Shown: in pieces, positions 1-64,000 of the stretch | Numbering within the stretch: position 1 is the stretch's first letter | Layout: the number at the start of each line of letters is the position of its first letter | NCBI GenBank assembly: GCA_009773415.1 | Contig: WSNO01000014.1 | Span: 1-64,000 of the forward strand | Length of the DNA: 64,000 bases | Origin: Nitrospirota bacterium | GTDB lineage: Bacteria > Nitrospirota > Thermodesulfovibrionia > Thermodesulfovibrionales > Dissulfurispiraceae | Reading direction: 5' to 3' | The notes under the pieces: model-generated | The model's input: the letters and a program-made list of their open reading frames with translations, nothing else | Databases searched by the model: none | What the model was told of the DNA's origin: nothing | Made by a program: the position numbers and the translations under genes

Positions 1-162
1 CCTTTCTGTTTCTTGGTCGATACAGATTTGGAGATTGACACGATGGCTTCTCTTTTTCAAGTGCCTGCGACTCTTACACCACTCCCTTGGACTCTAACCT
101 CTGGATTGCCGAATTGTAGTTTTGGTCTTGGAAATTTCCGCGCCGTGGATTTAGTTCGTTAA
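1..162 (+). other. Unexplained open frame at left edge (possible 3' end of a truncated gene)
   Basis: Frame 1 is open from the window edge to a TAA at 160-162, giving 53 residues that begin PFCFLVDTDLEIDTMASLFQ and end RAVDLVR. I recognise no family. Codon choice (ACT, CTT, ACA, CCA, CTA, TCT, GGA) is less GC-rich than in the genes to the right, so it may be the tail of a recently acquired gene or chance. Nothing else is visible in 1-174. Confidence 0.2.
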
Positions 163-174
163 CCCATATCGGGC

Positions 175-570
175 ATGAAGATAGAATTACTTGATCATCT
201 CGTTCTGACCGTTAAAAACGCTGAAAGTTCATGCGCTTTCTACGCAAAAGTGCTGGGAATGGACATCGTTACATTTGCAGGTGGGCGCAAGGCGCTTCAG
301 TTTGGAAATCAAAAAATCAATCTGCATGAGCATGACAGGGAGTTTGAACCAAAGGCGCACCGGCCAACACCGGGCTCAGCCGATCTTTGCTTTGTCACGC
401 AGACCCCTCTGCCAGATGTTATCGGCCATCTGAAAACCTGCGCGGTTGAGATTCTTCAGGGACCGGTCCGCCGCACCGGGGCGCTCGGGCCGATTGAGTC
501 GGTCTACTTCCGCGATCCCGATATGAACCTCATTGAAATCTGCAACTATGTTCAGTCCGATCGAAAGTAA
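175..570 (+). CDS. VOC-fold (glyoxalase/bleomycin-resistance-type) protein
   Basis: This 131-residue protein is a single vicinal-oxygen-chelate module pair. It opens with LLDHLVLTVKN (His near residue 8, the usual first metal ligand). The middle has KINLHEHDREFEPKAHRPTPGSADLCF, and the end has VYFRDPDMNLIEICNY, whose Glu is the usual last ligand. The FGNQKINLH and EFEPKAHxPTPGSADLCF pattern is that of the small stand-alone VOC proteins often labelled virulence proteins. Their substrate is not established, so no reaction is assigned. The ATG at 175 has no good Shine-Dalgarno. It stands alone, followed by about 200 nt before the transporter gene. Confidence 0.85.
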   Translation: MKIELLDHLVLTVKNAESSCAFYAKVLGMDIVTFAGGRKALQFGNQKINLHEHDREFEPKAHRPTPGSADLCFVTQTPLPDVIGHLKTCAVEILQGPVRRTGALGPIESVYFRDPDMNLIEICNYVQSDRK

Positions 571-770
571 ATGTGTTTTCCCGCATAAGCTTCGCGGCTG
601 AGTGGGCTGCACACAGAAAAAGCTCCTTTATGTCAATGACAGACCCCTTTTAGCCCATCCACACTGAAGTTGCCAAAAAGTCTTTCCATGGCTGATACTA
701 TCCTGTCACAAAACGCCTGATGTTTCTCTGTCTGCGACACGTCGAAATTCATAAAAGAGGAAAAGAAGCA

Positions 771-1727
771 ATGACATTTCTGAAGAAAAACTGGTTTTTT
801 GTCGGTATCGCGGTGATGATTTTTCTCGCTTACACTCTTCCCGATCTTGGCCGTTGGGTGCGGGCTTACAGTGTTCTGGATATCGGAATCTTCCTCGCTT
901 TTTTCGTTACCGGACTCATGCTTGAAACGTCAAGCATCGGCGGTTATCTGCGCCAGATCAAGGCGCCTGCAGCAGCCATGATTTCTTCATTGGTGCTGTT
1001 TCCGGTGGTTGCGTGGCTGCTTGCGCGCATGGTGCTCTCTCCGGAATTTGTAATTGGCGTCTGTATTATCGCAACCGCGCCGGTGACGGTAGCCTCAGGA
1101 ACGGTCATGACCGCCATCGGTCGCGGCAATGTGCCGTTGTCGCTCTTCATCTGCGTGCTCGGAAACTTTCTGGCGATATTCACGATTCCTGTATCACTGA
1201 GCCTTCTGGTGAGTATCGGCACCAGCATTGAGCTTCCGGTATTCAAGATGCTCTCGGGGCTTCTTCTGACTGTCCTCGTGCCGACGGTGCTCGGCCAGAT
1301 CGTCCGCCAGTCTGTGAAAGCAAAGCTGCCACCGTACAAAAAACTGTCCTCGATCTTCCAGCAATGCGTTGTGCTGCTTATCATATTCAACGCTGTTGCG
1401 AGTTCAACCAACCGCATTGTTGAGGCCGGTTCAGCAGTCATTCTTGTTCTTGCCTTCATGGTCGTCCTGCACTCATTAGTGTTGGCCATGAACTACGGCA
1501 TATCAAAAGGCATCGGGCTCGACCGGGCGTCCACGGTCGCTTTTACCATTCATGCTTCTCAAAAGACGCTGACCGTTTCTTACCTGGTCTGGGCCGGATA
1601 TTTTGCCGCCCAGTATCCGATGGCGCTTATTCCCGCCATCGGATATCATCTGACGCAGATGATTATGGATACGGTGGTGGCGGAAAAGTTCAGAAATGCT
1701 GCGGACAATGCTGAGAATGCGGCCTGA
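771..1727 (+). CDS. Bile acid:sodium symporter (BASS) family transporter
   Basis: This is a polytopic inner-membrane protein of 318 residues with about nine or ten hydrophobic segments. Matching features are a central IATAPVTVASGTVMTAIGRGN region (the conserved proline/glycine-rich crossover of the BASS fold) and a late SQKTLTVSYLVW segment. Family members carry bile acids, pantothenate, pyruvate or other organic anions with sodium; the substrate here cannot be read from sequence. I start it at 771 rather than the in-frame ATG at 720 because AGAGGAAAAG lies just upstream and the protein then starts directly with the first membrane helix. It converges on the DUF882 gene with only 19 nt between them. 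Confidence 0.85.
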   Translation: MTFLKKNWFFVGIAVMIFLAYTLPDLGRWVRAYSVLDIGIFLAFFVTGLMLETSSIGGYLRQIKAPAAAMISSLVLFPVVAWLLARMVLSPEFVIGVCIIATAPVTVASGTVMTAIGRGNVPLSLFICVLGNFLAIFTIPVSLSLLVSIGTSIELPVFKMLSGLLLTVLVPTVLGQIVRQSVKAKLPPYKKLSSIFQQCVVLLIIFNAVASSTNRIVEAGSAVILVLAFMVVLHSLVLAMNYGISKGIGLDRASTVAFTIHASQKTLTVSYLVWAGYFAAQYPMALIPAIGYHLTQMIMDTVVAEKFRNAADNAENAA

Positions 1728-1746
1728 GGCAATTTGACCGAGGTAA

Positions 1747-2688
1747 TCAGTGCAGTTCAATCACATTTGAGAAAACCTGCTCCGGCATCTGCACAAACGG
1801 CCGCCTGCAGAATTCCGCCTTGACTTTATATCTCCCTGCAGCCAGTTCCTGCGGGACGGTAATAAAAAGAAAACGCGAGGCTTTTCGGCTATTGATCATA
1901 AAACAGTCAGAGCCGCCGCTTGTTTTTAATGGCGCCTTGGCAGACACAGTCTCTGCTTCTTCTAAATCGTAAAAGGAGACCTCCGGTCCGATGCCGAATC
2001 TGAAGTCGCTTGCTCCCGAGATCGAAATCCGCATTGTATCTCCGGGCTTGTAGCGGTCAAAATCGGAGGAAATATAAACATGGCGGTTGTAATCAGGCTC
2101 TTTGGTTCGGGTTCCCGACGTTGCGGCCTCCCAGAAACGCGGGCGGCCGGAGTCGAGATGAACTGTTTTGCCGCCGTAATGTCCGACTCCGCAGCAGTTT
2201 TTGCTCCGGATCAATTCCCAGAGTTCTTTGCCGTCAACACCTTCAATCCAGAAATCTATTGCCATGCCGTCTATGTGGCTGCTTGTCCGAGCTGCGTTGG
2301 CGCCTTTTCTGCGAATCTTGTCATTGTACTCAGGGCTGCGGTAGCCGGATTCAAAATAAATAAGTTGACCCGGGGCCACGAGATCCGAAAAGTAGCTCAG
2401 CATGAAGAGCATGCGCGGCGATATATGCTCCCCCCTCTCGGATGTGGGGAACCCGAAGACCCGATCAATGACGGAAAAAGCCGCATCATTCAAGGAGCCG
2501 TCGTGATTCAGCAGAGAAACCCGCGCTTCTTCACCGTTGCGCATGCTCTTGATATGGAGATTCCCGCTGCCCATCCAGAAAAATCGATCAGTCGCCGGGT
2601 CGGCTGAAAAAACCCAGGATGCGAATACAAGCGAAATAGCGGTGGACCATAGAAAAGATGTGCGGATTAAAGAAAGTTTTCGGATCAT
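1747..2688 (-). CDS. DUF882 / M15-like murein peptidase, exported
   Basis: This protein has 313 residues with an N-terminal signal/anchor (SLIRTSFLWSTAISLVFASW). The core contains YFESGYRSPEYN, then SSHIDGMAIDF (the SxHxxGxAxD zinc motif, residues ~136-145) and VHLDSG (HxD, ~177), the ligand set of M15/DUF882 (YcbK-like) peptidases that cut the peptide stems of murein. A C-terminal ~100-residue beta-rich extension after HVYISSDFDRY is additional to the usual domain. The ATG at 2688 overlaps the upstream stop as ATGA, with AAGGAG about 14 nt upstream; a TTG at 2712 is also in frame. It is the last gene of the pycA operon and is translationally coupled to the Ntn hydrolase. Confidence 0.8.
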   Translation of the reverse strand: MIRKLSLIRTSFLWSTAISLVFASWVFSADPATDRFFWMGSGNLHIKSMRNGEEARVSLLNHDGSLNDAAFSVIDRVFGFPTSERGEHISPRMLFMLSYFSDLVAPGQLIYFESGYRSPEYNDKIRRKGANAARTSSHIDGMAIDFWIEGVDGKELWELIRSKNCCGVGHYGGKTVHLDSGRPRFWEAATSGTRTKEPDYNRHVYISSDFDRYKPGDTMRISISGASDFRFGIGPEVSFYDLEEAETVSAKAPLKTSGGSDCFMINSRKASRFLFITVPQELAAGRYKVKAEFCRRPFVQMPEQVFSNVIELH

Positions 2689-3638
2689 CTGGGTGCGGGT
2701 TGCTCCTTGCAAAGATCGCTGTTCAAAGAAATATGATCGCGCACGGTTGATAACGCCTCATTGAGCGATATCTGGCAGACTTTTTCGTTACGGCCGGGGT
2801 CGGCAGTTTTCAGGTAAAGCTGCGGACTTCCTTTTGGCGGAATCGAAACCAGCCATGTCGCAAGTGTCCGTGTCGTTCGAGCAGTGCTTCCGGTGCGCCA
2901 GATGCTGTTGTCGGGACCACCGTGGTTGTCCTTGCTGAAGCGGATAAAGTCAGCGACAGAAAAGGGGTGATTGTGCGCTTTCAGGAGCTGCTCAATCCGT
3001 TCAAGTCTGGCAACGCTGCCGGCGTCGGGCTGACGTTGCACTCCCCGCACATCTTCAGACAGGTAATGATTTGTGTGAGCGAGCATCCCGGCAACTCTGC
3101 GCTCAACGTGAACCCGTCCGTCGGGAGCGACTTCAATGAATGCGATGTCAGTGCGATCCGCGACAAGATAAAATACCGGCCGGCGGAACCGGTCGAGGTG
3201 CTTGAGAACATCAGCGACCGTTGCGCATTCGGCCAAGAGGGTATTAATCAATCCGGGCTTCTGTATCACCCGGTTTCTTTCGTCACGAGAAAGCTGGCCG
3301 GCAGTCGCACTGACAATGACAAGCCCTTTCTCATTCATGCCGGCCTTCGTGCCTGGTTCGTCGCCGCTGACCGCTACAAGCACAAGAGACGCATATCTGT
3401 CTTCAGGTCGCATGATTCTCAACTCCTGGCGATGGTCTGGCGTCCAGTCGCGGTTCTTGACGATAAGCGTTCCCTTTCCATCAACGGAGGCTCCAGCGGC
3501 AGCCCAGAGAGTGCAGGCGTCGGAATTGGAGGCAAGTGCAGAGCTGCAGAAAAAGAATAGGCCGAGCAGGACTGCCCGGCCTGAATATGTTGCTGCGAAC
3601 AGCATTCTCACGGTAACGCTAACGGAGCCCCATTGCAT
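2685..3638 (-). CDS. Exported Ntn-hydrolase, choloylglycine-hydrolase / C45-like
   Basis: This protein has 317 residues with a clear signal peptide (RAVLLGLFFFCSSALA). Directly after it comes SDACTLWAAAG, with Cys42 as the candidate N-terminal nucleophile, then GTLIVKNRDW (the N-R-x-D element) and GMNEKGLVI. These are marks of the linear-amide C-N hydrolases (choloylglycine hydrolase, penicillin V acylase, C45 acyltransferases), which self-process to expose the Cys. The natural substrate is unknown. The start at 3638 is chosen because AAGAGG sits 6 nt upstream; this makes the gene overlap the trpS 3' end by 20 nt. Its own stop overlaps the next ATG, so the two exported hydrolases are probably co-translated. 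Confidence 0.75.
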   Translation of the reverse strand: MQWGSVSVTVRMLFAATYSGRAVLLGLFFFCSSALASNSDACTLWAAAGASVDGKGTLIVKNRDWTPDHRQELRIMRPEDRYASLVLVAVSGDEPGTKAGMNEKGLVIVSATAGQLSRDERNRVIQKPGLINTLLAECATVADVLKHLDRFRRPVFYLVADRTDIAFIEVAPDGRVHVERRVAGMLAHTNHYLSEDVRGVQRQPDAGSVARLERIEQLLKAHNHPFSVADFIRFSKDNHGGPDNSIWRTGSTARTTRTLATWLVSIPPKGSPQLYLKTADPGRNEKVCQISLNEALSTVRDHISLNSDLCKEQPAPR

Positions 3639-4611
3639 GTCTGACCTCTTCCATTGTTGCTTCGGCAACCGCTGCAGCTTTTTCAGACCCAAGCCTGGCA
3701 ATTTCGTACAGGCGATCCGGATTGCTGATAAGATCATTCCGTTTTTCCCATACCGGCTGAAGTGCACGGAGCACATTTTTGATAAGCATCTTTTTGCAGT
3801 CTATGCAGCCAATTCCGGCTGTACGGCAGCCTTCGGCAACTTCAGCCAGCTCTTCAGGCGACGAATACACCTTGTGGAGCTGATAGACCGGAGACTGCTC
3901 AGGATCCCCCTTGTCGGTTCTGCGCATACGCGCCGGATCGGTCTTCATGGTGCGGAGAATCTTATGTTCAACGACTTCGGCAGCATCGGAAAGATAAATC
4001 GCGTTGTCATAGCTTTTGGACATCTTGCGGCCGTCCAGCCCCGTCACTTTCGGGAACTGAGTAAGCAGACCCTCAGGATCGGGAAAAATGTTTTTGCGGT
4101 AGAGATGATTAAAGCGCCGCGCAATTTCGCGAGACAATTCAAGATGCGGCATCTGATCGATGCCGACCGGAACGTGCCGGGCCTTGTAGATGACAATATC
4201 GGCCGTCTGCAGCACCGGATACCCGAGGAACCCATACATCGCCAAATCCCTCTCCTCAAGGTTTTCCTGCTTTTCCTTATACGTCGGAACCCGCTCCAGC
4301 CAGCCGAGCGGCGTTATCATCGACAGAAGCAGATGCAGCTCTGCATGCTGCGGCACCATGGACTGAATAAAGATCGTAGATCTTTCAGGGTCAAGGCCGG
4401 CAGCGATAAAGTTCACCAGCAGATCATTGGTGCTGCCCCGGATCTCTTCGGGGTGCGCATATCCGGTGGTCAGAGCATGCCAGTCGGCAACAAAGTAGAA
4501 ACAGTCATATTTCTCCTGAAGCGCAACCCAGTTGCTGAGCGCACCGACCAGATTGCCGAGGTGCAGCTTGCCGCTTGATTGCATGCCGCTGAGAACTCGT
4601 TCTTTTTTCAC
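3619..4611 (-). CDS. trpS: Tryptophanyl-tRNA synthetase
   Basis: This class I aminoacyl-tRNA synthetase of 330 residues charges tRNA-Trp. The HIGH-type motif is in SGKLHLGNLVG near the N terminus and the second signature is GRKMSKSYDNAI. The stretch YPVLQTADIVIYKA is typical of bacterial TrpRS, which works as a homodimer. The GTG at 4611 is preferred, with GAGG 5-6 nt upstream. An upstream in-frame extension would run into the M50 protease gene and adds no conserved sequence. It sits 10 nt after the protease gene in the pycA operon. Confidence 0.95.
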   Translation of the reverse strand: MKKERVLSGMQSSGKLHLGNLVGALSNWVALQEKYDCFYFVADWHALTTGYAHPEEIRGSTNDLLVNFIAAGLDPERSTIFIQSMVPQHAELHLLLSMITPLGWLERVPTYKEKQENLEERDLAMYGFLGYPVLQTADIVIYKARHVPVGIDQMPHLELSREIARRFNHLYRKNIFPDPEGLLTQFPKVTGLDGRKMSKSYDNAIYLSDAAEVVEHKILRTMKTDPARMRRTDKGDPEQSPVYQLHKVYSSPEELAEVAEGCRTAGIGCIDCKKMLIKNVLRALQPVWEKRNDLISNPDRLYEIARLGSEKAAAVAEATMEEVRHAMGLR

Positions 4612-4621
4612 AGACACCTCA

Positions 4622-5284
4622 CTAAAAAAGACTGAAAACAGCCAGAATAGCCTGGATAATCGGCAAGACAAGATAATTGGTAAGCCCTGTTGCGACAAGA
4701 GCAAGGACAATGAAAAAACCATACGGCTCAATTTTTTCGAGGGCTGCAGCCTGGTGCAACGGGAGAAATCCCATCAAAACCCTCCCGCCGTCGAGCGGCG
4801 GAATCGGGAGCATATTGAAGGCTGCAAGAACAATATTCATGATAATGCCGGCCTTGAGCATCAGCATCAGCGGGGTAAGTATTACGGAGGCATCGCTTCC
4901 TGCTTCCAGCGCGCCCGCAGAAACCAATTTCAACAGCATCAGGCTGATGAAAGCAAGCAGGATGTTCGTAGCGGGGCCAGCAGCCGCTGAAATCGCCATG
5001 TCCCGGCGAGGGTTTTTGAAGTTGTTGGGATTAATCGGCACCGGCTTGGCATAGCCGAACACAAACTGTCCGTTGGTCAGCACCAGAAGCAGTCCCGGCA
5101 TGAGGACAGTTCCCCACGGGTCTATATGTGAGAGGGGATTGAGCGTCAGACGCCCCATCATTTTAGCCGTCGGGTCCCCCAGCTTGTATGCGACAAAACC
5201 GTGCGCCACTTCGTGAAAGGTTATCGCTATCAGGATCGGCAGTGCTGATATCGCAATGCGCTGAATGATTTCTTCAGTGCCCAT
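4622..5284 (-). CDS. Site-2 (M50) intramembrane metalloprotease family protein
   Basis: This protein has 220 residues, mostly hydrophobic. It carries the zinc-binding HEVAH (residues 24-28) in the first membrane region and NMLPIPPLDGGR (about 158-169), the NxxPxxxxDG motif that supplies the third ligand. These define the short, PDZ-less group of the S2P family. Such proteins cleave membrane-anchored substrates, often regulators, but no substrate can be named here. The gene starts 6 nt after pycB and ends 10 nt before trpS; this placement between metabolism and tRNA-charging genes is common and says little about its target. Confidence 0.88.
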   Translation of the reverse strand: MGTEEIIQRIAISALPILIAITFHEVAHGFVAYKLGDPTAKMMGRLTLNPLSHIDPWGTVLMPGLLLVLTNGQFVFGYAKPVPINPNNFKNPRRDMAISAAAGPATNILLAFISLMLLKLVSAGALEAGSDASVILTPLMLMLKAGIIMNIVLAAFNMLPIPPLDGGRVLMGFLPLHQAAALEKIEPYGFFIVLALVATGLTNYLVLPIIQAILAVFSLF

Positions 5285-5290
5285 CAGAGG

Positions 5291-7129
5291 TTACCGGATG
5301 CGGACCAATACTTCGTCAGGATTGACGACGTCCCCCTCGGCAACATATATTTCCTCTACTGTTCCGGCTACCGGCGTGTGAATCTCGTTCTCCATCTTCA
5401 TGGCTTCCACGATGAGAACGGTATCGCCTTCCTTTACAGGATCTCCTTGCTTGACTTTCATCTTCACCACGCTTCCGGGCATGGCAGTCGTAATATCTCC
5501 GGGGGCCTCGGCCTTTGGCCGCTTTGAACTGCCGCTCGTTTTCTTTGCATCAATCATCCCCTCTTCGCTCGGCAGAACCTCAACGAGCGGTTCAACAAGC
5601 ACTTCGACCAGCGTGTTGTCGACATACAGGAAATAGGGGCGCTTACCCTCGGACTTATGGCCTTTGCCGCCGACTTTTACATGGAAGGCTTCACCGTGAA
5701 CATTAATCATAAACTCGGACGGCGCAAGCTGCGCTGCGCATTCTGCGGGTGAAGCAGACGCAGGTTTTTCCTTCTGAGGCTCCGGCGGAAAGCCTTTTTC
5801 GCGCAACTCGGCGAACTCGAGAAATATTTTGGGGAAGAGCGCGTATGAGATAACATCCTCATCGCTCTTAGCTTTCTCACCCAGCTCTTCACGCGCCCTC
5901 GGCATTTCCGGCTCGAGCAGATCGGCGGGCCGGGTGGTAATGATTTCTTCATCACCAAGCACTTTTTTCTGCACATCGGCGTTGACCGGCGCCGGCGGCT
6001 TGCCGTATAGACCCTTCAGGTAGTTCCGCGTTTCACTGGTAACGACCTTGTATCGCTCACCGGTCAGCACATTCAGAGTTGCCTGAGTGCCGACAATCTG
6101 GCTTGACGGGGTTACAAGCGGAGGATATCCGAAGTCTTCGCGGACGACCGGCACTTCATTCATCACCTCTCCCATACGATGCAGGGCATTTTGATCCCTC
6201 AACTGATTCGCAAGGTTTGATATCATTCCTCCCGGCACTTGATAGATGACCGCTTTTGGATCGATGCCGGTGAATTCGCTCTCAAGATGTGCGTAGTTTT
6301 TCCGCGCAGCTTTGAAATGGTCGTTAATCTGGTCGAGTGTCTCGAAATCAAACTCAGGATCGTATTGAGAACCGCGCAGTACGTTACAAAGAGTTTCCAG
6401 TGCAGGCTGGCTGGTGCCTGATGCCATTGACGAGATGGCGGTATCGACAATGTCGACGCCGGCCTCAATTGCCTTCAGCGAAGTGGCAACGGACATGCCG
6501 CTGGTGTCATGCGTATGCAGATGGATCGGAAGCGCGATCCGCGCTTTCAGCTTCGTGATGAGGTCAAATGCATCCATCGGAGAGAGCAGTCCGGCCATAT
6601 CCTTGATGCAGATAGTATCGGCACCCATGTCTTCAAGCTTCAGCGCGAGCTCCACAAAAAAATCGTTCGTGTAAATCGGCCCGAGCGTATAGCAGAAAGC
6701 CGCTTCCACCTTCCCGCCGTGTTTCAGGGTTGTTTTTACCGATTTTTTCACATTCCGGAAGTCGTTGAGGGCATCAAAAATTCTCACTACATTAATGCCG
6801 TTTTCTATCATCTTCGCCACGAATGCTTCAACAACGTCATCGGCATAATGGCGATATCCGACCACATTCTGCCCGCGCAGCAACATCTGCAAAGGGGTTT
6901 TGCGGATAAGCTTTTTGAGTTCGCGGAGGCGCTCCCACGGGTCTTCACGGAGAAAACGAATGCACGTGTCAAATGTCGCTCCTCCCCAGACCTCAAGCGA
7001 CCAGAATCCGACCGAATCCATCTTTTCCGCAATGGGCAGCAGGTCTTCGATGCGCATGCGGGTTGCCAGAAGGCTCTGGTGCGCATCCCGGAAGGTAGTG
7101 TCCATTATTTTAATTGGTTTCTTGCTCAT
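5291..7129 (-). CDS. pycB: Pyruvate carboxylase subunit B (carboxyltransferase plus biotin carrier)
   Basis: This protein has 612 residues. The N-terminal TIM-barrel carboxyltransferase starts IKIMDTTFRDAHQSLLATR and includes HTHDTSGM (metal-binding histidines). A helical PYC/OADA domain follows, then a variable linker from about residue 430. A biotinyl domain closes the protein, with the acceptor lysine in VEAMKMENE (K~578). Oxaloacetate decarboxylase alpha has the same layout. The adjacent biotin carboxylase and the absence of membrane OadB/OadG subunits point to the two-subunit pyruvate carboxylase, which makes oxaloacetate from pyruvate, bicarbonate and ATP. The ATG at 7129 is chosen for its GTGAGGGA upstream. 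Confidence 0.9.
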   Translation of the reverse strand: MSKKPIKIMDTTFRDAHQSLLATRMRIEDLLPIAEKMDSVGFWSLEVWGGATFDTCIRFLREDPWERLRELKKLIRKTPLQMLLRGQNVVGYRHYADDVVEAFVAKMIENGINVVRIFDALNDFRNVKKSVKTTLKHGGKVEAAFCYTLGPIYTNDFFVELALKLEDMGADTICIKDMAGLLSPMDAFDLITKLKARIALPIHLHTHDTSGMSVATSLKAIEAGVDIVDTAISSMASGTSQPALETLCNVLRGSQYDPEFDFETLDQINDHFKAARKNYAHLESEFTGIDPKAVIYQVPGGMISNLANQLRDQNALHRMGEVMNEVPVVREDFGYPPLVTPSSQIVGTQATLNVLTGERYKVVTSETRNYLKGLYGKPPAPVNADVQKKVLGDEEIITTRPADLLEPEMPRAREELGEKAKSDEDVISYALFPKIFLEFAELREKGFPPEPQKEKPASASPAECAAQLAPSEFMINVHGEAFHVKVGGKGHKSEGKRPYFLYVDNTLVEVLVEPLVEVLPSEEGMIDAKKTSGSSKRPKAEAPGDITTAMPGSVVKMKVKQGDPVKEGDTVLIVEAMKMENEIHTPVAGTVEEIYVAEGDVVNPDEVLVRIR

Positions 7130-7158
7130 GATATCCCTCACTTTTTGCCGCAATGCTT

Positions 7159-8574
7159 TTACAGCTTGCTGTTGGCGACAATGGCCGCGGCGACTGCATA
7201 GACGATGTCGAGCTTGTCCCGCTCTTTCTGGTATGCAAGCAGTTCAAAACGGTCTTCAATATACGATGTGCTGAAATCGCCGCTTCTGAACACGTCATCC
7301 TTTACGATGTTCCGGTAAAAAGGAATCGTGGTCTTGATGCCGCGTATCAGATACTCATCCAGACAGCGCTGCGCACGGGCTACCACCTCATCCCACGTCG
7401 CGCCGCGCACAATCAGCTTTGCAAGCATCGAATCGTAATAAGGCGGCACGCTATAGCCGCGATATGCGTTTCCGTCAAGCCTGACGCCATATCCGCCGGG
7501 AGACTGATACTCCGTAATTTTTCCGGTCGCGGGCATGAAGTCGTTGAGCGGATCTTCCGCATTGATGCGCCACTGAATCGCAAACCCGCGCAGCTGAACG
7601 TCTTTCTGGTTGAACCAAAGCTTCTCGCCTGAAGCGATCCGGATCATTGCCTGCACGAGGTCTATGCCGGTAATCTCTTCGGTAATGGTGTGCTCAACCT
7701 GTATGCGGGTGTTCATCTCAAGGAAGTAGAAGTTCCGATCCTTGTCCACCAGAAACTCGACGGTGCCGACACTGTCGTAATCGACTGCACGCGCTGCAGC
7801 AATTGCCGCCTCGCCCATGCGCTGCCGGAGAGCTTCATCAAGAATGAGCGACGGAGCAATTTCTATCAGCTTCTGGTGGCGGCGCTGAATTGAACAGTCG
7901 CGCTCGGCGAGGTGAACAATGTTGCCGTGCTTGTCGGCTACGATCTGAAACTCGATATGATGCGGTTGATCGAGATATTTTTCTATAAAGATACTGTCGT
8001 TGCCGAATGCCTTGCGTGCTTCAGACTGAGAAATCGCAATCTGGCGCCGCACATCGTCACTGTTACGGCATATGCGCAGACCGCGGCCGCCGCCGCCGGC
8101 AGACGCCTTGAGCATGACCGGATACCCGATTGACTCGGCATACGCAACAGCCTCTTCGCTGCCGGCTAGTTCGTCCGACCCTGGGATAACCGGAATGCCC
8201 GCCTGCTGGGCTCGTGCGCGGGCTTCGATTTTAAGACCCATATTCTTGATTGCAGCCGCGTTCGGACCGATAAAGGTGATGCCTGCTTCTGTGCAGGCAC
8301 GCGCGAACTCGGCATTTTCCGAAAGAAACCCATAGCCGGGATGAATCGCGTCCGCTCCGGTGCTCTTGGCGAGTTCGATAATGCCGTATATGTTCAGATA
8401 GCCGCTGACGGGACCTGGCCCCACAAGATACGCTTCGTCAGCTTTACGCACATACCGCGTGACCGAGTCTGCTTCCGAATAAATCGCAACGGTCTGAATG
8501 CCGAGCTCTTTGCATGCCCGGATAATGCGGAGAGCTATCTCCCCCCTGTTTGCTATAAGCACTTTCTTGACCAT
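7159..8574 (-). CDS. pycA: Pyruvate carboxylase subunit A (biotin carboxylase)
   Basis: This 471-residue ATP-grasp enzyme carboxylates the biotin carried by the neighbouring subunit. Visible elements are KVLIANRGEIALRIIRA at the N terminus, HPGYGFLSENAEF, the glycine-rich ATP loop KASAGGGGRGLR, the EMNTRIQVEHT active-site segment, and a biotin carboxylase C-terminal domain. By itself it could equally be AccC of acetyl-CoA carboxylase; the pycB gene 29 nt downstream decides for pyruvate carboxylase. It is the first gene of a six-gene minus-strand operon. There is no Shine-Dalgarno before the ATG, and a TTGACA/TAATTT promoter places the transcript start at or next to the start codon. Confidence 0.9.
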   Translation of the reverse strand: MVKKVLIANRGEIALRIIRACKELGIQTVAIYSEADSVTRYVRKADEAYLVGPGPVSGYLNIYGIIELAKSTGADAIHPGYGFLSENAEFARACTEAGITFIGPNAAAIKNMGLKIEARARAQQAGIPVIPGSDELAGSEEAVAYAESIGYPVMLKASAGGGGRGLRICRNSDDVRRQIAISQSEARKAFGNDSIFIEKYLDQPHHIEFQIVADKHGNIVHLAERDCSIQRRHQKLIEIAPSLILDEALRQRMGEAAIAAARAVDYDSVGTVEFLVDKDRNFYFLEMNTRIQVEHTITEEITGIDLVQAMIRIASGEKLWFNQKDVQLRGFAIQWRINAEDPLNDFMPATGKITEYQSPGGYGVRLDGNAYRGYSVPPYYDSMLAKLIVRGATWDEVVARAQRCLDEYLIRGIKTTIPFYRNIVKDDVFRSGDFSTSYIEDRFELLAYQKERDKLDIVYAVAAAIVANSKL

Positions 8575-8579
8575 AATAA

Positions 8580-8607
8580 AAATTACTATATCACATTAGC
8601 CTGTCAA
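8580..8607 (-). promoter_or_regulatory. Predicted sigma-70 promoter of pycA operon (leaderless)
   Basis: On the minus strand a perfect TTGACA (8607-8602) is followed by a 16-nt spacer and TAATTT (8585-8580). Transcription would begin around 8573-8574, at the pycA ATG itself, consistent with the lack of a ribosome-binding site there. Confidence 0.5.
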
Positions 8608-8690
8608 AGTGCACGCGAAATCTTCAAAGAACGTGCTGTAAATACTGTAGATAATGAAATGCGGCGCAGAGAATTTTTGCAGCAGCTCTA

Positions 8691-8699
8691 TGCTAAAAT
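8691..8699 (+). promoter_or_regulatory. Extended -10 element, probable pckG promoter
   Basis: TGCTAAAAT is a TGn-extended -10 (hexamer TAAAAT). I see no convincing -35 17-18 nt upstream, which an extended -10 can tolerate. The start point would be near 8706, giving a leader of about 36 nt with a strong CAGGAGGG before the pckG ATG. Confidence 0.4.
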
Positions 8700-8741
8700 A
8701 TTCGGATTGATCTGAAATACCAACCCTCAGGAGGGTTCCGC

Positions 8742-10634
8742 ATGGAAAGTGCCGAAGCAGTTCTCGCGAGTCGCCTTGATGAGCAATCGTATCAACGCCT
8801 CAAAGCTATCCGGAGTCCTCAACTCCACGAGTTTCTCGCCCGTTATATAGAGTTCTGCAATCCTGCGACCGTATTTGTCAACGACGACTCTCCCGAGTCG
8901 ATGGACCATATCCGTCAGGCAGCGCTGAAGAACGGCGAAGAGGGCAGGCTGGCTGTTGCGGGTCATACCTACCACTTCGATGCATTCGGGGACCAGGGGC
9001 GCGACAAGAAAAATACCGCGATTCTTTTGCCTGCCGGGGAAACACTCGGCTCTGCCATCGACACGAAAGAGCGAGTAGCAGGATATGCCGAAGTGCATGA
9101 GATACTGAAAGGCATCATGAACGGTCGCGAGATGTATGTCTCGTTTTATTGCCTTGGTCCGGCTGATTCTGTCTTTACCATTCCGTGCGTCCAGATAACC
9201 GATTCCAGCTATGTCGTTCATAATGAATATCTGTTGTACCGCCCGGGCTATGAAGAATTTGTCCGGCGCGGTCAGGCAGACGTGCCGCTAACGTTTTACC
9301 GCTTTGTGCATTCACAGGGCGAGGTCGATGAGCGCAAGGTCTGCAAAAACCTTGACAAGCGGCGCATATTCATCGATCTGTATCACGATACCGTCTACAG
9401 CACTAACACGCAGTACGGAGGCAACTCCATCGGCCTCAAGAAGCTGGCGATGCGTCTCGCCATTCTCCATGCGTCAAAGGAAGGGTGGCTGAACGAACAT
9501 ATGCTTGTGCTCGGGGTTCGGGGGCCAAATGGTCGTTTGACCTATTTCAGCGGTGCCTATCCGTCCATGTGCGGCAAGACCTCGACCGCCATGCTGGAGG
9601 GCGAAAGCATGGTCGGCGACGACATCGTCTACATCAGGAATGTCGACGGTGCCGCCCGCGTCGTCAATGCCGAGCGCGGGATGTTCGGCATCATTCAGGG
9701 CATCAACCCGAAGGACGACCCGCTCCTTTGGAAGGCGCTGAACAGACCGAATGAAATCATTTTCTCCAATGTGCTTGTGAAGGAAGACGGCGGCGTTCAC
9801 TGGATAGACAAAGGCGGTGACCTGCCGTTGAAGGGGATCAATCATTCAGGGGACTGGTATCGCGGCAAAACCGATGCAAACGGACAACCGATCCGCGCTT
9901 CTCACCCAAATGCCCGGTTCACGCTTAGTCTCAAGTCGCTCGATACGGTAGATCCAATGCTTGATGACCCTGCAGGGATCAAGGTCGGGGCAATGGTATA
10001 CGGCGGCCGGGATTCCGACACCTGGGTACCTGTTGAAGAAGCCTTCGACTGGACGCACGGCATCATCACCAAGGGCGCAATTCTTGAATCAGAAACAACC
10101 GCTGCAACCCTCGGACAAGAAGGCGTTCGCGAAATCAATCCGATGGCAAACATCGACTTCCTCTCAGTCACGGTCGGCAAATACATCCAGATGAACCTCG
10201 ACTTTGCGATAGGACTAAAGAAGGCTCCGCTCATTTTCTCGGTCAACTACTTTCTTCGCGGCAGAGACGGCGGCTGGCTGAACGAACGGAACGATAAGGC
10301 GGTCTGGTATAAATGGATGGAACTTCGCGTTCATGGCGACGCTCAAGCGATCGACACGCCGACCGGCCGCATTCCATTGTATGCCGACCTGAAGCGGCTT
10401 TTTGCCAAGACGATTAGCAAGGACTACACCGAAACGGACTATGTAAACCAGTTCACCATCCGCATTCCTGAAAACCTGGCGAAGATTGAGCGGGTGACAA
10501 AGTTCTATACGACACGGGTTACTGATTCTCCGATGATTTTCTTCGATGTGCTTGAAGAGCAGAGGAAACGGCTGATCGAGTATCGCGAAAAATACGGCGA
10601 CTACCCCGACCCAGAGGTGCTCGGAGGACTATAG
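8742..10634 (+). CDS. pckG: Phosphoenolpyruvate carboxykinase (GTP)
   Basis: This 630-residue cytosolic enzyme interconverts oxaloacetate + GTP and PEP + CO2 + GDP. The GTP-type family is shown by SGAYPSMCGKTSTAM (residues ~272-286), the hyper-reactive Cys/P-loop region that reads FPSACGKTN in textbook members. Other matches are TQYGGNSIGLKKLAMR near residue 228, KDDPLLWKALNRPNE, and NWFLRGxxG-like NYFLRGRDGGW. The P-loop replacements (Y, M, S) mark a somewhat diverged member, slightly longer than usual. The start is supported by CAGGAGGG. It is divergent from pycA, so the oxaloacetate-forming and PEP-forming steps flank one 167-nt intergenic region. Confidence 0.93.
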   Translation: MESAEAVLASRLDEQSYQRLKAIRSPQLHEFLARYIEFCNPATVFVNDDSPESMDHIRQAALKNGEEGRLAVAGHTYHFDAFGDQGRDKKNTAILLPAGETLGSAIDTKERVAGYAEVHEILKGIMNGREMYVSFYCLGPADSVFTIPCVQITDSSYVVHNEYLLYRPGYEEFVRRGQADVPLTFYRFVHSQGEVDERKVCKNLDKRRIFIDLYHDTVYSTNTQYGGNSIGLKKLAMRLAILHASKEGWLNEHMLVLGVRGPNGRLTYFSGAYPSMCGKTSTAMLEGESMVGDDIVYIRNVDGAARVVNAERGMFGIIQGINPKDDPLLWKALNRPNEIIFSNVLVKEDGGVHWIDKGGDLPLKGINHSGDWYRGKTDANGQPIRASHPNARFTLSLKSLDTVDPMLDDPAGIKVGAMVYGGRDSDTWVPVEEAFDWTHGIITKGAILESETTAATLGQEGVREINPMANIDFLSVTVGKYIQMNLDFAIGLKKAPLIFSVNYFLRGRDGGWLNERNDKAVWYKWMELRVHGDAQAIDTPTGRIPLYADLKRLFAKTISKDYTETDYVNQFTIRIPENLAKIERVTKFYTTRVTDSPMIFFDVLEEQRKRLIEYREKYGDYPDPEVLGGL

Positions 10635-10717
10635 CCCGCACTGTTGATGAACTATCAGCCCAAATTTGTCATTAGCATTTGTAGTATTTCTGTCACTCCC
10701 CGCGCTTGTCCTGTCAA

Positions 10718-10774
10718 GGATGTCGGGAGTCTTTCCGCAGGTTTCGTGCCTGAAGGATTCCGGACATCCTTTCC
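10718..10774. terminator. Possible bidirectional terminator hairpin between converging genes
   Basis: GGATGTCGGGA (10718-10728) pairs with TCCGGACATCC (10759-10769) over 11 bp with one mismatch, with a 30-nt loop that can fold further. It is followed by TTTCCGTTTT. It lies between the converging pckG and RelA/SpoT-like genes. The long loop makes this only a candidate. Confidence 0.3.
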
Positions 10775-10786
10775 GTTTTAATGTCT

Positions 10787-12280
10787 TTATGAAAATAATC
10801 TTCCCTGATCTTTGCGAAGTTGCGCAACATGCTCTTTCGGCAGGTGAAAGACACCCTTGAATACGCGGTTCATGACCGCAACGAGCTGCCGGAACTTGTA
10901 TGCATCATGATGCGATTCGCCCTTTTGCTCAGAGGCATGCCAGCTCTCCTCATCGGAAATGCGCAGTTCAATGCCGAGGGTATGTTGCTGGGTTTTTATT
11001 GAGATTTGATTCCGCTTTGCATAAGCCGGAGTGCCGGGGATGATGATTTGATTGGTATCTGCGGTTCGATGAATCGGAAGAGAAAACGCAATCTTGCACT
11101 GGAACTTCCGGTGGCCGAGCGACGAAAACTGGTTTTTTGCGGCATGAACGTTCAGAGCAGCGAAAAACTTTGCAGCATTGGCACTGACTTCTTTTTCGTC
11201 GGGTGCGGTGTCCTTTCTTTCGCTCTGCGCGAGACTGAGCATCAGCCGCCGCGTTGCTTCCGCCATGCTTTCCGGAGTGTCGAAGAGCGTCTGCGTTATT
11301 GAATGTGAGACCGTGTTTTCCTGCAGGATAACTCCCCGCTTCTGCAGCGCATGAAAGAGTTTCAGCGTGTCATCCTTGCTCTTCAGCAGGAAGGTGATTG
11401 CGAGGATGTCGCGAATATCCCATGCTTCGCCCTCGACGTCCTTGCCCAGTTTCGTAAACATGCTTTCGGGGCTTTTCAGTCGCGCCTTGATGTCGACAAT
11501 GCAGACTTCCACCCCGTCGCCGCTGTTGAAGACGAGGCAACCCTTTCTGGCGTCAAGCAACATGGATTCTTTCAGTTTGTGGAAAAAAGCCGACAGCTTC
11601 ACAAATGCCCGTTGGGCGGATTCGCTCTCCGGCAAATGTCCCGGATGCTCCCAGTTGTACTGATACAGGTCGTTTAGACTAAGTGCTTGCCCGGCCAGAA
11701 AAAAGCCGAGCTGGGCATAGTCGTTGATATCCTGACTGTCTTCTTCGATTGATTTAATGAGGTGGGACATTTTTAAGAGTGCACAGCCTCCCTGTTGCCA
11801 TCCCGGCGGGATCACCATCCCGGACCCTTTGTATCCGTCAAAGACATGCGGATATTTCCTGGACGACGCAAGCAGGAACAGGTGGCGCGGATCTTCCATC
11901 ACGAGGTCGCGGAATGCGGGTGCGGCAAGCGTGGTCTCCATCTCCGCGACGGCATGCCGGCACGCCCGATAGAGCTTTATGTTCGGAGACTTCAGGCGCA
12001 GGAGAGCTTCAAGCTGATTATTGACGAAGGGAAACATCCAGTCGTAGAAGTAGCGATATGCCTGTTTGATATAGCACACGGCACGGCATTTTTCGCTTGA
12101 GATGAGTTTTGATTTGCTGAGCGTATCGAACCCTCGGTTGCGCATCATCTGAGTAGCCTGACGAAGAGCGGTCGGGTAGTTGTCGGCAGGGAGCAGCAAA
12201 TATGGCGTCATTTCGGCCCGGTCAAGAATGGAGCCGAATATTTCGTGGTACAGTTCGTGGTTCGATGACGGGCGTTTCAT
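10787..12280 (-). CDS. Protein with diverged RelA/SpoT-like nucleotidyltransferase domain
   Basis: This protein has 497 residues. Residues 1-~235 are helix-rich and unrecognised, with no HD hydrolase motif. Residues ~240-465 follow the order of the alarmone synthetase fold. First comes R267-L-K269-S with S273 and K277 (RxKxxxSxxxK-like). Next is DIRDILAITFLLK (288-300), like the D-x-x-G-I-R strand. GHRKFQ (389-394) sits where G-Y-R-S-x-H lies in true synthetases. Finally LGIELR with E438, then WHASEQKGESHHDAYK (447-462), matches ExQIR plus the closing MHxxAExGxAxHxxYK block. Several consensus residues are altered, so activity is uncertain. It may belong to an uncharacterised TIGR family. GGAGG precedes the ATG; the gene lies 21 nt after trpC. 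Confidence 0.7.
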   Translation of the reverse strand: MKRPSSNHELYHEIFGSILDRAEMTPYLLLPADNYPTALRQATQMMRNRGFDTLSKSKLISSEKCRAVCYIKQAYRYFYDWMFPFVNNQLEALLRLKSPNIKLYRACRHAVAEMETTLAAPAFRDLVMEDPRHLFLLASSRKYPHVFDGYKGSGMVIPPGWQQGGCALLKMSHLIKSIEEDSQDINDYAQLGFFLAGQALSLNDLYQYNWEHPGHLPESESAQRAFVKLSAFFHKLKESMLLDARKGCLVFNSGDGVEVCIVDIKARLKSPESMFTKLGKDVEGEAWDIRDILAITFLLKSKDDTLKLFHALQKRGVILQENTVSHSITQTLFDTPESMAEATRRLMLSLAQSERKDTAPDEKEVSANAAKFFAALNVHAAKNQFSSLGHRKFQCKIAFSLPIHRTADTNQIIIPGTPAYAKRNQISIKTQQHTLGIELRISDEESWHASEQKGESHHDAYKFRQLVAVMNRVFKGVFHLPKEHVAQLRKDQGRLFS

Positions 12281-12301
12281 CTGCGACCTCCGGATAAAGG
12301 C

Positions 12302-13096
12302 TCATGCATCGGCTTGCACGGTGCCGAGCAGTTCCCTTGTTTTTGCGCCGACATCTTTTGACTTCATCAGTACGGTGCCGACGAGCATGGCGTCAATGTT
12401 TGCCGCATTGAGCCGAACAACATCTGCCCGAGTGGCAATACCGCTCTCCCCCACCACAATTATTCCCGGCGGGATCTGCACTTTCAGGCGGAACGTTGTT
12501 TCAAAGTCAATTTTCAGGGTCACCAGATCCCGGTTGTTGATACCGACAATCGGCGCTTCTATCGCAAGAGCCTGTTCAAGATCAGCTTCATTGTGCACTT
12601 CAAACAGCACCGCCATGCCGAGTTCCTGTGCAAGGTTCAGATAGTCCTGGGCCTGATTGGTTTCAAGTGCCGCTGCAATAAGCAGAACAGCGTCGGCATT
12701 GTTCACGCGGGATTCGTAAATCTGATATGCGTCGAAGATGAAATCCTTGCGCAGAACAGGCAGCTTGACCGCGTTGTGCACCAGAGGGAGAAATGAGAGG
12801 TGCCCCTGAAAGTAGTCCTCCTCGGTCAGGCATGAAACGGCATTCGCACCATGCTCTTCGTAAATGCGGGCTATGGTGACCGGGTCGAAGTCCGGCCTGA
12901 TGATCCCGCGAGACGGCGATGCCTTTTTCAGTTCGGCAACCAGGCGGATGGTCCGCTGACTGCGGACCGCAGTTATGAAATCCCGGGGCGGTTCAGCTTC
13001 GTCGATTTGTGCCTGCAGTTCACGAAGAGGCATCCTGCTTTTTGCCTGATCCAGCCGTTGCTTTTTCGTCTCGAGCAGTCGTTGTAAAACATTCAT
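12302..13096 (-). CDS. trpC: Indole-3-glycerol-phosphate synthase
   Basis: This 264-residue TIM-barrel enzyme of tryptophan synthesis converts carboxyphenylaminodeoxyribulose phosphate to indole-3-glycerol phosphate. VAELKKASPSRGIIRPDFDP contains the catalytic lysine region. CLTEEDYFQGHLSFL, VLRKDFIFDAYQIYESR and VGINNRDLVTLKID follow in the expected order, and VGESGIATRADV closes the phosphate site. GGAG lies 8 nt before the ATG. No other trp gene is present nearby; it sits between the MFS gene and the RelA/SpoT-like gene. Confidence 0.95.
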   Translation of the reverse strand: MNVLQRLLETKKQRLDQAKSRMPLRELQAQIDEAEPPRDFITAVRSQRTIRLVAELKKASPSRGIIRPDFDPVTIARIYEEHGANAVSCLTEEDYFQGHLSFLPLVHNAVKLPVLRKDFIFDAYQIYESRVNNADAVLLIAAALETNQAQDYLNLAQELGMAVLFEVHNEADLEQALAIEAPIVGINNRDLVTLKIDFETTFRLKVQIPPGIIVVGESGIATRADVVRLNAANIDAMLVGTVLMKSKDVGAKTRELLGTVQADA

Positions 13097-13168
13097 GAGA
13101 ATATCTCCGGATATCAGGGTTCAGAGAGAATGCGGGTATAATGCTATGCATCCTTTGCTCTCTTCACT

Positions 13169-14497
13169 TTACTCTTTTCTTCCCTGCCTTCGCCACCCTG
13201 TCCATTGCAGAAAGCGCAGGGGAAACTCGGGAACGCGGATGAAAACATATGCCGAAATCGCGGCATTCGCCAGAGTCGCGATGCCGAACAGCCCCGGAAT
13301 CGATACCCCGGCGGCGAGCAGTCCTGCTGCCGCGCCGGTTCCGGTTACAATGAAGAGCGCGTTCATGATGTTGTTTGCCGCGATGATGCGGGCACGGTGG
13401 CTCACATCGCTCCGCGTTTGCATTACTGCATAGAGCGGCACACAGAAGAGACCGCCGAAGATGCCGATAAGGATCAAGTCAGCCATAATCCGCCAGATGC
13501 TCAACTGTGAAAAGAGCGAACGAACGCCAAGGATATGTTCAGCCGGCTGAACGGACGATGAGGCCGAGTAGAAATCCAGGCCGAAGACGGTCATGCCGAT
13601 TGCACCAAGCGGGATAATGCCTGTCTCAATGCGATGTCCTGAAATCCGTTCGCAGGCGAGTGAACCGATGCCGATACCGAGGGTGAAAGTAGCAAGCAGG
13701 ACGGCCACCGCATCTTCGTTGCCGCCCAGCACAGTCTTGGCATACGCCGGAAACTGGGTAAGAAAGAGCGCTCCGTAGAGCCAGAACCATGAAATTGCCA
13801 CAATAGACATAAAGACCACGCGCTTTTTGCGGGCAAAACCAATGTTGCGCCATGTTTCGGTAACCGGATTCGGATTGATTTGAAGCTCAGGCTCAGGCGG
13901 CGGCGCAGCGGGGATACTCCGGCTTGCAATGTAGCCAATCACAGCAATGCAGATACCGAATGACGATATCCAAAACGTGCCGTTTGTGGTGCCGGCGAGC
14001 AGCCCGCCGGCGAGGGTGCCGATCAGAATGGCGATGAATGTTCCTGCCTCGACCAGCGCGTTGCCGCCAATCAGCTCATGTTCTGCAAGATGCTGAGGAA
14101 GAATGGCATATTTTACCGGGCCGAATACGGTTGAGTGAAAGCCGAGCAGAAAGAGCACAAAAAAGAGAAGAGCGAGGCTCTCAAGAGCAAAGCCAATACA
14201 AGCTGCGAGCATGCAGCATATCTCAAAGATCTTGACGATGCGGGCTATGCGGGCTTTGTCGTATTTGTCCGCCAGTTGACCTGCAGTGGCGGAAAAGAGA
14301 AAAAACGGCAGAATAAATACGCCGGCAAAGAGGTTGGCGAGCACAGCCGGCTGCATAGTCGTCCAGTGTGCTGCCTGAAATGTTATGAGTACGATGAGCG
14401 CATTCTTGAAGACGTTGTCGTTGAATGCTCCGAAAAACTGTGTCAGAAAAAACGGCAGGAACCGGCGTCGGCATAAAAGCGTGAATTGCGAACTCAC
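13169..14497 (-). CDS. MFS transporter, LplT-like (lysophospholipid flippase type)
   Basis: This major-facilitator protein has 442 residues and about twelve hydrophobic segments. The N terminus RRFLPFFLTQFFGAFNDNVFKNALIVLI and the loop SATAGQLADKYDKARIAR match the LplT / N-terminal Aas group. These carry lysophospholipids across the inner membrane for re-acylation. In many relatives the transporter is fused to an acyltransferase; no such domain is present here. The function is inferred from similarity of the first helices. The start codon is GTG at 14497 without a strong Shine-Dalgarno. It lies 58 nt after the thioredoxin-fold gene and 72 nt before trpC on the same strand. Confidence 0.8.
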   Translation of the reverse strand: MSSQFTLLCRRRFLPFFLTQFFGAFNDNVFKNALIVLITFQAAHWTTMQPAVLANLFAGVFILPFFLFSATAGQLADKYDKARIARIVKIFEICCMLAACIGFALESLALLFFVLFLLGFHSTVFGPVKYAILPQHLAEHELIGGNALVEAGTFIAILIGTLAGGLLAGTTNGTFWISSFGICIAVIGYIASRSIPAAPPPEPELQINPNPVTETWRNIGFARKKRVVFMSIVAISWFWLYGALFLTQFPAYAKTVLGGNEDAVAVLLATFTLGIGIGSLACERISGHRIETGIIPLGAIGMTVFGLDFYSASSSVQPAEHILGVRSLFSQLSIWRIMADLILIGIFGGLFCVPLYAVMQTRSDVSHRARIIAANNIMNALFIVTGTGAAAGLLAAGVSIPGLFGIATLANAAISAYVFIRVPEFPLRFLQWTGWRRQGRKE

Positions 14498-14555
14498 GTA
14501 GTTTCTATCCGCGTCGTCAATGATGGGTTCGGGACAAAAAAACAGTCCGAACTGC

Positions 14556-15074
14556 TCATTTCAGATGCTCGACAAGGGCTTGCAGCATCTTCGGCCGGAG
14601 CCATTCCTGCTGGCCGAAATATATCTTCGTAACAATCCCGTTTCGGTCGATCAGGAGGCTCAGCGGAACCATGAAGGCGGCGTATCGGCGCGTGGTGACG
14701 ATGAGTCCTGGGTCGGTCAGCAGAGAGTAATTAACCGGCTTCCGCTGCAGAAAGACCTGTGCGGCATCAGCCTTTTTGTCTGCGGTAATGCCGATCACGA
14801 CAAGTTCCTTCATATCCGCCCGTTCACGCAGCCTGACCAGGGTGCTCACCTCATCGAGGCTGTTTGGAGACCATGGAGCCCAGAAGTTAAGAAGGACAGG
14901 TTTCCCCAGAAAGGTTGAAAGAGTGACGGACGCGCCGCTTTGATCTGAAAGCGTAAAATCAGGAGCCTTTTTGCCGATGAGCTGATCAATCGCAAACGGC
15001 GAGAGCTGCTCAGCCGACGCGGCAGGGGGAAAGAAAAAAACAGCAGCCAGGAGAAGAGCGATGATGATTCGCAC
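14556..15074 (-). CDS. Exported thioredoxin-fold (TlpA/AhpC-TSA-like) protein lacking CXXC
   Basis: This 172-residue protein starts with a signal peptide (ALLLAAVFFFPPAASA) and has IGKKAPDFTLSDQSG, the usual opening of the redoxin/TlpA fold. At the active site, where the family has W-C-x-x-C, it reads WAPWSPNSLDE (residues 65-75), so both cysteines are serine. There is no other cysteine in the mature protein. The cis-proline loop YAAFMVPLSLLIDRNG is kept. It therefore cannot do dithiol exchange and may have a structural or binding role. The start is GTG with GGGAG 8 nt upstream; the gene is 32 nt after dapA. Confidence 0.8.
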   Translation of the reverse strand: MRIIIALLLAAVFFFPPAASAEQLSPFAIDQLIGKKAPDFTLSDQSGASVTLSTFLGKPVLLNFWAPWSPNSLDEVSTLVRLRERADMKELVVIGITADKKADAAQVFLQRKPVNYSLLTDPGLIVTTRRYAAFMVPLSLLIDRNGIVTKIYFGQQEWLRPKMLQALVEHLK

Positions 15075-15106
15075 GCGCAGTGCTCCCGGCTGCTTTATGT
15101 GTCCGG

Positions 15107-15982
15107 CTAAAGAAGCTCGGCAGCCTGCAGGACTGCTTTAAGCTTCTCCTTGTTCGCCGCACTCATTTCGCAGAGCGGCAGCTTGAACTCTTCGGCGATC
15201 TTTCCCATCAGGGAGAGAGCGGTCTTGACCGGAATCGGATTTGTTTCAATAAACATGGCGGCATTCAGGGGCTCAAGCTGGAAGTGCGTCTTGCGGGCTG
15301 TCGCGATGTCGCCGCGCTGCCATGCGTTGTACACCTCAGCAACCATCTTTGGCGCAATATTTGCCGTGACCGAAATTGCGCCATGCCCTCCAAGCGCATA
15401 GAGTGTCAGATTCGTAAAGTCGTCTCCCGACAGGATTGTGAGGCGATCTCCAACGAGGCGGATAAGTTCGCTCGTCTGTTTCATGTCGCCGGTTGCTTCC
15501 TTGATGCTCACGACATTTTTGCAGTCAGCCGCAATGCGAGCCACTGTAGAAGGAAGCATGTTCAACGCCGTGCGTCCCGGAACATTATAGAGCACCATCG
15601 GCAGTTTGCAGGCATCGGAAATGGCCTTGTAATGGCGGTAGAGCCCTTCCTGGGTCGGCTTGTTATAGTACGGCGTAACGAGCAATGCCCCGTCGGCCCC
15701 GAGCTTTTTTGCCTTCTTGGTCAATTCAATCGCCTCGTCAGTAGAGTTGGCACCGGTTCCGGCAATAACCGGAACGCGCTTGTTGACGCACTGCACCGCA
15801 ACTTCGATGACGCGGAAGTGCTCCTTGAAATCGAGCGTCGAAGCCTCTCCGGTGGTGCCGCACGGAACAATGCCCTGTGTGCCCTGTTTGATGTGCCAGT
15901 CAATAAGCTTGCAGTAAGCTTTTTCATCAAACTTGCCCTTCCTGAACGGTGTGACAATTGCGACGATCGAACCTTTAAACAT
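15107..15982 (-). CDS. dapA: 4-hydroxy-tetrahydrodipicolinate synthase
   Basis: This 291-residue TIM-barrel aldolase condenses pyruvate with aspartate semialdehyde, the first committed step of lysine/DAP synthesis. MFKGSIVAIVTPF begins the protein, GTTGEASTL holds the pyruvate-binding threonines, and YNVPGRTALNM includes the catalytic tyrosine. VSIKEATGD carries the Schiff-base lysine, and ILSGDDFTNL follows. The ATG at 15982 has a perfect AGGAGG 5 nt upstream; the longer upstream frame is not conserved. It lies downstream of lysA-dapF with a 156-nt gap that may carry its own promoter. Confidence 0.96.
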   Translation of the reverse strand: MFKGSIVAIVTPFRKGKFDEKAYCKLIDWHIKQGTQGIVPCGTTGEASTLDFKEHFRVIEVAVQCVNKRVPVIAGTGANSTDEAIELTKKAKKLGADGALLVTPYYNKPTQEGLYRHYKAISDACKLPMVLYNVPGRTALNMLPSTVARIAADCKNVVSIKEATGDMKQTSELIRLVGDRLTILSGDDFTNLTLYALGGHGAISVTANIAPKMVAEVYNAWQRGDIATARKTHFQLEPLNAAMFIETNPIPVKTALSLMGKIAEEFKLPLCEMSAANKEKLKAVLQAAELL

Positions 15983-16138
15983 TGAAGCCTCCTTCGTTCC
16001 GGCTTTTCGTGCTGCCGGCTTATGCTTAGTATATAATACCTCAAAAACGCACAGGTATGATCGTGCGAAGAACGGATGGCGGAAAGGGCAGAGAGACAAC
16101 TGAGCATGCTTTTTCTTCCGCCGGGGCCGTGTTCCAGG

Positions 16139-16966
16139 CTACCAAGCTATTGTTCCCTCAAAAACTTCCTCCGCCGGTCCGGTCATGTATGCGCGGCCGT
16201 TGTCTGACCATTCGATGATGAGATCGCCGCCGAGAAGATGCACGGTTACTTGTCTTCGGGACAGCTTTTTTACCATTGCAGCGATGCCGGTGGCAGTAGC
16301 CCCGGTGCCGCAGGCGAGCGTTATGCCCGAGCCGCGTTCCCATACTCGCATGACCAGTTCGGAGTCGCTTTTGCGATTCACGAATTCAACATTGATACGT
16401 TTCGGAAAGAGCACGTGGTTTTCGATCATCGGACCATATAACTCAACCGGAAACTCTGTGACATCTTCATCAAGAAAGATGACCGCGTGCGGATTGCCCA
16501 TCGAAACGAAGGTGGCGTTGAAAATACGACCCATCGCCTCAACCGGATAATCAATGACCGGACCTGCACCCTGAAGATTCACCGGAATGCGCGCCGGTTC
16601 GAAAATCGGCTCTCCCATATCGACCTTCACCATGCCGCCCGCCCGTTCAGGGCGAATAATTCCTGCGAGCGTCTCGACATCGAGCACAGCCTTGTCCGAA
16701 ATTTTCCGGTCCCAGATATATTTTGCGAAACAGCGGATGCCGTTGCCGCACATCTCGACTTCGCTGCCGTCTGCGTTGAAGATAAGCATTTTGAAGTCGC
16801 CGACGGTTGACGGACAGAGCAGAAGCAGTTGATCCGCTCCGATGCCGAAACGGCGGTCGCAATGCGTGATCGCAAACGCCTTCGGATCCTGCAACGGACG
16901 TGTGCGGCAGTCGATAACGATAAAATCGTTGCCGATGCCGTGCATTTTTGTAAACGGAGTCTTCAT
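16139..16966 (-). CDS. dapF: Diaminopimelate epimerase
   Basis: This 275-residue cofactor-independent racemase converts LL- to meso-diaminopimelate for lysine and peptidoglycan. The N terminus is FTKMHGIGNDFIVID. The two catalytic cysteines are visible in EMCGNGIRCFAKY and in TLACGTGATATG. MGNPHAVIF completes the substrate site. Its ATG follows the lysA stop codon with no base between them and has no Shine-Dalgarno of its own, so translation is probably coupled to lysA. Confidence 0.96.
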   Translation of the reverse strand: MKTPFTKMHGIGNDFIVIDCRTRPLQDPKAFAITHCDRRFGIGADQLLLLCPSTVGDFKMLIFNADGSEVEMCGNGIRCFAKYIWDRKISDKAVLDVETLAGIIRPERAGGMVKVDMGEPIFEPARIPVNLQGAGPVIDYPVEAMGRIFNATFVSMGNPHAVIFLDEDVTEFPVELYGPMIENHVLFPKRINVEFVNRKSDSELVMRVWERGSGITLACGTGATATGIAAMVKKLSRRQVTVHLLGGDLIIEWSDNGRAYMTGPAEEVFEGTIAW

Positions 16967-18220
16967 CTAAACAAACCGGGCAATGGTCTCTCCCTTCATA
17001 AGGTCGGCATAGGTTTCACGCTTGCGGATGAGGGCATATTCCGAGCCTTTGACCATGACTTCGGCAACGCGCGGGCGGCTGTTGTACTGCGACGACATGG
17101 TGAAGCCGTATGCTCCCGCACTCATGACCGCGAGCAGTTCGCCACGATTGACTATCTGAATCTCCCGGTCCTTCGCGAGGAAGTCGCCTGACTCGCAGAT
17201 AGGACCGACAATGTCGGCAATAGTATTCTTTCTGCGATTCTTCACCACCGGCTGAATGTGGTGATACGCGCCGTAAATGGACGGGCGGATAAGGTCGTTC
17301 ATGCCCGCGTCGACGACAATGAAATTCTTCTCCGGCGCTTTTTTCAGGTAGAGCGCCTTAGCGACCAGAATGCCTGCATTGCCGACAATCGAACGTCCCG
17401 GTTCCAGGACGAGCGTAAGATCGCGGCCCTTCAGAAGCGGCAGTATGTTCTTTGCCAGTGCTGCCGGATCCGGCGGCGTTTCATCGTTGTACGTGATGCC
17501 GAGGCCGCCGCCGATGTCGAGATGCGAAATCCTGATACCGGTCGCGGACAATTCGTCCACGAGCAGCAGGATGCGCTTCAGGGCATCTACAAAAGGTGAA
17601 ACCTTTGTGAGTTGCGAGCCGATGTGTTTGTGAATGCCGACAATGCGGATGTTTTTCAGCTTTGCAGCAAGACGGTAGTGTTCAATCGCGTCTTCAAACG
17701 GAATGCCAAACTTGTTCTTTTTGAGACCGGTTGATATGTAGGGATGAGTCTGCGGGTCGACGTCCGGGTTCACGCGGAGCGCAATCGGAGCGCCCGTCTT
17801 CATCAGTCCTGCAATGCGGTCTATCTCGGCCAGTTCCTGTTCGGACTCAACGTTGAACATAAGGATGTTGCTTTTCAGTGCGAGACGTATTTCGTCTTCG
17901 GTTTTGCCGACGCCTGCGTAGGCGATTTTATCTGCAGGGATGCCTGCCTTCAATGCGCGATACAGTTCGCCGCCCGAGACGACATCAGCGCCGCCGCCGA
18001 GGCTGCCGATGAGCTTGATGATTGATGTATTTGAGTTGGCTTTCAATGCGTAGCAGATGACATGCGGAATGCTCGAAAACGCTTTTTCATAGGCCTTCAC
18101 ATGCCGTTCAAGCGTCTTAAAGCTATAAATATAAAGCGGGGTTCCAAACTCATTTGCAAGTGTGCTGACCGGCACGTCTTCCGCATGGAGTTCACCCTTC
18201 TTATACTCGAAAAAATGCAT
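16967..18220 (-). CDS. lysA: Diaminopimelate decarboxylase
   Basis: This 417-residue fold-III PLP enzyme makes lysine from meso-DAP. The PLP lysine is in ICYALKANSN. GGGADVVSGGELYRAL follows, then HKHIGSQ, the glycine loop HLDIGGGLGITY, and the dimer-interface GPICESGDFLAKDR with its catalytic Cys. I place the start at 18220, where GCGAGG precedes the ATG; an ATG 15 codons upstream at 18265 would fall upstream of the predicted transcript start. It heads a lysA-dapF unit facing away from the aconitase gene. Confidence 0.95.
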   Translation of the reverse strand: MHFFEYKKGELHAEDVPVSTLANEFGTPLYIYSFKTLERHVKAYEKAFSSIPHVICYALKANSNTSIIKLIGSLGGGADVVSGGELYRALKAGIPADKIAYAGVGKTEDEIRLALKSNILMFNVESEQELAEIDRIAGLMKTGAPIALRVNPDVDPQTHPYISTGLKKNKFGIPFEDAIEHYRLAAKLKNIRIVGIHKHIGSQLTKVSPFVDALKRILLLVDELSATGIRISHLDIGGGLGITYNDETPPDPAALAKNILPLLKGRDLTLVLEPGRSIVGNAGILVAKALYLKKAPEKNFIVVDAGMNDLIRPSIYGAYHHIQPVVKNRRKNTIADIVGPICESGDFLAKDREIQIVNRGELLAVMSAGAYGFTMSSQYNSRPRVAEVMVKGSEYALIRKRETYADLMKGETIARFV

Positions 18221-18238
18221 AAAAACCTCGCCATGTGT

Positions 18239-18268
18239 TTGATTTTTTATCACTTTTTTTACCATAAT
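18239..18268 (+). promoter_or_regulatory. Predicted aconitase promoter
   Basis: TTGATT (18239-18244), an 18-nt spacer and CATAAT (18263-18268) give a start near 18275 and a leader of about 93 nt before the gene. It overlaps the divergent lysA -10. Confidence 0.4.
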
Positions 18269-18292
18269 ATATCGAAAAAGTCAAAGAGCAAA
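18264..18292 (-). promoter_or_regulatory. Predicted lysA promoter
   Basis: On the minus strand TTTGCT (18292-18287), a 17-nt spacer and TATTAT (18269-18264) give a start near 18257 and a leader of about 37 nt. The -10 is almost superimposed on the -10 of the divergent aconitase promoter. Confidence 0.4.
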
Positions 18293-18367
18293 CTCCCGCG
18301 GTTTCTTGAGCTTCAACGGAAAGCGCCGGCCTGATGTGAGAAAAACGAATGCAATAGAGGAGTCGGA

Positions 18368-20317
18368 ATGGAAAGAAACATTGTCCAGAAAATTTTCGAT
18401 GCGCACAAAATTTACGGCGAGCTTGCGCCGGGGTCTCAGATCGGCCTGAAGGTCGATCAGGTGCTGACGCAGGACGCAACCGGCACGATGACCTGGCTTG
18501 AATTCGAAGCTATCGGCATCGATCGCGTGCAGGTCGAAACCGCTGTCTCTTATGTTGATCACAACATGCTCCAGTCCAGCTTCATGAATGCTGATGACCA
18601 CCAGTTCCTCCGCACCGCGGCGGCAAAGTTCGGCGCATGGTTTTCGAAGCCGGGCAACGGCATCTGTCATCAGGTGCATCTGGAGCGTTTCGCCGCACCC
18701 GGCAAGATTGCGCTTGGTACCGACAGTCATACGCCTACGGGTGGTGGTATGGGCATGATCGCTATCGGCGTGGGCGGACTGGAAGCCGCGACGGTCATGG
18801 CAGGAGCGCCGCTCGAAATTACGATGCCGAAGGTGCTGAAGATCAACCTGACCGGCAGCCTCAGGAAGCCGCATATCACCGCAATGGACGTTATTCTTGC
18901 GCTCCTGCAGAAGCTGACGGTCAAAGGGGGCGTCGGAAAAATCGTCGAATACGGCGGACCGGGCGTCGCAACGCTCGCGGTCACTGAGCGTGCCACGATC
19001 ACAAATATGGGTGCGGAGCTTGGCGCAACCACCTCGATTTTCCCAAGCGATGTCAATACCCTGAAGTTCCTCAAAGCCGAAAGCCGCGAGAAAGACTGGT
19101 GTGAACTCGTTGCCGATGTTGATGCTGCATACGATGAAGTTATCGATCTCGATCTCAGCAAAGTTGAGCCCATGACAGCCCGGCCGCACAGCCCTGATAA
19201 CGTTGTCTCAATTCGCGAGATCGCGGGCAGGAAAGTGGATCAGGTCTGCATCGGCAGTTGCACCAATTCATCCTATCCTGCCATGAAGACCGTTGCTCTG
19301 ATGCTCAGGGGCAAGACGCTGCCTGAATGGGTTAATCTGCTGATAAATCCAGGTTCCAGGCAGGTCTGCGAGATGCTGTCCCGCGAAGGGCTCATCGCCG
19401 ACATGATTGCCGCCGGCGCACGTGTTCTTGAATCCTCCTGCGGCCCGTGCATCGGCATGGGCGGCGCTCCGGGCTCAGGCCATGTTTCGGTCCGGTCGTT
19501 CAACCGAAATTTTCAGGGCCGCTCCGGCACGAAAGATGCTCAAGTATATCTCACGAATCCGGTTGCGTGTGTCGTCATGGCGCTGAAGGGCGAAATCATC
19601 GATCCTCGCGACGCAGGCTTCGAGGTGCCGGAGGTGAACGAGCCGGATATGTTTATTATCAACGACAATCTCCTGATTCCTCCAAAAGCGGACATTTCGG
19701 ATGTGGTCATCATCAAGGGCCCGAACATCAAGGACGTGCCCGTGAAAGAACCGCTGAGAGAGAGCATTTCCGCTGAAGTCCTGCTCAAGACCGGCGATAA
19801 TATTACGACCGACGACATCATGCCGGCCGGCTCAAGGGTGCTGCCGTTCCGGTCGAATATCCCGGCTATTTCGGAATTTGTCTTCGAGAACATCGACAAG
19901 ACCTTCAGCAGCCGCGCGGCAGCCGCAAAACAGAAGGGCGGCGGTATCGTGGTCGGCGGCGAGAATTATGGGCAGGGGTCATCGCGGGAGCATGCCGCTA
20001 TTGCGCCGATGTATCTCGGGGTGCAGGCAGTGCTCGTCAAATCATTCGCGCGCATCCACCGCGCAAACCTGATCAACTTCGGCATACTGCCGCTTCTCTT
20101 CATCGACGCGGCAGACTACGACCGTGTCAATCAGGGCGACATTCTGACTATCAGGAACATCGCTGCCGGCATTGGGGGCGACCAGAGGTACGAGGCGGAA
20201 AATCTGACCCAAGGGATTGTTTTTTATGTTGTTTCTGACTTGAACAACCGTGAAAAGGGACTCCTCCTGAAGGGCGGACTCCTTCCCTATACGAAGGAGC
20301 GGGCATTGACAAAGTAG
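18368..20317 (+). CDS. acn: Aconitate hydratase
   Basis: This 649-residue [4Fe-4S] enzyme interconverts citrate and isocitrate in the TCA cycle. It is the shorter, homoaconitase-like bacterial aconitase form. TDSHTPTGGGMG is near residue 120. The cluster cysteines lie in IGSCTNSSYPAM and in SSCGPCIGMGG. The swivel domain has GGENYGQGSSREHAAI and a final SFARIHRANLINFGILPLLF. GAGGAG precedes the ATG. Together with the icd gene at 49-50 kb it gives the oxidative branch from citrate to 2-oxoglutarate. Its last codons overlap the -35 of the tRNA-Lys promoter. Confidence 0.95.
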   Translation: MERNIVQKIFDAHKIYGELAPGSQIGLKVDQVLTQDATGTMTWLEFEAIGIDRVQVETAVSYVDHNMLQSSFMNADDHQFLRTAAAKFGAWFSKPGNGICHQVHLERFAAPGKIALGTDSHTPTGGGMGMIAIGVGGLEAATVMAGAPLEITMPKVLKINLTGSLRKPHITAMDVILALLQKLTVKGGVGKIVEYGGPGVATLAVTERATITNMGAELGATTSIFPSDVNTLKFLKAESREKDWCELVADVDAAYDEVIDLDLSKVEPMTARPHSPDNVVSIREIAGRKVDQVCIGSCTNSSYPAMKTVALMLRGKTLPEWVNLLINPGSRQVCEMLSREGLIADMIAAGARVLESSCGPCIGMGGAPGSGHVSVRSFNRNFQGRSGTKDAQVYLTNPVACVVMALKGEIIDPRDAGFEVPEVNEPDMFIINDNLLIPPKADISDVVIIKGPNIKDVPVKEPLRESISAEVLLKTGDNITTDDIMPAGSRVLPFRSNIPAISEFVFENIDKTFSSRAAAAKQKGGGIVVGGENYGQGSSREHAAIAPMYLGVQAVLVKSFARIHRANLINFGILPLLFIDAADYDRVNQGDILTIRNIAAGIGGDQRYEAENLTQGIVFYVVSDLNNREKGLLLKGGLLPYTKERALTK

Positions 20318-20335
20318 ATTTTTTCGTAGTATTAT
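20306..20335 (+). promoter_or_regulatory. Strong predicted sigma-70 promoter of tRNA-Lys
   Basis: A perfect TTGACA (20306-20311) lies within the last codons of aconitase, followed by an 18-nt spacer and TATTAT (20330-20335). Transcription would begin near 20342, 34 nt before the mature tRNA, and could continue through tRNA-Glu to the terminator at 20634. Confidence 0.7.
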
Positions 20336-20375
20336 CCATACTCACGTCTCACTGCATCAGGCCGGTGCAGTGTGC

Positions 20376-20448
20376 GGGCCGCTAGCTCAGTTGGTAGAGC
20401 AACGCCCTTTTAAGGCGTGGGTCGTTGGTTCGAATCCAACGCGGCTCA
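20376..20448 (+). tRNA. tRNA-Lys (anticodon TTT)
   Basis: This 73-nt cloverleaf has acceptor stem GGGCCGC/GCGGCTC with discriminator A, D arm GCTC-GAGC, anticodon stem ACGCC/GGCGT with loop CTTTTAA (TTT at 34-36), and T arm GTTGG-TTCGAAT-CCAAC. CCA is not encoded. Confidence 0.97.
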
Positions 20449-20543
20449 CTGTAAAATTTCGATTGCAGATTAATGATTCGTTATTCTCTATGGATTTAAT
20501 TCAAGAGAAAAAGATGTCTCCGAAATTTGCAATTGCGCAGGCT

Positions 20544-20621
20544 GTCCCTATCGTCTAGCCCGGCCTAGGACGCGGCCCTTTCAAGGCTGCAACGCGGGTT
20601 CGAATCCCGCTGGGGACGCCA
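20544..20621 (+). tRNA. tRNA-Glu (anticodon TTC)
   Basis: The acceptor stem GTCCCTA/TGGGGAC pairs with one G-U; the discriminator is G and an encoded CCA follows. The anticodon stem CGGCC/GGCTG has loop CTTTCAA, placing TTC at 34-36. The T arm is GCGGG-TTCGAAT-CCCGC. It lies 95 nt after tRNA-Lys, probably in the same transcript. Confidence 0.97.
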
Positions 20622-20633
20622 AAAACCAATATA

Positions 20634-20666
20634 AGGATCGCAGAAATGCGGTCCTTTTCTTTTTTC
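20634..20666 (+). terminator. Rho-independent terminator after the tRNA pair
   Basis: AGGATCGCA (20634-20642) pairs with TGCGGTCCT (20647-20655) over 9 bp with one G-U, closed by a GAAA tetraloop and followed by TTTCTTTTTTC. It separates the tRNA transcript from recC. Confidence 0.85.
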
Positions 20667-20765
20667 CTTCATCCGGCTCAGGACACTCTGTTTTCAGAAA
20701 AGGCGGACCTGTGACACTCTTTGGCGCACATCTTCAGGCATAATAAAGCGTTCAGGGAGGCAACG

Positions 20766-23700
20766 ATGCTGAGGCTGACGTATTCAAACAATCTGGGGAG
20801 GCTGGCACATGCTCTGGTGAAAAACAGTCCGGCGCTCTGCGCGGGCGGTACCGATCTGCTTTTTTCTTCCCCGTCGATCGTCGTCCCCAACCGGAACCTG
20901 AAGACCTGGCTTTCCTTTGAGATCGCGCGCACAACCGGCATTGCTGCAAATATCTCCTTTCTTTACCTCGAGGAATTTCTCCAGTCTGTCCTCACGGATA
21001 ACGGCAGGGCAGGCGTCATCATAACGCGGGATATTATTCACAGCGCACTCATTTCGCTTTTCGAGCGCGGGATAAAACATGACGAAACAGAAAAACTTTC
21101 TGATGAAGTTGCCGCATACATCCGGGCGGCTGAAAGCCCGGATGAGCGCGACCTGCGGACATATCAGCTGGCGGCGGAGCTTTCCCGTGTGTTTGAGGAG
21201 TATTTCCTGTCGCGTGAAACCATGCTTCAGAAATGGCAACAGGGCAATTTTGTTGCCGCAAAGGAGCCGTTCTTTTCGAGCGAGCGCTGGCAACGTTCGA
21301 TATGGGTGAAGCTGTTTGGCACCGGAGGTAGACTTGCGTGCGCCGCCGCCCCGGACGGCAGGCCGTACATGACCTATCCGGAGGCGCTTAATCAGTTGTC
21401 CGCGCGAACTCTTGTATTGCCGAACGAGCTGCATCTTTTCGGCTTTTCCTATATGTCGCGCGCGTATCTGCGGATACTTTCCCGGATTGTGCAGCGGCAT
21501 GATGTCCACGTTTATGCGCTCAATCCGTGCAGGGAGTTCTGGGAAGACATCCGCTCAAGGTCGGAGGAGCTGCGCGAAAAGGCGACAAGAATCCGGCGGA
21601 GCAGGAAGCTGAAGGAGGAAGAGCTTGAGGCGAGCGAAGACCCTTTTCACCTGGACGACGCGGACGAAACGCCGGCATTGCGCCTCTGGGGGCGGCCCGG
21701 CAGAGAGCACATCCACATCCTGAACTCTGTAACGGACTGTAATTTCGAGGAAGACTTTGCTGACCCTCTTGAGTGCGGGACTACGCTTCTTCGTCTGCTT
21801 CAGCGCGATATCCTGCTCCGTGAGGAGGAGCGCGTTCAACCGCCGGAGGGGATGGATTTCAGTGCAGACGAGAGCATTCGTATCCTTGCCTGCCCGGGGA
21901 TTCAGCGTGAAGTTGAAGTGGTTGCCAACGAAATCTGGGCGTTGATCCTGCGTGATGACGAAACAGAGCGCCCTGACGGCAGGCCGCTCCGATTTCATGA
22001 TATCGCGGTCATCATCGCCGACAGCGCGGAGTATGACACGTACCGGACCCATATCGCATCAGTCTTTCAGGAAATCCATGCCATACCTCACTCCATAAGC
22101 GATACTGCCCTGGCAAAAGATGCGCGGGTCGCCGAGGCAGTTCAGCTCCTGCTGGGGCTGCCCCTGAGCTCATTTCTGCGGGAAGACGTGCTTAGGCTCA
22201 TTACCCACCCGTCTGTCGCAGCCCGCTTCCCGGAAGCTGACGCCGACGAGTGGATCGCATGGGCGGAAAAAACCGGTATTTTTCACGGGCAGAGCCATGA
22301 GGCTCATGCCGGAACGTATATCGAAAAAGACCTTTACAATTGGGAACAGGGGACGCGAAGACTTTCGCTCGGGGCGTTTATGAGCGGTCTCAGAAGCGGC
22401 AACAACAAAAAAACATTCTCCGATGCATTGCGCGGCGAGGAGTACCTGCCTGAAGAGTTCAGGATGGACAGTCTGGATAATGCCGGCCTTGCCGTGGCGC
22501 TCGTCAATTCACTGCATGCAGATGCCCGGTTTGCCCTTGAGCAGCGGATGACGTTTTCCGACTGGGCGACGTTTCTTCAGGGCTTTATCACCTGTTATAT
22601 AGGAACAACCGCAGAAGAGGACGAGCATGCGCTCGCGCAGTGCCTGAATGTGGTCGCCTCACTGCGGCAGCACCAGACAGACGAAACGCTGGTTTCCTAC
22701 CGCATTGCGCGGGAGTTTGTGTGCACCGGGCTTGCAGGCCTGACCGGTATGCAGGGGCAGTATCTGGCGCGCGGAGTGTCCGTTTCGTCGTTTCTGCCGA
22801 TGCGCCCTATTCCGTTTCAGGTAGTTTTTGTTCTCGGGCTTGGGGAGGGCAGGTTCCCAGCGCGCGACATGCGCAATCCGCTTGACCTGCGGGGAGCGCG
22901 CAGAATGCCGGGAGATGTGACAGCCCGGGAGCGGGACCAGTACATGTTTCTGGAGACGCTGATTTCAACGCGCGATCGGCTGTATCTGTCCTATGTATCC
23001 CGGGACAGCCAGACCGGAGAGGCGATAGAGCCGTCGTCAGTCGTGAAGGAGATGCAGTTCATGCTTGAGCGCGGGTATGTCGGCACGGAAGGCATGCAGC
23101 GCATTATCAGAGAACATCCGCTCCGTCGCTTCGACCCGGAGTACTTTCCGTCGTTGTTCGGCAACGCAGGTGCGCCAATGCCCAACTTCTCTCCCGATGC
23201 GCTGAAAGAGGCTGCCGCTGCTGCGCTCAGCGAGTCGCTGCGGGCAGCAGGCGGCGGGAAAATTTCTGACAGGGCACTGGTTGAAAACAAGCTTCCGCAG
23301 GCGGTGCGAACGCTTCTGGGAATAGCTGATTCAGCGAAGCCTGCCCGGGCTGAGCGCGACGATGCCGGCAGGATACCGCTCCGCACAATCAGAAAATTCC
23401 TCGAGTGCCCGCTGCAGGGGTGGGCTTCGTTTCAGCTTGGTCTGCGGGAGGAGGATTTCGACGATCCCGTTGTCCGCAATGAAGAATCGTTCGAGACGTC
23501 CTATATGGAGTCGTTGCTCATACAGCGCGAGGTCTTTGTGAAGGCATGGAACAGCGCCGCCGTTTCGGAGGAGAACTTTGACGTTATTCTTCCCGATATA
23601 TACAAAGAGCAGGTGCGTATCAGCGAAATGCAGGGGCGAACACCGACCGGCTTTTTCAAGCAGGCCGAAATGCACAGGCATCTTGAGGTAATTCAGGCAT

Positions 23701-24362
23701 GGCATGCGCAACTGAAGGCGGATGCTGAAAGCCCGAACGCACTTATTCAGGCGCTTTTCGGCAAAGGACAGGAAAGCGGCGAGGAAAAAGGCGAGGAAAA
23801 CATCGAGATGCCGTCCGTGCTTCTGGACCTCATGTCTGGCATGCGGGCAGAGCTGTCCGGCAGAAGCGGTCTTTTGTCGAAGGATCTGCTCCGCGCATTT
23901 GTCTGCCGGCCAAAAAGCGAAAAATCATTCAAATATACATACCTGCTCCAGCCCTTCCTCGATTGCGCCTGCCTGTCCCTGCTCGGAAAGATTGCGGACG
24001 GGTTTTTTGCCGTGCATGTGCTGCATACCGACGGGATAAAGAAAATCGTTTTCAGAATCCCCGGCAAGGATGAATGCAGGCAGTTCCTTGAAACGATTGT
24101 GCAGGACTTAAGAGAACATGCGCACGATTATCTGCTGCCTCTGGACGCGGTCATGGACTGGAAGCTTCAGAACAAGGGCGGCAGCCTTGAAGACAAAATA
24201 ACCGCTGTGCTCAGTAACACGAGGCAGAGCAACGGCTGCTCGTTCGGTCCGGTGCGCGCAGCGGACTATTCCCCGCCGAAGGATGCGGAAATGCTGGCGG
24301 AACGCCGCCTCGGGCTTCTCTTTTCAAGCATTATTGAGGAGAAAGAGGAGAAAAAACAGTGA
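20766..24362 (+). CDS. recC: Exodeoxyribonuclease V subunit gamma (RecC)
   Basis: This 1198-residue protein forms, with the next two gene products, the RecBCD helicase-nuclease that processes double-strand ends for recombination. RecC is the inactive helicase-like, Chi-recognising subunit. Family features are the start LRLTYSNNLGRLAHALV, SIVVPNRNLKTWLSFEIA near residue 45, the mid-protein HLFGFSYMSRAYLRIL and RPIPFQVVFVLGLGEGRFPA (about residue 700), and a degenerate nuclease-like C-terminal third. The ATG at 20766 is chosen for GGGAGG upstream; earlier in-frame codons lack one. Its stop overlaps the recB start. Confidence 0.92.
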   Translation: MLRLTYSNNLGRLAHALVKNSPALCAGGTDLLFSSPSIVVPNRNLKTWLSFEIARTTGIAANISFLYLEEFLQSVLTDNGRAGVIITRDIIHSALISLFERGIKHDETEKLSDEVAAYIRAAESPDERDLRTYQLAAELSRVFEEYFLSRETMLQKWQQGNFVAAKEPFFSSERWQRSIWVKLFGTGGRLACAAAPDGRPYMTYPEALNQLSARTLVLPNELHLFGFSYMSRAYLRILSRIVQRHDVHVYALNPCREFWEDIRSRSEELREKATRIRRSRKLKEEELEASEDPFHLDDADETPALRLWGRPGREHIHILNSVTDCNFEEDFADPLECGTTLLRLLQRDILLREEERVQPPEGMDFSADESIRILACPGIQREVEVVANEIWALILRDDETERPDGRPLRFHDIAVIIADSAEYDTYRTHIASVFQEIHAIPHSISDTALAKDARVAEAVQLLLGLPLSSFLREDVLRLITHPSVAARFPEADADEWIAWAEKTGIFHGQSHEAHAGTYIEKDLYNWEQGTRRLSLGAFMSGLRSGNNKKTFSDALRGEEYLPEEFRMDSLDNAGLAVALVNSLHADARFALEQRMTFSDWATFLQGFITCYIGTTAEEDEHALAQCLNVVASLRQHQTDETLVSYRIAREFVCTGLAGLTGMQGQYLARGVSVSSFLPMRPIPFQVVFVLGLGEGRFPARDMRNPLDLRGARRMPGDVTARERDQYMFLETLISTRDRLYLSYVSRDSQTGEAIEPSSVVKEMQFMLERGYVGTEGMQRIIREHPLRRFDPEYFPSLFGNAGAPMPNFSPDALKEAAAAALSESLRAAGGGKISDRALVENKLPQAVRTLLGIADSAKPARAERDDAGRIPLRTIRKFLECPLQGWASFQLGLREEDFDDPVVRNEESFETSYMESLLIQREVFVKAWNSAAVSEENFDVILPDIYKEQVRISEMQGRTPTGFFKQAEMHRHLEVIQAWHAQLKADAESPNALIQALFGKGQESGEEKGEENIEMPSVLLDLMSGMRAELSGRSGLLSKDLLRAFVCRPKSEKSFKYTYLLQPFLDCACLSLLGKIADGFFAVHVLHTDGIKKIVFRIPGKDECRQFLETIVQDLREHAHDYLLPLDAVMDWKLQNKGGSLEDKITAVLSNTRQSNGCSFGPVRAADYSPPKDAEMLAERRLGLLFSSIIEEKEEKKQ

Positions 24363-27300
24363 GCAGCACAGTTTATTACGCACGTCCCGATATTCTGGAA
24401 GCCGTCCCGAAAGACCGTCATGCTGTTATAGAAGCATCGGCCGGCACCGGCAAGACTTACACGATAGAGCATATGTTTGTCGAGCTGCTCCTGACGGAAA
24501 AGGTGAATATCGACAATATTCTGGTTCTGACCTATACGGAGCGGGCTGCCGGCGAACTGCGCAGCCGTGTCAGAAGCATGATCGAAAAGGTCCTGGTCTC
24601 TGACGGCTGTCCGGGAAAGCCGGAGCGTCAATGCTGGACAATCGGACCGCAGGAAAAGGTTCATCTTGAGCGTGCACTTTTCAGTTTCGATATGGCGCCG
24701 ATTCATACCATCCACAGTTTCTTTCAGCGTGTTGTGAATGAACATGCATTCAGCAGCGGCAGGCTGTTCGAGCAGTCGCTGGTCGACGGGAAAAGCGCAT
24801 TCCATGACGCATTCATGAACGTGCTCAGGACCGACATCAGTTGCCGGAATGAGTATGCATGCTATCTGGATGCCTGGCTGAAAAGCGGCAATTCCATCGG
24901 CGAACTCACGGAGTTTCTTTATTCCTGTCACGCACGAAAACGAAGCGTGCTGCCGCATTTCGACAAGACTGCGCTGACGGACGCATTAAAAGCCGTTGCC
25001 GGCGTTATTCAAGCCGAAGGGTTCGGAGATCGGCTGAAAGCCGCGTTGAAAGAGAAAAAGATTCATCACTCCACAAGCGGAGCGCTTGCGAAACGGGCGG
25101 CCGAATTTGGCGAAGCCCTTTCTGTCACTAAAGGAGATTTCTGCCTGACGGACGTGATTGAGAAGATCGATCCCGACTGGATTCACTATGCTGAGGAGAA
25201 ACTTTTACCGGGCGAGCAGTGGGGTCAGGAAATCAGGCACTACCTTGACGCACTTGCCGCAGTGAAGCGTCATTTTATAACGCTCAGGGGGATAGCGGCG
25301 CAGCTCTTTCTGCCGCTGGTGCAGAAGCGGCTGGAAAAGGACAAGCGGACCGGCGGTCTGTATGACTATGACGACATGATTGCTCATCTGCTGGAAGCGC
25401 TCAGCGGGGCGCAGGCCGGGGCATTGATTGCTGCACTCCGCTCACGGTACCGGTTTGCGCTCATCGACGAATCGCAGGATACCGATGAGCGGCAATGGAA
25501 AATATTCGAGCGGATTTTCCTCGAGAGCGGGAATCAGAACATCCTCTATCTTGTCGGCGACCCCAAGCAGGCTATCTACGGATTCAGGGGAGCGGATGTC
25601 TTTACCTATCTGGCGGCGCGCGAGGCCATCTGCACGCATCATGCCCCCGTTGCCCTTGTCAGCAACTACCGTTCTACCGCCCGGCTGGTTGGAGCATATA
25701 ACGAGCTTTTCCGGCAGGATGTTGCGGAGCCTTTCTTTCGGGGAGATATTATCTATAACGAACCGCTGGTGTGCGGCAGGCCTGAATTCCATGCCGTTGA
25801 CGGTCGAGGTGCGGACAGTGCTCCAATTGTGATCTGGGAAATCGACAATGACAAAAAGTCCGTTTCAGCAGAGTACTTCCTGAATGTGCTTGGCCGCGCT
25901 GTTGCCGCAGAGATTGGTGCTCTCCTGAAGGACGGAATCGTATTGCACGATACATCCGTCGGGGAGAGAAGAGCGCTGAAGCCGAGCGATATTTTCATTC
26001 TCACCAGAAAAGAGTCCGAGGGACGCCGGGCCGCGGAGTTTCTGCGGGAGGCCGGTCTTCCATTTGCTTTTTACAAACTCGACGGACTCTTTCAGACGCC
26101 GCAGGCTGAGCATATCCGGGACCTGCTGCTCGCTGTTGAAACCCCCTTCGATGAATCACGGCGGCTGCGCGCCTGGATGACGCCGTTTTTCGGCGTTCCA
26201 ATCGATCGTCTGCCTGAATGCAGAAGCCTTCCCGAGACCGAGCCGCTGGTAAAACGGATTCTTGACTGGCACGCCCTTGCACGCCGGCGCAGCTTTGCAG
26301 AACTCTTTTCCCGTCTGATCAATGAGAGCGGGCTCGCGCGGAGAGTCATCTTCTTTGATGACTCCGGGCGGGGACTGACCGACTATCTGCATATTCTTGA
26401 GATACTGCTGGAGGAGGCAAGCGGCGGCCAAAAAGAACTTGCTGACCTGACCCAGATGCTTGCCGACTTTATCCGCGGGGCGAGAAAGCCGGCCAGGGAG
26501 GACGGAACCGTGCAGCGGCTCGAGACCGACAAGGAGGCTGTCCAGATCATGACCATGCACAAGAGCAAGGGTCTTGAGGCCGCTGTGGTATTTCTCTACG
26601 GAGGATACACCGCGGGGTCGGGTGATGATTTTGACCTCTATCATGATGCAGAAGGCAGGGCAGTTCTCCATATCGGCGGATGGAAGGAACATAAACAGCA
26701 TGCTCACAAAGAGAGTCAGGATGAAGACAGGCGGCTTCTGTATGTGGCTGCGACCCGGGCAAAGGCGCGGCTCTACCTGCCCTTTGTGCCGCCCGGCAAA
26801 TTTACCTCGAAGGCGGGCATGTACAAACTCATGAATGACCGGCTTGCAGCCATCGCGGCTGATGAATCGTCGATGAAGCGCGGCGGCTTTGTCTTTTTGC
26901 GGCCTCCCTTCGGGGCTGCGTCCGCCGCTGACAGCGTTGAAAATGCACATGACATTCTGAAACAGTGGTCACCGCCCCCTCAGCTTCTGAGCCTGCCGGA
27001 CGAGGCGGAGCGTTTCGATTTGGTGCGCGGGCGGCATGCCGGATTCGAGGTCACCTCATATTCCCGCATGAAAAAAATGCGGGGCGGGTATTCCGCCCCG
27101 GCGGGAGACGAAGAGAGCATTTTTGATGACCGCGTTGCCGAGGGCGGAAGGGCCGGTGTGCAGGATACCCTGCCGGGAGGTCCGCGGTTCGGCAAGGCGT
27201 TGCACGGCGTCATGGAGACCGTTCGCTTCGACAGCCTTCCTGCCGGTGCCGAGTTCGCGCGATGGGCCGAAGCGGAAGAGATCCGTACTCTCGCGCTTCA

Positions 27301-27883
27301 GGCTGTGGGCCGAGAGGGCGTTGAGCAGGCGCATGCCGAATATTTATTATCGCTGGTCTATAACGCGCTCATGAGCAGAATTGTCCTGGCAGACGGAGCT
27401 GAAGTGGCGCGGCTTGCGGAAGTAAAGAGGACAGCTCGGGAACTCGAATTCCTCTATCCGTACCCGGAAAAGAAATTCCCGCGCCTCGCTTCCGCGCAGT
27501 GGCTCGACATTCAGATAGAGCGGGGGTTCGTGAAAGGCTTTATCGATATGGTTTTTGAATACGGCGGAAAATTGCATCTGCTTGACTGGAAGACCGACAT
27601 CCTGCCCGACTATTCAGCAGCGGCGCTGCAGGAGCACTATGACGCCAATTATGCGCTGCAGGCCAGGCTTTATCTGATAGCGCTCTGCAAAATGCTCAGG
27701 GTCCACACGGAATCAGCATACAATGAGCGCATCGGATCGGTTGTGTATTGCTTTGTCCGCGGGATGCATCCGGAGGATGCGCAGTGCGGCGGACAGGTCG
27801 TGACGCGACTTTCGTGGCAGGCAATGCTGGCATTTGAGGAGGATCTCATTGCAGGACTGGTGTTTGACGAGGGAGCATCATGA
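24359..27883 (+). CDS. recB: Exodeoxyribonuclease V subunit beta (RecB helicase-nuclease)
   Basis: This 1174-residue protein carries a 3'-5' superfamily 1 helicase with Walker A IEASAGTGKTYT (residues ~24-35), LTYTERAAGELRSRV (motif Ia), the DEXX-type FALIDESQDTDERQW and QIMTMHKSKGLEAAVVFLYG (motif V). The C-terminal nuclease keeps GFIDMVFEYGG and LLDWKTDI (about 1076-1081), equivalent to the catalytic D-x-K of RecB. The start is a GTG overlapping the recC TGA, and the 3' end overlaps the recD ATG. Confidence 0.95.
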   Translation: MSSTVYYARPDILEAVPKDRHAVIEASAGTGKTYTIEHMFVELLLTEKVNIDNILVLTYTERAAGELRSRVRSMIEKVLVSDGCPGKPERQCWTIGPQEKVHLERALFSFDMAPIHTIHSFFQRVVNEHAFSSGRLFEQSLVDGKSAFHDAFMNVLRTDISCRNEYACYLDAWLKSGNSIGELTEFLYSCHARKRSVLPHFDKTALTDALKAVAGVIQAEGFGDRLKAALKEKKIHHSTSGALAKRAAEFGEALSVTKGDFCLTDVIEKIDPDWIHYAEEKLLPGEQWGQEIRHYLDALAAVKRHFITLRGIAAQLFLPLVQKRLEKDKRTGGLYDYDDMIAHLLEALSGAQAGALIAALRSRYRFALIDESQDTDERQWKIFERIFLESGNQNILYLVGDPKQAIYGFRGADVFTYLAAREAICTHHAPVALVSNYRSTARLVGAYNELFRQDVAEPFFRGDIIYNEPLVCGRPEFHAVDGRGADSAPIVIWEIDNDKKSVSAEYFLNVLGRAVAAEIGALLKDGIVLHDTSVGERRALKPSDIFILTRKESEGRRAAEFLREAGLPFAFYKLDGLFQTPQAEHIRDLLLAVETPFDESRRLRAWMTPFFGVPIDRLPECRSLPETEPLVKRILDWHALARRRSFAELFSRLINESGLARRVIFFDDSGRGLTDYLHILEILLEEASGGQKELADLTQMLADFIRGARKPAREDGTVQRLETDKEAVQIMTMHKSKGLEAAVVFLYGGYTAGSGDDFDLYHDAEGRAVLHIGGWKEHKQHAHKESQDEDRRLLYVAATRAKARLYLPFVPPGKFTSKAGMYKLMNDRLAAIAADESSMKRGGFVFLRPPFGAASAADSVENAHDILKQWSPPPQLLSLPDEAERFDLVRGRHAGFEVTSYSRMKKMRGGYSAPAGDEESIFDDRVAEGGRAGVQDTLPGGPRFGKALHGVMETVRFDSLPAGAEFARWAEAEEIRTLALQAVGREGVEQAHAEYLLSLVYNALMSRIVLADGAEVARLAEVKRTARELEFLYPYPEKKFPRLASAQWLDIQIERGFVKGFIDMVFEYGGKLHLLDWKTDILPDYSAAALQEHYDANYALQARLYLIALCKMLRVHTESAYNERIGSVVYCFVRGMHPEDAQCGGQVVTRLSWQAMLAFEEDLIAGLVFDEGAS

Positions 27884-29889
27884 GAAGTCTGCTGCCTTTA
27901 TCTGCATGCGGATCAGCGCGGCTGGCTTTTGAAGGCTTCAGAGGAAGCGATCCGGACCGTGCCGGCTATGAAAAGTTCCTTGACCGCCTTCGCAGCGGGG
28001 TGAAGGTCTTTGCCATGGGCGAAGAAATAGTGCAGCTTGCCGCTGACCTTGCATCGTTTGCCCCGTCGCTTGCTCCTGACGACAAAAAGGCGCTCACGCT
28101 TCTGGCGGTTTGCTCCCTGATTGCTGTGCGCCAGGGGAGCACGCTTCTTCCCCTGAAAGGCGATAAAGCGAATCTGGCTGATGTAGCATTCGCCCTGCTC
28201 AGCACCGGAGACGCTGATGCGCTAAGTGAACACCGCGGGCTTTTGAAAACCATCGGAAAGATGCTGGAAGACGGCAGGGCGGCAACTCTTATCGGCGGGG
28301 CGGGCGAGTTCAAACCGATCATTGTCGACGGCGAAGGAGTATATCTGCAGCGCATGCTTCAGCTTGAGCTCGATTTTTGCTCCCGGCTGCGGAAGCTGAG
28401 CCGGCGGATTACCGGCGTTTTCCCTCAGGAAGACATTGCCCGAATTCTGAACGACATTGACGGTCAGCCGCTGCGACTGACCGACGAGCAAAAAAATGCC
28501 GTTACGGTGGCGCTTGCGCGGACGGTCACGATTATCTCCGGCGGTCCGGGAACCGGGAAGACCTCGATTGTCGTGTCGATACTGCGGGTTCTTATGAGGC
28601 TTGGCATGGGCCTGCAGGAGATACTGCTGACCGCGCCGACCGGCAAGGCGGCAAACCGGCTGACCGAGTCCCTTCGTGCAGGGATGCTGGCAGACTCATC
28701 ATGTTCCGCTTCCGCTCCGGCAGGCATTGCTGAAGCGTCGACCATACACCGCCTGCTGCGCTACTCCGCCGCGCGCGACCTGTTCATTCAGAATGAAAAC
28801 AACAGATTGCCGGGGCGCGTTGTGATTGTGGATGAGGCATCAATGATCGATCTCTCTCTCATGGAGCGACTCATGAGCGCCCTTCCCGATGACGCCCTGC
28901 TGATTCTTCTGGGAGACGCCGACCAGCTGCCTTCGGTGGAGGCCGGCGCGGTGCTTGGAGAGCTCATGCAGCTGGAGAAGGACAGTCCGGAAGGTTGTGC
29001 AATCGGCATCGTTCGTCTCACCAAAAGCTTCCGTATGCGAAAAGAAGATCCGGCAGGAAGAAAGATATATATGCTTGCAGATGCGATACGGCGCGGCGCG
29101 GCCGATGAACTCCGGCATCCGGACGCGACGCTCCTGGTGAATCGCCCGTCGGCAGAAGATTGTGTCTTTAAGGGAGCCGAATTCCTGGACACCTCGGGTT
29201 CGGAAAACACGCTCAATGATTTTTGCAGCCGATGGTATTCATCCATGGTTCTCGGACTGCATGATTTCCGGAGGCTTATCAGCAAGCGCTATTATTACGG
29301 CAGAGAGGGGTTCCGTGGTCAGGCCCTCCTGGACTTGCATTGCCTGTTTGACCATTTTGAAGGCTTCCGCATGCTGTGCGTGACGAATGTATACTCCACC
29401 GGAACGGAGGCGCTGAATCGCCTTTTTCATATAAAGGCGCTGGAACGGGAAGGATTCGACCGCCCGGCAGAATTTGCTCCGGGAGAGCCGGTCCTCGTGG
29501 AGCGGAATGACTATGCAAAAAACCTTTTTAACGGCGACCATGGCCTTGTCCTGCGGGTGTCGCCCCGAAAAGGCGTCCTCCGCCTGATGGCGGTTTTCCG
29601 GCGCGGCGACGCATACGTCGCGTACCCGACCGAGGCTCTCCGCGGAGGCGTATCGCTCGCATACGCGGTGTCCGTTCACCGAAGCCAGGGTTCGGAGTAC
29701 CGGAGCATTGCTCTGATTCTTCCGGAGCAGGACGTGAAGATTCTGACGCAGGAGATACTCTATACCGCAATAACGAGGGCAAAGACGGGAGCGGTTCTCG
29801 TCGGGAAACAGGGAATCCTTTTAAAGGGCGTACAGACCCGGGTTCAGCGGGCATGCGGCATAGGGAGAAGGCTGCGGCAGGATTCCTGA
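27880..29889 (+). CDS. recD: Exodeoxyribonuclease V subunit alpha (RecD helicase)
   Basis: This 669-residue 5'-3' superfamily 1 helicase has Walker A SGGPGTGKTSIV (221-232), LTAPTGKAANRLTESL, the DEXX box VIVDEASMIDLSLM, and the C-terminal YAVSVHRSQGSEYRSI and LYTAITRAKTGAVLV motifs. It overlaps recB by ATGA with GAGGGAG upstream, so all three subunits are translated from one mRNA in the order C-B-D. It converges on the radical SAM gene with 15 nt between stops. Confidence 0.95.
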   Translation: MRSLLPLSACGSARLAFEGFRGSDPDRAGYEKFLDRLRSGVKVFAMGEEIVQLAADLASFAPSLAPDDKKALTLLAVCSLIAVRQGSTLLPLKGDKANLADVAFALLSTGDADALSEHRGLLKTIGKMLEDGRAATLIGGAGEFKPIIVDGEGVYLQRMLQLELDFCSRLRKLSRRITGVFPQEDIARILNDIDGQPLRLTDEQKNAVTVALARTVTIISGGPGTGKTSIVVSILRVLMRLGMGLQEILLTAPTGKAANRLTESLRAGMLADSSCSASAPAGIAEASTIHRLLRYSAARDLFIQNENNRLPGRVVIVDEASMIDLSLMERLMSALPDDALLILLGDADQLPSVEAGAVLGELMQLEKDSPEGCAIGIVRLTKSFRMRKEDPAGRKIYMLADAIRRGAADELRHPDATLLVNRPSAEDCVFKGAEFLDTSGSENTLNDFCSRWYSSMVLGLHDFRRLISKRYYYGREGFRGQALLDLHCLFDHFEGFRMLCVTNVYSTGTEALNRLFHIKALEREGFDRPAEFAPGEPVLVERNDYAKNLFNGDHGLVLRVSPRKGVLRLMAVFRRGDAYVAYPTEALRGGVSLAYAVSVHRSQGSEYRSIALILPEQDVKILTQEILYTAITRAKTGAVLVGKQGILLKGVQTRVQRACGIGRRLRQDS

Positions 29890-29904
29890 CGAGCGGATTC
29901 TTCG

Positions 29905-31026
29905 TTATTCAAATACGACGTAGTTCTTGACTTTTTCAAGCCTTTTGCCTTTCACTCCAAGCTCCTCCGGTTTGCTGATCCGGCCTTCGCTCCGCAGCGT
30001 GAGAATCCGCTTCACCGTATCAGGCCCTATGCCCGGCACTCTCAGCAGCAGTTCCCGGTCGGCCGAGTTGAGCCTGACCGGAAAGACCTCCGGATGCATC
30101 TCCGCCCAGATCTCCTTTGGGTCTTTTTCAAGGTTCAGATTGCCGTCAGCGCCGAGCGGCACTTCTTCAGCCGAAAAGCCGTAGCGCCGCATCAGAAAAT
30201 CGACCTGATACAGCCGGTGCTCCCGCATGAACCGCTGCCCCGGCGTCGTCAAAAATTGCTGCTCTCCCGGGATGTCCGGACTGCCGAGCCCCTTCTGGTA
30301 GGCTGAAAAATAAACGCGTTTGAACAGAAGCTTATTATAGAGTACGGACATGGATCGCATGATCTCGCTATCGGTCTCATCCGAAGCGCCCACAATGTAT
30401 TGTGTCGTGCATTTCACCCGTGCGTGCTTCATCCCCCTGCCGGTCAGCTTTGACATCAGGTTCATCGGACGGATGATGTCGTTCTCATAATTTTTCTTGT
30501 CCGACAGTGCCCTGAAATGCTGTTGACCTGGAGTTTCGATATTCAGCGAAACCGCGCTTGCAAGCGATATTGAGTCCTCAATCGCCGCATCGGAAGCGCC
30601 GGGAATAATCTTCAGGTGAATGTACCCTCTGAATTTATATTTGTAGCGCAGCAGGCGGGCGACGGCATTCAGCCGATCCATCGTGCAGTCGGGCGTGCCG
30701 ATGACGCCGGAGCTCAGAAACAAGCCAAAGACCTTGCGGGCGCGGACATATTCCAGAAAAATGCGGGCAACCTCCTCGGGCTGGAGCGTGCATCGCCGCA
30801 CATTCGTTTCAGCGCGGAGGGGACAGTATTTGCAGTCATGTGCGCAGGCATTGGACAGCAGCGTCTTGAGCAGTATGGAGTAACCGCCCTGCGGCAGTGT
30901 CACCGGATAGAGCCACGTGCCGTCGAGCCCGCGCTTTCTGCGGTCAGCATCGCCTGTGCCGCATGCACAGGCAAGATCGTACTGAGAATCAGCAGAGAGG
31001 ATCTTGAGTTTCTCGATGGTATCCAT
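29905..31026 (-). CDS. Radical SAM protein with C-terminal helix-hairpin-helix (putative DNA modification/repair)
   Basis: This 373-residue protein has a [4Fe-4S]/SAM motif C61-AHD-C65-KY-C68 (CxxxCxxC). A radical SAM barrel follows with FLSSGVIGTPDCTMDRL and SLNIETPG. The C-terminal helix-hairpin-helix LLLRVPGIGPDTVKRILTLR indicates nucleic-acid binding. This layout is the family annotated as putative DNA modification/repair radical SAM protein, which in other genomes is often beside a uracil-DNA-glycosylase-like gene. No such partner is present in this window, although it lies directly after recCBD in opposite orientation. The reaction is unknown. Confidence 0.88.
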   Translation of the reverse strand: MDTIEKLKILSADSQYDLACACGTGDADRRKRGLDGTWLYPVTLPQGGYSILLKTLLSNACAHDCKYCPLRAETNVRRCTLQPEEVARIFLEYVRARKVFGLFLSSGVIGTPDCTMDRLNAVARLLRYKYKFRGYIHLKIIPGASDAAIEDSISLASAVSLNIETPGQQHFRALSDKKNYENDIIRPMNLMSKLTGRGMKHARVKCTTQYIVGASDETDSEIMRSMSVLYNKLLFKRVYFSAYQKGLGSPDIPGEQQFLTTPGQRFMREHRLYQVDFLMRRYGFSAEEVPLGADGNLNLEKDPKEIWAEMHPEVFPVRLNSADRELLLRVPGIGPDTVKRILTLRSEGRISKPEELGVKGKRLEKVKNYVVFE

Positions 31027-31289
31027 GAGGGTGCGCCTTGAAGAATTATATCATGGGGAAGAAGAAAGAATTCCGTTGAAAACACTCAAATAAAACGCGG
31101 CTGAATGCGGGAGAGCCGGGGGGGAAAGTTCTGTTCATCAACTCCTGCACGGCTTTAAGAGATATCTGTCGTGTCCTGCTGCTAAACGTGGTAAGATTTA
31201 ATAAATTATCCGCTTGGGTGTGGACCTGAAAGCCCCCAAGGGTGCCGAGAATAGTTATCCCCGGAACGGTGACAACAAGAGTGCGCAGA

Positions 31290-33743
31290 ATGATACACGA
31301 CAGATATGCCTTTTGGTCGGTCCGTTACCTTGTGCGGCTTTCCATTGCCCTGATGGCATTCTCATGTTTCGGGATTCTGTCAGCAGGTGCCAGCGACCGG
31401 ATCGTGAAAGTCGGCCTTTATGAAAATGCGCCGAAGATATTCACCGCCGAATCCGGCAAGCCGGCCGGCATCTTCATCGAAATCATAGAACATATCGCAA
31501 AAATCGAAGGGTGGGATCTGCGCTATGTGCCCGGAACGTTCGGGGAGGGACTGGACCGACTGTTGAAAGGGGAAATCGATCTCATGCCCGACGTGGCATA
31601 TTCGGCTGACCGCGAGGCAGTATATTCCTTTCACAAGGTGCCTGTTCTGACCTCCTGGTTTCAGGTGTTCGCGCCGACCGGGAACGCCATCCGTTCAATA
31701 GCCGACCTCAACGGCAAGAGAATTCTCGTCCTTGATCGGTCGGTTCAGCATACAGCGTTCATCCGGCTCAGCACAGCCTTCGGAGTGCGCAGCGATGTCA
31801 TTACCATGCCGGATTACAAGACCATGTTTGAGGCTGTCGCCAAAGGCGAGGCCGATGCCGCCGTCACGAACACCTATTACGGCATCAGGCATGCAAAGAA
31901 ATACGGACTCGAAGATACTGCTGTTGTTTTCGAGCCGTCTGAGCTTTTCTTTGCGGCGCCGGAGAATGCTCCCCGGCAGGTGCTTGACCGCATCGACAGC
32001 CATCTCTCGGCACTCAAAAAAGACCCTCAATCTGTGTATTACGCTTCTCTGAAACGATGGACATCCGAAGAGGTGCGGTTCACAGTGCCGGCCTGGATGC
32101 AAATTATTGGTCTCATGGCTGGTCTGGCATTGGTCATGAGCCTTGCGGGCGGCGTGGTTTTGAAACATCAGGTGAATGCGCGCACCCTGGAGCTGCAGAC
32201 AAGCGAGCGGCGATATCGCCAGCTCTTTGCAAGTAACCCGGCGCCGATGTTTATCTATCAGCGAGGGACTTTGCAAATGCTGGCGGTGAACAATGCTTTT
32301 GTCAGCCATTACGGATACAGCGCTGAAGAAGCTCTTTCTTTGCATCTTCCCGATCTTTGTCCCGAAGAGGAAAAGGGCACTGTTGTCAAACTGGCGGCAG
32401 GTCTTAAGGGGCATGAATGTGCGGGCGAGTGGCACCATCTGAAGGCTGATGGCTCAATAATTACAATTGTTGCGAGATCCGAAAACATTGATTACTGGGG
32501 AAGCGACGCCAGAATAGCTGTTATTGCGGATATAACCGATCGAAAACGCGTTGAGGAAGCCCTGCGGCATTCAGAAGAAAAATTCTTCAAGGCCTTCCAT
32601 GCCACCCCTGATGCAATAGTCATCAGCCGGGCATTCGATGGTCTGCTTATCGAGGTTAATGATGTATTCCTGCGGAAAACCGGCTACTCCCGAGAAGATG
32701 CATTGAGCAACAGTACAGTTGGCCTTAATGTCTGGGCGGACCCGCATGACCGAGAACACTATATTGCAGGGATAAGAGAGCAGGGCAACGTCCGGGATCT
32801 GGAAGCACAGTTTCGAACAAAAACGGGCGCAGTACTCGACGGCCTTGTTTCCGGTGAACCCATCGTCCTTGGGGATAATTTCTGCTTACTGACAATCATT
32901 CGCGACATCACTGAACGCAAGAAGGCCGAAGAGCAGATTCGCCGACTCAATGATGACTTGCGGCGGCACGCGGATGTTCTGGAGCAGCGCGTGGCAGAGC
33001 GCACCGCAGAACTGGCCGTTGCCATGGAAAAGGCACAGGCAGCCGATCGGATCAAATCGGCCTTTCTGGCCACCATGTCCCACGAATTGCGTACGCCGCT
33101 GAACTCGATCATCGGCTTCACCGGCATTCTTCTTCAGGGCCTGGCCGGGACTCTCAACACGGAGCAGCACAAACAGCTGACCATGGTTCAGAGCAGCGCC
33201 CGCCATCTTCTGGCGTTAATCAACGACGTGCTGGATATTTCCAAAATTGAAGCCGGAGAACTGCATCTTTCCCCTGCGCCTTTCGACCTGAGGCAATCTG
33301 TCGAAAAAATGGTCAAGACGGTTTCGCCGCTCGCTCACAAAAAAGGCATTGCTCTGCGCCTCGACATTGCAGATGCTGTCGGCACGATTACGACGGATCA
33401 GCGCCGCCTTGAGCAGGTCATGCTGAATCTGCTCAACAATGCCGTCAAATTCACCGAAAAGGGGCACGTCCGCATTTCGTGCCGGACGGAGAATGATCAT
33501 TACCTCCTCTCGTTTTCCGACACCGGTGTCGGCATGCAGCCGGAAGACATTCCGAACATCTTTCAACCGTTCCGTCAAATCGACAGCGGTCTCACCCGTA
33601 AGCACGAGGGAACCGGCCTCGGACTTTCCATATGCAAAAAGATTATTGATATAATGGACGGCACCATCAGCGTGGAAAGCCAGTTGGGTGCGGGCAGTAC
33701 CTTTACCGTCCGCCTGCCCGGACAATCAGGAGGTCAGTCATGA
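31290..33743 (+). CDS. Sensor histidine kinase with periplasmic SBP-3 domain and two PAS domains
   Basis: This membrane kinase has about 817 residues. The N-terminal signal/TM (LVRLSIALMAFSCFGILSAG) leads into a solute-binding domain (KVGLYENAPKIF to about residue 255). A TM helix around IIGLMAGLALVMSLAGGVVL follows, then two PAS domains (RYRQLFASNPAPMF and KFFKAFHATPDAIV) and a coiled linker. HisKA is FLATMSHELRTPLNSIIGF. HATPase has the N box MLNLLNNAVKFTEKG, then DTGVGMQPEDI and GTGLGLSICKKI. The ligand is unknown. The start is uncertain: 31290 (ATG) is used, but GTG codons at 31242 and 31269 are also in frame. It overlaps the receiver gene by ATGA. Confidence 0.88.
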   Translation: MIHDRYAFWSVRYLVRLSIALMAFSCFGILSAGASDRIVKVGLYENAPKIFTAESGKPAGIFIEIIEHIAKIEGWDLRYVPGTFGEGLDRLLKGEIDLMPDVAYSADREAVYSFHKVPVLTSWFQVFAPTGNAIRSIADLNGKRILVLDRSVQHTAFIRLSTAFGVRSDVITMPDYKTMFEAVAKGEADAAVTNTYYGIRHAKKYGLEDTAVVFEPSELFFAAPENAPRQVLDRIDSHLSALKKDPQSVYYASLKRWTSEEVRFTVPAWMQIIGLMAGLALVMSLAGGVVLKHQVNARTLELQTSERRYRQLFASNPAPMFIYQRGTLQMLAVNNAFVSHYGYSAEEALSLHLPDLCPEEEKGTVVKLAAGLKGHECAGEWHHLKADGSIITIVARSENIDYWGSDARIAVIADITDRKRVEEALRHSEEKFFKAFHATPDAIVISRAFDGLLIEVNDVFLRKTGYSREDALSNSTVGLNVWADPHDREHYIAGIREQGNVRDLEAQFRTKTGAVLDGLVSGEPIVLGDNFCLLTIIRDITERKKAEEQIRRLNDDLRRHADVLEQRVAERTAELAVAMEKAQAADRIKSAFLATMSHELRTPLNSIIGFTGILLQGLAGTLNTEQHKQLTMVQSSARHLLALINDVLDISKIEAGELHLSPAPFDLRQSVEKMVKTVSPLAHKKGIALRLDIADAVGTITTDQRRLEQVMLNLLNNAVKFTEKGHVRISCRTENDHYLLSFSDTGVGMQPEDIPNIFQPFRQIDSGLTRKHEGTGLGLSICKKIIDIMDGTISVESQLGAGSTFTVRLPGQSGGQS

Positions 33744-34135
33744 GCGATACGCTCCTCATCATTGAGGACAACGAACAGAATTTATACCTGATGCGTTTTC
33801 TGCTCGAGAAGAACGGGTACATGGTCATCAGCGCGGAAAACGGCAGGGAAGGCATAGAAAAAGCAGTGCGCTGCAAGCCGATGGCCATCCTGCTGGATAT
33901 CCAGCTGCCTGAAATGGACGGATACGCCGTTGCCGCGGAGCTGAAACAACATGCTGAACTGGATGGAACGCCAATCATTGCGGTGACTTCTTATGCCATG
34001 ATGGGGGACCGGGAAGCGATTTTGGCTGCCGGCGCAACCGGGTATATCGAAAAACCGATCAACCCGGAAACGTTTGTAGCCGATATCGCCCACTATCTTC
34101 CGAAAGGCCGTGGAGACCAGGAGGAAAAAATATGA
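33740..34135 (+). CDS. Single-domain response regulator (CheY/DivK-like)
   Basis: This 131-residue stand-alone receiver domain has acidic pocket IIEDNEQN, phospho-acceptor D53 in ILLDIQLPEMDGY, the conserved threonine in AVTSYAM and lysine K105 in YIEKPINP. The PEMDGY and EKPINP forms are common in receivers that follow ATPase-hybrid kinases. There is no output domain, so it must act by phosphotransfer or protein contact. AGGAGG precedes the ATG, which overlaps the kinase stop; its own stop overlaps the next ATG. Confidence 0.93.
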   Translation: MSDTLLIIEDNEQNLYLMRFLLEKNGYMVISAENGREGIEKAVRCKPMAILLDIQLPEMDGYAVAAELKQHAELDGTPIIAVTSYAMMGDREAILAAGATGYIEKPINPETFVADIAHYLPKGRGDQEEKI

Positions 34136-36192
34136 TAAACATCCTCATCGTCGACGACCAGGAGGAGAGCCGGTATCTGCTGGAAGCCCTGCTCAAGGGC
34201 AACGGGTATGCTGTTGAGCCGTTCGCAAACGGTGCCGAAGCTCTTGAGCGGCTCAGGCTCGGCGGGATTGACCTGATTGTCAGCGACATTCTGATGCCGG
34301 TCATGGACGGTTTTGCGCTGTGCCACAAGGTCAAGACAGACGAGGCGCTGCGCCAGATACCGCTTGTCTTTTACACTGCCACATACACCGGTCCTCAGGA
34401 TGAGGCATTCGCCCTGAAGATCGGCGCGGATCGTTTTCTCGTCAAACCCTGCGAGCCGGATGTGCTCATGGAGGCTGTGCGCAGCGTTCTTGAAGGTTCC
34501 GGGGACCGGGCTGCTTGCCCAGCGCAGGAGCTTCTTGAGGACAAAGACGTTTTCAAGCTCTATAACGAACGCCTGGTGAGAAAGCTTGAGGAGAAGATGC
34601 TGCAACTCGAAAAAGAGAGCACGTCGCTTCGGGAAGCCGACCAGTCGCTCCGCAGCTCAGAGAAAAAATACCGAAGACTGCACGAAAGCATGACGGATGG
34701 GTTTGTTTATGTCGACATGCAGGGGTTTGTGAGGGAGAGCAATGAAGCGTACCGGAAGATGCTTGGCTATGCTGAAGAAGAACTTTCCCGCCTGACTTAT
34801 CAGGCGCTGACTCCGGAGAAATGGCATGCGCTGGAGGAAGACATTGTGCAAGGGCAGGTCTTGCAGAAGGGCTGCTCCGATGTCTATGAAAAAGAATATC
34901 GAAAAAAGGACGGCACCGTCTTTCCCGTTGAACTGCGGACGTTCCTGATTTGTGATGACTCCGGGGAGAAAGAAGGAATGTGGGCAATTGTCCGGGACAT
35001 CAGCGAGCGCAAACGGGCGGAAAAAATGCAGAAAGAGCTTGAAGAGCAACTTCACCAGGCTCAGAAGATGGAGTCTGTCGGCAGGCTGGCCGGCGGCGTT
35101 GCCCATGACTTCAATAACATGCTTGCCGTTATTTTCATCGCGATTGAACTGATCAGGATGAAGCTGTCGGATGCCGATCCGCTCCGTGAAAATCTCCTGG
35201 AAATCGAGCGGGCCACCACCCGCGCCCGTGATATAACCCGCCAGCTGCTTGCTTTTTCGCGCAAGCAGATTATCGAGCCGAAGATTGTCGCCCTGAACGA
35301 ACTGATTGCAGAATCCGTGAAGGGGATTATCCGCCTTATTGGTGAAGATGTTGAGGTGCATTTCATCCCGGGCCAGGGGGTTCAACCTGTTCTGATTGAC
35401 CCCTCCCAGGTAGATCAGGTGCTGATCAACCTTGCCCTGAATGCCCGCGATGCGATGCCGGATGGAGGAACCTTCACCATCGAAACAGCAAATGTTGCGT
35501 ACGATGAGGCATATTGCCGGGAACATATCGACTTCAAGCCCGGACGGTATGTGTCGGTGTCTGTGAGTGACGAAGGGCATGGGATGGACAGAGAAACGCT
35601 TGAGAATATATTTGAACCATTCTTTACTACCAAGGAGGCATGGAAGGGAACCGGCCTTGGGCTTGCCATGGTATATGGGGTGATGAAGCAGAACGGCGGG
35701 TTTGTGAATGTATACAGCGAAGTCGGCAGCGGCACGACATTTAAACTGTATTTCCCTTGCGCCGAAGGTGACGAGCAGGGTGTGGGTGGGTGTGGGCAAG
35801 CAGAGACAGCTGAGCCAATGCGGGGCTCCGGAGCAATCCTGCTGGTTGAGGATGATGCCATGCTGTGCCGTATTATCAGGACGTCTCTTGAGACGATCGG
35901 GTATTCCGTAACGGCAGCAGCCACTCCTGCCGAAGCGATTAGTGCGGCAGAGAGGGGAGGCGCCGCACATGTGCTGCTTCTGACTGACATTGTGATGCCG
36001 GGCATGAACGGCATGCAGTTGAGCGAAAAGCTTCGTGCAGTCCAGCCTGCAATGAAGGTGCTGTTCATGTCGGGCTATGCGGAAAATGTCATCGTTCACC
36101 GGGGCGAAGTGGAAGCGGGAAGGCATTTTATTCAAAAGCCGTTCCTTATACAGGACCTCACGCGGAAAATCCGGGAAATTCTGAACCAATAG
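34132..36192 (+). CDS. Hybrid histidine kinase REC-PAS-HisKA-HATPase-REC
   Basis: This 686-residue protein has no membrane segment. The N-terminal receiver is LIVDDQEESRYLLEAL with D in IVSDILMPVMDGF. A PAS domain follows (RRLHESMTDGFVYVD). HisKA is of the [14 protein letters not shown] type. The ATPase has [34 protein letters not shown] and [12 protein letters not shown]. The C-terminal receiver has LLLTDIVMPGMNGMQLS. With the preceding receiver and kinase it makes a compact phosphorelay of three receivers and two kinase cores. No DNA-binding or enzymatic output domain is encoded in the operon. Confidence 0.92.
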   Translation: MINILIVDDQEESRYLLEALLKGNGYAVEPFANGAEALERLRLGGIDLIVSDILMPVMDGFALCHKVKTDEALRQIPLVFYTATYTGPQDEAFALKIGADRFLVKPCEPDVLMEAVRSVLEGSGDRAACPAQELLEDKDVFKLYNERLVRKLEEKMLQLEKESTSLREADQSLRSSEKKYRRLHESMTDGFVYVDMQGFVRESNEAYRKMLGYAEEELSRLTYQALTPEKWHALEEDIVQGQVLQKGCSDVYEKEYRKKDGTVFPVELRTFLICDDSGEKEGMWAIVRDISERKRAEKMQKELEEQLHQAQKMESVGRLAGGVAHDFNNMLAVIFIAIELIRMKLSDADPLRENLLEIERATTRARDITRQLLAFSRKQIIEPKIVALNELIAESVKGIIRLIGEDVEVHFIPGQGVQPVLIDPSQVDQVLINLALNARDAMPDGGTFTIETANVAYDEAYCREHIDFKPGRYVSVSVSDEGHGMDRETLENIFEPFFTTKEAWKGTGLGLAMVYGVMKQNGGFVNVYSEVGSGTTFKLYFPCAEGDEQGVGGCGQAETAEPMRGSGAILLVEDDAMLCRIIRTSLETIGYSVTAAATPAEAISAAERGGAAHVLLLTDIVMPGMNGMQLSEKLRAVQPAMKVLFMSGYAENVIVHRGEVEAGRHFIQKPFLIQDLTRKIREILNQ

Positions 36193-36339
36193 TTTTCTCT
36201 GCCTTCTCCGGGCGGTACAGCATGATGCTGTTTATGCAGACCAAAGGCTGAGGTATGATCGCAAGAGTCGTCTCTGATCATCAACTTTGAGATTTGTACC
36301 CCCTCCGGTATCGTTTTTGCGTGTTCAGTACATAGCCTG

Positions 36340-36365
36340 CCGTGCAAACGGTTATGATTGCACGG
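36340..36365. promoter_or_regulatory. Inverted repeat overlapping pgk -35 (candidate operator)
   Basis: CCGTGCAA (36340-36347) and TTGCACGG (36358-36365) form a perfect 8-bp inverted repeat with a 10-nt spacer, so the half-site centres are 18 nt apart. The right arm contains the TTGCAC -35 of the predicted pgk promoter, a position suited to a repressor site. Confidence 0.45.
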
Positions 36366-36386
36366 TATCCTGTAAGGCCATATAAT
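36358..36386 (+). promoter_or_regulatory. Near-consensus sigma-70 promoter of pgk
   Basis: TTGCAC (36358-36363), a 17-nt spacer and a perfect TATAAT (36381-36386) give a start near 36393, about 38 nt before the gene. Confidence 0.7.
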
Positions 36387-36430
36387 GGACAGTATGGTAT
36401 CTGACCGAAATCAACGTGCGAGGTGATATG

Positions 36431-37735
36431 ATGGGCAACACGCTGAAGGAACATGGACTGAATGTGATTCAGGATGCCGACCTCAACGGAAAAATCGTAC
36501 TGGTGCGCTTCGACCACAATGTGGTGAAGAAAGGCGAAATCCGCGACCCGTTCCGCATTGACCGCACAATCGGGACGCTGTTTCACATTGTCGAGCGCGG
36601 TGCGCGGCCGATTCTGATGACCCACATCGGCCGGCCGAAGGAGAAAAAAAGCGGAGCAATCGTTTGCCGTCCCGAGGAGTCGGTCGAGCCGATTGTCAAA
36701 TATCTGGAGCAAAAGCTTCATATGAAGATCCATGTGCCGCAGTTCCCTGTCGACGGAGACAAGGGCATACTTGGCATTGATACCTCGATTAACCTTGCCA
36801 TCCGTGAACTGAAAGAGCGGCGGTTCGGCGCAATCTATCTGCCGAATACCCGCTGGTTTGCGGGGGAGGAGGCGAAGAATGCCGCCGCTGATAGTTTTGC
36901 ATTGCAGCTTGCGGGTCTGGCTGATATTTATGTGAATGATGCCTTCGGCTCATGGCAGCCGCACGCATCGACGTATGCGATTACAAAGTACATGCCGTCA
37001 TATGCCGGATTTCTGATGCAGCAGGAGATAGAGAACCTCGATCGGGTGCTCAACCCGGAGAGACCGTTCCTTGCGGTGGTTGCCGGGTCGAAGTACGACA
37101 CAAAGATAGGTCCGCTTTCTGCCATCTACGACAAGGTGGACAAGCTGATTCTCGGCGGCGTTATTTATAACACGTACCTGTGCGCAAAGTACGGGGTGCG
37201 GATGCAGGGCGTGCTTGAGGAGGACATCAGGCTGGCAATGGATCTCGTCGAAAAGGACAGGACGCAAAAAAAGGTGGTGGAATTGCCGTACATCGTGGAG
37301 TCGGACACCCTCGACGGGCGGGTGGAAGGCAAGTACCGCACCATTTCGGTGGCCGATTTTGCCCCCGGAAAAACATACGGCTACGGGCTTGATGTTGATC
37401 CGGCCTCGTTTGATCAGCCTGAAGTTGCCACGGCGATTTCGGAGGCGCGGACGATTTTCGTGAATGCGGTTATGGGCTTTACTCCGCATTTTACAGCAGG
37501 TTCGCAATCGCTCGACACGACGCTCGATCGGAACAGCGCTGCAATGAAGATGTATGGCGGCGGCGATACGCTCCAGGAATTCAAGGACCTCTGTCCCGGA
37601 CTCTATCTGTCGGTCATGGACAACGCGAACTACTATTTCTTTACCGGCGGCGGTACGGTACTGACGGCGATAGAACAGGGAAGCCCTTACGGATTAAAGC
37701 CGGTTCAGGCTTTGACGGCAAGGGGCAGGATGTAA
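36431..37735 (+). CDS. pgk: Phosphoglycerate kinase, divergent
   Basis: This protein of about 434 residues has the PGK fold order: IVLVRFDHNVV, THIGRPKE, LPNTRWFAGEEAKN, DIYVNDAFGSW, VVAGSKYDTKIGPL, KLILGGVIYNTYL, NAVMGFTPHF, GGGDTLQ and a final FTGGGTVLTAIEQGS. PGK interconverts 1,3-bisphosphoglycerate + ADP and 3-phosphoglycerate + ATP. Several signatures are altered: GGAK is AGSK, NGPMG is NAVMG, and the HRAH segment with a substrate-binding arginine reads WQPH. It may be a PGK with changed kinetics or a paralogue with another substrate. The start is ATG 36431 (GAGGT 6 nt upstream); ATG 36428 is equally in frame. Confidence 0.75.
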   Translation: MGNTLKEHGLNVIQDADLNGKIVLVRFDHNVVKKGEIRDPFRIDRTIGTLFHIVERGARPILMTHIGRPKEKKSGAIVCRPEESVEPIVKYLEQKLHMKIHVPQFPVDGDKGILGIDTSINLAIRELKERRFGAIYLPNTRWFAGEEAKNAAADSFALQLAGLADIYVNDAFGSWQPHASTYAITKYMPSYAGFLMQQEIENLDRVLNPERPFLAVVAGSKYDTKIGPLSAIYDKVDKLILGGVIYNTYLCAKYGVRMQGVLEEDIRLAMDLVEKDRTQKKVVELPYIVESDTLDGRVEGKYRTISVADFAPGKTYGYGLDVDPASFDQPEVATAISEARTIFVNAVMGFTPHFTAGSQSLDTTLDRNSAAMKMYGGGDTLQEFKDLCPGLYLSVMDNANYYFFTGGGTVLTAIEQGSPYGLKPVQALTARGRM

Positions 37736-37779
37736 GCAGCCTGATTGGCGAAAGTGCTTCAACCCGGAACCGGCAGTAG

Positions 37780-38157
37780 TCACTTTTCCGGCTCCGACAT
37801 CCTGCGTGCCGTCTGACCGGCAAGGGACGCCCACAGGCACCCTTTGCCGAACTCTTCAATGCCGGAGTATTTTCTGCAGATCTGCGGCCTTTGTTCGTAG
37901 ATGGCGCAGCCGCTCTCGGTAAGGTGCGGACAGGGAACCTTGATGCTCATATAGATTAGGCCGCTCTCATGCGGCGTGATGGTGCAGCCGCGGGTTTTGT
38001 AAAAATGAATTACATCTTCCGGCTGATCTTCGTAAAATGCCTTGAGAGTGAAAACACCCAGCTCCTGACAGCATTTGCGGCATTCCAAGCAGAGACGCTG
38101 CTTTTGGGACAGCTTTTTATTCAACGCCGGCAGGCCGGAGGGATATTCCTTTTTCAT
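37780..38157 (-). CDS. YkgJ-family cysteine-cluster protein
   Basis: This 125-residue soluble protein has the conserved metal-binding cysteine array: LCLECRKCCQEL, then RGCTITPHE, PCPHLTESGCAIYEQRPQICRKY. The family is predicted to chelate zinc or iron, and no reaction is established. A perfect TATAAT (38170-38165, minus strand) lies 7 nt before the ATG and there is no Shine-Dalgarno, so the mRNA may be leaderless. It converges on pgk with 44 nt between. Confidence 0.85.
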   Translation of the reverse strand: MKKEYPSGLPALNKKLSQKQRLCLECRKCCQELGVFTLKAFYEDQPEDVIHFYKTRGCTITPHESGLIYMSIKVPCPHLTESGCAIYEQRPQICRKYSGIEEFGKGCLWASLAGQTARRMSEPEK

Positions 38158-38164
38158 GGCCGTT

Positions 38165-38170
38165 ATTATA
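38165..38170 (-). promoter_or_regulatory. TATAAT -10 element of the YkgJ-family gene
   Basis: A consensus -10 hexamer (reads TATAAT on the minus strand) sits 7 nt upstream of the start codon. No recognisable -35 lies at 17-18 nt spacing. The predicted start point coincides with the ATG. Confidence 0.35.
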
Positions 38171-38242
38171 GTCCATCATGTCGTCTCTTTTCTTGTTTTA
38201 ACAGGACGGCATACAGGAACAGAAGCGCACAGGGGGTGCCGC

Positions 38243-38416
38243 ATGGGAGAGCAGAAGGCAGAAGGGCATCGGCGCAAAACGCCGATGTGCAAGATTGGCA
38301 AGGCAGGAGACCTGGAACGCATCAGGCGCCGCGTGCGGGATGCAAAATGCTTTTGTGCAAAGTGCGGCCGCGCTGCAAATGACCGCATATATCTTTGCAA
38401 ACCGACTGATATCTGA
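38243..38416 (+). CDS. Small cysteine-rich (zinc-ribbon-like) protein
   Basis: This 57-residue protein starts MGEQKAEGHRRKTP and contains CKIGKAGDLERIRRRV, then CFCAKCGRAANDRIYLCKP. The CxCxxCG...LCKP arrangement looks like a small metal-binding ribbon. I have an impression of similar short uncharacterised proteins in related bacteria but cannot confirm it. GGGGTG lies 4 nt before the ATG. The upstream in-frame extension overlaps the divergent YkgJ-family gene and is not likely to be translated. Confidence 0.6.
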   Translation: MGEQKAEGHRRKTPMCKIGKAGDLERIRRRVRDAKCFCAKCGRAANDRIYLCKPTDI

Positions 38417-38492
38417 AGCGACACATTGAGAGGCACTGTCAATCTGTGCAGTACGCAGGGCGCCGATCTGTCCTTCTGCGCTGATGACGCGT

Positions 38493-39347
38493 CTACTCCT
38501 TGTCGGCGACGGCGTCTTTCAGTCTCTGTGCCGATAGTTCCAGATATTTTTTTTCAGAGTCAATGCCCACATAGGCGCGGCCAAGCCGGACGGCGGCAAC
38601 GCCGGTGGTGGAACTGCCGCAAAAGGGGTCAAGCACCAGCTCGCCGGGGCGCGTTGCGGCGAGCAGAATTCTTTTCAACAACTCCACCGGTTTTTGAGTC
38701 GGATGCTTGCCGAACTTCTTTTCATGCGCTGCCGGAGCCGAAAGCTCCCACATGTTACGCATCTGCTTGCCGCCGTTCATCTCCTTCATGAGCTTGTAGT
38801 CGAAATAGTGTTTGCTCTTCTGGCTTTTTGCAGCCCAGAGGATAATCTCGGTTGAGTGGGTGAAGTAGCGGCATGACAGATTGGGCGGAGCATTGCGCTT
38901 GTACCAGATGATGTCGTTCAGAATTTTAAAGCCGAGCTCCTGCATCGCATAGCCGATGGAATGGATGATGTGGGTGGTGCCGGAAACCCATATGGTGCCA
39001 TCCGGCTTGAGAACCCGCCGGCATGCAGCAAGCCACTCAAGATTGAACCGGTGATTCTCGCAGACCCCTTTTGATTTATCCCATGTGCCCTTGTTGACCG
39101 AAACCCTTTTACCGGCGTGGCAGGTAATGCCGTTGTTAGAGAGAAAGTAAGGCGGATCGGCAAAAACCATCTCGACGCTCTCCTCTTTTGCCTGAGAGAG
39201 GATGTTCACAGAATCGCCATGCAGAAGCAGTGCGCCATGGGAAGGGGCATCATAATACACGGTGCAGGGCGATTGCGCCTGAGACGGGGGATGATAAAAA
39301 TCCGTTACGGATGCTGTCTGAACAGTAGTTTTTTTATTTGGTGCCAT
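38493..39347 (-). CDS. Site-specific DNA-methyltransferase, beta class (M.DpnA/MboI-B-like)
   Basis: This 284-residue protein has motif IV first (FADPPYFLSNNGI, residues 62-74) and the SAM-binding motif LDPFCGSSTTG near the C terminus. This order defines beta-class amino-methyltransferases. The continuation GKRVSVNKGTWDKSKG and HPTQKPVELLKRIL resemble the second methylase of DpnII/MboI systems, which modifies adenine in GATC; that specificity is a guess. No restriction endonuclease gene is adjacent, so it is an orphan here. I start at 39347, where an extended -10 lies 7 nt upstream; a longer frame to 39506 has no conserved sequence. Confidence 0.85.
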   Translation of the reverse strand: MAPNKKTTVQTASVTDFYHPPSQAQSPCTVYYDAPSHGALLLHGDSVNILSQAKEESVEMVFADPPYFLSNNGITCHAGKRVSVNKGTWDKSKGVCENHRFNLEWLAACRRVLKPDGTIWVSGTTHIIHSIGYAMQELGFKILNDIIWYKRNAPPNLSCRYFTHSTEIILWAAKSQKSKHYFDYKLMKEMNGGKQMRNMWELSAPAAHEKKFGKHPTQKPVELLKRILLAATRPGELVLDPFCGSSTTGVAAVRLGRAYVGIDSEKKYLELSAQRLKDAVADKE

Positions 39348-39354
39348 GGGCAAA

Positions 39355-39363
39355 AGTATAGCA
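39355..39363 (-). promoter_or_regulatory. Extended -10 of the methyltransferase gene
   Basis: On the minus strand TGCTATACT (39363-39355) is a TGn-extended -10 ending 7 nt before the ATG at 39347, again without a Shine-Dalgarno. Confidence 0.4.
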
Positions 39364-39498
39364 AATCGGTTCGGTATCACGCGAATCGGAAACAGTCCCC
39401 CGCGTAAAAGGCCTTTTGCCGGTTGCGGCTGTTTTATGCCATGATGCATAGTGTAGCTGTGAATTCCAGAAGATGATTGAAAAGAAAGGGGCACCCGA

Positions 39499-39981
39499 AT
39501 GCGCATTCATTATGTATTGCCGGCTCTTTCCTGTCTTGTTGTTTTGTTTGCAGCCTGTACTCCCGAGGCTCCGAAGGTGGCCTTGCCGGAGAAAAAAATG
39601 ACGATTACAGATGCTTCGGTGCAGGCGATCGGACACTGGAAGGCGGTAACGAAGCCGAAAGAGGCGGCGCTGCAGGCGGTGCCTCAGATAAACGCGGTTG
39701 ATTTCCGCTGCTATCGGGAGGACATGGTCTGTGTGGAGACGCTTGCCAGCCTCTATCAAAAGTCGGACGGAAATCCTGAAGCCCGTCCGTCGCTCTTTCC
39801 GCACCGGTTTGTATACAAGATTGTAAAGTGGGATGCATCGGGGCTGCAGGCAAAAAGCGAGACATCGGTTGCCGATGTGGAGCTGAAGGTTTCTCTGTCC
39901 GACAAGACGGTTTCCCGCGCCATGGTTGATTCCAGGGGGTCGGCAAACCAGACCCTGACGTGGTCATGGGTCTTGGAATAA
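39499..39981 (+). CDS. Predicted lipoprotein of unknown function
   Basis: This 160-residue protein has a lipoprotein signal peptide ending in the lipobox LFAAC (Cys20), so it should be membrane-anchored on the periplasmic side. The mature part has DASVQAIGHWKAV and FRCYREDMVCVETLASLYQ with two cysteines, and ends in a run of beta-type sequence. I recognise no domain. AAAGGGG precedes the ATG. The gene is convergent with the DUF3124 gene 69 nt downstream. Confidence 0.7.
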   Translation: MRIHYVLPALSCLVVLFAACTPEAPKVALPEKKMTITDASVQAIGHWKAVTKPKEAALQAVPQINAVDFRCYREDMVCVETLASLYQKSDGNPEARPSLFPHRFVYKIVKWDASGLQAKSETSVADVELKVSLSDKTVSRAMVDSRGSANQTLTWSWVLE

Positions 39982-40050
39982 CGTATGCGGTATGCGTTCT
40001 GAAAGAAAAGGGACCTTGCACACACCCCTTCTTTGCACAGAAAGACCGCA

Positions 40051-40536
40051 TCAGCGGAGCGAATGCCTGATGGGCTGCCCTTTGTTCACAATGGTAATTC
40101 CCTGCCCGGATTTGGTGGCGACTTCGACGGACTCGATGTTCGGTTCGTTCACGGCCTGAGCGGCCCGCCACTGAACAAGGAAGCTCGGAGCGTAGCCGCC
40201 GCTTACGTCTTTCTCTTCAATGAAAATATGCATGGCGGAAAGAGGCTTGATGTTGCGGGGCGCTGCGAGGAAGGCGCGAATCAGTTTGCCGTCCTGGTCA
40301 TGATAGTCGATGAATCTGACGGAAATCTCATGAACCGGGTCTGTGTTGCGGATGGTCAGCGTGAGAGCGAGGTTAATCCTGTTCGGCTGGTTGCCGACGA
40401 AGACGAAGGAATGCGCCGGCACAAAGACCGTCTGTCCCTTTGACAGTTCAATTTCGGCAGACGCCGCGCTCCGGCAGGCGACGGTGAAGAACAACAACAG
40501 CACAACGGCACAGGCTATGTGGTATATAGGACGCAT
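40051..40536 (-). CDS. DUF3124-domain exported protein
   Basis: This 161-residue protein has a signal peptide with a possible lipobox (FFTVAC). The body follows the DUF3124 pattern: GQTVFVPAHSFVFVG, LTLTIRNTDP, VRFIDYHDQDGKLIRAFL, IFIEEKDVSGGYAPSFLVQW and SGQGITIVNKG. Its function is unknown; the family looks like an immunoglobulin-type beta sandwich. A perfect Shine-Dalgarno (GAGGAGG) and a TTGACA promoter lie upstream, in the region shared with plsC. Confidence 0.85.
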   Translation of the reverse strand: MRPIYHIACAVVLLLFFTVACRSAASAEIELSKGQTVFVPAHSFVFVGNQPNRINLALTLTIRNTDPVHEISVRFIDYHDQDGKLIRAFLAAPRNIKPLSAMHIFIEEKDVSGGYAPSFLVQWRAAQAVNEPNIESVEVATKSGQGITIVNKGQPIRHSLR

Positions 40537-40564
40537 TGCTTTTCCTCCTCACGGGATCTCCTTC

Positions 40565-40593
40565 ATAATCTCAGATGCAGCGGATCGTGTCAA
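40565..40593 (-). promoter_or_regulatory. Predicted promoter of the DUF3124 gene
   Basis: On the minus strand a perfect TTGACA (40593-40588), a 17-nt spacer and GATTAT (40570-40565) give a start near 40558 and a 22-nt leader containing GAGGAGG. Confidence 0.5.
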
Positions 40594-40648
40594 GGCCGGC
40601 GACGGTTTGGTATGATAAAAACTGCCTGATAATGAGGAGGGATGTTTT

Positions 40649-41440
40649 ATGCTGCAGCTTGATTTCACGAGCGGAGAGTACCGGACGCCCGAAGATGCGC
40701 GTTCCTGGCTGAGCCGCATTTCGCCGTCAGCGGTATTCTATCCGATATTCTCGGGAATCGTGCGAAGGGCAAGCAGCGCGGCGAAACGGGGCAGGTACGG
40801 CAATAAAGAATGGGCGGAAACCAGCCGCGAGGTAATGTGCGCTCTTGAAACCGCCGGCGTATGCTTCGAGATTGGCGGCGTGGAGCATTTCAGAACCCTT
40901 GATGGTCCATGCGTTTTCATCGGCAACCATATGAGCACGCTCGAAACCATGGTCCTGCCGGGCATCATCCAGCCGATTAAGGATGTAACCTTCGTTGTGA
41001 AGCGGAGTCTTGTGGAGTATCCGGTTTTCCGGCATATCATGCGCTCCCGGGACCCCATTACCGTCGGAAGAAGCAATCCGAGAGAGGACCTTGTCGCGGT
41101 TATGGATGGCGGCTCGGCCCGCCTCAGGGCCGGACGGTCGATAATCATATTTCCGCAGACGACGCGAACCCCGGTTTTCGACCCGGAGCAGTTCAATACC
41201 ATCGGCGTGAAGCTCGCAAAGAAGGCGGGCGTTCCGGTTGTGCCGGTAGCCCTCAAGACAGACGCATGGGGCAACGGACGGTTCATAAAGGAATTCGGCA
41301 GGATTGATACGGCAAAGAAAGTCTCTTTTGCCTTTGGGCATCCCCTCGTTGTGCAGGGCCGCGGAGCCGAAGAGCATGCAATGGTGATTCGTTTTATTCA
41401 GGAGAAGCTTGCCGTGTGGCAGGATCGTCGTCAAGTCTGA
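40649..41440 (+). CDS. PlsC-like 1-acylglycerol-3-phosphate acyltransferase
   Basis: This 263-residue protein has the acyltransferase motifs in order. GNHMSTLET (residues 92-100) stands where the catalytic HX4D lies, with Glu99 in place of Asp. FPQTTRT (168-174) stands for FPEGTRS, and VPVVPVALKTDAWG is the fourth block. The family transfers acyl chains to lysophosphatidic acid at the inner membrane. Both catalytic and glycerol-phosphate-binding motifs are changed, so the acceptor may differ. GGAGG precedes the ATG. The last 47 nt overlap the 3' end of the convergent PAS kinase. Confidence 0.8.
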   Translation: MLQLDFTSGEYRTPEDARSWLSRISPSAVFYPIFSGIVRRASSAAKRGRYGNKEWAETSREVMCALETAGVCFEIGGVEHFRTLDGPCVFIGNHMSTLETMVLPGIIQPIKDVTFVVKRSLVEYPVFRHIMRSRDPITVGRSNPREDLVAVMDGGSARLRAGRSIIIFPQTTRTPVFDPEQFNTIGVKLAKKAGVPVVPVALKTDAWGNGRFIKEFGRIDTAKKVSFAFGHPLVVQGRGAEEHAMVIRFIQEKLAVWQDRRQV

Positions 41441-43016
41441 ATGCGGGCAGGTAGAGCCGGAATGTTGAGCCTGCCCCTGGCGAGCTCTCCACGTTGATAA
41501 ACCCGTCGTGCTGCTTCATGATCCCGTAAACAATGGAAAGGCCGAGCCCTGTGCCTTTGCCGACTTCCTTGGTCGTGAAAAACGGCTCAAAAAGCTTCCG
41601 CAGCACCTCACGGTCCATGCCGGTCCCGGTGTCGGAAACGCTCAGCAGCGCGTATTCTCCCGGCTTTCCATACCCATGCTGTTGTATGAAATCGTCGCCG
41701 AGCAGGTACGGCTCACACTTGAGGCGCAGAATCCCCCCCTGAGGCATGGCATCGCGGGCATTCATGACGAGGTTCATCAGCATCTGCTCCACCTGGCTCT
41801 TGTCCGCATTGATGATGATCGGCTGTGCCGCCGGCAGAATCTCGAGCGCAATATCTTCCCCAATGATCTCGGCAATCAGCTCTCCTGTGGCTCTGACAAT
41901 ACTGTTTGCATCAAGAGAAGTCCTGAAAAGCGGCCGCTGGCGGCTGAACGAAAGAAGGCGCTTGATCAGAGTCGCAGCCCGCTCCGAGGACGCTACAATA
42001 TTTCTGACATACTGCTTCATCGGCCCTTCCCCGGTCATTTTGAGTTCAAGAATCGTGGCATACCCGAGGATTGCGGTCAGGATGTTGTTGAAGTCATGAG
42101 CGATTCCGGCTGTGAGGCGGCCGATCGCTTCCATCTTCTGAGCGTGAAGCAACTGCTGCTCGAGCTTCTTGCGCCCGGTGATGTCATGCATGATGCCGCG
42201 ATATCCCACGATGCACCCCTGTTCATCATGCATCGCGTTGGAGGTGAGCAGCACGTCAATGTAATCCCCGTTATTTCTTCTGAGCTGAACTTCATGGTCT
42301 TTCAGGTACCCATCATTCATAAGGCGCTGAATCGCCTGCCGCCGGGCCGTTGGATCGGCGTAGATATCCCGCTCCATATTCAGCTGCATGATCTCGTTCT
42401 TACTCCCGTATCCGAGCAGTTCTATCCCGGCTTGGTTGATATCGATGAAGTCGCCGTTCGGCAAGGACATATAAATGGCATCGCGGGAATCCTCAAAAAG
42501 AGTGCGATACCGCTCCTCGGACGCTCTGAGAGCATTTTCTGCCTGCACGCGCTCCTCAATATTCCGGGCATCTGCAACCGCAAAAAGGGACTGGTCAAGC
42601 TCGACGGTTTTCAGGGAAAGCTCTATGGGGAGGTTGCCGCTGCCGGCTGTGGCAAACGTGGTGACGAAGGTTTCCTTTTTGAGCACGCTCTCCTGAGCCT
42701 CGGCAAACAGACGGACCGCATGTTCAGCGGCAGAAGGCGGCATCAGCGAGAAGATTGTGAGTGCGGCCAGAGAATCGCGGCTGTAGCCGAGGTCGCGGCA
42801 TGCTGATTCATTGCACTCAAGAATGTGGCCGGAGGGCACAGCAAGCAGCAATATCATGTCGCTGCTCTGATCAAACAGCACCCTGTACCGTTCAAGTTCG
42901 GCGATCCGCTGCTGGAGTTCAGGATAGTAGCTTTTCCTGATGGAGTGTTCGCCGAGTCCTGCGATGCCGTCGCGCAGCTCGTCGTGCCGCAATTCACGAT
43001 CAGAGGAGTCTGTCAT
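41394..43016 (-). CDS. PAS-domain histidine kinase, ErcS-like
   Basis: This 540-residue soluble kinase has two clear PAS domains (RYRVLFDQSSDMILLL and RYRTLFEDSRDAIYMSL), the second with a PAC end VGYRGIMHDITGRKK. A GIAHDFNNILTAILGY phospho-acceptor region follows, then an ATPase with LMNLVMNARDAMPQGG, DTGTGMDREVLRKLFEPFF and GTGLGLSIVYGI. There is no receiver. It overlaps the upstream ErcA-like gene by 17 nt. In Pseudomonas, ErcA and the PAS kinase ErcS belong to the ethanol-oxidation regulatory cascade, which suggests a similar pair here. The start at 43016 follows the MTDSSDRE context; the longer frame lies inside ercA. Confidence 0.88.
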   Translation of the reverse strand: MTDSSDRELRHDELRDGIAGLGEHSIRKSYYPELQQRIAELERYRVLFDQSSDMILLLAVPSGHILECNESACRDLGYSRDSLAALTIFSLMPPSAAEHAVRLFAEAQESVLKKETFVTTFATAGSGNLPIELSLKTVELDQSLFAVADARNIEERVQAENALRASEERYRTLFEDSRDAIYMSLPNGDFIDINQAGIELLGYGSKNEIMQLNMERDIYADPTARRQAIQRLMNDGYLKDHEVQLRRNNGDYIDVLLTSNAMHDEQGCIVGYRGIMHDITGRKKLEQQLLHAQKMEAIGRLTAGIAHDFNNILTAILGYATILELKMTGEGPMKQYVRNIVASSERAATLIKRLLSFSRQRPLFRTSLDANSIVRATGELIAEIIGEDIALEILPAAQPIIINADKSQVEQMLMNLVMNARDAMPQGGILRLKCEPYLLGDDFIQQHGYGKPGEYALLSVSDTGTGMDREVLRKLFEPFFTTKEVGKGTGLGLSIVYGIMKQHDGFINVESSPGAGSTFRLYLPAFRLDDDPATRQASPE

Positions 43017-44160
43017 AAAGATTCTCAATCTCATGAGCGGCGGGGATTCGGGGGTTTGTCGCCATGCATGCGTCTTTGAGAGCGTTTGCAGCGAGTGACC
43101 GGATGTCGTCCGCACAGACTCCGACAGTCGAAAGGCGCTCGGGTATGCCAAGATCCGCATTCAGTCTGAGGACAGCATCAATCAGGCGCTGCCTGACAGA
43201 TGCGTCAGAGAGATGTTTCGTATCGATGCCGAAGGCATCCGCAATATTCCGGTAGCGAAGCGGAACAGTGTCGAAGTTGAAATCGATGACGCCGCTCAGC
43301 AGAATCGCGTTGCACTCGCCATGCGGGAGATCGAGCAGTCCGCCCATGCTGTGCGCCATGGCATGCACGGCCCCCAGACCGGCATTTGAAAACGCAAGGC
43401 CGGCGTCAAGGCTTGCGAGCATGGTTCGACAGCGCAGTTCGATGTCGGAAGGGTTCAGTGCCGCCGCACGCAGGTTGGCTCCAATCAGACGTATTGACTC
43501 AAGGGCGAACATGTCGGTTATAGGCGAGCCGGCCGTTGAAACATATGCTTCGACGGCGTGAACGAGAGCGTCCATGCCGGTGTGGGCGGTCAGTTCAGGA
43601 GAAAGAGTGGTCAGTGTTTCCGGGTCTATGAGGGCCGCGTCAGGAACAAGGGTTTTGCTGACGATGGCAATCTTCTTGCGCTGGTCTGTTGCGTTAATAA
43701 TGGCAAATTGAGACACATCCGCCGAAGATCCTGCCGTTGTCGGGATGCAGAGGAGCGGCGGGCAGGAAAAGAGAATTCGGTCAATCCCTTCATAGTCGGC
43801 AATATGTTTTCCGTTGGAGGCGACGATGCCGATGCCCTTGGCGCAGTCCATCGGACTGCCGCCGCCGACCGCAACGAGCATGTCGCACTGAGCTTCCTTG
43901 AAGATGTGCGCCCCGTCCATCACCTCAAAGTCACGGGGATTTGCGGTGACGCGCTCGAAGGTGATGCAGGAGATCCCCTTAGCCTCCAGTTCCGCTGCTG
44001 CTTCAGTCGCCCATCCGGTCGCAATCACTCCGGGGTCGGTAATGAGCAGGACTTTCCTGGCCGAGAGATTTTTCACATACCTGGCAATAAGCTTGCGAGC
44101 CCCGACGCCAAAGACGAACTCCGGCGAGATGAATTTTCTGAGTGGGAAGTGAGAAATCAT
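43000..44160 (-). CDS. ercA: Iron-containing alcohol dehydrogenase, ErcA-like
   Basis: This 386-residue group III metal-dependent dehydrogenase begins LRKFISPEFVFGVGARK. It has the NAD(P) motif AVGGGSPMDCAKGIGI and the metal-site blocks TGMDALVHAVEAYVST and GAVHAMAHSMGGLLDLPHG. The C terminus ends ACMATNPR. The LRKFxSPEFxFGxGAR start and the xTNPR end recall ErcA, an alcohol-dehydrogenase-like regulator found beside PAS kinases, and the kinase overlapping its 3' end fits that. Whether it is catalytic or regulatory cannot be told from sequence. AGGAAC precedes the ATG. Confidence 0.85.
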   Translation of the reverse strand: MISHFPLRKFISPEFVFGVGARKLIARYVKNLSARKVLLITDPGVIATGWATEAAAELEAKGISCITFERVTANPRDFEVMDGAHIFKEAQCDMLVAVGGGSPMDCAKGIGIVASNGKHIADYEGIDRILFSCPPLLCIPTTAGSSADVSQFAIINATDQRKKIAIVSKTLVPDAALIDPETLTTLSPELTAHTGMDALVHAVEAYVSTAGSPITDMFALESIRLIGANLRAAALNPSDIELRCRTMLASLDAGLAFSNAGLGAVHAMAHSMGGLLDLPHGECNAILLSGVIDFNFDTVPLRYRNIADAFGIDTKHLSDASVRQRLIDAVLRLNADLGIPERLSTVGVCADDIRSLAANALKDACMATNPRIPAAHEIENLYDRLL

Positions 44161-44237
44161 AGTATAGTTCCTGAATGCTATTATAGCGCATAAAAAAGGC
44201 CGGAGAACAGATATTTAATGCTGAAGGGAAAGGATGG

Positions 44238-44310
44238 TGGGCAGTCGCAGAATCGAACTGCGGACACGTGGCTTTTCAGGCCACTGCTCTACCGACTGAG
44301 CTAACTGCCC
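44238..44310 (-). tRNA. tRNA-Phe (anticodon GAA)
   Basis: Read on the minus strand, the acceptor stem GGGCAGT/ACTGCCC has discriminator A. The D arm is GCTC-GAGC. The anticodon stem GTGGC/GCCAC has loop CTGAAAA (GAA at 34-36), and the T arm is CGCAG-TTCGATT-CTGCG. CCA is not encoded; the flanking bases read CC then A from the next position only by chance. Confidence 0.96.
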
Positions 44311-44383
44311 GTCCTGAACGGATAGGTTACCGCTTCCCTGAGAGCAAAGTCAAGATTGAGGCGACCCGAACTCCGAAACGCTA

Positions 44384-44403
44384 ATATTCAATATATTGAA
44401 TAT
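44384..44403. promoter_or_regulatory. 20-bp perfect palindrome upstream of pilB (candidate operator)
   Basis: ATATTCAATATATTGAATAT is a perfect 20-bp palindrome (half-site ATATTCAATA), ending 16 nt before the predicted pilB -35. Such a dyad in an intergenic region suggests a dimeric regulator site; no family is assigned. Confidence 0.4.
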
Positions 44404-44419
44404 ATTGGTATCTTTATAT

Positions 44420-44448
44420 TTGACATTCCGCACCCTTTTCAGTAACGT
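44420..44448 (+). promoter_or_regulatory. Predicted pilB promoter (leaderless)
   Basis: A perfect TTGACA (44420-44425), a 17-nt spacer and TAACGT (44443-44448) place the transcript start at about 44455, which is the pilB ATG. No Shine-Dalgarno is visible. Confidence 0.45.
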
Positions 44449-44454
44449 AAGAAT

Positions 44455-46212
44455 ATGAACGTGGTTGCGCCGTTACTTGGTCAGCTCCTGATTAAAGCAC
44501 AGCTTATTACGCAGGAGCAACTTGACGAGGCGCTCAAGATACAGAAACTCCAGGGCAGGCGGCTCGGATCCGCACTGGTAAAGCTTGGTCATATACCTGA
44601 GGCAAAACTGCTTGAGTTCCTGAGCCGCCAGTACAATGCCCCGGCTATTAACCTCTCGCAGCACAAGATAGATACCGCTCTTCTGAAACTTGTCCCCTAC
44701 GAAACCGCAAAGAAGTATCAGCTGATTCCCATCAACCGGGAGGGGGCAGCACTCCGCATCGCCATCGCCGATCCGTCCAATAATTTTGCGATTGACGACG
44801 TGAAGTTTCTCACCGGCATGAAGGTTTCTGTGCACGTCGCCCCCGAATCAGCCATTGTGGAAGCAATTGATCGCTACTATCCTCAGCAGGCAACGGTGAA
44901 GGTGGGCGGAGGCCAAGCGAAGGACGGCAGAGATGCATCTAGGGACAGCATGGAGGTCGATGACCTAAACAAGGTGATCGGCAGCGCGCTTGATGAGATT
45001 ACGATTGTCGAAGACAAGGAAGACAAGGATTTTCCGAAAGAGGTTGACGCCCCGATCGTAAAACTTGTCAACGGCATGCTCATGAATGCAATCACCGCAG
45101 GGGCAAGCGACATCCATGTAGAGCCGGCGGAAGATATGGTCCGTGTGCGGTACCGTGTCGACGGCATTCTGCGTGCGGTGCTTAAACTGCCGTTGAAGAT
45201 AAAAAACGCCATCACATCGCGCATCAAAATCCTGGCTCATCTCGACATTTCGGAGCGCCGCCTGCCGCAGGACGGCCGCATCAAGCTGAAATTTGCCGAC
45301 GGCCGGCAGATTGATTTTCGTGTTTCCACCTTTCCGAGCCTGTTCGGAGAAAAGGTGGTTCTGCGTATCCTCGACAAAGGAAACCTTCAACTGAACCTCA
45401 CGAAGCTCGGCTTTGAGGAGCGGGCGCTTCAGGACTTTATGGAAGCACTTGACAAGCCGTACGGCATGATTCTCGTAACCGGCCCGACCGGCAGCGGTAA
45501 AACGACCACTCTCTATTCCGCGCTTCAGGTGCTGAACAAGCCGGGCGTCAATATCATGACCGCCGAAGATCCGATAGAGTACAACTTTTTCGGCATCAAT
45601 CAGGGGCAGGTGAAGGATGAGATCGGGCTGAGCTTTGCCGCCTGCCTGCGCTCCTTTCTCCGGCAGGACCCCGACATTATCATGGTCGGAGAGATCCGCG
45701 ACTTCGAGACTGCGGAAATATCGGTCAAGGCTGCGCTCACCGGGCATCTCGTGCTGAGCACCCTGCATACGAACGACGCGCCCAGCACGGTTACCCGCCT
45801 GATAAACATGGGCATCGAGCCTTTCCTTGTTTCATCATCCGTCATTTGCATTATTGCCCAGCGGCTTGCCAGAAAAATATGCACGGAGTGCAAAACCGAG
45901 CAGAATGTGGCCGGAAGTGCGCTTCTGAAGCTCGGATTTCCCGAAAAATATACGGGCAAATTCAAATGTATGGCAGGCGCCGGCTGTCAGGCATGCAACA
46001 ACGCCGGATATAAGGGACGTATCGCCCTGTATGAAGTCATGCCGCTTAAAGAAGAACTGAAGGAGCTTATCCTTCAGGGAGCAACAGCGCCGGATCTGAA
46101 GAAAGAAGCGATGCGGCTCGGCATGCTGTCGTTGCGCCAGAGCGCTATCCTCAAGGTGATGCAGGGGGTCACGACCGTTGAAGAACTTATTCGGGTTACG
46201 TTTGAGGATTGA
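44455..46212 (+). CDS. pilB: Type IV pilus assembly ATPase PilB
   Basis: This 585-residue cytoplasmic hexameric ATPase powers pilus extension. The N-terminal MshEN/T2SSE-N domain is LLGQLLIKAQLITQEQLDEA and LVKLGHIPEAKLLEFLSRQY. The core has Walker A TGPTGSGKTTTLYS (~341-354), the Asp box TAEDPIEYNFFGINQ, Walker B IIMVGEIRDFETAEI and the His box TGHLVLSTLHTNDA. The C-terminal zinc site has CTEC and CQACNNAGYKGR. It is between PilB and GspE in general form; the single MshEN-type N domain and SFAACLRSFLRQDPD favour PilB. No other pilus gene is adjacent in this window. Confidence 0.9.
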   Translation: MNVVAPLLGQLLIKAQLITQEQLDEALKIQKLQGRRLGSALVKLGHIPEAKLLEFLSRQYNAPAINLSQHKIDTALLKLVPYETAKKYQLIPINREGAALRIAIADPSNNFAIDDVKFLTGMKVSVHVAPESAIVEAIDRYYPQQATVKVGGGQAKDGRDASRDSMEVDDLNKVIGSALDEITIVEDKEDKDFPKEVDAPIVKLVNGMLMNAITAGASDIHVEPAEDMVRVRYRVDGILRAVLKLPLKIKNAITSRIKILAHLDISERRLPQDGRIKLKFADGRQIDFRVSTFPSLFGEKVVLRILDKGNLQLNLTKLGFEERALQDFMEALDKPYGMILVTGPTGSGKTTTLYSALQVLNKPGVNIMTAEDPIEYNFFGINQGQVKDEIGLSFAACLRSFLRQDPDIIMVGEIRDFETAEISVKAALTGHLVLSTLHTNDAPSTVTRLINMGIEPFLVSSSVICIIAQRLARKICTECKTEQNVAGSALLKLGFPEKYTGKFKCMAGAGCQACNNAGYKGRIALYEVMPLKEELKELILQGATAPDLKKEAMRLGMLSLRQSAILKVMQGVTTVEELIRVTFED

Positions 46213-46295
46213 GTGCAGTGAAGGATGTGCAGTAATCGGCAAGTGCGGCAACCGCGGAGGTCAGTCTGTCCCCCCTGCGAAATGCGCTTCATGTA

Positions 46296-47057
46296 TTACA
46301 GTTTTATTCTCTGCGGGTTGGTGTAGACATTCAACCGGTCGGCCCGGATAAAGCCCACAACCGTCACGCCGCCCTTTTCCGCAATCTCCAGTGCAAGGCT
46401 GGTCGGCGACGTTCTGCTCGCAACAATCGGTATCTGCCACTTCGCGCACTTTGCGACAATTTCAGATGAAAGCCGACCGCTTGCAAGCATAATCTTGCCA
46501 GCAAACGGAATCTGCTCAAGAATGCCGAAGCCGATAACTTTGTCAACCGCGTTATGCCGCCCGATGTCTTCTGCAAGGCAAAGAATGTCCTCCCCATCGC
46601 TCAGCGCGGCGCTGTGAACACAGCCCGTCGCCTGATAGAGCGCCGATGCCTTCTGAAAACGATGGAAAAGGGATTTCAGTTTTGCGGGTGAAATGGTGAA
46701 GGGATCGTTTGTCGGCGTGATGTTCATGCGCTTCGGGAATGTGACGCCGCCGATGCAGCCGGACGTGATGACAGCGCCTTCCATGGAAACCTGGCCTTCA
46801 GCCGGAACATCGACAAGGACATCATCACCGTATTCGATGCTCATGCGGTCGATACACCATCCGCCCCGGATGATCGGCTCCGTCGCCAGAATGCCGGCGA
46901 CAAGCTCCCGAACCATCAGCGGCGTGGCAAACATGCTGAGCGCTTCCTTGCCGTTGATGCAGATAACAATGCGTTTTTCGACGGCAATGCGGTCGGCGGT
47001 CTCGACCATCGTGCCGCCGGAGTTCTTGATGATGTTTTTCTCAATTGATTCTATCAT
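46296..47057 (-). CDS. fdhD: Formate dehydrogenase accessory sulfurtransferase FdhD
   Basis: This 253-residue protein delivers sulfur to the molybdenum cofactor of formate dehydrogenases. Family elements are FATPLMVRELVAGIL, VITSGCIGG (one conserved Cys where many relatives have a second), YQATGCVHSAAL, EDIGRHNAVDKVIG and ASGRLSSEIVAKC with SRTSPTSLALEIA. No formate dehydrogenase structural gene is in the window. The ATG at 47057 has no good Shine-Dalgarno; an internal Met at 47009 is an alternative. It is convergent with pilB. Confidence 0.93.
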   Translation of the reverse strand: MIESIEKNIIKNSGGTMVETADRIAVEKRIVICINGKEALSMFATPLMVRELVAGILATEPIIRGGWCIDRMSIEYGDDVLVDVPAEGQVSMEGAVITSGCIGGVTFPKRMNITPTNDPFTISPAKLKSLFHRFQKASALYQATGCVHSAALSDGEDILCLAEDIGRHNAVDKVIGFGILEQIPFAGKIMLASGRLSSEIVAKCAKWQIPIVASRTSPTSLALEIAEKGGVTVVGFIRADRLNVYTNPQRIKL

Positions 47058-47111
47058 GAGGGTTCGTTATGCAAGATATCGCGCGGGAATCACTCCCTGA
47101 GAGAGAAAGGA

Positions 47112-47198
47112 TGGTGCCGAAGGCGGGATTCGAACCCGCACAGCCTTGCGACCACTAGACCCTGAACCTAGCGTGTCTGCCAGTTCCACCACTTCGGC
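47112..47198 (-). tRNA. tRNA-Leu (anticodon CAG)
   Basis: This 87-nt class II tRNA on the minus strand includes an encoded CCA. The acceptor stem is GCCGAAG/CTTCGGC with discriminator A. The anticodon stem CTAGG/TCTAG has loop TTCAGGG (CAG at 34-36). A long variable arm follows, then T arm GCGGG-TTCGAAT-CCCGC. Confidence 0.95.
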
Positions 47199-47328
47199 GA
47201 TCCTTTAAGCCCTCCTGTTCCGGGCTTTCCCGTTGGTGTCCGGGAGTATTAATATTAGCATAAACAAGGAATCACAGGGAAGCGGGAAGGAAAAAACGCT
47301 GTCCGTATTTTTCTCCCCTCTCCCCGTC

Positions 47329-47337
47329 TGGTACAAT
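47329..47337 (+). promoter_or_regulatory. Extended -10, probable glnS promoter
   Basis: TGGTACAAT is a TGn-extended -10 with hexamer TACAAT at 47332-47337. No clear -35 is seen. The leader to the glnS ATG would be about 27 nt and contains GAGGTGAGGAG. Confidence 0.4.
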
Positions 47338-47370
47338 ATCGATTATCAATCAACAGAGGTGAGGAGCCGC

Positions 47371-49089
47371 ATGGAAGAACAGAAGAACGAACAGGTACCG
47401 GCCGGACCGAATAATTTTATCCGCACGATTGTTGCCGAAGACCTGAAGGCAGGCAGGAACGAAGGGCGGCTCATGACCCGATTCCCTCCGGAGCCGAACG
47501 GCTATCTGCATATCGGCCACGCAAAATCCATCTGCCTGAACTTCGGCCTTGCGCAGGAGTTCGGCGGGGTCTGCAACCTTCGTTTTGATGATACCAATCC
47601 GACAAAAGAAGAACAGGAGTATGTTGATTCGATTATGGAGGACGTCCGATGGCTCGGCTTCGACTGGGAGGATCGACTCTATTACGCATCGGATTATTTC
47701 GAGCAGCTTTACGAGTTTGCCGTCCTCCTGATAAAGAAAGGACTGGCATTTGTCTGCGATCTGACATTTGAAGAGATGCGCGAGTACCGGGGCACACTGA
47801 CCGAGCCGGGCAGGGAAAGCCCGTATCGCAATCGTTCCGTTGAAGAGAATCTCGACCTGTTTGCCCGTATGAGGGCGGGAGAATTTGCTGACGGGTCAAG
47901 AACGCTTCGCGCGAAGATCGACATGTCGTCCGGCAACATCAATATGCGCGACCCGGTTATGTACCGTATCAAGAAGGAGTCGCATCACCGGACCGGCGAT
48001 GCGTGGTGCATCTATCCCATGTATGACTATGCGCACGGACAGAGCGATTCAATCGAAGGAGTCACGCACTCAATCTGTACGACCGAATATGAAGATCATC
48101 GTCCACTGTATGACTGGTATCTTGACGCGCTCGGCATCTGTCATCCGCGCCAATATGAGTTTGCCCGCCTGAATCTGAGCCATACCGTACTCAGTAAGCG
48201 CAAGCTCCTGAAGCTCGTTCAGGAGGGGCGCGTCCGCGGCTGGAATGACCCGCGCATGCCGACTATCGCGGGGTTCCGGCGCCGAGGATTTACGCCGGCA
48301 TCGATCAGAAACTTCTGTGAGCGCATCGGCGTTGCGAAGCGGGAGAGCATTGTTGACCTGGGACTGCTGGAGTTCTGCGTGCGGGAGGACCTGAACAGAG
48401 CTTCGCCGAGGGTGATGGCGGTGCTGAGGCCGCTGAAAGTCGTCATCACCAATTATCCGGAAGGGCAGGCCGAACAGCTCGATGCCGTCAACAATCCGGA
48501 AGACCCTGATGCCGGAACACGGCAGGTTCCGTTTTCGCGTGAACTGTATATCGAGAGCGACGATTTTATGGAGGATCCGCCGAAGCAGTTCTTCCGCCTC
48601 GCTCCCGGACGTGAAGTGCGGTTGCGGTACGCATATTTCGTCAAATGTGAAGAAGTGATAAAAAATCCGGAAACCGGGGTGATCGCCGAGCTTCGCTGTA
48701 CCTATGACCCGGCGACGCGGGGAGGCAATGCGCCTGACGGCCGCAAAGTGAAGGCGACGCTTCACTGGGTGGCGGCGGACACGGCGATCCAGTCGGAAGT
48801 GCGGCTCTATGACACCCTCTTTGCCGCAGGTAATCCGAATGATACTGCCGAAGGGCAGGACTTTACCGATCTGCTCAACCCGAAATCGCTCGAAATCATA
48901 GCAGATGCCCGGGTTGAGCCTTCGCTTGCAGAGGCGGCGCCCGGCAGCCGGTTTCAGTTCGAGCGCCTCGGCTACTTCTGCGTCGATACAGTTGATTCAG
49001 TGCCGGGCAGGCTGGTTTTTAACCGGACAGTTACGCTGAAGGACGAGTGGGCAAAACTGCAGGGAAAAGGCAGGGAGAAAACGGGCTGA
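47371..49089 (+). CDS. glnS: Glutaminyl-tRNA synthetase
   Basis: This 572-residue class I synthetase charges tRNA-Gln directly. The HIGH motif is in [34 protein letters not shown] is diagnostic of the Gln/Glu group. [19 protein letters not shown] and the SKR form [11 protein letters not shown] mark GlnRS, followed by an anticodon-binding beta-barrel domain. The start at 47371 has GAGGTGAGGAG upstream. The presence of glnS with gltX in the same window implies direct charging rather than only the amidotransferase route. Confidence 0.96.
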
Positions 49090-49122
49090 AGCGCGGAAGT
49101 TCGCAAGAACGGAAGGCAAAGC

Positions 49123-49163
49123 ACCGGAAGAGCCGCAGGAGCTTATCCTGCGGCTCTTCCGGT
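49123..49163. terminator. Long perfect hairpin between convergent glnS and icd
   Basis: Positions 49123-49140 and 49146-49163 are an 18-bp perfect inverted repeat (arm begins ACCGGAAGAGCC) with a 5-nt loop GCTTA. There is no U-run on either side. It is placed to block read-through in both directions or to stabilise both 3' ends. Confidence 0.6.
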
Positions 49164-49192
49164 ATCGACTTTGAGCGCGACATATCCGCCGA

Positions 49193-50404
49193 CTACGAAA
49201 TCGGCTGTTTTAAACGAGAAGCAACGGCGTCGATGAACTCTTCCGTCAGGGCGTATTTGTTCACTGCAGGTTCCGCGATCAGCATCAAATCCTTTGTCAT
49301 GATGCCGTCCAGAACGGTCTGAATGACGATCTCTTCCAGCCTCTTCGCACATGAGACGACATCGGGAGTTCCATCCAGCTCACCGCGCTTCGCAATCGCG
49401 CCGGTCCAGGCAAAGATCGAGGCGATAGAGTTGGTGGAAGTAGGATTTCCCTTCAGGTGTTCGTAATAATGGCGCATGACAGTGCCGTGCGCGGCTTCAA
49501 ACTCGTATTTTCCATCAGGAGAGACGAGCACAGAGGTCATGAGGCCAAGGCTGCCGAATCCGGTCGCGACCATGTCCGACATGACATCGCCGTCGTAGTT
49601 CATGCATGCCCACAGCATGCCGCCGGGAGACTTGATGACCTGTGCCACCGCATCGTCAATCAGCATATACCGGTAATTGACGCCTGCTCCGGCGAGACGC
49701 TCCTTCGCAGAGTTCACTTCTTCCGCAAACACATCGCGGAAAAACCCGTGGTACTGCTTCGAGATGGTGTCTTTTGCTCCGAACCAGAGGTCTACTTTTT
49801 CGCTGATTGCGTAGTTGATGCAGGCCTTCGCAAAGCTCCTGATTGATTTTTCGGTATTGTGCATACCCATGACGACGCCCGCACCCGTAAATTCATGAAT
49901 CGCAACAATTGTCTTTTCGCTCCCGTCGGCGGGCGTAAAGACAATCTCTGCTAAGCCGGGCCGGTCGATGATCATTTCGGCGTTCCGGTAAATATCGCCA
50001 TAGGCATGACGACCGATGATGATCGGCTTATGCCAGGCCTTCACTGCCGGCGGAATATTTTTTATGATGATCGGCTTGCGGAATACGGTGCCGTCGAGAA
50101 TCGAGCGGATAGTGCCGTTCGGGCTCTTCCATTGCTGCTTCAGGCTGTATTCCCTGACGCGCGCGGCATTGGGGGTAATCGTCGCGCATTTCACGCCTAC
50201 GCCGAACTCCCTGATGGCATTCGCCGCATCCACGGTCACCTTGTCATCGGTATCGTCGCGGTGCTTCATGCCGAGGTCGTAATATTTCAGGTCAATATCA
50301 AGAAACGGCAGAATCAGCTTATCCTTGATCATCTGCCAGATGATGCGGGTCATCTCGTCGCCGTCCAGTTCGACGATGGGGTTCAGTACTTTTATCTTTG
50401 CCAC
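49193..50404 (-). CDS. icd: Isocitrate dehydrogenase (NADP+), eukaryotic/homodimeric type
   Basis: This 403-residue enzyme oxidatively decarboxylates isocitrate to 2-oxoglutarate. It is of the type found in eukaryotes and some bacteria: [16 protein letters not shown] at the start, [30 protein letters not shown] with the substrate serine, [31 protein letters not shown] near the end. GTG start at 50404 with GGAGG 7 nt upstream. It complements the aconitase gene at 18-20 kb. Confidence 0.95.
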
Positions 50405-50437
50405 AGCATATCCTCCATCTGCAAAAGGGTAAACGCT

Positions 50438-50467
50438 AATTTACTGATTATTCGGCGCTCTTGTCAA
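50438..50467 (-). promoter_or_regulatory. Predicted icd promoter
   Basis: On the minus strand a perfect TTGACA (50467-50462), an 18-nt spacer and TAAATT (50443-50438) give a start near 50431 and a leader of about 27 nt with GGAGG. Confidence 0.6.
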
Positions 50468-50512
50468 AAGCCGGCTCGCCGGTTCAGCCTGCGATGCGAT
50501 ACAATGATAAAC

Positions 50513-51394
50513 ATGGATATAAACAGAATCACGATACGGGAAACCGTTCAGCCCGGATCGGGCGCGACAGCCATAGATCTGCTTGCCATGAAGACAGGCC
50601 TCTCGAAATCCCGCCTGAAAGATGCCATGAACAAAGGTGCCGTATGGGTGCAGCGCGGGAAAAAGCGGTCGCGTCTTCGTCGCGCAACGGCTGCATTGTC
50701 GGCGGGCGACCGCATCGAACTCTATTACGATGAAGAGATACTTTCACTGCAACCCCCTTCACCGATGCTGATTCATGATACCCGGCACTACAGCGTCTGG
50801 AATAAGCCTGCCGGCATGCTGACGCAGGGAACAGATTACGGCGACCACTGTTCACTCCTCAGGCAGGCTGAGCTTGCCTTCGGCATGAAACGGGAGGTTT
50901 TCCCGGTGCACCGGCTTGATCGGGAAGCCTCGGGACTGGTGCTCATTGCACACACAAAGACGGCTGCCGCAAAGCTTTCCGATCTCTTTCAGAAGCAGCA
51001 GGTTCAGAAGATATATCGTGTCGTCGTGCGCGGCATTGCGGGTCCGCCCGGCTCTTGCAGAACCATTGAGATTCCTCTTGACAGCAAGCCCGCCAGTTCT
51101 CATTACAGAGTTCTGTCAGCCGACGCCGAAGCGGACACTTCCACGCTTGTATTCAGAATCGAGACCGGCCGGCTGCATCAGATTCGCCGCCACTGTGCCG
51201 CAATCGGGCACCCGGTGATGGGAGACCCAAAGCACGGCAGCGGCAACAAGAATCAGGAAGGCATGCAACTCATGGCGGAAATGCTGACGTTTCGGTGCCC
51301 GTTTGCCGGGCGGGATGTATCGTATGCACTCAAAGAGGGCAGCAAGGCAATCAGTCAGCGGCTCCGGAGGCTTGCGAATCGAGAACTTCCCTGA
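50513..51394 (+). CDS. RluA-family RNA pseudouridine synthase
   Basis: This protein of about 293 residues has an N-terminal S4-like segment (AIDLLAMKTGLSKSRLKDAM). The catalytic domain follows, with VWNKPAGMLTQ, the aspartate motif VHRLDREASGLVLIA, QKIYRVVVRG and RIETGRLHQIRRH. It isomerises uridine in rRNA or tRNA; the exact position cannot be assigned. Start at 50513 is favoured because TACAAT (50500-50505) ends 7 nt upstream and no Shine-Dalgarno exists; ATG 50504 is also in frame. The last 44 nt overlap the convergent hybrid kinase gene. Confidence 0.88.
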   Translation: MDINRITIRETVQPGSGATAIDLLAMKTGLSKSRLKDAMNKGAVWVQRGKKRSRLRRATAALSAGDRIELYYDEEILSLQPPSPMLIHDTRHYSVWNKPAGMLTQGTDYGDHCSLLRQAELAFGMKREVFPVHRLDREASGLVLIAHTKTAAAKLSDLFQKQQVQKIYRVVVRGIAGPPGSCRTIEIPLDSKPASSHYRVLSADAEADTSTLVFRIETGRLHQIRRHCAAIGHPVMGDPKHGSGNKNQEGMQLMAEMLTFRCPFAGRDVSYALKEGSKAISQRLRRLANRELP

Positions 51395-53795
51395 CGGTGT
51401 TCAGCAGATGCCACGGCGAAACGGGCTTGGTGAGAAGAAGGCGGTTTTTTTCGACCACGCCGTTGTCCTTGAGCATGTCTCCAGTATAGCCGCTCATGAA
51501 GATTGCCTTTATGTGCGGGGCTTCCCTTTGGATCTCTTCCAGCGCATCCCGCCCGTTTTTGACCGGCATCATGACATCAAACAACAGGATATCTATTTCA
51601 GGCGCATGCACCATGAACAGTTCGACAGCTTCTGCGCCGTTGACCGCCTCAAGAACCCTGTATCCATACTGCTCTAAAAGACCGCGCACAAATCCGCGCA
51701 CGTCGCCCTGATCTTCGGCCAGCAGAATTGTTTCAGTTCCGCCGCGTGGTTCGGCATGCGACGACTCATTTTCTGCCGCAACGGGAGCGGACGAGTACGG
51801 CAGCACAATACTGAATGACGAACCATTCCCCTGCTCACTCCGGGCCGTGATTATCCCCCGGTGCTGCTTCACGATGCCGTAAACCATCGCCAGGCCGAGC
51901 CCTGTTCCCTTTCCGGTCGCCTTGGTCGTAAAAAACGGTTCGAAAATGCGTTGCAGCGTGGCGCTGTCCATGCCGGTGCCGTTATCCGTAACCCTCAGTT
52001 CTACAAAAAGGCCGGAGGACACCAGTCCCAGCTCGCGGGCTTTCTGGTCGGTGATGCGACGCACTTCAGTCCGGATTTCAAACACGCCGCCGTCCGGCAT
52101 GGCATCGCGGGCGTTTAGGGCAAGGTTAAAAAGGCTTTGCTGGATTTGTGAGCTGTCCGCAACTGTCGTCGCAGGCTGCTCGCAGAGCCTCAGATCGAAG
52201 CGGACTGAATCGCCGACTGCCTGCTGCAGCAGCGTTTCAAATGATCGAACAACAACGTTGAGATCGACTGTCTGCGGGGCTATCACCTGCCCGCGGCTGA
52301 ATGCGAGCAGGCTGTTCGTGAGAGCGGCTCCGCGATCCGCCGCAGTCAGCATCTGGCGAAGATAGCGCTCCAGCCGGCTCTCCGGCTCTGCCGTGAGAAG
52401 CGCCATGTTGCCGTATCCGATGATCGCGGTCAGCATATTGTTGAAATCGTGAGCCACCCCGCCGGCAAGCGTCCCGACAGCCTCCATTTTCTGGGATTGA
52501 CGCAGCTGCTCCTCGAGTTTTTTGCTCTCGTCCTCCGCACGTTTTCGAGCCTCGATTTCGCGCTCAAGCTCACTGATTTTCAATTCAAGCGTACGTTGAG
52601 CATATTGAAGTTCGGTGTTTTTTCCGGTCAGAGCCGCATAGGATTCCTGGAGCTCCGCGGTCATCCGGTTCACTGCCTGTTCAAGATCGGTCCATTCGTC
52701 GGAGCGGTTCAGCGATATTCTTGTCGAGAGGTCTCCGGCCTGAATTCTCTCCAGACTTTTCCGAATGGCTGTCATCGGCTTTCTGATTGTTGTGAGCAGA
52801 AAGGCGACCGCGACGAAGCCGAGGATGATGAATCCGGCCGCCGCCATGCCGAAAATAGTGGAACGTGTTGATCCAACAACCCCGGCAATCCTTGTTGTCA
52901 TGCCCGTTGCCGATGCAGAGATATGCCCGTCAATCTCGTTCGTGACAGAGAGGACTCCCGCCTTTGCCTGTTCGAGAGAAGCCAGCCTCTGTCGCAGTTC
53001 GTTTATCGCGTCATAATATTCGATAATCGCGGCGCGATAGGCTTGTGCAAGGGCCATGAGCTCAGGTCCGTAACGCGCAATCTGCGGCTCCGACGCTGTC
53101 AGCGTCTGAAAGCGCAGTTGCAGGCTGTCGAGACGCCGTATGATTTTTGCGCTGCCTTCGGAGGATGGGTTTGTTGCCGTCCGCAGAAAAGCCGCGGTTA
53201 TCTGCAGGAAGGTCTCCCGGTACCCGGAGATGAGCACGCCGAGCTGCTCAAGAAATATCGGGTCCTGACCTTCGAGGACGTGGGATATCTTTTTGTCGGA
53301 AACAGTTCTTTCGAGACTGGTCAGAGTGGATTCAATATTCTGCTCAAGTGTGTCGGAACGGTGAAGAACCGCATTGACCCGCCCGCACTGCGCAAAAACT
53401 TGCTCAAGGCGTTCGGTCAGATGACGCACAGACTCTTTCAGCGGCAGGCTGGTGCTTTTGTGCTCGATGGAGCGGGCCTGCGTGAGCAGTTCGCTGCTTT
53501 TGCTTCTGAGAAATGCGTCATTTCTGAAAAATGTGCTTACCAGCAGGTTTGTGTCCGAAAAAACCGCAGAGAGGTCATTCAGAAGAAGGGCATCCCCGAT
53601 GTTCTGATTCACGTCGTGGGTGACCGTGCCGGTCACCGTCTTCTCGATATTTTCGAACGAATGCAGAACAACGGCAACAAGCAGTCCGAACCCAAGAAAC
53701 ACGAGCAGGAGAAGCGCCAGCAGCTTGGTCATAATGCTCAGCTTCATGCGGTTCGGCTGACTGCTAGCGCCGGAGGATATCTGCTCAGTCTTCAT
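51351..53795 (-). CDS. Membrane hybrid histidine kinase (HAMP-HisKA-HATPase-REC)
   Basis: This 814-residue protein has a TM helix ([19 protein letters not shown]), a ~270-residue helical periplasmic domain (TarH-like), and a second TM near residue 310 ([22 protein letters not shown]). HAMP follows ([14 protein letters not shown]), then coiled coil. HisKA is [17 protein letters not shown], and the ATPase has [34 protein letters not shown] and [12 protein letters not shown]. The C-terminal receiver has [17 protein letters not shown]. It overlaps the upstream binding-protein gene by 11 nt, pointing to a joint sensor. Confidence 0.92.
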
Positions 53796-54792
53796 CAGTA
53801 ACCAGCCGCGCCCCGCGAAGCAGCACGGGTTCCGGCGCGATGCCGAGTTTTTTCATCGCCGAAACATTAATGACCTTGAATCCTGTATGGTTCCGTGCAA
53901 TCGGGATTTTCGAAACCGGTGTGCCACCGAGTATCTGGAGCACCATCTTGGCGCCGGTCATTCCCTGCTCGACTCCCGATTCCACAACGGTGCAGAGACA
54001 CCCGTACCGCGCCGAGGACAGCTGGCCGCAGACGAGAGGACCGTCCTTCCATATCGCAGCAATTTCGCTGATGATCTCCTTGTTGGAATAGGAACGTCCG
54101 TTTTTATCCTTGATGCCTTCCATCTGTTCGACATGGACAGCATCTGCCCGCCGCCTGATTTCCCGGGCCATTGCTAATGTCTCTTCATGCGTTTTCGGCT
54201 CCCAGAAGCCGACAACTTTTACCGGGTAGGTGTTCAATTCAGCACGTATCTGTGCGTAGGTTCCTTGCGTAGAGGGTTCATCGCCGCGGTGAAGAAAACC
54301 GACAGTTCTGACGCGCGGCATCAGCTGCTTCAGAAGTGCAAGCGTTTCACGAACATGGAAACGTTCAACAACGCCGGTAACATTCGCAGCCGGATAGCCG
54401 TAAGCCGACGCATCGTGGTTCACGCCGATGAATACGACGGGGGTTTCAGCTTTTTCTTTCAGGAACGGGAGAACGAAGTGAATCTGTGCTGCATCATCGG
54501 CTGCAATGACGGCATCTGGCCGATAACGACGGAAAAATTCGAAAGCCTCTTTCGCTCTTTCGGGACTGTTTTTCGGATCGTTTCGGGCATTAAGGTTGAA
54601 ATAGACGAGTTCACACTTTTTTGCGAGTACTTGTTCAATTCCCTGCCGTACCTCTTTTTGCCATACATATTCGTCGTGATAACTCATGACCACCATCACG
54701 CGGCAGACGCCTTGTGAAGAATCCGCGGCATGTGGGGAATTCAGCGCAAGAGCTAAAACAAGCAGAATGAAAAAATACGGTAGTCTTCTCAT
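53785..54792 (-). CDS. Periplasmic ABC-type substrate-binding protein (PF04392-like)
   Basis: This 335-residue protein has a signal peptide (FFILLVLALALNSPHA). It then follows the type I periplasmic-binding fold of the TrpX/PF04392 group: VMVVMSYHDEYVWQKEV, RPDAVIAADDAAQIHFV, VFIGVNHDASAYG and VESGVEQGMTGAKMVLQIL. No permease or ATPase gene lies nearby. Instead its stop overlaps the start of a hybrid kinase, so it probably presents a ligand to that kinase rather than to a transporter. The ligand is unknown. Confidence 0.85.
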   Translation of the reverse strand: MRRLPYFFILLVLALALNSPHAADSSQGVCRVMVVMSYHDEYVWQKEVRQGIEQVLAKKCELVYFNLNARNDPKNSPERAKEAFEFFRRYRPDAVIAADDAAQIHFVLPFLKEKAETPVVFIGVNHDASAYGYPAANVTGVVERFHVRETLALLKQLMPRVRTVGFLHRGDEPSTQGTYAQIRAELNTYPVKVVGFWEPKTHEETLAMAREIRRRADAVHVEQMEGIKDKNGRSYSNKEIISEIAAIWKDGPLVCGQLSSARYGCLCTVVESGVEQGMTGAKMVLQILGGTPVSKIPIARNHTGFKVINVSAMKKLGIAPEPVLLRGARLVTDED

Positions 54793-54855
54793 CGGCGCCC
54801 CCGCATCTGCAGCAATGGTTGTTACGATGCTTCCGCGCTGTTGTGTGCGCTGAAG

Positions 54856-55029
54856 CTATATTCTCCGCTGCACCGCCGCATCAACGAGCATCACCGGAAT
54901 GCCCTCGCGGATGGGATACAACAATGAGCAGTGTTCGCAGACGAGACCGTCCTGTTTTTCGGTCAGATGGATTTCGCCCTTGCACTTCGGGCAGGCAAGA
55001 ATCTCAAGTAGTTCCCTGTTCAGTGCCAT
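54856..55029 (-). CDS. Trm112/YbaR-family small zinc-ribbon protein
   Basis: This 57-residue protein reads MALNRELLEILACPKCKGEI, then a second CEHC pair and YPIREGIPVMLVDAA. The CPxCK...CxxC...YPIxxGIPxML layout is diagnostic of the small Trm112-like (YcaR/YbaR) proteins. They bind zinc and in some organisms activate methyltransferases. Its Shine-Dalgarno GGAGGATAA is formed by the last codons and stop of gltX, which directly precede its ATG. Confidence 0.9.
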   Translation of the reverse strand: MALNRELLEILACPKCKGEIHLTEKQDGLVCEHCSLLYPIREGIPVMLVDAAVQRRI

Positions 55030-56433
55030 TTATCCTCCGAGTGCCTTTGCAAGGCGCTTCATGACAAGATCTTTTCCCATGATTTCCATGACTTCAAAGA
55101 TGCCCGGGCTTGCAGTGCCGCCGGTCAGCGCGACGCGGAGCGGCTGAGCAAGAGCGCCGAGCTTCAGCCCTTTCGCGGTTGCCATAGTATGAATCAGCGG
55201 CTCAATCACGACGGCGGACACATCCGGAGCCGCTTCGATCATCATGCGCACTGCTGAAAGCATCTCCAGGCTCTCGGATTTCAGGTGCTTCTCTCGTGCC
55301 TTCGGGTCGATTGCAATCTCATCGGCAATATAATAGTGCATCTGTGCAGCCATCTCAACAAGCGTTTTGCTCCGCTCGCGAAGTGAATATGCGGCTTTGC
55401 CCAGCCATGCCATGTCAATCTGTGCAGTTTCCGCTACAGTTCCATCCTGCTTCAGATGCGGAAGAACCGCCTCTGCAAGAGCTTCCGGCGAACTGTTGAT
55501 GATGTACTGGCTGTTCAGCCAGAGCAGTTTCTCCGGATTGAAGACTGCAGCGGATTGTCCGATATTTTCGAGTGAAAAGTGCTGAATGAGTTCGTCACGG
55601 GTGAAAACTTCCTGGTCGCCGAACGCCCAGCCGAGCCGGACAAGATAGTTTACCAGCGCGTCCGGCAGATAGCCCATGTCGCGGTAAGCGGTTACGGAGG
55701 TTGCCCCATGGCGCTTGCTCAGGCGGGCCTTGTCGGAGCCGAGAATCATCGGCAGATGCGCAAACTGCGGAACCTCCCATCCGAAGGCTTCATAGATATG
55801 AATCTGCTTGGGAGTGTTGTTTACATGATCATCGCCCCGGATAACATGGGTTATCTTCATGTCGATGTCATCCGCCACCACGACGAAATTGTAGGTCGGG
55901 GTTCCGTCGGAGCGCAGAATGACGATGTCGTCAAGAACGCTGTTGTCAAAAACGATTGGACCTTTAATCAGGTCCTGCACTACCGTCTGCCCTTCCCGCG
56001 GCATCCTGAAGCGGACTGCGGCGGGCTCAGCCGGCTTTAACAGGCGCTCGCGGCAGCGACCGGCGTACATCGGGGACTTCCCCTCGGTGAACGCCTGCTG
56101 ACGCCGCTCCTCAAGCTCTTCAGGCGAACAGGTGCAATAATAGGCTTTGCCCTCCTGAATCAGCCGTTCGGCAAAGCCGCGATACGTGTCGAACCGGTCG
56201 GTCTGGCGGTACGGACCTTCCTGCCAGTCAAGGTTCAGCCAGGTCATGCCGTCCATGATTGCCTGAATGTACTCATCCGTTGAGCGGGTGCGGTCGGTGT
56301 CCTCGATGCGGAGGATAAATACGCCGTTGTGGCGGCGGGCAAAGAGCCAGTTAAAAAGCGCTGTGCGGGCGCCGCCTATATGGAGATAGCCGGTCGGGCT
56401 CGGCGCAAAACGTACGCGGACAGGGGTGGTCAC
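55030..56433 (-). CDS. gltX: Glutamyl-tRNA synthetase
   Basis: This 467-residue class I synthetase has RFAPSPTGYLHIGGARTALF (HIGH region), LRIEDTDRTRS, CTCSPEELEERR, VIRGDDHVNNTPKQI and the SKR signature RLSKRHGATSV. An alpha-helical anticodon-binding domain ends the protein. The GTG at 56433 is chosen: AGGAGG lies 7 nt upstream and the conserved sequence begins at once. A longer in-frame extension to 56511 is unlikely. The zinc-ribbon gene follows without a gap. Confidence 0.96.
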   Translation of the reverse strand: MTTPVRVRFAPSPTGYLHIGGARTALFNWLFARRHNGVFILRIEDTDRTRSTDEYIQAIMDGMTWLNLDWQEGPYRQTDRFDTYRGFAERLIQEGKAYYCTCSPEELEERRQQAFTEGKSPMYAGRCRERLLKPAEPAAVRFRMPREGQTVVQDLIKGPIVFDNSVLDDIVILRSDGTPTYNFVVVADDIDMKITHVIRGDDHVNNTPKQIHIYEAFGWEVPQFAHLPMILGSDKARLSKRHGATSVTAYRDMGYLPDALVNYLVRLGWAFGDQEVFTRDELIQHFSLENIGQSAAVFNPEKLLWLNSQYIINSSPEALAEAVLPHLKQDGTVAETAQIDMAWLGKAAYSLRERSKTLVEMAAQMHYYIADEIAIDPKAREKHLKSESLEMLSAVRMMIEAAPDVSAVVIEPLIHTMATAKGLKLGALAQPLRVALTGGTASPGIFEVMEIMGKDLVMKRLAKALGG

Positions 56434-56668
56434 AGCAAAACCTCCTGAAAAAACAAAGGATTGACTAACTCCTGATGATACCGCACGAGAGGACGTTCCT
56501 TCAACGTGCATGCTGAAACTTTTCCCGCCTGCGCACGCTTCATCAGTTGTTTGCCTTTTTGGGCATCTGAGTGCTACCTTGTCCTTATATTATGGAATTA
56601 GGAGCCTTTTTCTGGCGCGGCTTTCGTGCGCCGGACGCGGCGCTTCTTCATAATGGAAAGGATTTTCC

Positions 56669-58324
56669 GTGCTTGACCAGTTTCTTTCGAAGACAACGTT
56701 TCGCTCCTATGAAGAATTTATTGAGCAGTTCGAAATTCATGTTCCTGAACAGTTCAACTTTGCGTTTGATGTCGTTGATGTCATCGCATCGCAGGAGCCT
56801 GACCGCAGGGCGCTTGTCTGGTGCAATGACGCGGGCGACTATGCCTCGTTCACCTTTGAGCAGATGAGAGATTTCAGCAACAGGGCTGCCAATGTGCTCT
56901 CCGGACTCGGAATCCGCAAAGGCGATCCGGTCATGCTGATTCTCAGGCGACGCTATGAGTTCTGGTTCCTCCTGCTTGCATTGCATAAGATAGGCGCAAT
57001 TGCCATCCCGGCAACGCACCTGCTGAGCGAAAGAGACATTGCATACCGCAATAATGCAGCAGACATCAAGATGATTATTTCAGTTGCCGGGGACGGAATT
57101 GCCGAACAGGTTGACGCATCTCAGGCTGCATCCCCTTCGCTTGCGCTGAAGGCCGTTGTCGGCGGGACGCGTGCCGGATGGATCGACTTTAACGCCGAGG
57201 CTGCAAAAGCATCCGCCCGGTTCGGGAAGCCATCCGGTGCCGCGGCATCACACAACAGCGATCCCATGCTTCTATATTTTACGTCAGGAACAACCGGCAT
57301 GCCAAAAATGGTGCTGCACGATTTCACCTATCCACTGGGACATATCCTCACCGCAAAATACTGGCAGAATGTGCAGGACGGCGGCCTGCATCTGACGGTT
57401 GCTGATACGGGCTGGGCAAAGGCCGTGTGGGGAAAGATTTACGGACAGTGGATTGCCGGGGCCTCGGTGTTCGTGTATGACTATGACACGTTTCATCCGG
57501 GCAGACTGCTCGGCGTGATCGAAAAATACGGCATTACGTCTTTTTGTGCTCCCCCGACGATATACCGGTTTCTGGTCAGGGAGAATATGTCACGCTGCCG
57601 GCTTGAACACCTGAAGTATTGCGTGGTTGCGGGAGAGCCGCTCAATCCCGAAGTGTATAACCGCTTTCTGGAGCAGACGGGCATCAGACTGATGGAGGGT
57701 TACGGACAGACCGAACTGACGGTTGCTGTCGCGACCTGGCCGTGGATTGAGCCGAAGCCTGGCTCTATGGGGCAACCTTCTCCATGGTATGATGTGGACC
57801 TGCTCGATGAGAATGGGAAATCATGCGGACCCGGCGAAGAAGGGCAGATTGTCATAAGGACTGAAAGGCGGAAACCGGTCGGCATGTTCGCGGGATATTA
57901 TCGTGAGCCTGAGCGGACGCAGCTTGTCTGGCACGACGACATTTATTACACCGGGGATATGGCCTGGCGGGACGAGGACGGATACTACTGGTTTGTCGGC
58001 AGGGCGGACGACCTTATCAAGAGCGCCGGGTACCGCATCGGACCGTTTGAGGTCGAAAGCGCTTTGATCGAACATCCCGCAGTTCTTGAGTGCGCGGTGA
58101 CCGGAGTTCCTGACGCCGCCCGCGGCCAGGCGGTCAAGGCGAGCGTTGTTCTCACCGGCGGCTATACTGCCGGTGACGCCTTGGCCAAAGAGCTTCAGGA
58201 CCATGTCAGAAAAGTCACAGCGCCTTATAAATGCCCGCGCTTCATTGAATTCGTCGGGGAGCTTCCGAAAACAATCAGCGGAAAGATTCGCCGGGTCGAA
58301 ATCCGGGAGCAGGACATACAGTAG
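56669..58324 (+). CDS. AMP-binding acyl-CoA synthetase
   Basis: This 551-residue ANL-superfamily adenylating enzyme has the P-loop [13 protein letters not shown] (~residues 205-217), MEGYGQTE (A5), [31 protein letters not shown]-type hinge region and the C-terminal catalytic lysine in [11 protein letters not shown]. The order and length are those of acetate/medium-chain acyl-CoA ligases. It activates a carboxylic acid to acyl-AMP and then acyl-CoA; the chain length is not readable. Start is GTG 56669 with AAGGA upstream. It is followed by a strong terminator-like hairpin. Confidence 0.9.
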
Positions 58325-58394
58325 ATTTTTGTGTTTGCTTATTTCTTCCGGTTGTGATAACGTATTCGAAGAGTTGCAGAAGTGTTTGTTCGCG

Positions 58395-58432
58395 AAATGC
58401 CACAAAGACTTTTTAGCTTTGTGGCATTTTTT
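58395..58432 (+). terminator. Strong terminator-like hairpin between acyl-CoA synthetase and csp
   Basis: AAATGCCACAAAG (58395-58407) and CTTTGTGGCATTT (58417-58429) form a 13-bp perfect stem with a 9-nt loop, followed by TTT A TTT. It lies 38 nt before the csp ATG. It may simply end the synthetase transcript or act as an attenuator in the csp leader; I see no promoter between it and csp. Confidence 0.75.
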
Positions 58433-58469
58433 ATTTCTGACGACTTATTTTGTAGCAGGAGGCAGTACA

Positions 58470-58670
58470 ATGGCTTTAGGAAAAGTGAAGTGGTTCAATG
58501 AGTCGAAAGGATTCGGTTTTATCACCGGGGAGAATGGTGATGATCTTTTCGTTCATTACTCGTCCATTCAGGGCAGTGGTTTCAAGTCTCTCGTCGAGGG
58601 CGACAGCGTAAGCTATGATGTTGAAAAAGGTCCGAAGGGCGCAAAGGCGATCAACGTCGTAAAACAGTAA
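58470..58670 (+). CDS. Cold-shock protein (CspA family)
   Basis: This 66-residue single cold-shock domain is an RNA chaperone: [20 protein letters not shown] with RNP1 (KGFGFI) and [11 protein letters not shown] carrying RNP2 (LFVHY). The usual length is 65-70 residues. A strong AGGAGG lies 7 nt before the ATG, so in-frame sequence upstream is not coding. A terminator follows directly. Confidence 0.97.
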
Positions 58671-58692
58671 TCCCACTGAAGTAAAAACTCAG

Positions 58693-58725
58693 AGGCCTTC
58701 CGCACAATCGGAAGGCCTTTTTTAT
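58693..58725 (+). terminator. Rho-independent terminator of csp
   Basis: AGGCCTTCCG (58693-58702) pairs with CGGAAGGCCT (58709-58718), 10 bp with a 6-nt loop, followed by TTTTTATT. Confidence 0.88.
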
Positions 58726-58759
58726 TGTGGGGACAGGCAGCTTCGGAATTCGGCGCTCT

Positions 58760-59179
58760 TTACTGCCTGAGCCGCTCCCGCAGTCGCGCACAGACCGCAA
58801 CGACATCATCCGGTTTATACGGTTTTCCGGGCGCGGTGCCCCAGATGGGTCCTGGCCACGCGCGATCCGACTTGTAGCGGCCTATGATGTGGATGTGCAG
58901 CTGCGGCACGATGTTGCCAAGTGCACCGATATTCAGTTTGTCCGGCGCATACAGTTCCTGCAAAGCGAGAGACGCCCTGCTTATTTCTTCCATCAGCACC
59001 GTTCGGTCGAGAATGCTGAGTTCATGGATTTCTGAAATGCCGGGCACCTCTGGCACGAGAATGAGCCACGGGACGGAGCTGTCGTTCAGCAGCAGCACAC
59101 GGCAGAGCGCAAGACGCGTTACGGTATAGGTGTCGGCTTTGAGCTGCTCGTGCAGCGTAAAAGGCGCAACTTCAGGCAT
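58760..59179 (-). CDS. HIT-family hydrolase
   Basis: This 139-residue nucleotide-binding protein has the histidine-triad region VPQLHIHIIGRYKSDRAWP (residues ~92-110). This is the variant with two histidines spaced by one residue and a third position changed to Ile. LLNDSSVPWLILVPE precedes it. HIT proteins hydrolyse or transfer nucleotidyl groups; the substrate is unknown. The ATG lies inside the 3' end of the M24 peptidase gene (8-nt overlap), so translation is coupled. Confidence 0.88.
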   Translation of the reverse strand: MPEVAPFTLHEQLKADTYTVTRLALCRVLLLNDSSVPWLILVPEVPGISEIHELSILDRTVLMEEISRASLALQELYAPDKLNIGALGNIVPQLHIHIIGRYKSDRAWPGPIWGTAPGKPYKPDDVVAVCARLRERLRQ

Positions 59180-60350
59180 ACACGATGTCGTCTGCGAGGA
59201 TTGTCAGCTTCTCGCCGCCGGCGGCGGTGACGAGATAGGTATTCTCGATGCCCACAACGCCCTGACCCGGAAACATGAACTTCGGTTCCAGCGCAATGGC
59301 CTGACCTTCCTTCAGTCCCTCCGTGAAGCCTTTTGCAAGCACCGGGAATTCATCCAGCTCCAGACCGAGTCCGTGCCCCACAAACCGCACCTGCTCTCCG
59401 CTGCAGCCCATGAAGTTGCCTGCAAGTCCTGCTCTCTTTGCCATGCCGACAGCGGTCAGATAGAGGTCTTCGCAGAGTGCGCCGGGCCGAAGATTGTCCG
59501 CAAGCCGGTCCTGTATGTCGCAAGCGACCGCAAATGCTTTTTTCAGTGCGGGCGACATATCCCCGACCACAAAAATGCGGGACATGTCCGCGAGATACCC
59601 ATCCCAGATGCCTGCGTAATCAAGCATGATCGGCTCGCCTTCCTGTATTGGTTCAAGCGAAGGACCATACGGAGACGCAGGGGAGATGCCTTTGCCGGTA
59701 ACGGGTCCGTCGAATCCGCCCTGCACCGCTGCGCGGTAGCCTGATGTGGTCAGGCCGATCATCTCCTGACCGAACGATCGAGCCCGGACATTGCCTTCGC
59801 TGCCGGCTTTTTTCAGGCGATATTCGACCCCGGCGGCAAGGTCTGTCTCACGCATTCCGCGCTCGATAACCTGCGGAACCTCCGCAAATACTCCGGCAAG
59901 CCGTTTGCCGCTCACGCGCAGCCGTTCCCGCTCCCACGGCGATTTGACAGAGCGGAGTTCGCGGTTCATCCGGGAGATGTCGATAAACTCACGGCCCGCG
60001 AGCAGGCCGGCATAATAGGTGTAATACTGCACCGGCATAACGTCAAAGGTGAATCCGATGCGCCTGATGCCGGCGCTGAACAGAGAGGGGAGTTCCCTGC
60101 CGGAAGGAAAGGGGCGTGTGTCCGCAATCAGGCTTTCCGTTTGAGCGCGCGAGAAACTCCTGCGCACCAGCAGCATCGGCGCTCCTGAGGCCGGAACCCA
60201 GAGCGAGCTGTTCTGGCGCGTTCCGGTGAAGTAAAAAATATCGACAGGATACACAAAGAGTGCGCCGTCGATGCCGTCGCCCTGCAGGCGACTCTGGAGA
60301 AGCGATATTCTCTGTTCAACTTCGATCGACGGTATCTGCATGATGCTCAT
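59172..60350 (-). CDS. M24-family (Xaa-Pro aminopeptidase-like) metallopeptidase
   Basis: This 392-residue protein has an N-terminal creatinase-type domain (residues 1-~130) and a pita-bread catalytic domain. The five metal ligands are visible: two Asp in MLDYAGIWDGYLADMSR, His in FVGHGLGLELDE, and Glu in LEPKF and GIENTYLV. It most resembles Xaa-Pro dipeptidases/aminopeptidases that remove N-terminal residues before proline. GAGG precedes the ATG by 6 nt. It is cotranscribed with the HIT gene. Confidence 0.88.
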   Translation of the reverse strand: MSIMQIPSIEVEQRISLLQSRLQGDGIDGALFVYPVDIFYFTGTRQNSSLWVPASGAPMLLVRRSFSRAQTESLIADTRPFPSGRELPSLFSAGIRRIGFTFDVMPVQYYTYYAGLLAGREFIDISRMNRELRSVKSPWERERLRVSGKRLAGVFAEVPQVIERGMRETDLAAGVEYRLKKAGSEGNVRARSFGQEMIGLTTSGYRAAVQGGFDGPVTGKGISPASPYGPSLEPIQEGEPIMLDYAGIWDGYLADMSRIFVVGDMSPALKKAFAVACDIQDRLADNLRPGALCEDLYLTAVGMAKRAGLAGNFMGCSGEQVRFVGHGLGLELDEFPVLAKGFTEGLKEGQAIALEPKFMFPGQGVVGIENTYLVTAAGGEKLTILADDIVYA

Positions 60351-61005
60351 AGTGTACCTCAGGACAGTTCATTCACGCGAGGCGTTTGCTGTGCGGGGTC
60401 GGCATAATTCATTCACAGGAAACTGCTTGAAAAGACAGGATAAAGCAGCAGTGTCCGGTTAATGAACGAACAGATTCGACTGGTTACAATCCAGTTCAGC
60501 ATTCATGCTGTAGTCCGATTCCGCAAAAGCTTGCTGCAAAGGCATCTTCTCGAAAGCAGCGGCCGACAAAATCTGCAGAAAAGTGTAGAGCGGCAGCTCC
60601 AGATTCAGCTGTCGAAAGAACTGCTCGACCTCCCAACGGCTTTTGTACAGAGCGCATATGGTCAAAGACGGCAACAGGCGCATTTTTAAACTCTGCCTTG
60701 CCATGAAACGCCGTCAGTGGTTTGAAGGTTTATGGGATAAGTCCAGGTCTTTCAACCTGCCCGTTTCTTTCCCGTCACTTCTCTAATGACAATTCCGGGG
60801 GGTAATTTCTGATTCTCTCAAGAATGCTTCGAGGCATGCGTTGCTATTCATATCGTTTTAATCTATACTTTGACCAGAAAGAGCAATTTTGGGCTAAGAT
60901 GCCGCAAAACAGAATTCTTTTTTCCTTTCCTATCCCCGCGGTATCGTCTTCGGTTCACATCAAATATGCGCCTGTTAAAATTCATAGTTACCCAGGAGGT
61001 GCAGC
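60351..61005. other. 655-nt region without an intact gene
   Basis: It contains the transposase remnant at 60459-60704 and about 300 nt with no coding signal before the chemoreceptor gene. Just left of the remnant, the minus strand reads TTAACCGGACACTGCTG, which resembles the end sequence of IS4-type elements. On the right I see no matching inverted end. A weak TTGACC / TAAGAT pair (about 60870-60900, spacer 19) may serve the chemoreceptor. Confidence 0.4.
60459..60704 (-). pseudogene. IS4-family transposase remnant with internal deletion
   Basis: The 81-residue frame contains ICALYKSRWEVEQFFRQ, the YREK-like Y-x-x-R-W-x-V-E-x-F-F signature of IS4-type DDE transposases. This is followed almost directly by LYTFLQILSAAAFEKMPLQQ and a final CNQSNLF, which are the last residues of such proteins. 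The 40-50 residues normally between them (W-I-K...TSENAVKTQI...) are missing, and the N-terminal two thirds are absent or decayed. It is a dead fragment of an old insertion. Confidence 0.75.
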
Positions 61006-62579
61006 ATGGGCGGGTCATTTCAGAACATGAAAATCAGGACAAAGCTCTGGCTTATTACGGCTGTGGCGCTGGCAGGCGTTGTATCGCTGAGTGCTGTTGC
61101 TCTGCTGACCCTCAAAGACAGGATGATGGAAGAAAAGCGGATCAAGACGCAGCATCTCATTGAAACGGCGTATGGTGTTCTGGAGTATTATCATAAGCTT
61201 TCTCAGGCAGGGACCATGCCGGAGAAGGACGCACAGGCGGCGGCAATAGCGGTTATCAAGGGAATGCGGTATCAGGAGAAAGAGTATTTCTGGATTAATG
61301 ACATGCATCCGCGCATGGTTGTGCACCCGATTCGTCCGGAGCTTGACGGCAAAGATCTCACGGAAACGAAAGATCCGAAAGGGAAGCAGCTTTTTGTAGA
61401 GTTTGTGAATGCGGTCAAAAAAAACAAGGCAGGCTTTGTCGATTACATGTGGCCGAAACCGGGGTTGAAGGAGCCGATTCTGAAAATATCCTATGTGAAA
61501 GGTTTTGCGCCGTGGGGATGGGTTATCGGCACCGGAATATATGTGGAAGATGTTGACGCCGCATTCTGGAGCATGGCGCAGGTGCTTGCCGGAATAGCGG
61601 TGTTTGTTGTGCTGGCGCTCATGGGGCTCTCCTGGCTTATCACAAGCAGCATCCTCAGGCAGCTTGGGGCGGAACCCTTCCGCGTGACAGACATTGTGCG
61701 GACTGTTGCGAATGGCGACCTTTCCGTGAAGATAGATGCGGGGAACAATAAAGACAGTCTTCTTTGGGCGATGAAGGAGATGGTGGAGCAGCTGAAGAAA
61801 ATTGTGGAAGAGATTCGCGTAGCGGCGGAAAGTCTTGCCTCGGGCAGTCAGCAGCTCAGCGCGAGTTCCGAGGAAATATCCCGCAACATGATGGGGCAGA
61901 CGGAGAGGGTGTCGCAGATTGCCACTTCATCTGAAGAAATGACCCAGACGGTGGAAGATGTCGCGAAAAACGCTTCTCAGATAGCCTTGTCCGCAAGCAC
62001 TGCGGCAGAACTTGCGCGTAGCGGCGGCTCCATTGTTGACAGGTCTGCCGCCGAAATGAATTCCATAGAGCGGACGGTGAACCGATCCGCCGGGATTATA
62101 CGAGAACTCGGATCCCGTTCGGAGCAGATTGGAGAGATTGTCAGCGTCATTAACGATATTGCGGATCAGACCAACCTGCTTGCCTTGAACGAAAGCTTGC
62201 GGAGCGGACGGCCAAGGCTACCGCTGAAATCGGCTCCATGATTAAAAGCATTCAGGGTGATGTCGGCGGAGCTGTGGTGTCCATGGACGGCGTCAAGAAA
62301 CAGGTCGACGACGAGGTTGCATTTGCCATGCAGGCCGGCGAATCGCTTCAACGCATAGTGCGGAGCGTTGATGAACTGCATCTCGTGATTCAGCAGGTTG
62401 CGTCATCCACCGAAGAGATGTCTTCCGTCTCCGAGGGCATCAGCGGCGACATTCAGGCTATTTCGGCGTCGTCAAAGGAGACGGCTGTCGGCGCGGAGCA
62501 AATCGCCCGGTCATCCTCCCAGCTCGCGCGTCTTGCTGCAAGTCTCAAGGATATAGTCGGAAGGTTCAGGGTGAAATGA
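61006..62579 (+). pseudogene. Methyl-accepting chemotaxis protein, broken by loss of the signalling tip
   Basis: AGGAGGTGCAGC precedes the ATG. The first 396 or so residues are intact: TM1, a single-Cache sensor (EYFWINDMHPRMVVHP, GWVIGTGIYVEDVD), TM2, HAMP, and the first arm of the signalling hairpin up to ADQTNLLALN. There the frame breaks at 62190-62192. In the next frame the gene continues KLAERTAKATAEIGSMIKSI and the return arm to 62579. The missing piece corresponds to the ~23-residue tip ([23 protein letters not shown] in typical receptors), i.e. about 67 nt. Without it CheA/CheW contact is lost, and the shifted frame stops at 62241. Confidence 0.85.
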
Positions 62580-62617
62580 AGACAGAGCGCATCAACCCGA
62601 TTTTTTCAGGGCGCCGC

Positions 62618-62647
62618 TTGACAGTTCTCCGGCGGCGCGATTATATT
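62618..62647 (+). promoter_or_regulatory. Strong predicted leuA promoter
   Basis: A perfect TTGACA (62618-62623), an 18-nt spacer and TATATT (62642-62647) give a start near 62654. The -35 lies in the loop of a 7-bp GC-rich inverted repeat (62611-62617 with 62632-62638), which could be the end of the chemoreceptor transcript or an operator. Confidence 0.65.
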
Positions 62648-62653
62648 TATTTT

Positions 62654-62740
62654 ATGACGCACGGAACAGTAATCGCATGTGTCCGACTTACCAGCGCTGC
62701 CCTGAAGATGCAGGCCGCGGCGCGGGAGGATATTGCCTAA
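62654..62740 (+). CDS. Possible 28-residue leader peptide of leuA
   Basis: The ATG at 62654 coincides with the predicted transcript start. It opens a frame MTHGTVIACVRLTSAALKMQ ending REDIA and TAA at 62738-62740. It has only two Leu codons, so classical leucine-codon attenuation is not evident. Translation would need a leaderless start. Its 3' part contains AGGCCGCGG, complementary to the terminator arm downstream. Confidence 0.25.
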   Translation: MTHGTVIACVRLTSAALKMQAAAREDIA

Positions 62741-62772
62741 AACAGTCGGAGCCGCCGTATACACGCACTTTC

Positions 62773-62803
62773 AGGCCACGGGAACACCAACCGCGGCCTT
62801 TTT
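62773..62803 (+). terminator. Terminator-like hairpin in leuA leader (candidate attenuator)
   Basis: AGGCCACGG (62773-62781) pairs with CCGCGGCCT (62791-62799) over 9 bp with one A-C mismatch and a 9-nt loop, followed by a T-run (62799-62803). It ends 21 nt before the leuA ATG. The 3' arm can instead pair perfectly with AGGCCGCGG at 62712-62720. Confidence 0.5.
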
Positions 62804-62812
62804 CATGTTTGA

Positions 62813-64000
<1,188 letters not shown>

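Follow-up and report, generated by a model that had tools for sequence, protein, structure and literature searches.

A 497-aa protein encoded in the window (the whole 64,000-nucleotide stretch of Nitrospirota DNA analysed here) is, as judged from its sequence, a large, solitary RelA/SpoT-like nucleotidyltransferase of a branch related to the uncharacterised families TIGR04552 and TIGR04562. We put at about 0.58 the probability that it is an active ATP-dependent pyrophosphokinase that works beside an ordinary Rel and whose acceptor is probably not GDP or GTP. The gene (Table 1), on which an earlier sequence-only reading had based its proposal of a RelA/SpoT-like fold, is a real open reading frame with an ATG start and has GGAGG ahead of that start. 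The blocks picked out in that reading, R267-L-K269-S270..S273..K277, D288-I295, G389HRKFQ394, E438 and W447..K462, do lie at these residues.

Table 1 Features of the RelA/SpoT-like gene and its upstream junction (positions in the window; residues numbered in the 497-aa protein)
Feature	Position	Strand	Basis
Whole gene, RelA/SpoT-like protein, 497 aa	10787..12280	-	ORF; full-length homologues; TIGR04562/TIGR04552 match
N-terminal helical domain, residues 1-224	11609..12280	-	Conserved NRGFD, EDPRHLFLLAS and EEDSQDI blocks; helical model; no HD hydrolase found
Synthetase motif 1, R267-x-K269-S270..S273..K277	11450..11482	-	Counterpart of RelSeq R241/K243/S247/K251; hhalign register
Synthetase motif 2, IRDILAIT; D291 is the counterpart of metal aspartate D264	11393..11416	-	Invariance; alignment
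Long insertion, residues ~334-388, replacing the short RelA G-loop	11117..11281	-	Alignment with TIGR04562 and Rel; approximate boundaries
Motif 3, GHRKFQCK, replacing GYxSxH	11093..11116	-	Conservation; register versus Rel uncertain by ~2 residues
Motif 4, H433..E438-L-R440-I-S-D443; E438 is the counterpart of catalytic E323	10952..10984	-	Invariance
Motif 5, W447..SEQKGESHHDAYKFRQ, counterpart of MHxxAExGxAxHxxYK	10886..10942	-	Invariance; equivalent TIGR04562 block aligns to Rel
Shine-Dalgarno-like GGAGG between trpC and the 497-aa gene	12287..12291	-	Junction sequence
trpC-like gene, directly upstream, probably cotranscribed	12302..13096	-	ORF translation; 21-bp gap; same-genus pairing only

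Over residues 216-475, the window protein matched two NCBIfam models, TIGR04562 (72.7 bits, E=3e-20; curated cut-off of 140 bits not reached) and TIGR04552 (72.4 bits, E=4e-20; curated cut-off of 125 bits not reached), and over residues 267-317 it matched Pfam PF04607 RelA_SpoT (17.9 bits, E=0.0038; gathering cut-off of 27 bits not reached). The RelA/SpoT kinship that had been proposed from motifs alone was thus borne out by sequence profiles, with RelA/SpoT-group matches from all three models (PF04607, TIGR04552 and TIGR04562), each under its curated cut-off. Both TIGR models were matched by 18 of the 18 homologues and RelA_SpoT by 17 of the 18 (best E=8e-4). Three proteins of a Desulfobacterota sample (loci L117-L119) scored above the TIGR04562 cut-off; these true members matched RelA_SpoT with E=6e-4 to 7e-5, one of them spanning model positions 3-111 of 113. 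The TIGR04552/TIGR04562 models also matched ORFs of 705-736 codons in other genomes (E ~1e-4 to 1e-3), and canonical Rel accounted for three of the four long ORFs inspected. When a combined profile was run over 22 genomes with E up to 1, its sole out-of-family match was one canonical Rel (E=0.10).

For profile-profile comparisons with hhalign, a canonical Rel profile was built from 20 genomes, with 100 column shuffles as the control. TIGR04562 aligned to Rel with a score of 32 and with all synthetase motifs aligned (shuffle maximum 22.6; 0/100 as good), and the combined alignment of the window family and TIGR04562 scored 35 (shuffle maximum 21.8; 0/100 as good); the window family alone scored 19.2, which was not significant (7/100 shuffles as good). 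The motif pairs from TIGR04562 to Rel were RKTHDSIITK with GRxKHxYSIxxK, YDMLRFR with YDLLAVR, FKTIN with YQSLH, AEFQV with VEFQI and NERGDASHKRYK with AExGxAAHWxYK. Between the window family and TIGR04562, scores exceeded the shuffle maximum both in the N-terminal half (33.0 versus 20.5) and in the C-terminal half (38.0 versus 28.1).

Based on the RelA_SpoT matches, the TIGR04562-to-Rel alignment, the shuffle controls and the 22-genome profile run, homology to RelA/SpoT, reached through the intermediate family TIGR04562 and below curated cut-offs, is well supported. Nor is the motif match one of chance: 44 homologues keep the key positions with little or no variation, and by profile the region falls within the RelA/SpoT group. 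AlphaFold models made from a shallow 12-row alignment were of low confidence (pLDDT 55.4 for the full-length protein and 46.3 for residues 218-497), Foldseek and VIA-align matches to them were at noise level, and neither the window protein nor two profiles found a relevant entry in a sequence search of the PDB. While the low pLDDT values and the individual scores under curated thresholds would be compatible with a coincidental resemblance, with a C-terminal domain of some other fold, several profile routes reach RelA_SpoT in the same register under shuffle control, and we consider coincidence very improbable.

We assessed conservation across 44 non-identical full-length homologues with 53-75% identity to the window protein. 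The ATP and metal residues of RSH enzymes (R, K, S, K, D and E) are all present in the window protein and in order: R267, K269, S273, K277, D291 and E438 are invariant (44/44) and align, in the hhalign register, with R241, K243, S247, K251, D264 and E323 of RelSeq. Of these RelSeq residues, D264 and E323 are essential; in the same enzyme Y308 stacks on guanine and H312 contacts phosphate (PMC13299517, PMC9143738). Also invariant in the 44 sequences are H433, R440, I441 and D443 of motif 4, together with E438, and W447, S450, E451, H457, H458, Y461, R464 and Q465 of motif 5.

The guanosine-recognition signatures, in contrast, are replaced (GYxSxH by GHRKxQCK, AxR by AIT and IRT by ISD), and none of the RSH signatures sought (G-loop Tyr, SxH, AxR and ExQIR) was present in the window family across the 44 sequences. 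In place of the arginines of AxR and IR stand T296 and S442, respectively; in motif 3, where the register is uncertain by ~2 residues because MAFFT and an ungapped reading disagree, H390 takes the place of the stacking Tyr, K392 of Ser and Q394 of His. Motifs 2 and 3 are separated by ~50 residues, versus the short G-loop of Rel. The altered GYRSxH box had been the main doubt of the sequence-only reading; the change is real and fixed throughout the lineage, with K392, Q394, C395 and K396 invariant in all 44 sequences and H390 kept in 42/44.

These patterns bear on two alternatives to a pyrophosphokinase with a different acceptor. The protein could be a normal (p)ppGpp synthetase in which other residues recognise GDP/GTP, a second source of alarmone beside Rel; its catalytic residues are the same as in synthetases, and its product could be degraded by the hosts' Rel, which carries an HD hydrolase motif. 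The loss of the guanosine signatures argues against this, however, since the guanine-stacking Tyr, SxH, AxR and IR are all missing in the 44 sequences, a long insertion sits in place of the G-loop, and Y308N/S inhibits synthesis by RelSeq (PMC9143738), making this explanation unlikely. Slightly less likely again is a RelA-like fold that has lost catalysis and serves to sense a nucleotide or bind RNA, listed earlier as an 'inactive sensor'. The rebuilding of motif 3 and the short G-loop would be consistent with it, and the literature searched reports no activity for any TIGR04552/04562 protein, but the residues on the metal and ATP side, which correspond to D264, E323, R241, K243, S247 and K251, are invariant in the 44 sequences, which come from several phyla, and K269, S273, K277, D291 and E438 are kept even in TIGR04562 members at 22-23% identity.

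The N-terminal domain, homologous to the N-terminal part of TIGR04562 by the comparison above (score 33 versus 20.5), was modelled by AlphaFold as helical over residues 31-170 with moderate confidence (pLDDT ~66-94), in agreement with the helical domain described in the sequence-only reading. That this part holds no HD hydrolase was likewise upheld: searches of the 18 homologues with Pfam HD, TGS and ACT gave no match at E up to 0.1.

The ~497-aa branch was found in 27/346 Nitrospirota genomes (25 full-length genes and 2 short 3' remnants), 13/201 Methylococcales genomes and 1/297 genomes of the Desulfobacterota sample. Because the 13 Methylococcales sequences form a single supported clade inside the Nitrospirota diversity, their distribution fits one transfer followed by descent. 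The gene is single-copy in each genome and has mostly been passed on by descent; the window genome additionally contains a single canonical Rel, which has an HD motif and the full synthetase signature. Seven close pairs gave dN/dS of 0.02-0.12, with 0.065 for the window pair, whose dS is near saturation; such values indicate strong purifying selection on the family. Comparison of two genomes from one genus points to a clean, recent gene loss: the gene is whole in G241 (L131:7683-9182, G241:C26) and deleted between conserved flanks in G330 (L132:7685-7773, G330:C39), where ~25 codons of the 3' end remain. Patchiness therefore reflects loss in part, and the function appears dispensable. The second 3' remnant, in G342 (L054:1501-1608, G342:C6:25672-25779), consists of the last 36 codons; its breakpoint is not marked by any flank in common with the three intact relatives compared.

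With a gap of 21 bp between the stop codon of the trpC-like gene and the start of the 497-aa gene, and GGAGG within it, the cotranscription proposed earlier is plausible in the window and in one genome of the same genus; it was not seen elsewhere. A promoter scan found sites no more numerous than in shuffles. As the trpC linkage is confined to the window's genus, the neighbourhood says little about function, and placement in a lysine/tryptophan cluster, offered in the sequence-only reading as a functional clue, proved uninformative, the cluster not being conserved beyond the genus. Read from sequence alone, the minus-strand run at 12302-18265 comprises lysA-, dapF- and dapA-like genes, a thioredoxin-fold gene, an MFS transporter and trpC, and ends in the RelA-like gene; window positions 5291-10634 form a compact anaplerotic cluster of carboxyltransferase/biotin-carrier-like (5291-7153), biotin carboxylase-like (7159-8574) and divergent PEP carboxykinase-like (8742-10634) genes. 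In one Nitrospirota clade (L010, L012, L017 and L078) the next gene downstream, with an overlap of a few bases, encodes what by eye is a CvfB/YitL-like S1-domain RNA-binding protein.

Across 31 loci, the only conserved neighbours were those of clade-level synteny, and no small ORF in 44 flanks was conserved beyond close relatives. PADLOC gave no match and PHROGs no informative one, while plasmid and viral-contig searches returned no plasmid match and no viral contig encoding a relative of the 497-aa protein. The TIGR04562 genes had no neighbour common to all three loci of the Desulfobacterota sample. These searches speak to the idea that the protein is a toxin, whether a toxSAS belonging to a toxin-antitoxin module or a pyrophosphokinase that is exported. 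Such a role has precedent, in that there are RelA/SpoT-like toxins that pyrophosphorylate tRNA or make (p)ppApp (PMC11559606, PMC12691689, PMC12226406). We consider it highly unlikely here, because the gene is solitary, with no antitoxin gene conserved next to it outside close relatives in the loci compared, and mostly vertically inherited as one copy per genome; the protein is also far longer than toxSAS.

Under the favoured reading of an active pyrophosphokinase, Mg-ATP would be bound through R267, K269, S273 and K277, D291 and E438 would hold the metal and activate the acceptor hydroxyl, and the beta-gamma pyrophosphate of ATP would be transferred to the acceptor. This acceptor would be held by the remodelled GHRKxQCK strand together with the long insertion and the helical N-terminal domain; it is probably not GDP/GTP, and candidates include adenine nucleotides, RNA 3' ends and other metabolites. 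Either of two options raised in the sequence-only reading, a new second-messenger enzyme or an RNA/protein pyrophosphokinase, may apply. The proposal of a different acceptor leans on the substitutions listed above, including those in motif 3 with its uncertain register. As the ATP-handling parts are kept and the site for the second substrate is rebuilt, the product may be a different one. The enzyme would then serve a dispensable, accessory function beside the canonical bifunctional Rel.

RSH enzymes set bacterial growth and stress states, and most of the known members that make (p)ppApp or modify tRNA are toxins. A branch that is widespread and not toxin-like, and that has kept its ATP half while rebuilding its acceptor half, suggests a product yet to be assigned. 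More tentatively, the ~497-aa branch, TIGR04552 and TIGR04562 may together form a new class of RelA/SpoT-like pyrophosphokinases in Nitrospirota, methanotrophs and relatives of Desulfobacterota. Such enzymes would either modify an RNA or produce a signalling nucleotide distinct from (p)ppGpp, in a housekeeping or stress role rather than as toxins; we regard this joint reading as less likely than not, with about twice as much against it as for it. The 2011 RSH classification selected sequences for its trees at E <1e-5 and gave Rel as the sole entry for Nitrospirae (PMC3153485). The ~497-aa branch would have been excluded from that census, since the homologues tested match with E of 8e-4 or weaker, and published RSH censuses and cut-offs miss lineages such as this one.

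Among known systems, TIGR04562 and TIGR04552 are already named NCBIfam families with no assigned function; the window gene encodes an unstudied, strongly conserved relative of the enzymes that produce the bacterial alarm signal ppGpp. Homology to the two families is full-length, the motif blocks are the same, and the TIGR04562 genes are likewise solitary in the three Desulfobacterota-sample loci checked. The window branch differs in being longer (~497 versus 344-352 aa), with extra insertions in both halves, in scoring at about half the curated TIGR cut-offs, in having 22-23% identity to TIGR04562 members and in carrying AIT rather than RFR in motif 2. The true TIGR04562 members of the Desulfobacterota sample, which retain RFR at motif 2 and TIN at motif 3, represent a state midway between Rel and the window branch. 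In the literature searched, TIGR04552 is mentioned once, for an indel in a single evolved population of Bdellovibrio, and is given no function (PMC9888234).

Small alarmone synthetases (RelQ/RelP type) and toxSAS resemble the window protein in having a synthetase-like domain without a hydrolase; the window protein, at 497 aa, differs from them in its large, conserved N-terminal helical domain and in lacking an antitoxin partner and the G-loop tyrosine. Known adenosine 3'-pyrophosphokinases have GxN for SxH, RYT for AVR and YH for IR (PMC12226406). The window family resembles Apk2, as described there, in having T instead of R at the end of motif 2 and in the loss of SxH, but its AIT/KxQ/IS departs from the Apk/Tas1-type signature RYT/GxN/YH, with KxQ rather than GxN in motif 3 and IS rather than YH in motif 4; unlike for Apk2/Tas1, no toxin delivery domain or immunity gene was seen. 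Compared with the canonical long RSH enzymes (Rel, RelA and SpoT), the window branch has no detected HD hydrolase, TGS or ACT domain, its guanosine motifs are replaced and a long insertion stands for the G-loop, but it has in common with them the order of the motifs and the R, K, S, K, D and E residues for ATP and metal.

Follow-up and report, generated by a model that had tools for sequence, protein, structure and literature searches.

Wherever a gene for an iron alcohol dehydrogenase scored over the ErcA family cut-off in our genome survey, a protein with a characteristic short N-terminal motif adjoined it. Convincing copies of the motif were found only together with an ErcA-like gene in the surveyed genomes; ErcA is therefore probably a detachable cytosolic sensor subunit, proposed to dock on the motif of its partner and pluggable into different outputs. 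We also favor, with somewhat less assurance, the broader view that this short linear motif, undescribed in the literature searched, defines a dehydrogenase-gated signalling class in bacteria and archaea, in which kinases, GGDEF proteins and phosphatases all serve as docking partners of ErcA, two of them at once in some methanogens.

An overlapping gene pair

The starting point is a pair of genes in a 64,000-nucleotide stretch of a Nitrospirota contig (WSNO01000014.1), referred to here as the window (Table 1). The ErcA-like reading frame starts MISHFPLRKFISPEF and ends in CMATNPRIPAAHEIENLYDRLL, its stop codon occupying 43000-43002. The kinase frame is listed with 588 aa from an upstream ATG; we took the ATG at 43016 as the sensible start, with which the protein has 540 aa and the two genes share exactly 17 nt. 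Open reading frame coordinates, the family model NF041833 and Pfam all agree with an earlier note on this DNA, which had described an iron alcohol dehydrogenase overlapping a two-PAS kinase by 17 nt. The genes lie on the same strand and, read from the sequence, have a co-cistronic layout. Pfam matches in the kinase comprise two PAS stretches, HisKA and HATPase_c, with neither a receiver (Response_reg) nor a membrane domain among them; it is on these matches that we call the kinase soluble. Flanking genes encode a PlsC-like acyltransferase, PilB, FdhD, GlnRS, a CcrM-like methyltransferase and others. The same note had reported no adjoining response regulator, and indeed none appeared among the 10 neighboring ORFs between 36416 and 50404 (NCBIfam, E <= 1e-10), three of which matched nothing. 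A promoter and terminator scan 5' of ercA gave nothing above shuffled sequence.

Table 1. Features of the ercA-kinase pair (positions in the window)
Feature	Position	Strand	Basis
ercA, iron-containing alcohol dehydrogenase, ErcA (regulatory) family, 386 aa	43000..44160	-	NF041833, Pfam
Partner histidine kinase, 540 aa, two PAS, without receiver	41394..43016	-	Pfam; ATG start 43016
Gene overlap, 17 nt	43000..43016	-	Kinase start codon inside ErcA C-terminal Tyr-Asp codons
Kinase N-terminal segment of 38 residues (10-47), proposed ErcA-docking region	42876..42989	-	Co-occurrence with ErcA
Core motif, kinase residues 20-34, GLGEHSIRKSYYPEL	42915..42959	-	Motif-model rows
Predicted helix, kinase residues 32-50, motif-to-PAS1 joint	42867..42923	-	AlphaFold2 model
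PAS domain 1, residues ~43-152, approximate bounds	42561..42890	-	Pfam; model strands/helices 54-152
PAS domain 2, residues 168-280	42177..42515	-	PAS_9 and PAS matches
HisKA (residues 299-360) and HATPase_c (residues 405-525)	41442..42122	-	PF00512, PF02518

Residues that set ErcA apart

Against NF041833, the window ErcA scores 584.6 bits over residues 7-385, which places it above the curated cut-off of 550 and within the family. Its Pfam matches are limited to iron alcohol dehydrogenase families (Fe-ADH and ADH_Fe_C), with no FIST-type haem-sensor family among them. The GGGS motif and the residues aligned with D197, H201, H266 and H280, which we take to be the metal ligands of the Fe-ADH family, are intact in 84 of 84 ErcA proteins, the window's included. 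They are kept in 26 of 26 Fe-ADH paralogues as well, and the ligand positions are therefore not specific to ErcA. A different set of positions (R8, K9, P13, E14, W50, E79 and S271) is 98-100% kept in ErcA and differs in the 26 paralogues, which come from the surveyed genomes and mostly score far under the ErcA cut-off. The relatives used were the best 80 of 534, and the tree contains 101 ErcA. One of the two search patterns was ADVSQFAI, so conservation and contrast at the ErcA-only stretch 147-154, where this pattern lies, are inflated; the pattern that picked the paralogues touches 147-148.

These residues bear on the simplest account of the pair, in which the kinase regulates an ordinary alcohol-metabolism enzyme with which it is merely co-expressed, ErcA having no sensory role in the window organism. 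The co-cistronic layout alone would fit such an arrangement. We nevertheless consider it very improbable, given how ErcA departs from its paralogues at the seven positions above and given that, according to a 2026 review, inactivating either Pseudomonas gene lowers expression of the ped cluster (PMC12997753).

A conserved motif at the partner N-terminus

Just after the kinase start lies the motif GLGExSxRKSYYPEL, a 15-residue core followed by a helix. Conservation across the 69 rows of the core is high at G20 and L34 (69/69 each), S25 (67/69), Y31 (66/69), K28 (64/69) and R27 (63/69). The motif model, A4, has residues 10-47 of the window kinase as its first row, and 7 of the 45 ErcA genomes supplied rows to it. 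A motif of the GLGxxSxRKSYYPEL type is present in the window kinase and in the P. putida partner (GLSNHTVRKSHYPEL); its use as the criterion for an ErcS-type partner is defined in the present analysis and is not a published one. Literature searches found no paper on the motif string, the model name or the model title, and nothing on separate sensors with docking motifs; in a search pairing ErcA with Geobacter, methanogens or Desulfovibrio, the word ErcA occurred in none of the papers listed.

The AlphaFold2 model of the window kinase has a mean pLDDT of 89.8, with residues 20-28 below 50. Most of the motif core is of low confidence in both AlphaFold2 models, whose alignments had 47 and 23 rows; low pLDDT may stem from such thin alignments and is no proof of a linear motif. 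In a PAS-less kinase, AlphaFold2 predicts one continuous helix (32-108) that leads from the motif into HisKA. Among the Foldseek matches listed for the kinase model, only PAS, histidine-kinase and phytochrome structures appeared.

The very beginning of the partner is a different matter. Of 81 partner genes at bacterial and archaeal ErcA loci, 63 were given a start 17 nt before the ercA end by a script that favors -17 wherever an in-frame start exists there; the archaeal alternative is -14. The overlap between ercA and its partner is more than chance neighborhood. Because the start falls inside the ErcA C-terminal codons (Tyr-Asp in the window, mostly Tyr-Glu elsewhere), the MKKxSD-like beginning of the partner is largely dictated by the overlap. 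We thus rejected MKKxS(D/E) as a functional motif, as it is a frame-shifted reading of those codons, and it is also missing in Holophagaceae partners, which start without overlap. The functional conservation of the partner sits further in.

The motif tracks ErcA across four phyla

For the survey we drew 841 genomes from four phyla, one of them archaeal, that were picked because they bear ErcA. ErcA exceeded the cut-off in 45 genomes, and a motif protein adjoined it in 45 of 45. The earlier note had suggested a survey for the pair and would have taken a lack of co-occurrence as refutation; the survey found consistent co-occurrence, and this rules out a pair of chance neighbors. A convincing motif occurred in 56 of the 841 genomes and never in a genome of the four draws without an ErcA-like gene; that gene adjoined it each time, with an internal deletion in one case and a truncation in another. 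In the window's own phylum, ErcA was over the cut-off in 4/198 genomes and the motif was in the same 4, with one additional 18-residue match containing a stop. The phylum of genome G216 had ErcA in 7/198 and the motif in 8/198, the eighth genome (G263) having an internally deleted adjoining ErcA, and the P. putida phylum had both in an identical 15 of 249. All 19 archaeal genomes with ErcA over the cut-off (of 196) had the motif; it was present in 10 more beside an ErcA-like gene of 394-549 bits, the 394-bit gene (G763) being truncated, and one further match was weak and 15 residues long. Two short weak matches (G111, G851) were set aside. Weaker Fe-ADHs were excluded by E-value in the ErcA searches of the P. 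putida and archaeal phyla, and that both searches of a draw covered the same genomes is taken from the equal size of the two sets and from the genomes listed, those without a match being listed in part. The motif does not come with other Fe-ADHs: of the 198 genomes in the G216 phylum, 127 have a match to the Fe-ADH family (E <= 0.001), and the motif is in 8.

Among the loci listed, the motif lies directly downstream of ErcA at 78 of 80 named loci; at the two exceptions (L067, L119) ErcA has no motif neighbor and the motif protein is elsewhere in the genome. The motif search of the relatives' genomes took in 45 genomes for 46 loci, chosen as ErcA-bearing, with L068 left out. One genome (G238) has two motif proteins, the second beside a second ErcA-like gene, and 5 of the 29 archaeal genomes with the motif have a motif protein on either side of ErcA. 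No fusion of ErcA with the motif or a kinase was seen, the longest listed frame of an over-cut-off ErcA being 470 aa; long frames in G143 and G096, considered as candidate fusions, are those of Fe-ADHs with lower scores, and neither genome has the motif.

In 73 of 81 partners, no more than 64 nt separate the ErcA stop from the start of the motif. Motif and ErcA are thus almost always adjoining DNA, and linkage might suffice to hold them together, a point against docking. The motif might then be a generic structural element, for example for dimerization, retained with ErcA by the gene overlap while recombination swaps the DNA downstream; an output swap behind such a fixed block would look identical. 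Yet a generic element would be expected to spread to ErcA-free genomes, where we found no convincing copy in the four draws, and some copies are retained at a distance from the ErcA gene of the same genome (G240, G241, and a second copy in G711). We therefore regard this explanation as improbable.

Outputs behind the motif

By Pfam scans, partner outputs include kinases, hybrid kinases, GGDEF, GGDEF-HD, SpoIIE phosphatases and PAS-only proteins, and some partners, mainly archaeal, have no convincing output domain. The GGDEF, GGDEF-HD and SpoIIE partners led us to reject the kinase as sole output. The conserved dehydrogenase-kinase module of the earlier note is strongly supported in its co-occurrence, but the partner is not always a kinase, and the conserved unit is therefore ErcA plus the N-terminal motif rather than ErcA plus kinase.

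PAS domains occur in the majority of partners, 38 out of 47 matching PAS_9, which is compatible with another role for ErcA, that of an ordinary catalytic dehydrogenase making or removing a diffusible signal such as an aldehyde or NADH that is sensed by the partner PAS, the motif serving some other purpose. The intact ligand positions and GGGS, shared with the paralogues, would suit such an enzyme, and PMC10308882 suggests methanol sensing by YiaY via methanol oxidation. This reading, which we hold to be rather unlikely, offers no reason why the motif should follow ErcA but no other Fe-ADH. Moreover, eight partners in about three related groups keep the motif without a PAS or GAF match; they are among 40 scanned singly, a set in which suspected odd architectures were taken up first and whose proportions therefore carry no meaning. 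Some kinases have no recognized Pfam sensor domain except the motif.

A proposed model for ErcA as a docking sensor

Returning to the docking model, which we favor, we propose that the motif is a linear site that has no stable fold alone and folds on binding ErcA. Loading of ErcA with alcohol or aldehyde, NAD(H) and metal would alter its grip on the motif, and the altered grip would change the adjoining signalling helix. From there the change may reach the output by way of the PAS domains; kinases that lack PAS would receive it directly in the phospho-acceptor helix. In the window organism the output would be a two-PAS histidine kinase of the non-hybrid type, with no response regulator gene close by. 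The earlier note had named the substrate or redox state of the dehydrogenase as a possible signal; a similar hypothesis has already been published for P. putida YiaY/PP_2683 (PMC10308882).

If this model is correct, kinases, c-di-GMP-type enzymes and phosphatases can all take a metabolic enzyme as an interchangeable sensor. The module would also no longer be confined to Pseudomonas and PQQ-dependent ethanol oxidation but extend to anaerobes and methanogens. The 15-residue core that tracks ErcA in the four-phylum draws offers a precise mutation target, a candidate binding peptide and a handle for finding partners, and a portable enzyme-gated input would help to build alcohol biosensors.

Comparison with known systems

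The window pair is distantly related to ErcA/ErcS of Pseudomonas (YiaY/PP_2683 in P. putida). Both have an ErcA of the NF041833 family and a co-cistronic kinase with the N-terminal motif, and the spacing of 17 nt recurs in P. putida (locus L112, genome G231). The review PMC12997753 relates that mutation of YiaY H281 impairs induction and that AlphaFold3 predicts contact between YiaY and PP_2683 via N-terminal domains, and it states as unresolved how the alcohol signal passes from ErcA/YiaY to the kinase. A point against the docking model comes from PMC13390443, which cites that promoter activity in P. aeruginosa persists after ercS deletion when agmR is present and, unlike the review, calls ercS the pedS1 homologue. 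The review text lists the NahK homologue PedS1 for strain KT2440, and the P. putida genome searched here (G231) has a single motif match, at the ErcS locus. The Pseudomonas kinase is described there as a hybrid (PMC12997753), whereas the window kinase has no Response_reg match; it probably works like ErcS without being a hybrid ErcS. Partner outputs elsewhere differ further from ErcS in not always being kinases. The Pseudomonas regulon also includes PQQ-dependent alcohol dehydrogenases and PQQ synthesis, whereas pqqC (TIGR02111) was not found in the window's genome, and a PQQ-ethanol regulon is not supported there. Across the 78 ErcA-bearing genomes searched, pqqC occurred in 11, and each of these belongs to the 15 ErcA genomes drawn from the P. 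putida phylum.

A second comparison is with NosP-NahK, whose sensor is a haem-binding FIST-type protein and not a dehydrogenase, whereas ErcA belongs to the Fe-ADH family by Pfam. The systems would be alike in that a separate sensor protein modulates a kinase, a parallel drawn in the review (PMC12997753). With catalytic iron alcohol dehydrogenases, such as lactaldehyde reductase and NAD-dependent methanol dehydrogenases, ErcA shares its family and metal-ligand positions, its best solved relatives being 8zrl and 8zwd. Set against Fe-ADH paralogues of the surveyed genomes, it differs by the ErcA-only residues, in a comparison of 26, and by its link to the motif.

Results

ErcA and its overlapping partner gene

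The window dehydrogenase scores 584.6 bits against NF041833, the NCBI model of ErcA (cut-off 550), and falls under the cut-off of each of the other 15 models listed. Its gene overlaps the partner gene by 17 nt, the kinase start codon lying inside the final Tyr-Asp codons of ErcA. ORFs, domains and the NF041833 score confirm the iron alcohol dehydrogenase and two-PAS kinase described in an earlier note. That note had also seen no adjoining response regulator, and none was found among the ten ORFs scanned around the pair, three of which lacked any match.

Upstream of ercA, at a distance of 74 nt, is a tRNA-Phe gene; one also precedes ercA in the same-genus locus L044. Because a scan of the intervening gap found no promoter or terminator signal, ercA may be transcribed from the tRNA-Phe promoter.

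Features of the window pair and of related loci
Feature	Location	Strand	Remarks
ercA, iron alcohol dehydrogenase	43000-44160	-	386 residues; start MISHFPLRKFISPEF, end ATNPRIPAAHEIENLYDRLL
partner histidine kinase	41394-43016	-	540 residues; two PAS stretches, HisKA, HATPase_c
tRNA-Phe	44235-44310	-	same strand as ercA
kinase/PlsC-like acyltransferase overlap	41394-41440		convergent, tail-to-tail, 47 nt; same layout in L044, 44 nt
PilB	44455-46212		adjoins module; N-terminal match to c-di-GMP-binding (MshE-related) domain
tRNA-Phe, L044	3324-3399		before ercA
L046 (same-family genome G015)	7415-8701	-	ErcA partner PAS-PAS, no Pfam kinase domains; C-terminal stretch resembles a degenerate receiver by eye
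L126 (spirochaete MAG)	8112-8170		no ATG/GTG/TTG from preceding stop to motif in partner frame
L167	890-1484		internally deleted (or mis-assembled) ErcA beside motif partner
L271-L275 (archaeal operons)			ErcA flanked by motif proteins on both sides

A conserved motif accompanies ErcA

When the contig collection was scanned with an alignment of four ErcA proteins, the next downstream gene carried an N-terminal motif (consensus IIGLGExSxRKSYYPELQxRLxELE) in 78 of the best 80 of 534 relative loci, whose hosts include Geobacter relatives, Holophagaceae, Oceanospirillum, Pseudomonas, Synergistaceae, Spirochaetaceae, Methanospirillum and Methanoregulaceae. A motif HMM, run against 14,385 stop-to-stop frames (60 residues or longer) taken from the window and the fetched loci, matched the same 78 and missed only L067 and L119; adding three own-phylum loci brings the count to 81 of 83. 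The partner start was assigned exactly 17 nt before the ercA end in 63 of these 81 motif loci (best 80 of 534 plus own phylum) by a script that chose the -17 start wherever it was in frame. An in-frame ATG stands at -17 in 13 of 15 Pseudomonadota loci, and a fourteenth, L218, has an ATG there with a motif not parsed by the pattern used; among 20 archaeal loci it stands at -17 in nine and at -14, in the same frame, in seven more.

We drew genomes from four phyla, chosen for holding ErcA, and searched each draw twice, for the ErcA family and for the 38-residue motif alignment A4. In Nitrospirota, ErcA exceeded the cut-off in 4/198 genomes and the motif occurred in the same four plus G111, an 18-residue match with a stop codon. 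The phylum of Geomonas genome G216 gave ErcA in 7/198 and the motif in eight, the eighth (G263) having a motif protein adjoining an ErcA with an internal deletion that may be an assembly fault. In the phylum of Pseudomonas putida genome G231 the two were found in the identical 15 of 249 genomes. The archaeal phylum of Methanospirillum genome G213 gave ErcA over the cut-off in 19/196, all with the motif, which also occurred in ten further genomes, where the neighbouring ErcA-like gene scores 394-549 bits (the lowest-scoring, in G763, is truncated); G851 gave a weak 15-residue match, and the A4 search found no motif in G827, G855 and G874, where the best Fe-ADH scores about 430-437 bits. The earlier note had proposed such a survey, with non-co-occurrence counting against the pair; over all 841 genomes, the motif lies beside ErcA by coordinates in 45/45 ErcA genomes, seven of which (G000, G001, G015, G115, G216, G231, G213) supplied rows of the motif model, and an ErcA-like gene is adjacent in 56/56 convincing motif genomes. 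Fe-ADHs other than ErcA do not bring the motif: in the Geomonas phylum, 127/198 genomes have an ErcA-family match at E <= 0.001 and only 8 the motif.

A separate search of 45 genomes, individually picked for holding ErcA, found the motif in all 45, with one convincing match each except for two in G238, where an additional ErcA-like gene, at 56% identity to the window ErcA, immediately precedes the gene for the second motif protein. Gene linkage alone is not the whole story of this association: in the genomes of L067 and L119, ErcA (54-55% identical to the window's) lacks an adjacent motif partner and a motif kinase is encoded elsewhere (L174, L175). Two motif proteins flank ErcA in five archaeal genomes, which suggests one sensor serving two outputs.

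Varied outputs behind the motif

Pfam matches in 47 partners comprise HATPase_c (39), receiver (25), GGDEF (3), HD_5 (2) and SpoIIE (2). In individual scans of forty selected (not randomly drawn) partners, five are PAS-SpoIIE (L054, L062, L081, L090, L116), one PAS-GGDEF (L105) and two PAS-GGDEF-HD (L106, L117), and eight, forming about three related groups, lack any PAS/GAF match (L051, L053, L060; L057, L085, L107; L079, L118). Some partners, mainly archaeal (e.g. L046, L271, L287, L288), have PAS domains without a convincing output domain. Outputs are thus swapped behind a common motif. The conserved dehydrogenase-kinase module of the earlier note holds as a conserved pairing of ErcA with a motif partner, but the partner is not always a kinase.

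Across 69 rows, G20 and L34 are kept in 69, S25 in 67, Y31 in 66, K28 in 64 and R27 in 63. The AlphaFold2 model of the window kinase (mean pLDDT 89.8) drops under 50 at residues 1-3 and 20-28, the latter being most of the motif core, and continues with a helix (32-50) towards PAS1. In the model of the PAS-less kinase L057 (mean 80.1; under 50 at 1-3, 24-29 and 316-326), one helix spans residues 32-108, reaching from the motif into the HisKA region (Pfam 79-147, with invariant H87 inside). Because low pLDDT falls there, the most conserved stretch for the most part has no confidently modelled fold by itself. Such a picture is expected of a docking motif, but thin alignments (47 and 23 rows) can yield the same low pLDDT.

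ErcA residues and phylogeny

Comparing 84 ErcA with 26 Fe-ADH paralogues, we found the positions aligned with D197, H201, H266 and H280, which we take to be the Fe-ADH metal-ligand positions, kept in every sequence of both sets. Residues that 98-100% of ErcA share and that few paralogues carry include R8, K9, P13, E14, W50, E79 and S271; A147, D148, S150 and Q151 are likewise enriched, with a contrast inflated by the search patterns. A FastTree phylogeny built from 101 ErcA and an outgroup of eight paralogues intermingles bacterial and archaeal sequences; the window ErcA and its same-genus relative are sisters (support 1.0) and join archaeal L122, from a Methanoregulaceae MAG (0.90). The tree hints at passage of the pair between lineages, archaea and bacteria included.

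Discussion

Most likely, ErcA would bind the partner motif, and the helix that follows would be altered by the ligand or redox state of ErcA. No pqqC gene was found in the window genome; of 78 ErcA genomes searched for it, 67 gave the same negative result. Among openly licensed papers, we found neither the string SYYPELQ nor the ErcA model by name or number, nor the phrase "alcohol dehydrogenase-like regulatory protein".

The ErcA/ErcS pair and the NCBI ErcA model are already known, and conservation of the pair is described for pseudomonads in passages of a review (PMC12997753). In support of the mechanism in the Pseudomonas pair, passages of the same source report that inactivating either gene of the Pseudomonas pair reduces ped expression, that mutation of YiaY H281 impairs induction, and that AlphaFold3 predicts an N-terminal contact within the pair. 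As counter-evidence, a passage of PMC13390443 cites a P. aeruginosa promoter that is still active without ercS while agmR is present. For the source of the signal, text in PMC7427536 presumes that ErcA generates it for ErcS, and text in PMC10308882 proposes that YiaY senses methanol via methanol oxidation.
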